DNA of 21,944 bases from a virus, in IMG/VR virus record IMGVR_UViG_3300019886_000029, positions 1 through 21,944 of that record; one strand, written 5' to 3'. The notes below the pieces were generated by a model that was given only the letters and a program-made list of their open reading frames with translations, searched no databases and was not told where the DNA came from. Positions 1-21,944 of the stretch are shown here, in pieces (within the stretch, counting starts at the first letter, position 1; each line of letters starts with the position of its first letter). The position numbers and the translations under genes were made by a program.

Positions 1-53
1 GTGATCCTGAATATCCTCAAAGTCCTAAAGGTGTGAATGGAATCCAAAAGTGA
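1..53 (+). CDS. C-terminal end of an unknown protein (5' truncated)
   Basis: Reading frame 3 is open from the window edge and stops with TGA at 51-53. It gives a short tail, DPEYPQSPKGVNGIQK. The composition is unlike random AT-rich translation, and the stop lies just inside the next gene (17-nt overlap), as in the other tightly packed small phage genes here. Too little is present to assign a family. Confidence 0.5.
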   Translation, partial: DPEYPQSPKGVNGIQK

Positions 54-219
54 AGTCATTTACCCACCATGTAAAAAATGCGGCGTAACCCATAGAATGA
101 GTATAAAAAATATGGAAACAGGTGATATCGAGCCTTTGGATATATGTTACAACTGCGTATTTTTTGGTGAATATAAACCACTAAAAAAACAAGTAGTATT
201 GGATGCAAATGAAAAATAG
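37..219 (+). CDS. Small protein with two CxxC pairs (putative zinc ribbon)
   Basis: This 60-residue protein is of unknown function. It has CKKC near residue 12 and CYNC near residue 37, the spacing expected of a small zinc ribbon. The ATG is preceded by a usable Shine-Dalgarno (AAAGGTG), and the start overlaps the tail of the preceding partial gene. It resembles in size and style the many mini zinc-binding proteins of the phage accessory operon at 11071-12558. A nucleic-acid or protein-binding accessory role is an inference from the Cys pairs alone. The opposite-strand frame at 56-256 is an overlapping shadow. Confidence 0.65.
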   Translation: MESKSEVIYPPCKKCGVTHRMSIKNMETGDIEPLDICYNCVFFGEYKPLKKQVVLDANEK

Positions 220-325
220 CTGGCTTCAATCTTTCCATCTGGTAAAATATTTTCATTATTATTTTTATTGGAAATAAATTGATCGTTATGTTAAATTTAT
301 CAGATAAAACAATTTACTGAATATT

Positions 326-422
326 TAACAATAAAATTGTTATAGAAATTCGACGGCGTAGCAATGGTGCTACGTCGCCGTGTTATGGTAATGGCGATGG
401 ATTAAATGGCTTTAACATCGTC
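326..422. other. Non-coding stretch with three tandem hairpins
   Basis: The stretch 220-430 has no gene on either strand, and it lies between a plus-strand and a minus-strand gene that converge. It holds three inverted repeats in a row. The first is 326-342 (TAACAAT/ATTGTTA, 3-nt loop). The second is 351-380 (GTAGCA/TGCTAC with loop ATGG, extended outward to about 13 pairs with one G-T and one mismatch). The third is 393-422 (GGCGATG/CATCGTC enclosing TTAAA/TTTAA). None is followed by a clear T-run, so simple rho-independent termination is not certain. A bidirectional terminator or a structured RNA are the two readings. Confidence 0.45.
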
Positions 423-430
423 CGTTGCTA

Positions 431-586
431 TTACATGTGGCCTTCAATCCCTATTTCTTCTTTCATCCCGTCTTTTTCAAAATCAATAGTTCCATGTAAA
501 GATAAATCTTTAAATGTTGAGGCGCAAGCAGAAATTAATAGAATTAGCGCTGAAAAAGCAATAATCTCAATAAAAATATTACGCAT
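431..586 (-). CDS. Small predicted lipoprotein
   Basis: This 51-residue minus-strand gene is too short for a 60-residue cutoff. It begins MRNIFIEIIA, then has a hydrophobic stretch (FSALILLI) ending in the lipobox ISAC, with Cys21 as the predicted lipidation site. The mature part is about 31 residues and acidic to neutral. A GTGAGG Shine-Dalgarno sits six bases before the ATG, and a sigma70-like promoter lies just upstream (604-632). Small phage lipoproteins of this kind include o-spanins and superinfection-exclusion lipoproteins such as Llp of T5. No sequence feature here decides between them. There is no partner i-spanin next to it, and the promoter-proximal solo arrangement favours a lysogenic-conversion or exclusion role (inference). 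Confidence 0.7.
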   Translation of the reverse strand: MRNIFIEIIAFSALILLISACASTFKDLSLHGTIDFEKDGMKEEIGIEGHM

Positions 587-603
587 AAATACCTCACTTG
601 TGT

Positions 604-641
604 ATACTATTTTTTACAAATAGCCCTTTCAAAGTTAAAAA
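604..641. promoter_or_regulatory. Overlapping divergent promoters
   Basis: On the minus strand, TTGAAA (632-627) and TAGTAT (609-604) are 17 bp apart, 18 bp upstream of the lipoprotein ATG. On the plus strand, TTTACA (613-618) and TAAAAA (636-641) are 17 bp apart, upstream of the gene at 661. The two promoters overlap almost fully, so one polymerase would exclude the other. The plus-strand gene has no visible Shine-Dalgarno in its short leader. Confidence 0.45.
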
Positions 642-660
642 TAAATATTAAAGTTTACAT

Positions 661-942
661 ATGAGTGCTTACGCAATACAAGAAAAGTTTTTTAATAGTG
701 TTGACCCAAGTCTTGTTAAAATAATACGTCATGAAGTACAGTATGATTTTTTTCAAACGAAAGAAGAATCCGAGACTGAAATGTTGGTACGAGAGATGGA
801 TGGCGTAAAAGTATCAGTTACGAAAATACGAAAGGCGTTATTTGCTCGTAATGGAGATCTTCAAAGAAAAATGTTAGAGCTTGAAGAAAGGTTAAATATT
901 GTTGAACGCGGAATTTGCAGGGGAGTGTTTCCTAATGACTGA
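661..942 (+). CDS. Unknown small protein with C-terminal coiled-coil tendency
   Basis: This 93-residue protein is not recognised. The C-terminal third (LQRKMLELEERLNIVERG, about 68-85) has heptad-like spacing of Leu, Met and Val and probably forms a coiled coil. The middle carries clustered acidic residues (KEESETEMLVREMDG). It starts at an ATG 13 nt after the likely transcription start, without a clear ribosome-binding site. It overlaps the next gene by 8 nt, so the two are probably co-transcribed and translationally coupled. Confidence 0.6.
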   Translation: MSAYAIQEKFFNSVDPSLVKIIRHEVQYDFFQTKEESETEMLVREMDGVKVSVTKIRKALFARNGDLQRKMLELEERLNIVERGICRGVFPND

Positions 943-1093
943 CGAAATACTTCAAATAAAGCCATCTAAACTTCCAAAAGATTATTTTGATACGAAGGGT
1001 AAACTTATAAGTTATCGAAATGAAGAACTTAGAGTGTTACGAAAGCTAAAAAAAATATCGGGTGTTAATCCTGAATTGTTGGGAAAATCTTGA
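935..1093 (+). CDS. Unknown 52-residue basic protein
   Basis: The start is the ATG at 935, inside the end of the preceding gene. GGGAG lies eight bases upstream, which is better than the upstream TTG-type start in the same frame at 899. The product (MTDEILQIKPSKLPKDYF...) is Lys/Arg-rich toward its C-terminus (EELRVLRKLKK) and has no recognisable domain. Its last 29 bases overlap the 3' end of the convergent RusA gene, so the two transcription units collide here. Confidence 0.55.
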   Translation: MTDEILQIKPSKLPKDYFDTKGKLISYRNEELRVLRKLKKISGVNPELLGKS

Positions 1094-1448
1094 TTATCTC
1101 AATCTCAATTGCATATTCATGCGGAACGCCCCTAATTTGATCATATCTGACTTGTATTCGCTTATCTGAATCAGATTGTCCAATTGCCTTACCCGGAATT
1201 AAAATGGAACATAGCGAGTCTAAAATCCATTTAAATGCCATTGGTAAATTATCCCATTGATCAAGCTTTCTTGGTGCTATTCTTGTAAGTTTGATTGTGC
1301 ATGGTAAACATGAGTCGTCCAAATGATTAGCCAAGCTATATTTGATAGCATCTTTTTGTTTCGTATGTCTCTTTGCCTTTTTAGTCCAATGTTCCCGGGA
1401 GTTTGCTTCATTGACTGTCTTTATCGGAAGTTTGAATTTCATAGACAT
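1065..1448 (-). CDS. rusA: RusA-like Holliday junction resolvase
   Basis: This 127-residue protein has the RusA family layout: an N-terminal basic segment (EHWTKKAKRHTKQK, about 20-33), then LDQWDNLPMAFKWILDSL, which holds the clustered acidic residues (LDxxDN and the later D) expected for the metal site, and a downstream Asp-rich turn (GQSDSDKR). RusA cuts four-way junctions produced by recombination or replication. The length is near the family norm (about 120). GGAG lies seven bases before the ATG at 1448; a second ATG two codons later is also possible. It is the last gene of the minus-strand replication operon and overlaps the preceding small ORF. The assignment is by motif recall, not by search. 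Confidence 0.8.
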   Translation of the reverse strand: MSMKFKLPIKTVNEANSREHWTKKAKRHTKQKDAIKYSLANHLDDSCLPCTIKLTRIAPRKLDQWDNLPMAFKWILDSLCSILIPGKAIGQSDSDKRIQVRYDQIRGVPHEYAIEIEIIKIFPTIQD

Positions 1449-1551
1449 ATTTTTTCTCCAACTCTGAAATATCCAAACCTAATTGTTTTAGATTTTCGAG
1501 TGCAAGCTTAATATAGTCATTTTCTGTCATACCGTATTCATCATACATCAT
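1408..1551 (-). CDS. Short acidic ORF upstream of rusA
   Basis: This 47-residue frame starts MMYDEYGMTENDYIKLA and contains an amphipathic Leu-rich stretch (LALENLKQLGLDISELEKK) that looks like a real helix rather than random translation. Its start overlaps the end of the upstream small gene by 11 nt, and its 3' end overlaps the first 41 nt of rusA, so it would couple translation along the operon. The ribosome-binding site is weak (AGAAAG). It is not recognised as a family. Confidence 0.5.
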   Translation of the reverse strand: MMYDEYGMTENDYIKLALENLKQLGLDISELEKKYVYEIQTSDKDSQ

Positions 1552-1711
1552 CACTTTCTACCTGATTTTTGCCTTTCATGATTTCCATTACTCTTTCAAA
1601 ACCCTTAGTAATGCTGTTTATTTTGAATGTAACGATACTTTTTTCTTTATCTAACATAAATGTGTATGTACCGTCTATTTCTTGAATGTCGAGCCTTAAA
1701 ATGTGTTTCAT
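1541..1711 (-). CDS. Unknown 56-residue protein
   Basis: The product begins MKHILRLDIQEIDGTYTFML and ends in an acidic tail (VESDDV). AGGA sits about eight bases before the ATG. The gene starts 5 nt after the stop of the upstream gene and overlaps the next by 11 nt, matching tight phage operon packing. The pattern LDIQEIDGTYTFMLDKEKSIVTF alternates polar and hydrophobic residues like beta strands. No family is recognised. Confidence 0.6.
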   Translation of the reverse strand: MKHILRLDIQEIDGTYTFMLDKEKSIVTFKINSITKGFERVMEIMKGKNQVESDDV

Positions 1712-1715
1712 GATT

Positions 1716-1955
1716 TTATCCTAGCAAGTCTTCGGTATTTCCATATAGTTCAAGTTTGGTGTAATATTCTTTGCAATCATGCAAATGTTTCTGACAAGAT
1801 TTTATATATTCGTGGTTTTTTTGTCTTTGATCAAACCATTTTTTTGGAAGAATTTCGATATATTTTGAATAATTATTGCTATAACCTATTATTTTAAACT
1901 TCTCTATATCATTAATTCTTGCTTTCTTTTTTAACATATGTTCTGAAATATACAT
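1716..1955 (-). CDS. Unknown Lys/Tyr-rich protein, replication operon
   Basis: This 79-residue protein is not recognised. It contains conserved-looking aromatic and basic residues (EILPKKWFDQRQKNHEYIKS) and three Cys/His-rich spots (SCQKHLHDCKEYY, about 53-65) that could bind metal. The first ATG has no good Shine-Dalgarno; an in-frame ATG six codons later is an alternative. It sits between the replication gene and rusA on the minus strand, separated from the former by a hairpin region, so it may begin a new translational block of the same transcript. Confidence 0.55.
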   Translation of the reverse strand: MYISEHMLKKKARINDIEKFKIIGYSNNYSKYIEILPKKWFDQRQKNHEYIKSCQKHLHDCKEYYTKLELYGNTEDLLG

Positions 1956-1998
1956 ATTATAAATTCAACTTTTATCCGTACGATGTTTTCTTATAGCT

Positions 1999-2043
1999 AA
2001 AATCAGCGGAATGGGTCTTTTTTTAAGACTTAGCGCTGAATTT
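1999..2043 (-). other. Nested hairpin after the replication gene
   Basis: TCAGCG (2003-2008) pairs with CGCTGA (2034-2039), with three further A-T pairs outside one mismatch. Nested inside are GTCTT (2015-2019) and AAGAC (2025-2029). It lies 35 bases past the replication gene's stop. On the minus strand the stem is followed by GATTTTAG, a weak T-run, so attenuation or partial termination is possible. The remaining bases between the two genes show nothing else. Confidence 0.35.
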
Positions 2044-2077
2044 CTGAACCATCATTTCTGCGAACCAATAAACCATC

Positions 2078-2962
2078 TCATTTTTTCTCCCAGTATCTAT
2101 TTTTAAGTGTGTTTCTAAGATAGCCTATAATGTTAGGAATTGTTTGGTTCTTAGCTTTTTTCTTTTTTAGTTGCTGTTCAGTGTACATGGATGCTTGATA
2201 AATATCATCAGAAGAATAAGTTTCGACAAAATAAGTAGCTGTTTTAAGATCGCATCCTATTTGCAAAAACCAATTGCAAGCACGCGCTTTTTTATCAACC
2301 AAAACAGAATCTTCTTTATTTAAAAAACAACCAACAACAGAATCGGCGCAAGCCGTGGGTTGTTGTTCTTTAGACAAAGGGTTTTTATTGTTAGGGTTGT
2401 TATTAGGTTCATGTGGTGAACCTGCCTCCCCTTGGGCAGATTCATGTGGTGAACCTGCCTCCCCTTGGGCAGATTCATGTGGTGAACCTGCCTCTACTTT
2501 TTGATATTTTAAAGTTGACATGTAGGCGTTATTGAACCCCCAAATATTTTTAACGGTAATGATGTGACTTGGGGATTTATTGACGCATTTGTCGTTTTTG
2601 AAGTTTGCTTTTTTAGATTCGACGACTGTTATTAAAGGAGTGTTGTTGAGTTGATGGAAATTTTGTTGGAGTTCTTTTTTAGCATTAACCACAGAACCTA
2701 CTGACATGCCACAAAGCTCGGCTAATCCATCTGTATCTCGCCAACATTTACCCCTGTCCCCTGCCGTTTGTTTGATTACTCGATATAATTCTCTAGCCAC
2801 TAAGCTCAGTTTTCTAACCTCTTTTTTGCCGTCTTTGTCTATAAAATCGTATGTAAGATAAGAAATTAAGTGAGGAATCATACAATAAAATGAAGGTTCT
2901 TCATTTTCTAAATGTATTGCGTAAAGTTCTGATGGTGAGATATTTTGTGATTGATTTGACAT
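2078..2962 (-). CDS. Phage replication initiation protein (lambda-O-like, winged-helix)
   Basis: This 294-residue protein has an N-terminal helix-turn-helix region at about 55-100 (ARELYRVIKQ... then CWRDTDGLAELCGMSVGSV...), the arrangement of phage O-type and other HTH replication proteins that bind their origin. A central linker (about 157-195) contains a repeated AGSPHESAQGE unit and a run of Asn. The C-terminal part (about 225-294) is Lys-rich and ends in NIIGYLRNTLKNRYWEKK, a tail type common in these proteins and probably involved in helicase or loader contact. GGGA lies eight bases before the ATG. No helicase-loader gene is visible next to it, so it would have to use host DnaB/DnaC-type factors or a gene outside the window. 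Confidence 0.75.
   Translation of the reverse strand: MSNQSQNISPSELYAIHLENEEPSFYCMIPHLISYLTYDFIDKDGKKEVRKLSLVARELYRVIKQTAGDRGKCWRDTDGLAELCGMSVGSVVNAKKELQQNFHQLNNTPLITVVESKKANFKNDKCVNKSPSHIITVKNIWGFNNAYMSTLKYQKVEAGSPHESAQGEAGSPHESAQGEAGSPHEPNNNPNNKNPLSKEQQPTACADSVVGCFLNKEDSVLVDKKARACNWFLQIGCDLKTATYFVETYSSDDIYQASMYTEQQLKKKKAKNQTIPNIIGYLRNTLKNRYWEKK
2405..2496. repeat. Three 33-bp direct repeats (origin iteron candidates) in the replication gene
   Basis: Repeats start at 2408, 2441 and 2474; the first two are complete (33 bp) and the third is truncated after 23 bp. Each contains TTCATGTGGTGAACC, and in the first copy this is an exact inverted repeat (AGGTTCA at 2405-2411, TGAACCT at 2417-2423, spacer TGTGG). 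Both flanks are AT-rich. Lambda and its relatives place their origin iterons in the middle of gene O, between the DNA-binding and partner-binding domains, which is where these lie. A pure protein-level repeat expansion is the alternative. Confidence 0.6.
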
Positions 2963-3024
2963 AGCATTTCCCTATTAAGTTAAATTTTAATAGAAAAGAA
3001 CCGCTGATTTTCTTAGGGAAACAA

Positions 3025-3102
3025 TTGAACTTATATCGGAAGTGTTGTATAAATATAGGTCTTTACGTTATATTTATCTTAGCTTATCCGATATAAGTTT
3101 AA
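3025..3102. promoter_or_regulatory. 78-bp dyad with two face-to-face promoters
   Basis: An exact 13-bp inverted repeat (AACTTATATCGGA at 3028-3040, TCCGATATAAGTT at 3087-3099) encloses a second one (ATAAATATA at 3049-3057, TATATTTAT at 3069-3077) with nearly the same centre. The left half reads as a plus promoter: TTGAAC (3025-3030), 17 bp, TATAAA (3048-3053). The right half reads as a minus promoter: TTAAAC (3102-3097), 18 bp, GATAAA (3078-3073). In both, the TTATATCGGA element lies between the -35 and -10 boxes, as an operator would. The minus promoter would give the replication gene a ~100-nt leader. The rest of 2963-3024 shows only its ribosome-binding site and the CCGCTGATTTT repeat. Confidence 0.55.
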
Positions 3103-3172
3103 GAGATCCTAAGAGAGTATCATTGCCTGGTTCCTCTCTTTATTAGAGCCTCACTTCGGTGAGGCTTTTTTT
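3060..3172 (+). ncRNA. Probable small RNA (about 113 nt)
   Basis: A strong plus-strand terminator at 3147-3172 has no plus-strand gene upstream: everything from 1065 to the terminator is coded on the minus strand or non-coding. A promoter-like pair (TTGAAC/TATAAA) predicts a start near 3060. The predicted transcript has a 7-bp stem (AAGAGAG 3111-3117, CTCTCTT 3134-3140) with a 16-nt loop, followed by the terminator hairpin, a typical regulatory RNA layout. Its first few bases would be antisense to the 5' leader of the replication mRNA. No reading frame of note lies in it. The 5' end and existence rest on inspection only. Confidence 0.5.
3147..3172 (+). terminator. Rho-independent terminator
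   Basis: AGCCTCAC (3147-3154), tetraloop TTCG, GTGAGGCT (3159-3166) and a run of seven T from 3166 to 3172. This is a textbook plus-strand terminator with a UUCG loop. In the other orientation no T-run follows the stem. Confidence 0.9.
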
Positions 3173-3200
3173 ATTTACGTTACTGTCTTTCGAGTTTCTT

Positions 3201-3497
3201 TTAAACATGTTTGTTCTTGTCTCGGCAAAAAGAATGCATTTCAATGCCCTCTAGTTCCTTAACTTCGTGACCTAGCACTTTTATAAGTAAAGAGTCATTT
3301 GATCGCTCTGTGGTCAAAATAAAGCCTCTTTTTTCCAACATAGCAAGATACCGCTCTGTTATTGGCGCATTTCCATTAAAAATCACAGCCCCTTCTACCG
3401 AACAAAGGCATATTTTATAGTAGAGGGATGAGACAATCGGTAGTATTACATCTAGTCTAAGCAAGCATTTTTCACAATGTGATATATAGATTTCCAT
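3201..3497 (-). CDS. Unknown Cys-containing protein
   Basis: This protein has 98 residues if it starts at the ATG at 3497 (MEIYISHCEKC...), which is preceded by AAGGGGG. An ATG at 3521 adds MKKKARGN but has its AAGGA too close to the start. The N-terminus has HCEKC and the C-terminus HSFC, so a metal-binding fold is possible. The middle (APITERYLAMLEKRGFILTTER) looks like a winged-helix type helix-turn-strand segment with residues suited to DNA contact; that is an inference, and no family is recognised. It is separated from the replication gene by the control region, so it probably belongs to a separate minus-strand unit upstream. Confidence 0.55.
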   Translation of the reverse strand: MEIYISHCEKCLLRLDVILPIVSSLYYKICLCSVEGAVIFNGNAPITERYLAMLEKRGFILTTERSNDSLLIKVLGHEVKELEGIEMHSFCRDKNKHV

Positions 3498-3556
3498 ATT
3501 CCCCCTTGCTTTTTTCTTCATAATCCTTCAAAACTTTATTTTAATCGAGGTAAAAT

Positions 3557-3667
3557 ATGAAACAGGTTTTGACAGAGATATTTCAAGATAAGTATGTGAA
3601 ATGGTGGACAGTGATAGCCACAACCCTGATATTTTTAATTGTGTTGTCATCTTATTTTATTCAGTGA
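3557..3667 (+). CDS. 36-residue single-span membrane peptide
   Basis: A GAGG Shine-Dalgarno at 3547-3550 lies six bases before the ATG. The peptide has a charged amphipathic start (MKQVLTEIFQDKYVKWW) and one hydrophobic span (TVIATTLIFLIVLSSYFI), ending in Gln. It fills the gap between two minus-strand genes and overlaps the repressor's 3' end by 11 bases in the opposite direction. Short single-span peptides like this include type I toxins, holin-like peptides and small regulators of membrane proteases. The sequence does not decide. No clear promoter was found in the 35 bases upstream. Confidence 0.55.
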   Translation: MKQVLTEIFQDKYVKWWTVIATTLIFLIVLSSYFIQ

Positions 3668-3845
3668 ACCAATCTTTGGGTTTAACTTTTCCTTTTGTCA
3701 ATTCCTGAATCTTTAAAATAGTTTCTTTTCTTGGCATTGTTTTTCCCTTTGTCCAGTTGCTAAACTGTTGTTTTGATACATCACAAAGCTTAGCAAAATA
3801 TGTTGATGTATATCTTTCTAGCTTCAAGTACTCTATGAGTTTCAT
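3657..3845 (-). CDS. Small Cro/YdaS-like repressor (HTH)
   Basis: This 62-residue protein is essentially one helix-turn-helix domain: LKLERYTSTYFAKLCDV, then SKQQFSNWTKGKTMPRK as recognition helix region, then ETILKIQELTKGKVKPKDW, the typical C-terminal end of Cro/YdaS proteins. The longer frame from 3893 would start within the palindrome at 3887-3900 and adds a Cys/Asn/Lys-rich leader, so the ATG at 3845 is preferred although its Shine-Dalgarno is weak. It is divergent from the recombination operon at 3954 and probably binds the palindromes between them. There is no C-terminal peptidase domain, so it is Cro-like and not a full CI. Confidence 0.75.
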   Translation of the reverse strand: MKLIEYLKLERYTSTYFAKLCDVSKQQFSNWTKGKTMPRKETILKIQELTKGKVKPKDWFTE

Positions 3846-3886
3846 AAAAATTAATCTTTTTTTATTATTTTTGTTGCATAAATAAC

Positions 3887-3939
3887 ATGACATGTGTCAT
3901 TATCATATCTTAACAAGATAGCAATAACAGCACTATAAG
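3887..3939. promoter_or_regulatory. Operators and rightward promoter of the recombination operon
   Basis: Two different exact palindromes lie between the divergent repressor and the operon: ATGACA-TG-TGTCAT at 3887-3900 and TATCTT-AAC-AAGATA at 3906-3920. A plus promoter is readable as TTAACA (3910-3915), 18 bp, TATAAG (3934-3939). Its -35 box lies inside the second palindrome, so binding there would block it. A predicted start near 3946 would leave a nearly leaderless mRNA; an additional upstream start is therefore possible. A -10-like GATAAT is present in the minus direction for the repressor. Confidence 0.5.
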
Positions 3940-3953
3940 TAAAGGAAAATATC

Positions 3954-4292
3954 ATGACAGCATTCACAACACCAAAACAAATGTTTCGAGAATATCAGTT
4001 GGATGCTCATTTTGATTATATGGCAGATAGACAAGATAAAGAAAGTCAAACACTTAAAGAAATGGATGTATACGCAAAAGAAGCTGTAAGAAAAATTGAA
4101 CATTATTGCGAATTGATAGCAGAAGCTTATGTTGATGGTTGCAAAATGGCAACAAAACTATGGGAATCTAAAGGTCTAAAAATGGTACATGCTTACGCAG
4201 TTTTAGATGATTTGGTGGATTTTCTTCTAGCATTTGATGATACAGAAAGAAATGATCCCGATTGGGATATTGATGGTTACGATGGCGAATAA
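3954..4292 (+). CDS. Unknown acidic protein, first gene of the recombination operon
   Basis: This 112-residue protein has a helical middle (EAVRKIEHYCELIAEAYVDGCKMATKLWESKG) and a strongly acidic C-terminus (FDDTERNDPDWDIDGYDGE). It has AAGGA seven bases before the ATG. It sits immediately upstream of Bet and could be a recombination or replication accessory protein, or a nuclease inhibitor such as lambda Gam, which is also small and helical and is placed next to Bet/Exo. There is no sequence motif to confirm a Gam-like role, so that is an inference from position only. Confidence 0.65.
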   Translation: MTAFTTPKQMFREYQLDAHFDYMADRQDKESQTLKEMDVYAKEAVRKIEHYCELIAEAYVDGCKMATKLWESKGLKMVHAYAVLDDLVDFLLAFDDTERNDPDWDIDGYDGE

Positions 4293-4316
4293 ACAAAACA
4301 ATAAAAAAGACATAAA

Positions 4317-5138
4317 ATGACAACATTAGCAAAAATAGAAAAATTTCAACCTGCAACATCACATTTTAGTAATGAGCAGGTTGATCTTATCAAAAATAGC
4401 ATTTGCAAAGGTGCAACCAATGAAGAACTGCAGTTCTTTTTAATGGCTTGCCAAAGATCAGGGCTTGATCCTTTTGCCAAACAAATTTACTCTGTTCCAC
4501 GCGGTGGACAAAGAACTATTCAAACTAGTGTTGATGGATTTCGTTTGATAGCTGATAGAACTGGTAAATATGCGCCAGGAAAAGAGCCAACTTTCGAATA
4601 TGATAAGAATGGTAATTTGATTTCAGCTACATCATATGTAATGAAACAGACAAAAGATGGGACTTGGCATGAAGTTTCAGCCAACGCTTGCTTTAATGAA
4701 TATAATGCAGGATCTCCCCTATGGAAGAAAATGCCAAGAGCTATGTTAAGTAAATGTGCTGAATGTTTAGCTTTACGTAAAAGTTTCCCTGCTGAAATGA
4801 GCGGATTATATGGACAAGAAGAAATGGATCAGGCGGATAAAGCTGATCATGTAAAACCGCTTTACATTTCAGATAATCAACCTAAACTTTTAATGTCTTT
4901 AGACGAAAAACAGAGAGATGAACTTATGCAGTTATTTGAAGGCTGTTCCGAAGATGCAAAGAAAGGCATCATATCTGTTATAATGAATAAATTTAAAGTT
5001 AAAGATATTTTAGATTTATATTATTCACAATATGATTGGATTAGAGGACTTTTGGTTGAAAGATATAAACACAATCAATCAATTTTGTTAGAAAAAGAAA
5101 TGGCCATCAAGGGTGATGAAGTTGAGGTGTTAGAATGA
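4317..5138 (+). CDS. bet: Bet-type single-strand annealing recombinase
   Basis: This 273-residue protein belongs to the RecT/Redbeta annealing superfamily, Bet branch (lambda Beta is 261). Family signatures visible are NEELQFFLMACQRSGLDPFAKQIY (about 36-59), GQRTIQTSVDGFRLIADRTGKYAP (about 64-87) and the basic-aromatic WKKMPRAMLSKCAECLALRKSFP (about 138-160). It anneals complementary single strands during phage recombination and repair, acting on the tails made by the partner exonuclease. That partner is encoded directly downstream and overlaps it by four bases (ATGA). The C-terminal 70 residues (about 200-273) are divergent, as is usual for the species-specific partner contact. Confidence 0.92.
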   Translation: MTTLAKIEKFQPATSHFSNEQVDLIKNSICKGATNEELQFFLMACQRSGLDPFAKQIYSVPRGGQRTIQTSVDGFRLIADRTGKYAPGKEPTFEYDKNGNLISATSYVMKQTKDGTWHEVSANACFNEYNAGSPLWKKMPRAMLSKCAECLALRKSFPAEMSGLYGQEEMDQADKADHVKPLYISDNQPKLLMSLDEKQRDELMQLFEGCSEDAKKGIISVIMNKFKVKDILDLYYSQYDWIRGLLVERYKHNQSILLEKEMAIKGDEVEVLE

Positions 5139-6001
5139 TTAATCAAAACGATATAACAGTGCAAGGAAGCACTGCTTGGAAAAATCACCGCCGAAATTGT
5201 ATCACGGCAACCGATATTAGTAAAATAATCGGCATCAATCCTTGGTGTACTGCTTTAAAATTATGGAACCAGAAATTAGGATTAGAACTGCAGCAACAAG
5301 AAAACGAGTCTATGCGCAGGGGTTCTGAATTGGAACCGATTGCATTAACCAGATTTATACAAGAAGTTGGGATTGTTTTATATCCAGAAGTTGTTTTTCA
5401 TTCTGTTGATAAATGGAAAATGGCAAGTTTAGACGGTTTATCAAGACGTAAATGGCGAGCCGTAGAAATTAAATGCTCTCAAAAGATTTATGAAAAAGCA
5501 AAACAAGGCATCATAGATGATATTTATCGCTGTCAGATGAACTGGCAAATGTATTGCCTAGATATGAGAGAAATGTATTTTGCTGCTTATTGGGATGGTG
5601 ATATGATCATAATAGAAATAAAAAGAGATGATGATTTTTTAAATGAAATAATGCCGAAGATTCATGAATTCTATCGCTGCATGATGGATTTTACTCCACC
5701 ACCCGCAACAGACCATGATTTCGTCAAAAGAGACTCTAAAGAATGGCGTATACATGCTGAAATATGGAAACAGACTAAGGCTGAGATAAAGTTGCTAGAA
5801 GCTAAAGAAGAGTGTTTACGCAATGAATTGATAGATATGTGTGATGGTCAATCATCACAAGGTAATGGTATTAGAGTTTCGAAATGCCTTAAGAAAGGAA
5901 TTGTAGATTACAGTAGCATTGAATGCTTAAAAAGTGTTAATCTAGACGATTACAGAAAAAAACCTACGCAATATTATAGGATAAGTGAGAATGAAACTTA
6001 G
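5135..6001 (+). CDS. YqaJ-type phage exonuclease (lambda Exo family)
   Basis: This 288-residue PD-(D/E)xK nuclease has the YqaJ layout: GSTAWKNHRRNCITATDISKIIG (about 11-33, recognition start), RRGSELEP (61-68), ASLDG with the catalytic Asp at 100, and EIKC with Glu111 and Lys113 as the E-x-K pair. This is followed by QMNWQMY (about 134-140), the typical conserved helix. It resects 5' ends of double-stranded DNA to give 3' tails for Bet. It overlaps Bet at the start and the helicase gene by 11 bases at the end, so the three are made in step. Confidence 0.92.
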   Translation: MINQNDITVQGSTAWKNHRRNCITATDISKIIGINPWCTALKLWNQKLGLELQQQENESMRRGSELEPIALTRFIQEVGIVLYPEVVFHSVDKWKMASLDGLSRRKWRAVEIKCSQKIYEKAKQGIIDDIYRCQMNWQMYCLDMREMYFAAYWDGDMIIIEIKRDDDFLNEIMPKIHEFYRCMMDFTPPPATDHDFVKRDSKEWRIHAEIWKQTKAEIKLLEAKEECLRNELIDMCDGQSSQGNGIRVSKCLKKGIVDYSSIECLKSVNLDDYRKKPTQYYRISENET

Positions 6002-7268
6002 GAACTATCAATCCGAATGTATCGAAATCTTAAAAAAGAATAAAAAAAAACAACTTATTCAACTGCCTACTGGTAGCGGAAAAACTTTAATATTTTTAAA
6101 ATATCTTAGAGAAAATAGCAAAGAAGCTTTAATAATTGTTCCAACATTAGATTTACAATATCAAATATATGAAAGCGCCTTAAGTTTTTATCATAAAGAT
6201 GAAGTTTTTTTAAAAACAGGATTTTGTAAATTTAAACCTTCAGCGATTTACATTATTGTAGCACCTTCATTATCTTCTAAAGCCACGAAAGATTTTCTAT
6301 ATTCGAGAACTTTAGACCATATTATTATTGATGAAGCGCATAAGTCTTTATGTAAAACATATACAGATTTTTTAGATTATTATGAAGAATTTGGATTAAT
6401 TGATGGTATAAATCTTAAATTAATTGGTTTTACGGCAACTCCCGAAAGACTAGATGGTAAAAGTCTTTTAAAGGTTTTTGATGAAATCACATATAAGAAA
6501 AATATATATGATTTAATAATACAAGGTCATTTATGTAATATAAAATGCTTTAAAATAAAGACAAAATTAAAAATAGAATCTAAAGTTAGTTCAGGTGATT
6601 TTAGACCTATAGAAATGCAAAAGCTAGACACTTACTCTAGGAATAAATTAATTTATGACACTTATATTGAAAATTGTTTAGGGAAAAAAACTCTTATTTT
6701 TTGTATTTCTGTAGATCACGCTGAAAAGATAGCAGATTATTTAAGACAAGAAAAAGGCATAAAAGCCTTTCATATTTCTGGACGGCAATCAATAACACAT
6801 AGAAAAAAAACTTTATTGAAATTTAAAACTGACGAAATTGATGTTTTAACAAATTGCCAACTTTTAACAGAGGGGTTTGATGAACCTAGTATTCAATGTT
6901 TAATAATAGCCCGGCCTACGAAATCCAAATCTTTATATTGTCAAATGATTGGAAGGGGTGCTAGAAAGTTTCCAAATAAAAATTATTGCGAAGTTTATGA
7001 ATTAACAGATAATTCTCATAAAATATGTACTTTTAATGTAGCAGCACATGAAGAAAAAGAAGTAAATTTTCAAAGAGATTATAAAAATGGGATACTTCTT
7101 ACAGATTTATACAAAGAAATAAATGAAATTAGTTTAAGTGATTATATTTTGCAAAAAGAAGAAGTTAGTATTATTTCAAGTTTTGAGCAATTTTTAATGT
7201 CAAAAGGGTTATTAGATTCCCAAAAAAAAAGCTTAATGAAAATGCAATACAATATATGCAACCTATAA
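5991..7268 (+). CDS. SF2 DNA helicase (UvsW/Rad25-like, DEAH box)
   Basis: This 425-residue protein starts at the ATG at 5991; a GTG two codons upstream (5985) is also in frame. It has the complete SF2 set: Q-like motif RNYQ, Walker A LPTGSGKT (25-32), motif II DEAH (114-117), motif III FTATPER (147-153), motif IV/V region LLTEGFDEPS (291-300) and motif VI QMIGRGAR (318-325). Short SF2 helicases of this shape in phages (T4 UvsW is the best known) unwind recombination intermediates and R-loops or branch-migrate junctions. It overlaps the exonuclease gene, supporting a role with Bet and YqaJ. The C-terminal 80 residues are not recognised. Confidence 0.9.
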   Translation: MKLRNYQSECIEILKKNKKKQLIQLPTGSGKTLIFLKYLRENSKEALIIVPTLDLQYQIYESALSFYHKDEVFLKTGFCKFKPSAIYIIVAPSLSSKATKDFLYSRTLDHIIIDEAHKSLCKTYTDFLDYYEEFGLIDGINLKLIGFTATPERLDGKSLLKVFDEITYKKNIYDLIIQGHLCNIKCFKIKTKLKIESKVSSGDFRPIEMQKLDTYSRNKLIYDTYIENCLGKKTLIFCISVDHAEKIADYLRQEKGIKAFHISGRQSITHRKKTLLKFKTDEIDVLTNCQLLTEGFDEPSIQCLIIARPTKSKSLYCQMIGRGARKFPNKNYCEVYELTDNSHKICTFNVAAHEEKEVNFQRDYKNGILLTDLYKEINEISLSDYILQKEEVSIISSFEQFLMSKGLLDSQKKSLMKMQYNICNL

Positions 7269-7319
7269 ATTCTTTAGAAGCATCATTTTTATTATTTTTA
7301 CAAAATTTAAAGGGAAAAT

Positions 7320-7895
7320 ATGGCTACGTTTAGAAATGTGAAAGGGAAATTTCACGCTATAATAAGAAGAAAAAATAAATCTTTATCAGCTACTTTTTCG
7401 GATAAACAAACTGCTGAAATTTGGAGTAAATATCATGAAGATTTAATAGATAATATGGATAATTTTCAAGTATCACCAGAAAATTATATTACTTATGAAC
7501 AATGTTTAGAATTAAAAATTCAAGATGCTATTGAAAATAATATAGATAAACGAAGTATTGAGGATTTAAAAAATAGTGTAAATCATTTTAATGAAATTAA
7601 AGATATACCTATCGGTGAAATTACTTGCGATATTTTAAGAGAATTGGTTTCAAAAATGCAAAATAGCGTTGTTAAAAAAGGTGGGTCAAAGGAGAATATA
7701 AATTCTGGTAACATTAGAAAAATTTCCCAAACGACAATTTTAAATAGATTAAGATTATTAGCCTGCGTTTTTTCGTATATGATACAAAATGGCGCTAATA
7801 TGACAAATCCTGCACAAATAATAGTGAACCAAGTAAAAATGTCTATTTCCAAAAAAGATGATTCTTTAGATGATTCTTTAGATGACGATGAATAA
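7320..7895 (+). CDS. Tyrosine-recombinase N-half without catalytic domain
   Basis: This 191-residue protein has an arm-type DNA-binding domain start (FRNVKGKFHAIIRRKNKSL, then FSDKQTAEIWSKYHEDLID; about 4-44) and a SAM-like core-binding domain (about 55-170) ending in the standard SQTTILNRLRLLACVFSYM and GANMTNP. An integrase would continue with about 170 residues bearing R...HxxR...Y, but here the protein ends in an acidic tail, DDSLDDSLDDDE, encoded by a small tandem repeat. It is not frameshifted into a neighbour: the next frame is a separate gene. It has a good ribosome-binding site (AAGGGAAAAT), so it is probably a stable gene and not a recent wreck. It may bind att-like DNA without cutting it. 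Confidence 0.7.
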   Translation: MATFRNVKGKFHAIIRRKNKSLSATFSDKQTAEIWSKYHEDLIDNMDNFQVSPENYITYEQCLELKIQDAIENNIDKRSIEDLKNSVNHFNEIKDIPIGEITCDILRELVSKMQNSVVKKGGSKENINSGNIRKISQTTILNRLRLLACVFSYMIQNGANMTNPAQIIVNQVKMSISKKDDSLDDSLDDDE

Positions 7896-8178
7896 AAATC
7901 AAAAAATATATGAAAAAATCAATCAAGCAGTGAGATTGCTATGCGATGTGTATGACATTTTAAATGAGAAGGAAGAAATTGAAGTTTCTGATGACAAAGA
8001 TAAATTATTAAAAATTAGTCAATTTTTGAAATTATATCCTGAATTCACACAAGGTCAAATAAGATGGTATATACATCAAAATATAAAAGATTTTAATGAA
8101 AAAGTAACCATAAGACTAGGCACAAAAATATTTATAAAAGAAAAAGAATTCTTCCAATGGATAAAAGGCGAAGTTTAA
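7882..8178 (+). CDS. Small DNA-binding protein, excisionase/HTH-like
   Basis: This 98-residue protein has a conserved C-terminal half: SQFLKLYPEFTQGQIRWYIHQN then a strand pair and IKEKEFFQWIKGEV (about 49-98). This is the layout of small winged-helix DNA-binding proteins found beside phage integrases and regulators, where a first helix, a turn and the Phe/Trp-rich end form the fold. The N-terminus is a helical, acidic extension. It overlaps the integrase-like gene by 14 bases; the start could also be the ATG at 7888. The pair could act together as an architectural or regulatory complex (inference). Confidence 0.65.
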   Translation: MTMNKNQKIYEKINQAVRLLCDVYDILNEKEEIEVSDDKDKLLKISQFLKLYPEFTQGQIRWYIHQNIKDFNEKVTIRLGTKIFIKEKEFFQWIKGEV

Positions 8179-8198
8179 TCAACGGTCTTTTATTTTTT

Positions 8199-8238
8199 AT
8201 ATTTCTGCCAAGAAAGAAATCATCCTTGGCAAAAATAT
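8199..8238. other. Long hairpin before the DUF6948-like gene
   Basis: ATATTT-C-TGCCAAG (8199-8212) pairs with CTTGGCA-A-AAATAT (8225-8238), giving 13 pairs with one mismatch and a 12-nt loop. There is no T-run after it on either strand. The rest of 8179-8312 has no gene. It may be a processing or mRNA-stability site between the recombination operon and the downstream genes. Confidence 0.4.
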
Positions 8239-8312
8239 AGACCTTGAAAAGTATCGGGGTAAAAATGTAACCTCATTTAGATTTACAGAAATAAAACAAG
8301 AATAGGAAAAAT

Positions 8313-8555
8313 ATGAAAAAAATATGTGTTCTCGAAAGAGGTTGGGTTTTAGTGGGAAATTTGGAAAAAGAAAATGATGAGTATTTTTTAACAAATGCAT
8401 TTGTTATTAGGCGTTGGGGTACTACAGAAGGTCTTGGCGAGCTAGCAGAAAAAGGGCCATTGCCTGAAACAAAATTAGAAAAAACTCCATTAATTAGGTT
8501 TAATAAACAACAATTAATTTTAACAATTTCTTGTAATGAGGAAAAATGGAAATAA
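8313..8555 (+). CDS. DUF6948-like small phage protein
   Basis: This 80-residue protein has the hallmark core VLERGWVLVGNLEKE, then TNAFVIRRWGTTEGLGELAEKGP, and CNEEKW at the end, matching what I recall of a conserved phage family (DUF6948). Its function is unknown. The compact beta-rich pattern suggests a small barrel. AGGA lies five bases before the ATG. It overlaps the repeat protein downstream, and I recall that homologues are often placed next to Gly-rich low-complexity proteins; I cannot check that here. Confidence 0.65.
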   Translation: MKKICVLERGWVLVGNLEKENDEYFLTNAFVIRRWGTTEGLGELAEKGPLPETKLEKTPLIRFNKQQLILTISCNEEKWK

Positions 8556-8740
8556 TGGATTTACGAACTAATGGCGATGGCTATGGCTATGGCGATGGCT
8601 ATGGCTATGGCGATGGCTATGGCTATGGCTATGGCTATGGCGATGGCGATGGCGATGGCGATGGCTATGGCTATGGCTATGGCGATGGCAGTGGCTATGG
8701 CAGTGGCTATGGCGATGGCTATGGCGATGGCAGTGGCTAG
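8546..8740 (+). CDS. Gly-Asp/Tyr/Ser dipeptide-repeat protein
   Basis: This 64-residue protein is a short head (MEIMDLRTN) followed by 27 Gly-X dipeptides, X being Asp, Tyr or Ser, and a last Gly. The stop TAG follows a GGC codon, so the gene ends as a mutated repeat unit (GGCTAT to GGCTAG). There is a GAGG four bases before the ATG at 8546; the ATG at 8555 is an alternative. Tyr-rich Gly repeats make flexible or phase-separating segments, and alternating Asp could bind metal. The function is unknown. Only this frame has a ribosome-binding site and closes cleanly at the repeat end. Confidence 0.6.
   Translation: MEIMDLRTNGDGYGYGDGYGYGDGYGYGYGYGDGDGDGDGYGYGYGDGSGYGSGYGDGYGDGSG
8573..8737. repeat. 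Hexanucleotide tandem array (27.5 units of GGCNNT)
   Basis: The array is made of GGCTAT, GGCGAT and GGCAGT units. Every Gly codon is GGC, with no third-base drift, which points to recent expansion by slippage or unequal recombination in a genome that is otherwise AT-rich. All three plus-strand frames stay open through it, giving Gly-X, Met-Ala and Trp-Arg/Leu repeats. A 6-bp unit keeps the frame, so copy-number change alters length without breaking the gene. Confidence 0.9.
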
Positions 8741-8763
8741 ATTTACAGAAATGAAAGGTGAAG

Positions 8764-8880
8764 ATGGGTGAATGGATGAAAATTAACTCTGCACCAAAAG
8801 ATGGTACAGATATATTGTGTTATGAGGATGGTGTCCAATTTGTCTGTTGCTGGTCAGATTATGAAGATGAAAAGGATTAG
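8764..8880 (+). CDS. Short 'APKDGT' protein
   Basis: This 38-residue frame, below the 60-residue limit, reads MGEWMKINSAPKDGTDILCY... It contains the 'W..I.SAPKDGT.IL' pattern common to a small phage protein family, usually longer and ending in a WWMP-like motif that is absent here, so this copy may be shortened. AGGTGA lies just before the start. It lies between the repeat protein and the next gene. Confidence 0.5.
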   Translation: MGEWMKINSAPKDGTDILCYEDGVQFVCCWSDYEDEKD

Positions 8881-8885
8881 CGAAA

Positions 8886-9116
8886 ATGGATGAATCAACC
8901 CCTTGGGTAAAAATCACAAGAGAAGAATTATATTTAAAATTCCATTTTCTTCAAAATCTATCAATAAAAGACATGCTAATATTGGTTAATATGTGTTTCG
9001 ATACCAAAAGCGACGGTGATTTAATTTATGCCGTAAAATGTTATATGCATTCATATCCTGAATTACAGAAACCTGAAAATTTCACTAAGATTTATAAGGT
9101 AAGCGAAAATGACTGA
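8886..9116 (+). CDS. Unknown 76-residue protein
   Basis: The product has a helical core (EELYLKFHFLQNLSIKDMLILVNMC) and no recognised domain. It follows the APKDGT gene by 5 nt and overlaps the next gene by 8 nt, so it is part of the same packed operon. The ribosome-binding site is poor (GCGAAA), suggesting translational coupling to the upstream gene. Confidence 0.5.
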   Translation: MDESTPWVKITREELYLKFHFLQNLSIKDMLILVNMCFDTKSDGDLIYAVKCYMHSYPELQKPENFTKIYKVSEND

Positions 9117-9324
9117 TTTAATCAAATGTCTTAAATGCGGTCATGTGCTTGTAGCAGGATCAGGATGTATTTTTTTAGGTGTTGGTATTACTATTGAATG
9201 CAGAAAATGCGGAAACTCTCATGTAATTGGTGATAAAGAAGTTAAAAAGATTAAGGGTGTTAACCACCCTTTTTTCTTGTCCCTATATTGCAGAATATCT
9301 TTGCATTCTTTAACTTCTTTTTGA
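9109..9324 (+). CDS. Com-like zinc-ribbon protein
   Basis: The first 43 residues carry CLKC and CRKC around a short beta segment (IKCLKCGHVL... GITIECRKCGNSHVIG), the layout of the Com/zinc-ribbon regulators of phage (Mu Com activates mom translation). From about residue 48 the frame runs through a rho-independent terminator (9253-9275) and its sequence (HPFFLSLYCRISLHSLTSF) looks non-functional, so the true coding end may have been lost or the tail is tolerated. Whether it regulates any gene here is unknown; no mom-like gene is present in the window. Confidence 0.55.
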   Translation: MTDLIKCLKCGHVLVAGSGCIFLGVGITIECRKCGNSHVIGDKEVKKIKGVNHPFFLSLYCRISLHSLTSF

Positions 9325-9416
9325 CAGCATTCGCATTTACATTTATCCATTAAATTCATTCTGTTTATGATTTTCAGACTATCTAAATGTTTATACTGAT
9401 CAAAATCTGTTAGCAC
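9219..9416 (-). CDS. Small Cys-rich protein, GTG start
   Basis: The frame starts at GTG (9416), overlapping the stop of the upstream Lys-rich gene, or at an ATG at 9359. The product contains a dense Cys block (DKCKCECCQKEVKECKD), then a C-terminus that crosses the terminator and overlaps the Com-like gene on the other strand. The Cys block and the overlap with the preceding gene favour a real gene. The low-complexity tail (GWLTPLIFLTSLSPIT) does not. No family is recognised. Confidence 0.45.
   Translation of the reverse strand: MLTDFDQYKHLDSLKIINRMNLMDKCKCECCQKEVKECKDILQYRDKKKGWLTPLIFLTSLSPIT
9253..9275. terminator. Rho-independent terminator between convergent genes
   Basis: AAGGGTG (9253-9259), a 5-nt loop and CACCCTT (9265-9271), with T's continuing to 9275. 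It ends the plus-strand operon. On the minus strand the stem is followed by AATCTTTTT, so it may also act, more weakly, in that direction. Unusually, it lies inside the C-terminal part of both converging reading frames. Confidence 0.8.
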
Positions 9417-9535
9417 CCTTTCTTCTTCATCTTATCCATTTTTTTATCCATTTTTTTATCAGCCTTTAAAAGCTCTTTAGTCCCTTTAACTGCTTTCTCT
9501 TCTGTTTTCATTATCTTTTTAATTTTTTTATCCAT
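9410..9535 (-). CDS. Short Lys-rich protein
   Basis: This 41-residue frame encodes an almost pure Lys/Asp/Met/Glu sequence ([18 protein letters not shown]... ending KKMDKMKKKGC) with a repeated KKMDK unit. It begins one base inside the preceding gene's stop (TAATG), which is strong operon evidence. The product probably forms a highly charged helix and could bind nucleic acid. It is too short for a 60-residue cutoff. Confidence 0.55.
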   Translation of the reverse strand: MDKKIKKIMKTEEKAVKGTKELLKADKKMDKKMDKMKKKGC

Positions 9536-9675
9536 TATTTTTTACCTTTATTTTTAGATTTTCCTGCCACATTCATACTTATGGCAATCGCCTGACGTTG
9601 TGGTTTTCCTGCATTCATTTCTGTTTTGATATTTGATGATATATCTTTCTGACTTTTACCTTTCTTCAGGGGCAT
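9535..9675 (-). CDS. DUF6496-like basic protein
   Basis: This 46-residue frame matches a widespread phage family: [19 protein letters not shown] then [19 protein letters not shown]. Its hallmarks are the 'GKSQ..IS.NI..EM.AGKP..QA.AI' run and the basic tail. The function is unknown; homologues are usually found among structural or accessory genes. AAGG lies six bases upstream of the ATG. It is the first gene of the three-gene minus-strand unit that ends near 9219. A leader of about 75 bases lies between it and the divergent plus-strand operon. Confidence 0.75.
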
Positions 9676-9683
9676 ATTTAACC

Positions 9684-9712
9684 TTGATTTTAAATAGTGT
9701 GTGAGCTATAAT
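9684..9712 (+). promoter_or_regulatory. Consensus sigma70-type promoter
   Basis: TTGATT (9684-9689), 17-bp spacer and a perfect TATAAT (9707-9712), so transcription would start near 9719. It would drive the long run of small genes from 9752 to 13201. No operator-like palindrome overlaps it, so it may be constitutive or early. A second TATAAT-like box lies at 9730-9735 without a matching -35. Confidence 0.65.
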
Positions 9713-9751
9713 TTTGTTTTTTCAACCGTATAATAATTTAAAATTTACATT

Positions 9752-9955
9752 ATGACAAGTCCTATAAATGAAAATATTATGATAAAAATAAATATAAGAA
9801 ATACTATAAAGTATCAGAAAAAGCTGAAAGAAAATCGTTGGAATGGATATGATATACAAATCTTAAAAGATTGTAAGGACACGATGCAAAGGCTACAAGA
9901 GATTTTGTTGAAACGAAAGATTCATAAAGATATGACGCTAAATTATTGGAGATAG
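9752..9955 (+). CDS. Unknown basic protein, first gene of the accessory operon
   Basis: This 67-residue Lys/Arg-rich protein has a helical pattern (KDTMQRLQEILLKRKIHKDM near the C-terminus). There is no Shine-Dalgarno before the ATG at 9752; an internal ATG at 9779 is an alternative start. No family is recognised. It lies about 33 nt after the predicted transcription start. Confidence 0.5.
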   Translation: MTSPINENIMIKINIRNTIKYQKKLKENRWNGYDIQILKDCKDTMQRLQEILLKRKIHKDMTLNYWR

Positions 9956-9957
9956 AT

Positions 9958-10191
9958 ATGTTAATTGAATGTGAATATGGTCCTGATGATTTAATTCATG
10001 AAATAGGTGATAGGTATTTTTCAATCGAGATAGACGAAAATTTATCAACATTAGATAGATCTATGTATGACGCTGTGATAACAGATTGTGAACACGAGAC
10101 AACAATTAGAATTACTTCAGGATTTGGAAAAGAAGATGGTATAAAAATAGCCGAAGCATTGTTGAAACTTTTGAATCAGGATTATAAATAA
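9958..10191 (+). CDS. Unknown acidic protein
   Basis: The ATG at 9958 with GGAG upstream is preferred to the in-frame TTG at 9946. The 77-residue product (MLIECEYGPDDLIHEIGDRYF...) is acidic and beta-strand-like in its first half, with a C-terminal helix (GIKIAEALLKLLN). Its stop overlaps the next start (TAATG). No family is recognised. Confidence 0.6.
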   Translation: MLIECEYGPDDLIHEIGDRYFSIEIDENLSTLDRSMYDAVITDCEHETTIRITSGFGKEDGIKIAEALLKLLNQDYK

Positions 10192-10424
10192 TGATTGATA
10201 AAATGACACCAAAAGATTTTATGGCTAAATGTGTTTGGGAAGGAGGTCTTCTTGAAACGGGATTTCAATACGGTTTACGAGCTTCTGATTTAGATGATTC
10301 AGATAAAACTTTTAAAGATATGGTTGAAAGTGCAGAAGCATTTTATTTAAATTTTGAGCGTGAAGCTGATAAAATTTATGAAAAATATGGATTTTTTGAG
10401 GAACAGGAAGAAGATGAAGATTGA
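10191..10424 (+). CDS. Unknown acidic helical protein
   Basis: This 77-residue protein (MIDKMTPKDFMAKCVWEGGLL...) is largely helical and ends in an acidic tail, FFEEQEEDED. It overlaps the metallophosphoesterase gene by 11 bases. The 'TPKDFMAKCVWEGGLLETGFQYGL' segment resembles a compact helix-turn unit, but I cannot assign it. Confidence 0.6.
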   Translation: MIDKMTPKDFMAKCVWEGGLLETGFQYGLRASDLDDSDKTFKDMVESAEAFYLNFEREADKIYEKYGFFEEQEEDED

Positions 10425-11070
10425 TTGCATAGGATGTTGCCACGGTGCATACGACCAATTAGAATTAGAAGGTGGAGACCTTTTGATCATTACAGGGGAT
10501 TTGACAAGGTCAGATGAATCATATCAGTATAGTAAATTTCATGAATGGTTAGAAAAACAAGACTATAAAAAGAAAATATTCATTGGTGGAAACCACGACC
10601 AGTATTTACAGGATCGAAACCAAACTTTTTTGCAGGATTATACAAGCAATGATAGTATAACCTATCTATGCGACTCTGGAACAGAGTTTGAAGGTTTAAA
10701 AATATGGGGAATGCCTCATTCATTATGGTTTAGAGGCATAAACCCTCACTGTACGGCTTTTACTGGTGATGAAGAATACATGGCAGAAAAATGCGCGCTT
10801 ATACCTGATAATATTGATATATTGATTTCTCATTGCCATCCATATGGTATTTTAGATGAGATTATATTAGAAGATGGTTCCGAATATAGTGTAGGAAGTA
10901 AAGAACTACTTAAAACTACTTTAAAGATTAGACCCAAACTAGTAATTTTCTCACACATACATGAGAAAGGTGGTAAAATATTAGATATTAACGGTATAAA
11001 ATTCATAAATTGCAGTATCATGAATGAAAGATATGAACCTGTAAATAAACCGATGAAGATTGAGATATAA
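10414..11070 (+). CDS. Metallophosphoesterase with altered first motif
   Basis: This 218-residue calcineurin-like phosphoesterase starts at the ATG at 10414 (GGAAG directly upstream); the longer frame from 10354 adds only out-of-family residues. Motifs: IGCCHG (6-11), ITGDLTRSD (about 26-34), GGNHDQY (about 58-64), ISHCHPYG (about 139-146) and SHIHEKGG (about 181-188). The family's first motif is D-x-H; here Asp is replaced by Cys (C-C-H), while all other metal and catalytic residues are kept. Family members hydrolyse phosphodiester or phosphomonoester bonds in nucleic acids or nucleotides. The change may shift metal use or reduce activity. The gene overlaps its upstream neighbour and touches the next. 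Confidence 0.85.
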   Translation: MKIDCIGCCHGAYDQLELEGGDLLIITGDLTRSDESYQYSKFHEWLEKQDYKKKIFIGGNHDQYLQDRNQTFLQDYTSNDSITYLCDSGTEFEGLKIWGMPHSLWFRGINPHCTAFTGDEEYMAEKCALIPDNIDILISHCHPYGILDEIILEDGSEYSVGSKELLKTTLKIRPKLVIFSHIHEKGGKILDINGIKFINCSIMNERYEPVNKPMKIEI

Positions 11071-11301
11071 ATGAGTGCCGAAGATATATTAAAACTTGCT
11101 TTAGAAAAAGAAGATTGGAAGGGCAATCTATGCCTTGGAATATTTTGTAGAGATTGTGATGCACAATTTGAGTTAAACCATGAAAGTATAGCAATGGCAA
11201 TTCTAACTGATGCTGACATCTGGGATTATGTTAGATATGTTCAAAATTCTAGATGCACTATTTGTTTTCCTAAAGATAAAGAGAATATTGATGGAAACTG
11301 A
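11071..11301 (+). CDS. Small protein with two Cys pairs
   Basis: This 76-residue protein starts directly after the phosphoesterase stop. CRDC near residue 26 and CTIC near residue 62, with an acidic stretch between, suggest a zinc-binding fold. It overlaps the next gene by 11 bases. No family is recognised. Confidence 0.6.
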   Translation: MSAEDILKLALEKEDWKGNLCLGIFCRDCDAQFELNHESIAMAILTDADIWDYVRYVQNSRCTICFPKDKENIDGN

Positions 11302-11461
11302 TGACAATTCATTTTGTGAAATATGCTTAGTCCATGAATCTATATTTCCTAAAGATAATTGTGACTGGTATTATTGGATAAATCAACATTGCATTGATTT
11401 AAGACGTAATCGTGAGGCTAGAGAAAATAAGAATTATAAACCTGAAATGACGGTGTTTTGA
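11291..11461 (+). CDS. Small Cys/Trp-rich protein
   Basis: The ATG at 11291 is inside the end of the preceding gene; the longer frame from 11210 is a shadow of that gene. The 56-residue product has CEIC near residue 9, then CDWYYWINQHC (about 24-34) and an Arg-rich end. The Cys/His pattern suggests metal binding. It overlaps the next gene by one base (TGATG). Confidence 0.55.
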   Translation: METDDNSFCEICLVHESIFPKDNCDWYYWINQHCIDLRRNREARENKNYKPEMTVF

Positions 11462-11961
11462 TGGGAAGAGAAATAAGACGTGTGCCTCCAAATTATGAAC
11501 CTGCCATGTGTCAAAGCGGTCAAGAAATTCACCAACCAAAATATAATAAAACATGGAAAGAAGCAATTAAAGAATGGAAAGACGGCTATAAACAATGGGA
11601 AGAAGGAACTCATGAATCTTATGAAGATTATAAAGATCATGAATATTGGCAATATGAAAGTCCCCCTGATGAATATTACTACTTAGATTATGAAATAGAA
11701 GATGCAACTTGGTATCAATCTTATGAAACAGTTTCAGAAGGAACACCTGTAACCCCTGCTTTTGAAACAAAACAAGAATTGATAGATTATTTAGTTACAT
11801 ATGGAGATTATTGGGATCAAAGAAGAAGAAAAGAATATGGTAACACAAGTTATATGAATTGTGACCCTTGGACTAAGGGACAGGCTGAATCATTTGTAAA
11901 TAATGAAACTGTATTATCATCATTAATGATTAAAAATGGCGTAATATATGAAAGGGGATAA
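11461..11961 (+). CDS. Conserved-type phage protein of unknown function (Tyr/Glu-rich)
   Basis: This 166-residue protein begins GREIRRVPPNYEPA, a start shared, as I recall, by many phage proteins of unknown function ('REIRRVPPNW'). The middle (about 35-85) is very rich in Trp, Tyr, Glu and Asp, for example EYWQYESPPDEYYYLDY. The C-terminus (about 120-166) has a WTKGQAESFVNN stretch. The TTG codon upstream of the ATG is not needed as a start. Function is unknown; aromatic-acidic composition and placement next to Cys-rich genes are all that can be said. Confidence 0.65.
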   Translation: MGREIRRVPPNYEPAMCQSGQEIHQPKYNKTWKEAIKEWKDGYKQWEEGTHESYEDYKDHEYWQYESPPDEYYYLDYEIEDATWYQSYETVSEGTPVTPAFETKQELIDYLVTYGDYWDQRRRKEYGNTSYMNCDPWTKGQAESFVNNETVLSSLMIKNGVIYERG

Positions 11962-11964
11962 ATA

Positions 11965-12105
11965 ATGCCGACATATGAATATAAATGCCCTGAATGTAGC
12001 AATATTGTAGAAGTGTTTCATGGTATTACTCAAGAAATGGAATCTTGGGATTTAGATAGACAAAAGCATTATCTGAAAAAAAGTAAATTTTGGAAATCTG
12101 AATAA
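11965..12105 (+). CDS. Short FmdB-like zinc ribbon (truncated)
   Basis: The 46-residue product starts MPTYEYKCPECSNIVEVFHG, the characteristic start of FmdB-family zinc ribbons, and then diverges (SWDLDRQKHYLKKSK) without the second CxxC of the family. It is likely a shortened or evolved copy. It starts 3 nt after the preceding stop and overlaps the next gene by one base. It is too short for a 60-residue cutoff. Confidence 0.65.
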   Translation: MPTYEYKCPECSNIVEVFHGITQEMESWDLDRQKHYLKKSKFWKSE

Positions 12106-12275
12106 TGGCAATGTTAATTTTAGATGAAAATGGTCGATCTTTCAAAGTCCCTGAATGTGAAAAATGCGACTCAAAGATGTTACCTTTAGAATTGGATCAT
12201 ATTGAAAAAAATATGTGGAAATGTCCTTATTGTATGAATGAAAAAAAATATGAAACGGATTATAAGGGGAAGTGA
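12105..12275 (+). CDS. Short zinc-ribbon protein
   Basis: The 56-residue product has CEKC (about 18-21) and CPYC (about 40-43), with a hydrophobic-acidic segment between, the spacing of a zinc ribbon. TAATG overlap with the gene before and TGATG overlap with the gene after make it a typical member of a coupled mini-gene chain. Function is unknown. Confidence 0.6.
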   Translation: MAMLILDENGRSFKVPECEKCDSKMLPLELDHIEKNMWKCPYCMNEKKYETDYKGK

Positions 12276-12451
12276 TGAATTGTCGTGGATGTAATATAGA
12301 AATCGATGAAAAAGATTCATATTTTCGAGGAACTTTTGTACCTCCTCGAAATACAAATAAATTTGGTTGTTCGCCTCATTCAAATTACTGTATTGAATGC
12401 ACTAAAAAAATGCCAAATTTATTTTGGAAACCTGATTATAAAGAGAAATAA
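12275..12451 (+). CDS. Short protein with N-terminal CxxC and downstream CIEC
   Basis: The 58-residue product (MNCRGCNIEIDEKDSYFRG...) has CRGC at 3-6 and CIEC at about 39-42, a two-pair Cys arrangement as in the neighbouring mini proteins. It overlaps its upstream neighbour by one base (TGATG) and is followed closely by the next ORF. No family is recognised. Confidence 0.55.
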   Translation: MNCRGCNIEIDEKDSYFRGTFVPPRNTNKFGCSPHSNYCIECTKKMPNLFWKPDYKEK

Positions 12452-12453
12452 AA

Positions 12454-12558
12454 ATGTATTGTCCAGAACCAGATAGTAGATATAGATATGAAAGAATGAT
12501 TGAAGAGAGATACCAATGTAACTGCAGTAGATTTCCACTTAAGGAAATAGATGAATGA
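12454..12558 (+). CDS. Very short Cys/Arg/Tyr protein
   Basis: This 34-residue frame (MYCPEPDSRYRYERMIEERYQ...) has CNC near its end and starts 2 nt after the previous stop. It overlaps the DUF551-like gene by 8 nt. It is weakly supported by itself, but the tight spacing and lack of a better use for the interval favour a real gene. Confidence 0.4.
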   Translation: MYCPEPDSRYRYERMIEERYQCNCSRFPLKEIDE

Positions 12559-12748
12559 CTGGATAAAAGTTGAAGATCAATTGCCAAAAAATGATGATAG
12601 AGTTTTAGGTACAGATGGAAAAAAACATGAGATTGTATGTTGCATTAATTCTGATTGTGAATGGGTAGGAGCAACAAGCGATTATGGCAATCTAATGTCA
12701 TTAACAGAAGTTAAATTCTGGATGCCACTCCCAAAACCGCCCATGTAA
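12551..12748 (+). CDS. DUF551-like protein
   Basis: The 65-residue product has the family pattern: NDWIKVEDQLPKNDDRVLG at the start (the 'WI.V...LP' motif), a middle CCINSDCEW, and FWMPLPKPP at the end (the 'HWMPLPEPP' motif). DUF551 proteins are small accessory proteins common in phages; their function is unknown. The start ATG at 12551 overlaps the preceding small ORF. Confidence 0.8.
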   Translation: MNDWIKVEDQLPKNDDRVLGTDGKKHEIVCCINSDCEWVGATSDYGNLMSLTEVKFWMPLPKPPM

Positions 12749-12759
12749 AAAGGAAGAAA

Positions 12760-12990
12760 ATGAATAATGAAGCTATAATCAGAAAACAAAAATGGATTTC
12801 AAAAGAAGAAGCTAAAAAAATGTTTAATTTTGATATAGATGAAGAAAATGGTATGCCAATTCCAAAATATACACCTTCTTTTGAAGAAATAGCTAAACAG
12901 ATGCGAATAAATTGTGATATTTTGAAAAAAGAATTTTCTGATCATGTTAACGAAAAAATAGAAAGATATAAAAGGAAAATAAATGAATAA
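12760..12990 (+). CDS. Unknown Lys/Glu-rich protein
   Basis: AAGGAAG lies just before the ATG. The 76-residue product (MNNEAIIRKQKWISKEEAKKMFNFD...) has a helical C-terminus (EKIERYKRKINE). It overlaps the next gene by 8 nt. No family is recognised. Confidence 0.6.
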   Translation: MNNEAIIRKQKWISKEEAKKMFNFDIDEENGMPIPKYTPSFEEIAKQMRINCDILKKEFSDHVNEKIERYKRKINE

Positions 12991-13201
12991 ATTGATTTTA
13001 ACACTATTAGCAGTTGGTTTTATGGCTACTGCATGCTATGCATCACAAGCAGGAACATACAACGTTGATAGCAATGGATGCGTCACAAAAGGAGCACAGA
13101 AAACAGCATATACAAAATCATCTATTGTCATAGATAAAGGTGTTATTGATGCCACAAGTAATAATTTTTTGCCTAAAACACAAGTTATGTTTTTAAGATA
13201 A
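12983..13201 (+). CDS. Small exported protein
   Basis: The 72-residue product has an N-terminal signal: MNKLILTLLAVGFMATACYA, with a likely signal-peptidase cut after Ala20 (CYA/SQ) or, less likely, lipidation at Cys18 (its -3 residue is Ala, unusual for a lipobox). The mature part is small and Thr/Ser-rich with one Cys. It is the last gene of the plus-strand accessory operon and converges on the structural block with a 9-bp overlap at the stop. No terminator is visible there. A periplasmic accessory or immunity role is an inference. Confidence 0.6.
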   Translation: MNKLILTLLAVGFMATACYASQAGTYNVDSNGCVTKGAQKTAYTKSSIVIDKGVIDATSNNFLPKTQVMFLR

Positions 13202-14533
13202 TTTTACAGCAGAGATACGACCATAAACTGATGTTGTACCTAATGAAAATGATGCTTGACCGATAAGAAAAACAGTTGTTGTGGTTGCAATAGTTAATAT
13301 CCATGATGGAATACTTACACTGTTATCACCCAATAAAAATCCTGCTGTAGGTACTACTGAAGAAACGGCATTATTTCCTTGTGTTCCAATAGTTGCACTT
13401 GTAGTATTTACCGAAGCTAATTGTGCACCTGTAACTGTAATAGCTCCTGTAAAATTAACTATTCCAGAAATTTCGTAAGTTCCCGCATTTAAACTTATAG
13501 ATGTTATATTTGTTGGAGTTGCTGTAGTTAGTGATATAGCAGAACCTGAAACAACAGAAGAAACAGTAGTTTGTCCTATTGTAGATGCTCCAAGTTGTCC
13601 TAGTGAGTCGATAACAACAGGAACTGCACTTGCTACTGTAACTCCTGCAATCCCATCAATAAAACATGCTGTCTGAACACCACCAGCACCGATTCTAGTT
13701 ACATTTGATTCTGATACAATACCTGTAACACCAGAACCTATAATAATGTTATTAGATTCGCTAGAAGTATATGAACTTCCTGACTGACTTCCTAGGAGAC
13801 AATTATTTGATCCGGATGTTATTGATGCACCTGCGGAGTGACCAATAGCTGTGTTATCATTTCCTGTTGATGAATGAAGAGCTTGAAAACCCAAACAAGA
13901 ATTAAAATCAGATGAGATATTTAATTGTCCCGCTCCCCATCCGAAAGAGCAGTTTCCTGTGCCTGTTTGCAATCCAAAAGATGAAAAATATCCATATGCA
14001 CTATTTCCACCACCACTTGTAGATCCATTTAGCGCCCCATTACCCATGCCTGTATTTTGTATACCAACTGTCAAATTAGCCAATGTGGCCTGTCCAACAC
14101 CTGTATTTGCTATTCCTGAAAGTGTAGAATTTCCTGAATTTCCAAAGAAAAAATTTGCTACTCCACTTCCAACTTGACGAAAGGCATTTCTTCCGTCTGA
14201 AAAATACATTCCCTCACCGGCTGTTGTGTCGAAAGGCACTGTCATTGTAGATAAAGAAGATACATTTCCCGCAAAAGTAGGAGCTATTGAACTTATTCCA
14301 GTATCTTTTATAATTTTTCCAGTAACCCCGTCAAAAATAACAATATCATTATCTACTGCACTTGCTGGCCCTACTACATCTCCAGTAGCACTTATTGGTT
14401 GAAAACTTGGTGAAACACCTGTACCATTACTTGTGAGTACTTTTCCAACGGTAGAACCGTCAATTTCAGAGAAAGTAACTACCCCGTCAAAATAAACTAC
14501 ACCCTGATTATTTATATTTAATGAATTTGGCAT
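13193..14533 (-). CDS. Tail-fibre-like protein with YadA-head-like repeats
   Basis: The 446-residue product has an N-terminal 'GKVLTSNGTGVSPSFQ' segment and 'DNDIVIFDGVTGKIIKDTG', both typical of phage tail-fibre proteins. It then has about 120-280 residues with Gly/Asn/Ser-rich units such as NTGVGQATL, NTGMGNGAL, NTAIGHSAG, like the repeated strand-turn units of trimeric adhesin heads. The C-terminal part (about 340-446) looks like a beta-sandwich with SISLNAGTYEISGIVNF. This suggests a trimeric receptor-binding or fibre protein. AAGG lies upstream of the start. Confidence 0.75.
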   Translation of the reverse strand: MPNSLNINNQGVVYFDGVVTFSEIDGSTVGKVLTSNGTGVSPSFQPISATGDVVGPASAVDNDIVIFDGVTGKIIKDTGISSIAPTFAGNVSSLSTMTVPFDTTAGEGMYFSDGRNAFRQVGSGVANFFFGNSGNSTLSGIANTGVGQATLANLTVGIQNTGMGNGALNGSTSGGGNSAYGYFSSFGLQTGTGNCSFGWGAGQLNISSDFNSCLGFQALHSSTGNDNTAIGHSAGASITSGSNNCLLGSQSGSSYTSSESNNIIIGSGVTGIVSESNVTRIGAGGVQTACFIDGIAGVTVASAVPVVIDSLGQLGASTIGQTTVSSVVSGSAISLTTATPTNITSISLNAGTYEISGIVNFTGAITVTGAQLASVNTTSATIGTQGNNAVSSVVPTAGFLLGDNSVSIPSWILTIATTTTVFLIGQASFSLGTTSVYGRISAVKLS

Positions 14534-14545
14534 ATATACCTTTTT

Positions 14546-15064
14546 TTATAAAAATCTCTTTCTTTTAGTTGCTTTCATTTTATCTATACTTTCTTTAGAG
14601 AGTTTATGACCTTTTTTAAACTGTGTCTTTATTCCATTTTCAGCATTAAGATGTCCTTCCTCTTTACCATGACAAACTTTACATAAAGTCATTCCATTTG
14701 AAACTTCAAATCTAAGTTCTGGATATTTTTTCCAAGGTTTAATATGATGACAAGATAAATTTTCTGTTTTTTCGCATTTTAAACATTTATTCCCATCTCT
14801 TTTTTTAACTGTATCTTTCCAGATTGTATTTAAATAAGTACTTCTAGAGTTACCTGAAAACTTACCTTTATTATGTGGAACCATTCCTTTTTTAAAACCA
14901 TTTTTAGGGATATTCCCTTTCTTAAATGCAGTTGAACTAGGTATTCCAGTTCTAAGTTTTTTATTTCGACATTCTTTACATTGATTCGCTCGATATTTAT
15001 AGTTCGCTATTGGTCTAAATCTTTCTAAATCTTTTTCAATTCCACATTCTTTACATTTTTTCAT
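14546..15064 (-). CDS. HNH endonuclease with NUMOD-like repeats (homing type)
   Basis: The 172-residue product has an N-terminal CxxC pair (CKEC at 4-7 and 29-32), a basic linker (FKKGNIPKNGFKKGM, HNKGK) similar to nuclease-associated modular units, and then an HNH core: CLKC (94-97), HH (106-107), a following Asn (N123) and CKVCH (128-132). The C-terminus has FKKGHKLSKESIDKMKATKRKR (about 149-170), a NUMOD3-like unit. Free-standing HNH nucleases of this layout are typically homing endonucleases. It sits between two tail-fibre genes and has a GGGG ribosome-binding site. The palindrome CCTTAA-TT-TTAAGG lies in its leader. Confidence 0.85.
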   Translation of the reverse strand: MKKCKECGIEKDLERFRPIANYKYRANQCKECRNKKLRTGIPSSTAFKKGNIPKNGFKKGMVPHNKGKFSGNSRSTYLNTIWKDTVKKRDGNKCLKCEKTENLSCHHIKPWKKYPELRFEVSNGMTLCKVCHGKEEGHLNAENGIKTQFKKGHKLSKESIDKMKATKRKRFL

Positions 15065-15128
15065 GATGTATTCCCCTTAATTTTAAGGTAGATTATATCA
15101 TTTTATAAATTTAGTGTCCAGATTCCGA

Positions 15129-15614
15129 TTACACCCAATTGCCATTTGACGCAATATTATGCCACGTAAGATCCGATGGTTTAAAGACAAGTTCAACAGA
15201 ATCTCCTTTAGTCAAACTTGTAAGTATTCCACCTGGTGCGGTAGCAACATCAGCAAACTGTATTGATTCACCAACACCAGCCTGTATGATCACAGAACCC
15301 GTTGAATCGTTATAAATGATGATAGTATTACCAAGAACTAAACCACCAGAAGCTGGTAAAGTAACTGTTAGAGGATTGTTACAAAAGTAACCATTTTGTA
15401 CCTGTGCAGAAAAACTTGCTACTTGCTCTGACCATGTAAAACCGTCATTGATAACTTTGATTGTGATTGTATTACCAACACCGGTGGTTTGAATTCCCAA
15501 ACCACCCAAAACATTTAATATATTAGCGACAGGTGCTGCCGTTCCATTATCAGTAACAAATGAAATAGGATTTCCTGGACTTGAACCAACAGCACTTTTA
15601 ATAATCTGTGACAT
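15129..15614 (-). CDS. Tail or virion-associated protein
   Basis: The 161-residue product is Gly/Thr/Val-rich. The first half (SSPGNPISFVTDNGTAAPVANILNVLGGLGIQTTGVGNTITI) is a fibre-type beta segment, and the second half (about 80-161) forms a compact domain ending WHNIASNGNWV. The start is preceded by AAGG. No exact family is recognised, but composition and position match phage tail proteins. Confidence 0.6.
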   Translation of the reverse strand: MSQIIKSAVGSSPGNPISFVTDNGTAAPVANILNVLGGLGIQTTGVGNTITIKVINDGFTWSEQVASFSAQVQNGYFCNNPLTVTLPASGGLVLGNTIIIYNDSTGSVIIQAGVGESIQFADVATAPGGILTSLTKGDSVELVFKPSDLTWHNIASNGNWV

Positions 15615-15625
15615 GAAAAACCTTA

Positions 15626-15943
15626 TTACGGATAATTAATATATGTATATGCGATTGAAAAGCTTCCTAAAGCTGTTCCATTTCCCCAAAATTGCATACC
15701 TTTTGGAAATGTATAAAGATCATTATCTAATACTAATGCTTCACCTGCTAAAAATGTCTTCCATTGAGTAAATGTTACGCCATCAAATGAAGTCGAAATA
15801 ACTACGGGCGCAGTGCTTTGATTATCAAATATAAGTTTAACAGGCGCAAACAAAAGTTTTCCTATCAAAACATTAGCACCCGTCATTGCTGTTATAAGTT
15901 CTGGAGCTGGCAACATTTGTTGATATAAAATATAATCAGGCAT
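15626..15943 (-). CDS. Virion protein of unknown role
   Basis: The 105-residue product is a beta-rich protein (APVKLIFDNQSTAPVVISTSFDGVTFTQWKTFLAGEALVLDND...) with the look of a small tail-fibre or decoration domain. AGGGG lies about five bases before the ATG. It starts 8 nt after the previous stop, so it is in the same operon. Confidence 0.55.
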   Translation of the reverse strand: MPDYILYQQMLPAPELITAMTGANVLIGKLLFAPVKLIFDNQSTAPVVISTSFDGVTFTQWKTFLAGEALVLDNDLYTFPKGMQFWGNGTALGSFSIAYTYINYP

Positions 15944-15951
15944 ATAACCCC

Positions 15952-16197
15952 TTAAACATGTTCGTTGCCTTCTGGAGCAACAGGTGTAGGAACATCAATA
16001 GGTGCCTCTACTGGTTTTATAGGTTCAACAGGTGTTTCCGTTTGTTGTGCTTTTGCTGCATCTTCAACCTGCCCGATATGTTTCTGAAACTGAAATAAAG
16101 CTTCTTTAATAAAATGTATCGGAGTATCATTATCACATATGAAACGACATACTTTATTTTCTATTTGATGGGCTAACTGTACTAAATTTGAGAGCAT
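15952..16197 (-). CDS. Small protein with Pro-rich tail
   Basis: The 81-residue product has a helical N-terminal half (LVQLAHQIENKVCRFICDNDTPIHFIKEALFQFQKHIGQVEDAAK) and a flexible Pro/Val-rich tail (VEPIKPVEAPIDVPTPVAP). Such small proteins between fibre genes often act as chaperones or attachment adaptors; here that is an inference. It follows the long repeat-fibre gene by 18 nt. Confidence 0.5.
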   Translation of the reverse strand: MLSNLVQLAHQIENKVCRFICDNDTPIHFIKEALFQFQKHIGQVEDAAKAQQTETPVEPIKPVEAPIDVPTPVAPEGNEHV

Positions 16198-16215
16198 TTA
16201 TTTTTTTCCTTAGTT

Positions 16216-17886
16216 TTAATTTACGATCATATATCCGACTATTGAAACATCTGTTATAACCAGTGTATTTGCGACAGTCGGTGTAGCTGCATTAATTACA
16301 AATGATGTTCCTGCAACTATTGTGGCAACTGATAATTCTCCAATAGCAGTAGCTCCTGTTGCACCGATAGATTGTCTCCAAATGAAAATTAATGAACTTG
16401 CTGTAACAGATGTTGTTGCTACTGTTGCTGTTCCTGCCACTAAAGTTACAGAACCAAAACTATTTGCTCCTGCACTTGTTGTTGTACCTACAGATGTACT
16501 TAAAATCTTATTTCCAGATGTCCCTAAAACAAAATTACCATTAGTTGCAGTAATTGCTCCTAAAGTAGCTGTTAAAGTAGTTCCGGCTGTAATTGTTGTT
16601 GCTGCGGATATAGAGCCTAATGTCGAAATAAGATTTCCTGTAGAAGCTGTAATATTTCCAGTGGTTGCTGTAATTCCTGTCCCTGCTACTATTGTAGTAG
16701 TGGCTGTAACTGTTGTGCCAGCTGTTATAGAACCTAAAGTTGCTGCAATATTTCCGGCAGATGCTGTAATATTTCCAAGGGTGGCAACGATATTTCCGGC
16801 AGATGCTGTTACACCACCTGTCGTTGCTATTAATCCGGTTCCAGCTGTTAAAGTTGTGGTAGCTGCAAGAAATCCAGTAACATTGGTATTTCCTGTTGCA
16901 TTTCCAATATTAACTGCACCTGTACCACCTGTACCAATTGTTGTTACACCAGCTCCTGAAATATTAATATGTGTAGTACCAACTTGTGTAAAAGCCCCAA
17001 GTGTTGTAAGACCAGTAACTCCTAAAGTTGTAGAGAAAGTACCGGAAGAAAATGAACTTGCTCCAGTTACTCCAAGAGTTCCGCTTAAAGTAGCATTTGT
17101 GGCGTTTATTGCCGCAAGTGTAATTGTGCCTGTTACCGCAAGTGTACCGCCTATAGTTGCATTACCTGTAACAGCAAGCGTTGTGCTAAATGTTCCAGAT
17201 GTTGCGCTTAATGCTGCGATTGTAGATGCACCTGTTACGTTAAGTGTTGTGCTGAATGCGCCACTAGTAGCAGATAAGGCTGCTATAGTTGATGCACCAG
17301 TAACTCCTAAAGTTGTACCCACTGTTAAAGCTGCTGAAAGTGTTGTTGCTCCCGATGCTGCCAATGTTGTAAATGCTGCTGCTGCTGGAGTTGTTCCACC
17401 AATTGCTGGAGGTGCTGCGAAAACAGATGCCAAATTACCTGGTATCAAAACTTCATTCGGATGTGTTGGAATTCCTGATACTGCATCGGCATTTGTTGCA
17501 AGAAAAACAAATCCTTGTTGTGCAATCGTTGCCGGAACTCCTGCACCAACTACAATAGCAGATAAGGCTGCGGCAACATCATTTGCAGATGAAACATAAG
17601 ATGCTGAAGGTGCACCCCCGGATGCAGTTTGTGCTGTTGTTGCAAGAAATACTGATCCGAGTTGTGTATTAGTAGCCGGAGAAGTACCGCCTTCTAGCCA
17701 ATTTCCGGCACCTGTGGTTTCCCAAATAACCTTTGGGTTTACACTATTATCAAGCCATCTTGTACCTGCTGGAAAAATATCGCTAATTGTTGGTGGTCTT
17801 TTTGGATCGAATAAAAATTGAGGATACACAAAGCCATCTAACGTATTAAATGCCCCATTAACAAAATTGCCTAAAGCTGCTGTCAT
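16216..17886 (-). CDS. Long repetitive tail-fibre protein
   Basis: The 556-residue product has a non-repetitive start with DPKRPPTISDIFPAGTRWLDNS and VIWETTGAGNWLEGG, the usual head of repetitive fibre proteins. It then has a run of degenerate units of the kind TGASTIAALSATSG-FSTTL (about 190-300), followed by a second type, ITASAGNIAATLGSITAGT (about 335-450), and a compact C-terminal domain (about 460-556) ending DVSIVGYMIVN. It is a probable trimeric fibre shaft plus tip. Because of the Ala/Thr/Gly bias the plus strand is also open for 425 codons, but that is a shadow. AGGAG sits about seven bases before the ATG. Confidence 0.8.
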   Translation of the reverse strand: MTAALGNFVNGAFNTLDGFVYPQFLFDPKRPPTISDIFPAGTRWLDNSVNPKVIWETTGAGNWLEGGTSPATNTQLGSVFLATTAQTASGGAPSASYVSSANDVAAALSAIVVGAGVPATIAQQGFVFLATNADAVSGIPTHPNEVLIPGNLASVFAAPPAIGGTTPAAAAFTTLAASGATTLSAALTVGTTLGVTGASTIAALSATSGAFSTTLNVTGASTIAALSATSGTFSTTLAVTGNATIGGTLAVTGTITLAAINATNATLSGTLGVTGASSFSSGTFSTTLGVTGLTTLGAFTQVGTTHINISGAGVTTIGTGGTGAVNIGNATGNTNVTGFLAATTTLTAGTGLIATTGGVTASAGNIVATLGNITASAGNIAATLGSITAGTTVTATTTIVAGTGITATTGNITASTGNLISTLGSISAATTITAGTTLTATLGAITATNGNFVLGTSGNKILSTSVGTTTSAGANSFGSVTLVAGTATVATTSVTASSLIFIWRQSIGATGATAIGELSVATIVAGTSFVINAATPTVANTLVITDVSIVGYMIVN

Positions 17887-17897
17887 TGATGACTCCT

Positions 17898-17926
17898 ATG
17901 TTTAAATTCGAATTTTAACTTGTCAA
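17898..17926 (-). promoter_or_regulatory. Promoter of the fibre operon with operator-like palindrome
   Basis: The consensus -35 TTGACA (17926-17921) is followed 16 or 17 bp later by a poor -10 (TAAACA or AAACAT, 17904-17898). The spacer is occupied by the 12-bp palindrome AAATTCGAATTT (17904-17915). A weak -10 with a perfect -35 fits an activator- or repressor-controlled late promoter. Confidence 0.4.
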
Positions 17927-17965
17927 TAATTAAATGGCTATGAAATTTAAAGAAAAGATTGGTAA

Positions 17966-18011
17966 TTGACTAATATGATGATATATGTTAGAATGTTAAG
18001 AACTTAAGGAG
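17966..18011 (+). promoter_or_regulatory. Strong promoter and ribosome-binding site of the membrane-protein cassette
   Basis: TTGACT (17966-17971), 17-bp spacer, TAGAAT (17989-17994), then a start near 18001 and TAAGGAG at 18005-18011, five bases before the ATG. It is the best-matched promoter and ribosome-binding site pair in the structural half of the window. The remaining bases of 17887-18016 are accounted for by this and the minus promoter. Confidence 0.7.
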
Positions 18012-18016
18012 AAAAT

Positions 18017-18217
18017 ATGGATGCAGCAACATTATTAACAGCAGCAGGAACAGTTATCACAATTGTAGGTTCAAATATAGCTTTGATTGGATGGTTACGC
18101 GCTGATATGAAAGCATTTGAAATAGAAGTTCGAGGATGGAAAGAAGAAATACAAAAAGAGTCTAAAGACTTTCACGGAAGACTTTGTGCAATTGAAGAAA
18201 GGAATAAAGAAAAATGA
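18017..18217 (+). CDS. Small membrane protein with coiled-coil tail
   Basis: The 66-residue product has a hydrophobic span at about 5-27 (TLLTAAGTVITIVGSNIALIGWL) followed by a charged helical tail (RADMKAFEIEVRGWKEEIQKES...). The short N-terminal side and the highly charged cytoplasmic-type tail resemble small phage holin-associated or membrane-anchored accessory proteins. It overlaps the next gene by 4 bases (ATGA). It stands alone on the plus strand inside a minus-strand structural block, so it is regulated on its own. Confidence 0.65.
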   Translation: MDAATLLTAAGTVITIVGSNIALIGWLRADMKAFEIEVRGWKEEIQKESKDFHGRLCAIEERNKEK

Positions 18218-18393
18218 AATTAAATTATTTGGTAGCCACTGTAATACTTTTATTTTTAGTCTCAATCACGTTAAATGTGACATCTAATTTTAAGTTAAAT
18301 CAAATGTATAATATAAATAAACGAATTGAATCAAGCAATTATGATTTACGTTGTAAAATTGATTCTTATGAATATAAATATGGCAAGTTATGA
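18214..18393 (+). CDS. Second small membrane protein of the cassette
   Basis: The 59-residue frame is just under the 60-residue limit. It has an N-terminal span (LNYLVATVILLFLVSITLNV, about 3-22) and a charged polar domain with one Cys (NINKRIESSNYDLRCKIDSYEYKYGKL). It overlaps the previous gene by 4 bases, so the two form a translationally coupled pair. An N-terminal anchor followed by a polar domain would match an i-spanin-like or holin/antiholin-like protein, but no Rz1-type lipoprotein is nested. The stop overlaps the next (minus) gene by 6 bases. Confidence 0.6.
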   Translation: MKLNYLVATVILLFLVSITLNVTSNFKLNQMYNINKRIESSNYDLRCKIDSYEYKYGKL

Positions 18394-18867
18394 GATTCTT
18401 GAATAGTTATATCCACCACCTTTAATAAGTGCATTCATAGATGCACCAAGAGATGGCGCAAGACCTTGTTTCCATTCATGCCAATCATTTTTCCCTGATG
18501 TTTTAGGAGCCACTGCTCCTCGTGCAAAAAGATCGAATATATGTTGTGGCACTCCATCATAACTATAAACTGGGCCGTTTTCCTGTGGATAATCCCCTTG
18601 AAATTTAACAGATAATTGTTTTGATTGAGGATCATAATTAAAACCGTTAATTTGAGCAGATGGGTGGCCAGCAGGTTCAATATTTCGATTGGCTGGTGGG
18701 GTTACAGTTTCGGCACCTCGTAATATATCTATTTGCGTAGTAAGTTGATCTAACTCTTGAGCTAATATACCTTGAAATTCATCTGACAAAACTTCACCCG
18801 ATTGTATGACATCTTGTATTCCACGAAGTAATTCATCTAATAAAGCTTCAAGTATCTGTAAATCCAC
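18388..18867 (-). CDS. Protein with C-terminal KTSC-like domain (GTG start)
   Basis: The start is GTG at 18867, directly next to the upstream gene's stop, with GAGGTGG upstream. The first 60 residues are a helical segment (LEALLDELLRGIQDVIQSGEVL...). The C-terminal 85 (about 70-159) match the KTSC-domain pattern: INGFNYDPQSKQLSVKFQG, YSYDGVPQHIFDLF, then SLGASMNALIKGGGYNYSRI. KTSC domains occur in small phage and bacterial proteins; their role is unclear. The N-terminal helical part could tie it to the virion assembly. Confidence 0.6.
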   Translation of the reverse strand: MDLQILEALLDELLRGIQDVIQSGEVLSDEFQGILAQELDQLTTQIDILRGAETVTPPANRNIEPAGHPSAQINGFNYDPQSKQLSVKFQGDYPQENGPVYSYDGVPQHIFDLFARGAVAPKTSGKNDWHEWKQGLAPSLGASMNALIKGGGYNYSRIS

Positions 18868-19536
18868 TTATCCACCTCTTGATTGCTGTATCTTTTGCAA
18901 GATAGCCATCAATGCCTGTTGACCTTGTCCCCCTTGTTGTGGTTGTCCTTGTTGCATTTGTTGTTGATTTTGTGGCTGTTGTTCAGTTTGTTGTCCACCA
19001 CCATAAACAGTTTGAAGTAAAGAGGAAAACGGAGACTTATGATCTTGTGTCAATTTATCTATAATCTTTTTAAACTTAGGATTTAAAGAAGCTAATGCGC
19101 CAGCTTCCAATGGCTGTCTTCCTTTTTCTATTTCTGACATAATAAATTGATTAAGTTCAGGTGAATATTGTTCAATGACATTCCCGTTTTGCTGTGGGTT
19201 TTCTTCTTGCTCTTCTTTATCTTTAGGTTTTTCCATACTTTGTTTTATAAAATCTAAACCACTCTCTAAAGATAAACCACCTTCCATGCCTCTTTTTAAA
19301 GCATCTCCAAATTTTGGGCTTACTTTACTAATTCCTTTTAAAGCAAGTTCAGGTGTTATATATTCGCTTAAAAAAGGAGCTATTTTAGCCGATAAAGCAG
19401 CTCCACCCGATAAAGCTGTAGTTCCTGCTGCTGTTAAAGCTAATTTACCAGCAGTTCTTAATCCACCTTTGATTCTTTCATCAGATTCTTTTATGCCTCT
19501 TATCCTTCCTTCTGCTACTTGTTCGCTTGCTCTCAT
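18868..19536 (-). CDS. Internal virion protein, Gln-rich C-terminus
   Basis: The 222-residue product has a small-residue, Ala/Gly/Leu N-terminal segment (GLRTAGKLALTAAGTTALSGGAALSAKIAPFLSEYI, about 25-60) suited to membrane contact, a charged middle (about 100-125) and a Gln-rich tail (about 180-215). This composition is typical of phage ejection or internal virion proteins (P22 gp7/gp16/gp20 type). It overlaps the upstream gene by four bases. No exact family is claimed. Confidence 0.6.
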   Translation of the reverse strand: MRASEQVAEGRIRGIKESDERIKGGLRTAGKLALTAAGTTALSGGAALSAKIAPFLSEYITPELALKGISKVSPKFGDALKRGMEGGLSLESGLDFIKQSMEKPKDKEEQEENPQQNGNVIEQYSPELNQFIMSEIEKGRQPLEAGALASLNPKFKKIIDKLTQDHKSPFSSLLQTVYGGGQQTEQQPQNQQQMQQGQPQQGGQGQQALMAILQKIQQSRGG

Positions 19537-20921
19537 TTTTCATTCCTTTTATTTGGTAAAATAAAATAATCACCCCAATATATACTAAATGGCCCAAAAC
19601 GAGCTTCAATGTCTTGTTTTTGATGAGGAAGCATAGGAATAGAATCTTGATTGTCTGAAAAATAATCTAAAAATGATCTTACATCAAAAAATGGATCTTT
19701 ATTTCGTGCTTCCTGTGCAATAGATAATGGGCTTTGTTCTAAAAGTCCTTTTTCTACAATTTGTCTAGCAAAATTTCTTGAAGATTCAGATCTATTTCCA
19801 CTTTGTATTCTAGGCATTGAATTTATTTCATTTTTAATTTGTTTTGAGGTCGGATAAGTTAATGAAGCAGCTGCCATATTTGACATTCCAAAACCGCCAT
19901 CTTTTGGATCTTTTCTTAAAATATCATTAAATTCTTTAAGATTTCCTGTTTGTTCAAATGCTTTTTGATAAGATTGTAATGACTTTAATGTTTCTTTATT
20001 ATTGAAATAATAATCTACAACGCCACGATTTGCTAAAACTTTCAATTCTTGTTTTTTATCTGCAAAATCTACAAGATGCTGTGACCATTTAGCAACTTCT
20101 TCGTCAATATTTTTATTAGGATTATTTTTAATATCCTTTTCAAGTTCCCTTTTAGCATTTTCGTAATTAACACCTGATATATCTTTTGTGAAAATTTGTT
20201 TATCTTTTTCTATCTCAAGCCTATTTCTAACAGCTTTCTCAAATTTATTGTCAACAGCATCTTTTATTTGTTCTTGTCTGTCATAAGTTTTTCTTTCAGC
20301 TTCTGGTAAAGATTTATAATATTCTTCTCTTGCATTAGCTTCTTGCTCTATTTGTTCAGGTGTAAAATTTGGAAATTGATTTCCGATTTGAGAACGCACA
20401 TTAATTCGTTGTTGAGGTGAAAAATTTGGTACATATTCTTGTGATTTTGCTGTCGGGTTTCTATCTACAATGGCAGGTTTATTTTCCTCTCTTGGATTAA
20501 TAGCTTTAGCATTTTCAACTCTTTGTATCCCAGTATCCACAACACCAGGTTGTATATTTCTTAAAGATTTTGCCGTTGATCCCTGTATAGGAGGTCTAAA
20601 TTCTTCATCTTTAAATCCTCTATTTTCGCCTTGGGGTTGTCCTTGTTCACCTTGATTCGCAAGATTTCTATACGCATTTTTATTTCCTTGCTCTCTTGCT
20701 AATTGACCAAATTGGCGTTGCATTTCAGGAGTCATGCCATAAATAGAGGCTGCTTGTGTGGCATATTCCATAGGCGTAAGATTCTTTTGTTCGCCCAGAT
20801 TTTTTAATCCTTGAGATAAACGATAATGTTCCACCTCTTTAGGAAGCTGATCACCAATTCCTTGACCTAAATTATTACCAAATGTTCCCCATTTATTAGA
20901 TGCAGGGAGTACTTGTACCAT
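19533..20921 (-). CDS. Large internal virion or DNA-transfer protein
   Basis: The 462-residue product is hydrophilic and mostly helical, with NNLGQGIGDQLPKEVEHYR at the start, an Arg/Gln-rich middle (about 90-170) with proline-containing linkers, long charged helices (about 180-300), and an aromatic C-terminus (FDVRSFLDYF... FGPFSIYWGDYF). Size, composition and placement next to a glycine-zipper protein fit the ejected proteins of short-tailed phages. AGGGG lies upstream of the ATG. The minus-strand order suggests it is made before the KTSC protein. Confidence 0.65.
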   Translation of the reverse strand: MVQVLPASNKWGTFGNNLGQGIGDQLPKEVEHYRLSQGLKNLGEQKNLTPMEYATQAASIYGMTPEMQRQFGQLAREQGNKNAYRNLANQGEQGQPQGENRGFKDEEFRPPIQGSTAKSLRNIQPGVVDTGIQRVENAKAINPREENKPAIVDRNPTAKSQEYVPNFSPQQRINVRSQIGNQFPNFTPEQIEQEANAREEYYKSLPEAERKTYDRQEQIKDAVDNKFEKAVRNRLEIEKDKQIFTKDISGVNYENAKRELEKDIKNNPNKNIDEEVAKWSQHLVDFADKKQELKVLANRGVVDYYFNNKETLKSLQSYQKAFEQTGNLKEFNDILRKDPKDGGFGMSNMAAASLTYPTSKQIKNEINSMPRIQSGNRSESSRNFARQIVEKGLLEQSPLSIAQEARNKDPFFDVRSFLDYFSDNQDSIPMLPHQKQDIEARFGPFSIYWGDYFILPNKRNEK

Positions 20922-20923
20922 GA

Positions 20924-21742
20924 TTAACCCCTAATATTTTGAGCTTGTTGAATTAATCCTCTATTTGGATTCGGTGGTGCAATACCAGGATTATTATTAG
21001 CAACTCCTTGACTATTTCCTCCACTACCTGCTAATTGTGTTCCAGCTTGACCAATTCCAGAAGCTGCACCTTGAATCAATCCTGGCTGTCCAGGCACATG
21101 AATATTTTCCAAATGCTTCTGCAAACCTTGTTGTCCTGCTTGAAATAATCCTTGTGCCCCTTGCATTCTAAGATTAGCCCTTATAGCTCCAAGTCTTTCA
21201 CTTAAATCAGTTCCCGCATTAACAGCGGCATTTCTAAATCCTGAACTTGATAAACCACCAGATCCCATACCGGCAAACTGCTCAGATAGACCGGGAATTA
21301 TTTCTTCATTAAACTGCCTCATTTGTGGAGCTGCAAAAGCATTATAATCTGCTGAATTATCGCTTAATAAATTTCTGTAATAATCTGCTGAATCACCAAA
21401 TGCCCCACCGGCTCCAGGTCTTAAACCAGCATTTACGGATTGCTCATAAAGTGGAATTTGTTCAGGCCCAAGCGTTGTTTGTTGGTAATCTTGTGGATCA
21501 TAGCCTGTTAAAAAATTACCATTTGCAGAATTTGGACTTCCTCTCATGTCTCCCATTGATCGTTGGCCAGAATTTGCAGAACTTTTTGATGAATTATTTG
21601 ATGAACCAGCTCCACCACCATATAAACCAGCAACACCTCCTATAGTCCCTCCAATAGCTGCACCCCATGGCCCGAATGGCGCTCCTGCTGCTGCTCCTGA
21701 AACGGCTCCCGCTCCTCCACCTGCCCAATTTGGTTTTGGCAT
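20924..21742 (-). CDS. Internal virion protein with N-terminal glycine zipper
   Basis: The 272-residue product begins with a strong glycine-zipper segment (GGGAGAVSGAAAGAPFGPWG... AAIGGTIGGVAGLYGGG, about 8-46), a membrane-inserting motif found in ejection proteins. It is followed by a Ser/Asn-rich linker and a helical domain (about 80-220; for example LSEQFAGMGSGGLSSSGFRNAAVN). The C-terminus is Gly/Pro/Asn-rich. The AGGAG ribosome-binding site is well placed. It likely helps pass phage DNA across the host membrane. Confidence 0.65.
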   Translation of the reverse strand: MPKPNWAGGGAGAVSGAAAGAPFGPWGAAIGGTIGGVAGLYGGGAGSSNNSSKSSANSGQRSMGDMRGSPNSANGNFLTGYDPQDYQQTTLGPEQIPLYEQSVNAGLRPGAGGAFGDSADYYRNLLSDNSADYNAFAAPQMRQFNEEIIPGLSEQFAGMGSGGLSSSGFRNAAVNAGTDLSERLGAIRANLRMQGAQGLFQAGQQGLQKHLENIHVPGQPGLIQGAASGIGQAGTQLAGSGGNSQGVANNNPGIAPPNPNRGLIQQAQNIRG

Positions 21743-21743
21743 A

Positions 21744-21944
21744 TTATAGCTCCTGTATGTATTCCCAGAAGAAATTCGCTCTATCGAATGCCTGTGGTGA
21801 GGTTATAACTAAATTTGTAGCATTCATGATTACATCGTTACCATTTATTGTTAATGCTGTAAATCCAATTGAATCTGTACCACAGACCCAAAGATCTATC
21901 AATGTAAAATTTACATCAAAAAGTATACCATGCGCATAAGTATT
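21744..21944 (-). CDS. C-terminal end of a virion protein (5' truncated)
   Basis: The minus-strand frame is open from the window edge to the TAA at 21744-21746, giving 66 residues: ...NTYAHGILFDVNFTLIDLWV, CGTDSIGFTALTINGNDVI, MNATNLVITSPQAF and ...FFWEYIQEL. The alternation of beta-type segments and the gene order suggest a virion (tail or head-tail) protein. It ends one base before the start codon of the next gene, so it is in the same operon. Confidence 0.6.
   Translation of the reverse strand, partial: NTYAHGILFDVNFTLIDLWVCGTDSIGFTALTINGNDVIMNATNLVITSPQAFDRANFFWEYIQEL

Follow-up and report, generated by a model that had tools for sequence, protein, structure and literature searches.

A long mirrored segment ahead of a lambda O-like replication gene in uncultured phages: a candidate RNA switch worked by antisense RNA

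The virus record analyzed here, 21,944 bases in length and referred to below as the window, carries on its minus strand a cro-like repressor gene, presumed to be the first gene of an operon that also contains rep, a gene for a lambda O-like replication initiation protein. The elements of this operon are as follows.

2078 to 2962, minus strand: rep, 294 aa, lambda O-like replication initiation protein (Pfam HTH_36, 1.4e-5)
2408 to 2494, no strand assigned: 33-bp tandem repeats inside rep (2.6 copies, 100%), candidate origin iterons
3201 to 3521, minus strand: ORF106, 106 aa, between the cro-like gene and rep, with no family match
3657 to 3893, minus strand: cro-like HTH_3 repressor gene (Pfam HTH_3, 9e-6; PHROG transcriptional repressor, 6e-9)
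3932 to 3960, minus strand: possible promoter of the cro-like/rep operon, CTGTCA-17-TATAGT, a weak match (9/12 consensus positions)

The PHROG assignment of rep to 'replication initiation O-like' is weak in the window (1e-3) and strong in its syntenic homologues. The candidate iterons are located within rep as the lambda iterons are within gene O, and each of the three near-perfect repeats contains the palindrome GGTTCA-TGTGG-TGAACC. Beyond the cro-like gene, the plus strand encodes RecT, a YqaJ exonuclease and a helicase, and in one relative (L006) a DnaC-like loader comes next after rep. The order cro-like gene, ORF, rep, together with the loader of L006, is the cro-cII-O-P order of lambda. 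With the predicted antisense RNA described below placed between the ORF and rep, this order supports read-through of operon transcription into rep. Two palindromes at 3893-3954, ATGACA-TG-TGTCAT and ATCTT-AAC-AAGAT, are candidate operators ahead of the cro-like gene and are unrelated to the repeats discussed below. Elsewhere in the window, a hexameric repeat of the ATGGCT type (8546-8771, about 28 copies) would encode a repeat protein, either Gly-Tyr/Gly-Asp or Met-Ala, and in a 191-aa ORF (7320-7895) the resemblance to a phage integrase is confined to the SAM-like (core-binding) domain, with no obvious catalytic half.

Directly upstream of rep lies a mirrored segment of 155 bases in total, composed of two arms.

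2988 to 3057, no strand assigned: left dyad arm, forming the 3' hairpin arm in the minus-strand rep leader; contains 3025-3040 and 3049-3057
3069 to 3142, no strand assigned: right dyad arm, which becomes the 5' hairpin arm of the rep leader and is where the antisense RNA would pair; contains 3069-3077 and 3087-3102

The initial annotation had described this site as a 78-bp dyad built from a 13-bp outer and a 9-bp inner inverted repeat. Both repeats are present and exact: the 13-mer pairs 3028-3040 with 3087-3099, inside a stretch where 3025-3040 and 3087-3102 are complementary at 15 of 16 positions, and the 9-mer pairs 3049-3057 with 3069-3077. The 78 bp, however, form only the central part of an imperfect dyad that extends further (2988-3057/3069-3142), in which local alignment of the left arm to the reverse-complemented right arm yields 55 identities over 66 aligned positions; the outer blocks gained by extension are GAAAAGAACC/GGTTCCTCTC and TCTTAGG/CCTAAGA. 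Since an exact 13-bp inverted repeat spanning at most 100 bp occurs in 8% of dinucleotide-shuffled 22-kb windows, this repeat by itself is just mildly surprising. The score of the long dyad is higher than in 200 of 200 shuffles and in 294 of 294 same-size windows from its own genome. A search of Rfam identified no known RNA family.

Relatives were collected by RecT searches and an iterated Rep profile, which provided about two dozen loci that share this arrangement and have intergenic regions suitable for analysis. This set is not fully independent, because some loci are closely related (L094/L095, L101/L092 and L088/L107). The window itself has one near-identical twin, L005; the two share 8.9 kb at 99.99% identity. 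None of the loci is represented at DNA level among the annotated phages, where we found neither DNA homology at the site nor a close homologue of the window Rep, and the nearest isolates by RecT or O (Synechococcus S-H1, Microcystis Mae-JY09 and Bacteroides B124-14) are annotated without such a gene arrangement. The genome matches are two MAG contigs labelled Bacteroidetes/Bacteroidales, which are possibly misbinned.

The mirrored segment recurs ahead of the replication initiator gene in about 20 of these related uncultured phages. When its centre is placed at the predicted small-RNA start, the dyad scores at p<=0.025 against shuffles in 21 of 24 RecT-linked loci, and with same-genome windows as control it is significant in 18 of 24 (p<0.02). 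The mean arm-match score is 30 between left and right arms within a locus and 12 between the left arms of different loci. As arms match within loci and differ between them, it is the pairing that is conserved and not the sequence. Conservation of both arms, which the initial annotation had proposed to check in related phages, thus holds for their pairing but not for their sequence. Such turnover of the arms argues against a conserved operator. Furthermore, the arm sequence TTATATCGGA, which had been proposed as an operator shared by two promoters, occurs nowhere else in the record, even with one mismatch allowed. A repressor operator was rejected on these two grounds, namely the lack of further copies and arms that differ in each relative.

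Three predicted plus-strand elements overlap the dyad or adjoin it.

3025 to 3053, plus strand: predicted small-RNA promoter from a PWM scan (-35 TTGAAC at 3025-3030, 17-nt spacer, -10 TATAAA at 3048-3053)
about 3060 to 3172, plus strand: predicted antisense small RNA of about 113 nt, its start taken from the promoter and its end from the terminator
3145 to 3176, plus strand: intrinsic terminator of the small RNA, AGAGCCTCAC-TTCG-GTGAGGCTTT followed by a T-run

Promoters were scored with a simple sigma70 matrix drawn from general knowledge, and transcription starts were picked by hand out of the scan. Each half of the dyad can indeed be read as a sigma70-like promoter, as first annotated, but in the window alone the scores do not rise above shuffles on either strand (plus, p=0.56; minus, p=0.70). 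Over 24 loci, the plus promoters as a set beat dinucleotide shuffles, with a mean p of 0.24 for a null of 0.50 +/- 0.06, whereas the minus promoters stay at the null level (mean p 0.51). A plus-strand terminator is found to the right of the site in all 19 syntenic loci first examined, and the predicted plus RNA measures 56-185 nt in 19/19. Among relatives, this RNA usually starts about 80 nt ahead of rep (64-121 nt), except in L100, whose rep start is probably misassigned. On the minus strand no T-tract follows the terminator stem, which therefore should not stop transcription directed towards rep. Comparison with relatives thus supports the predicted left-arm promoter and its small terminated RNA.

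The same comparison leaves the putative opposing rep promoter unsupported. According to the initial annotation, two face-to-face sigma70 promoters, one for the small RNA and one for rep, would be chosen between by a regulator binding TTATATCGGA or by collision of the polymerases. Promoter-like hexamers do occur in both halves, with the 13-bp arms between the hexamers on either side, and opposing promoters are known in phages, such as pR/pO in lambda (PMC3985674) and pR/pE in phage 186, where pR also interferes with pL (PMC7708051); the claim that such symmetry is unusual among phage switches was therefore overstated. Yet the minus promoters neither recur nor beat shuffles, and the arm sequence is not conserved, so that none of the three proposals, an opposing promoter, polymerase collision and a shared operator, is supported. 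In this respect the dyad differs from the face-to-face switches of the 186/P2 type. A rep mRNA started at 3067, as the mirror-image promoter would have it, is moreover predicted to have a closed ribosome-binding site (RBS; openness 0.12). We consider this arrangement improbable; most likely, the dyad is an RNA switch rather than two promoters firing at each other.

The RNA-level reading involves three elements of the rep leader.

2967 to 2974, minus strand: rep ribosome-binding region, UAGGGAAA on the minus strand; predicted openness 0.49 when free and 0.11 when antisense-bound
3014 to 3021, minus strand: anti-RBS element within the left arm, UUUCCCUA on the minus strand, the exact complement of 2967-2974
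2972 to 2993, minus strand: local RBS hairpin CTATTAA/TTAATAG, read from the sequence

In the predicted fold of the full minus-strand leader, one long hairpin is formed (2992-3139) and the rep RBS is mostly open. In the predicted antisense-bound and truncated-leader folds, the anti-RBS element pairs with the RBS. RBS-proximal hairpins like that at 2972-2993 recur in relatives with changed sequence. Because its predicted start lies in the loop and the left arm lies in its own promoter, the plus RNA covers the right arm and not the left.

Blocking the bases complementary to the antisense RNA lowers the predicted unpaired fraction of the window RBS from 0.49 to 0.11, and none of 100 shuffles shows a change as large. 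Over 18 loci, the mean predicted closure is 0.138, compared with -0.024 +/- 0.021 in shuffles. With a control that preserves the dyad and permutes its base pairs, the value observed over 23 loci is 0.142 vs 0.050 +/- 0.021 (0/80 as high), and the window alone gives p=0.025. Little or no closure is predicted in 6 of the 23 loci (L094, L088, L101, L108, L006 and L093); in this quarter or so of the set, either the starts are misplaced or the mechanism varies. The predicted state also depends on where the leader begins: the RBS is closed for starts at 3067 (0.12) and 3089 (0.10) and open for starts at 3144, 3200 or 3300 (0.47-0.51), all these values coming from thermodynamic folding, which ignores co-transcriptional kinetics and proteins.

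The plus RNA might instead pair directly with the rep RBS through a right-arm segment that copies the anti-RBS element. In some loci (L099, L107, L008, L092 and L091) such duplexes reach unusual stability, and the mean z is -1.5, compared with +0.1 for a control site. No such effect is seen, however, for the window (z -0.2) or for roughly half of the loci, and the perfect match of the antisense RNA to the leader is far longer, so we view direct pairing as an unlikely mode of action. Alternatively, the dyad may act as DNA, in the form of an operator pair, a cruciform or a single-strand origin near rep. Long dyads do occur beside initiator genes in replicons. Wobble-type asymmetry between the strands of the dyad, which would point to function of the minus RNA, was only 30 vs 19 (p=0.15), too slight to serve as proof of RNA function, which leaves room for a DNA-level element. 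Against it, complementarity of the outer arm to the RBS exceeds the dyad-preserving control, the candidate iterons sit elsewhere, within rep, and the position of the dyad tracks the start and terminator of the plus RNA. A role as DNA is, in our estimation, slightly less probable still than the other alternatives.

Our preferred reading, to which we give a probability of roughly 0.6 on evidence that is computational throughout, is that the dyad serves the rep leader as an RNA switch worked by a cis-antisense RNA. Leftward transcription of rep would result from read-through from the upstream cro-like operon. In the leader so produced, the long hairpin (2992-3139) would tie up the anti-RBS element at 3014-3021 and leave the rep RBS open. 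The promoter in the left arm, itself untranscribed, would yield the plus RNA of about 113 nt (approximately 3060-3172), complementary to the loop and right arm only. By pairing with the nascent leader, this RNA would occupy the right arm and free the left one, and the released anti-RBS element would then close the rep RBS, so that less initiator is made. As the antisense dose grows with the number of genome copies, such a switch would act as a brake on replication in the way that plasmids control their copy number, for which antisense RNAs that cause the initiator RBS to be hidden are textbook cases.

The closest parallel is RNAI of plasmid pSK41, an antisense RNA of about 83 nt that is transcribed against the rep leader, roughly 100 nt ahead of the start; once bound, it causes a stem-loop to form in which the rep RBS is hidden, and transcription is not terminated (PMC5703833). 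Likewise, the window and 19 of 19 loci have a predicted counter-transcribed small RNA ended by an intrinsic terminator, and antisense binding is computed to sequester the rep RBS, albeit not at every locus. For an upstream start of the full rep leader, as in pSK41, the operon order fits, the promoter match is weak, and no start inside the dyad is supported. pSK41 is a staphylococcal plasmid with a RepA_N initiator, whereas the window belongs to a tailed phage with a lambda O-like initiator, and no shared sequence is expected. The window further differs in that a single, very long dyad, extending across the antisense promoter, provides the competing pairing, and in the placement of rep within a cro-like operon. 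Given this initiator and host replicon, the proposed switch would work like pSK41 control without being a member of that system.

In the RNAI/repC system of pT181, a pre-emptor competes for an arm that otherwise closes the start region and the antisense RNA tips the balance, the main effect being transcription termination at the stem-loop (PMC5703833). Competition between leader arms decided by an antisense RNA is common to pT181 and the proposed switch. However, the window hairpin at 2972-2993 is A+T-rich, with one G-C pair in its stem and no T-run after it, and no minus-strand terminator is listed there. Without a G+C-rich stem and T-run, termination at this structure is not expected.

In lambda, the OOP RNA is transcribed from pO, convergent with pR (PMC3985674), overlaps cII by 52 bases and targets the cII mRNA (PMC5869508). 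OOP and the predicted window RNA are both short, terminated, antisense to an operon of the cro-cII-O type and started just before O. Lying between ORF106 and the O-like rep, the predicted window RNA (3060-3172) occupies the map position of OOP. This raises the possibility of an OOP-like RNA, placed between the second operon gene and O (PMC5869508, PMC3985674), that is directed against ORF106 in the cII position rather than against rep, with the dyad only giving both RNAs stable structure. The predicted RNA, however, ends at 3172-3176, about 25 nt short of the ORF106 stop (3201), whereas OOP overlaps cII (PMC5869508), and ORF106 has no match to CII or another family. Moreover, OOP starts 11 nt from O with no dyad around its start, and in the same tests lambda has neither a dyad (p=0.55) nor predicted closure of the O RBS by OOP. 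ORF106 is accordingly a doubtful target, and membership of the window RNA in the OOP family was rejected, since lambda fails both the dyad and the RBS tests and the predicted window RNA does not overlap the 3' end of ORF106.

A limited full-text literature search, which does not prove absence, returned no case of a phage initiator leader being controlled by antisense RNA, nor did a keyword search of a recent review of phage small RNAs (PMC12197685). If true, the proposed switch would link plasmid copy control to a lambda-type early operon and suggest concretely what antisense RNAs at the oop position may do. It would also predict, for some twenty lineages of phages, that the fast-evolving arms bring about superinfection incompatibility that is RNA-based and sequence-specific. 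The broadest form of the proposal is that an uncultured tailed-phage lineage controls its O-type initiator by a plasmid-style antisense leader switch at the lambda oop position, and that rapid turnover of the pairing arms may provide each phage with its own RNA-based specificity of copy control or of incompatibility/immunity; we hold the chances of this to be about even.

Individual relatives show further features around the rep leader. In L008 the region is compact (4124-4144): it includes TACAGGTA-CATAT-TACCTGTA, a perfect palindrome, as well as a third half-site next to the rep RBS, and strong pairing with the RBS (z -7.9) is computed for the predicted plus RNA of this locus. In L103, tandem repeats of the GTATTGATCGTATCTC type are located between the rep leader and the terminator (4830-4970), and L156 carries TATAGTATTTG repeats similar to these.
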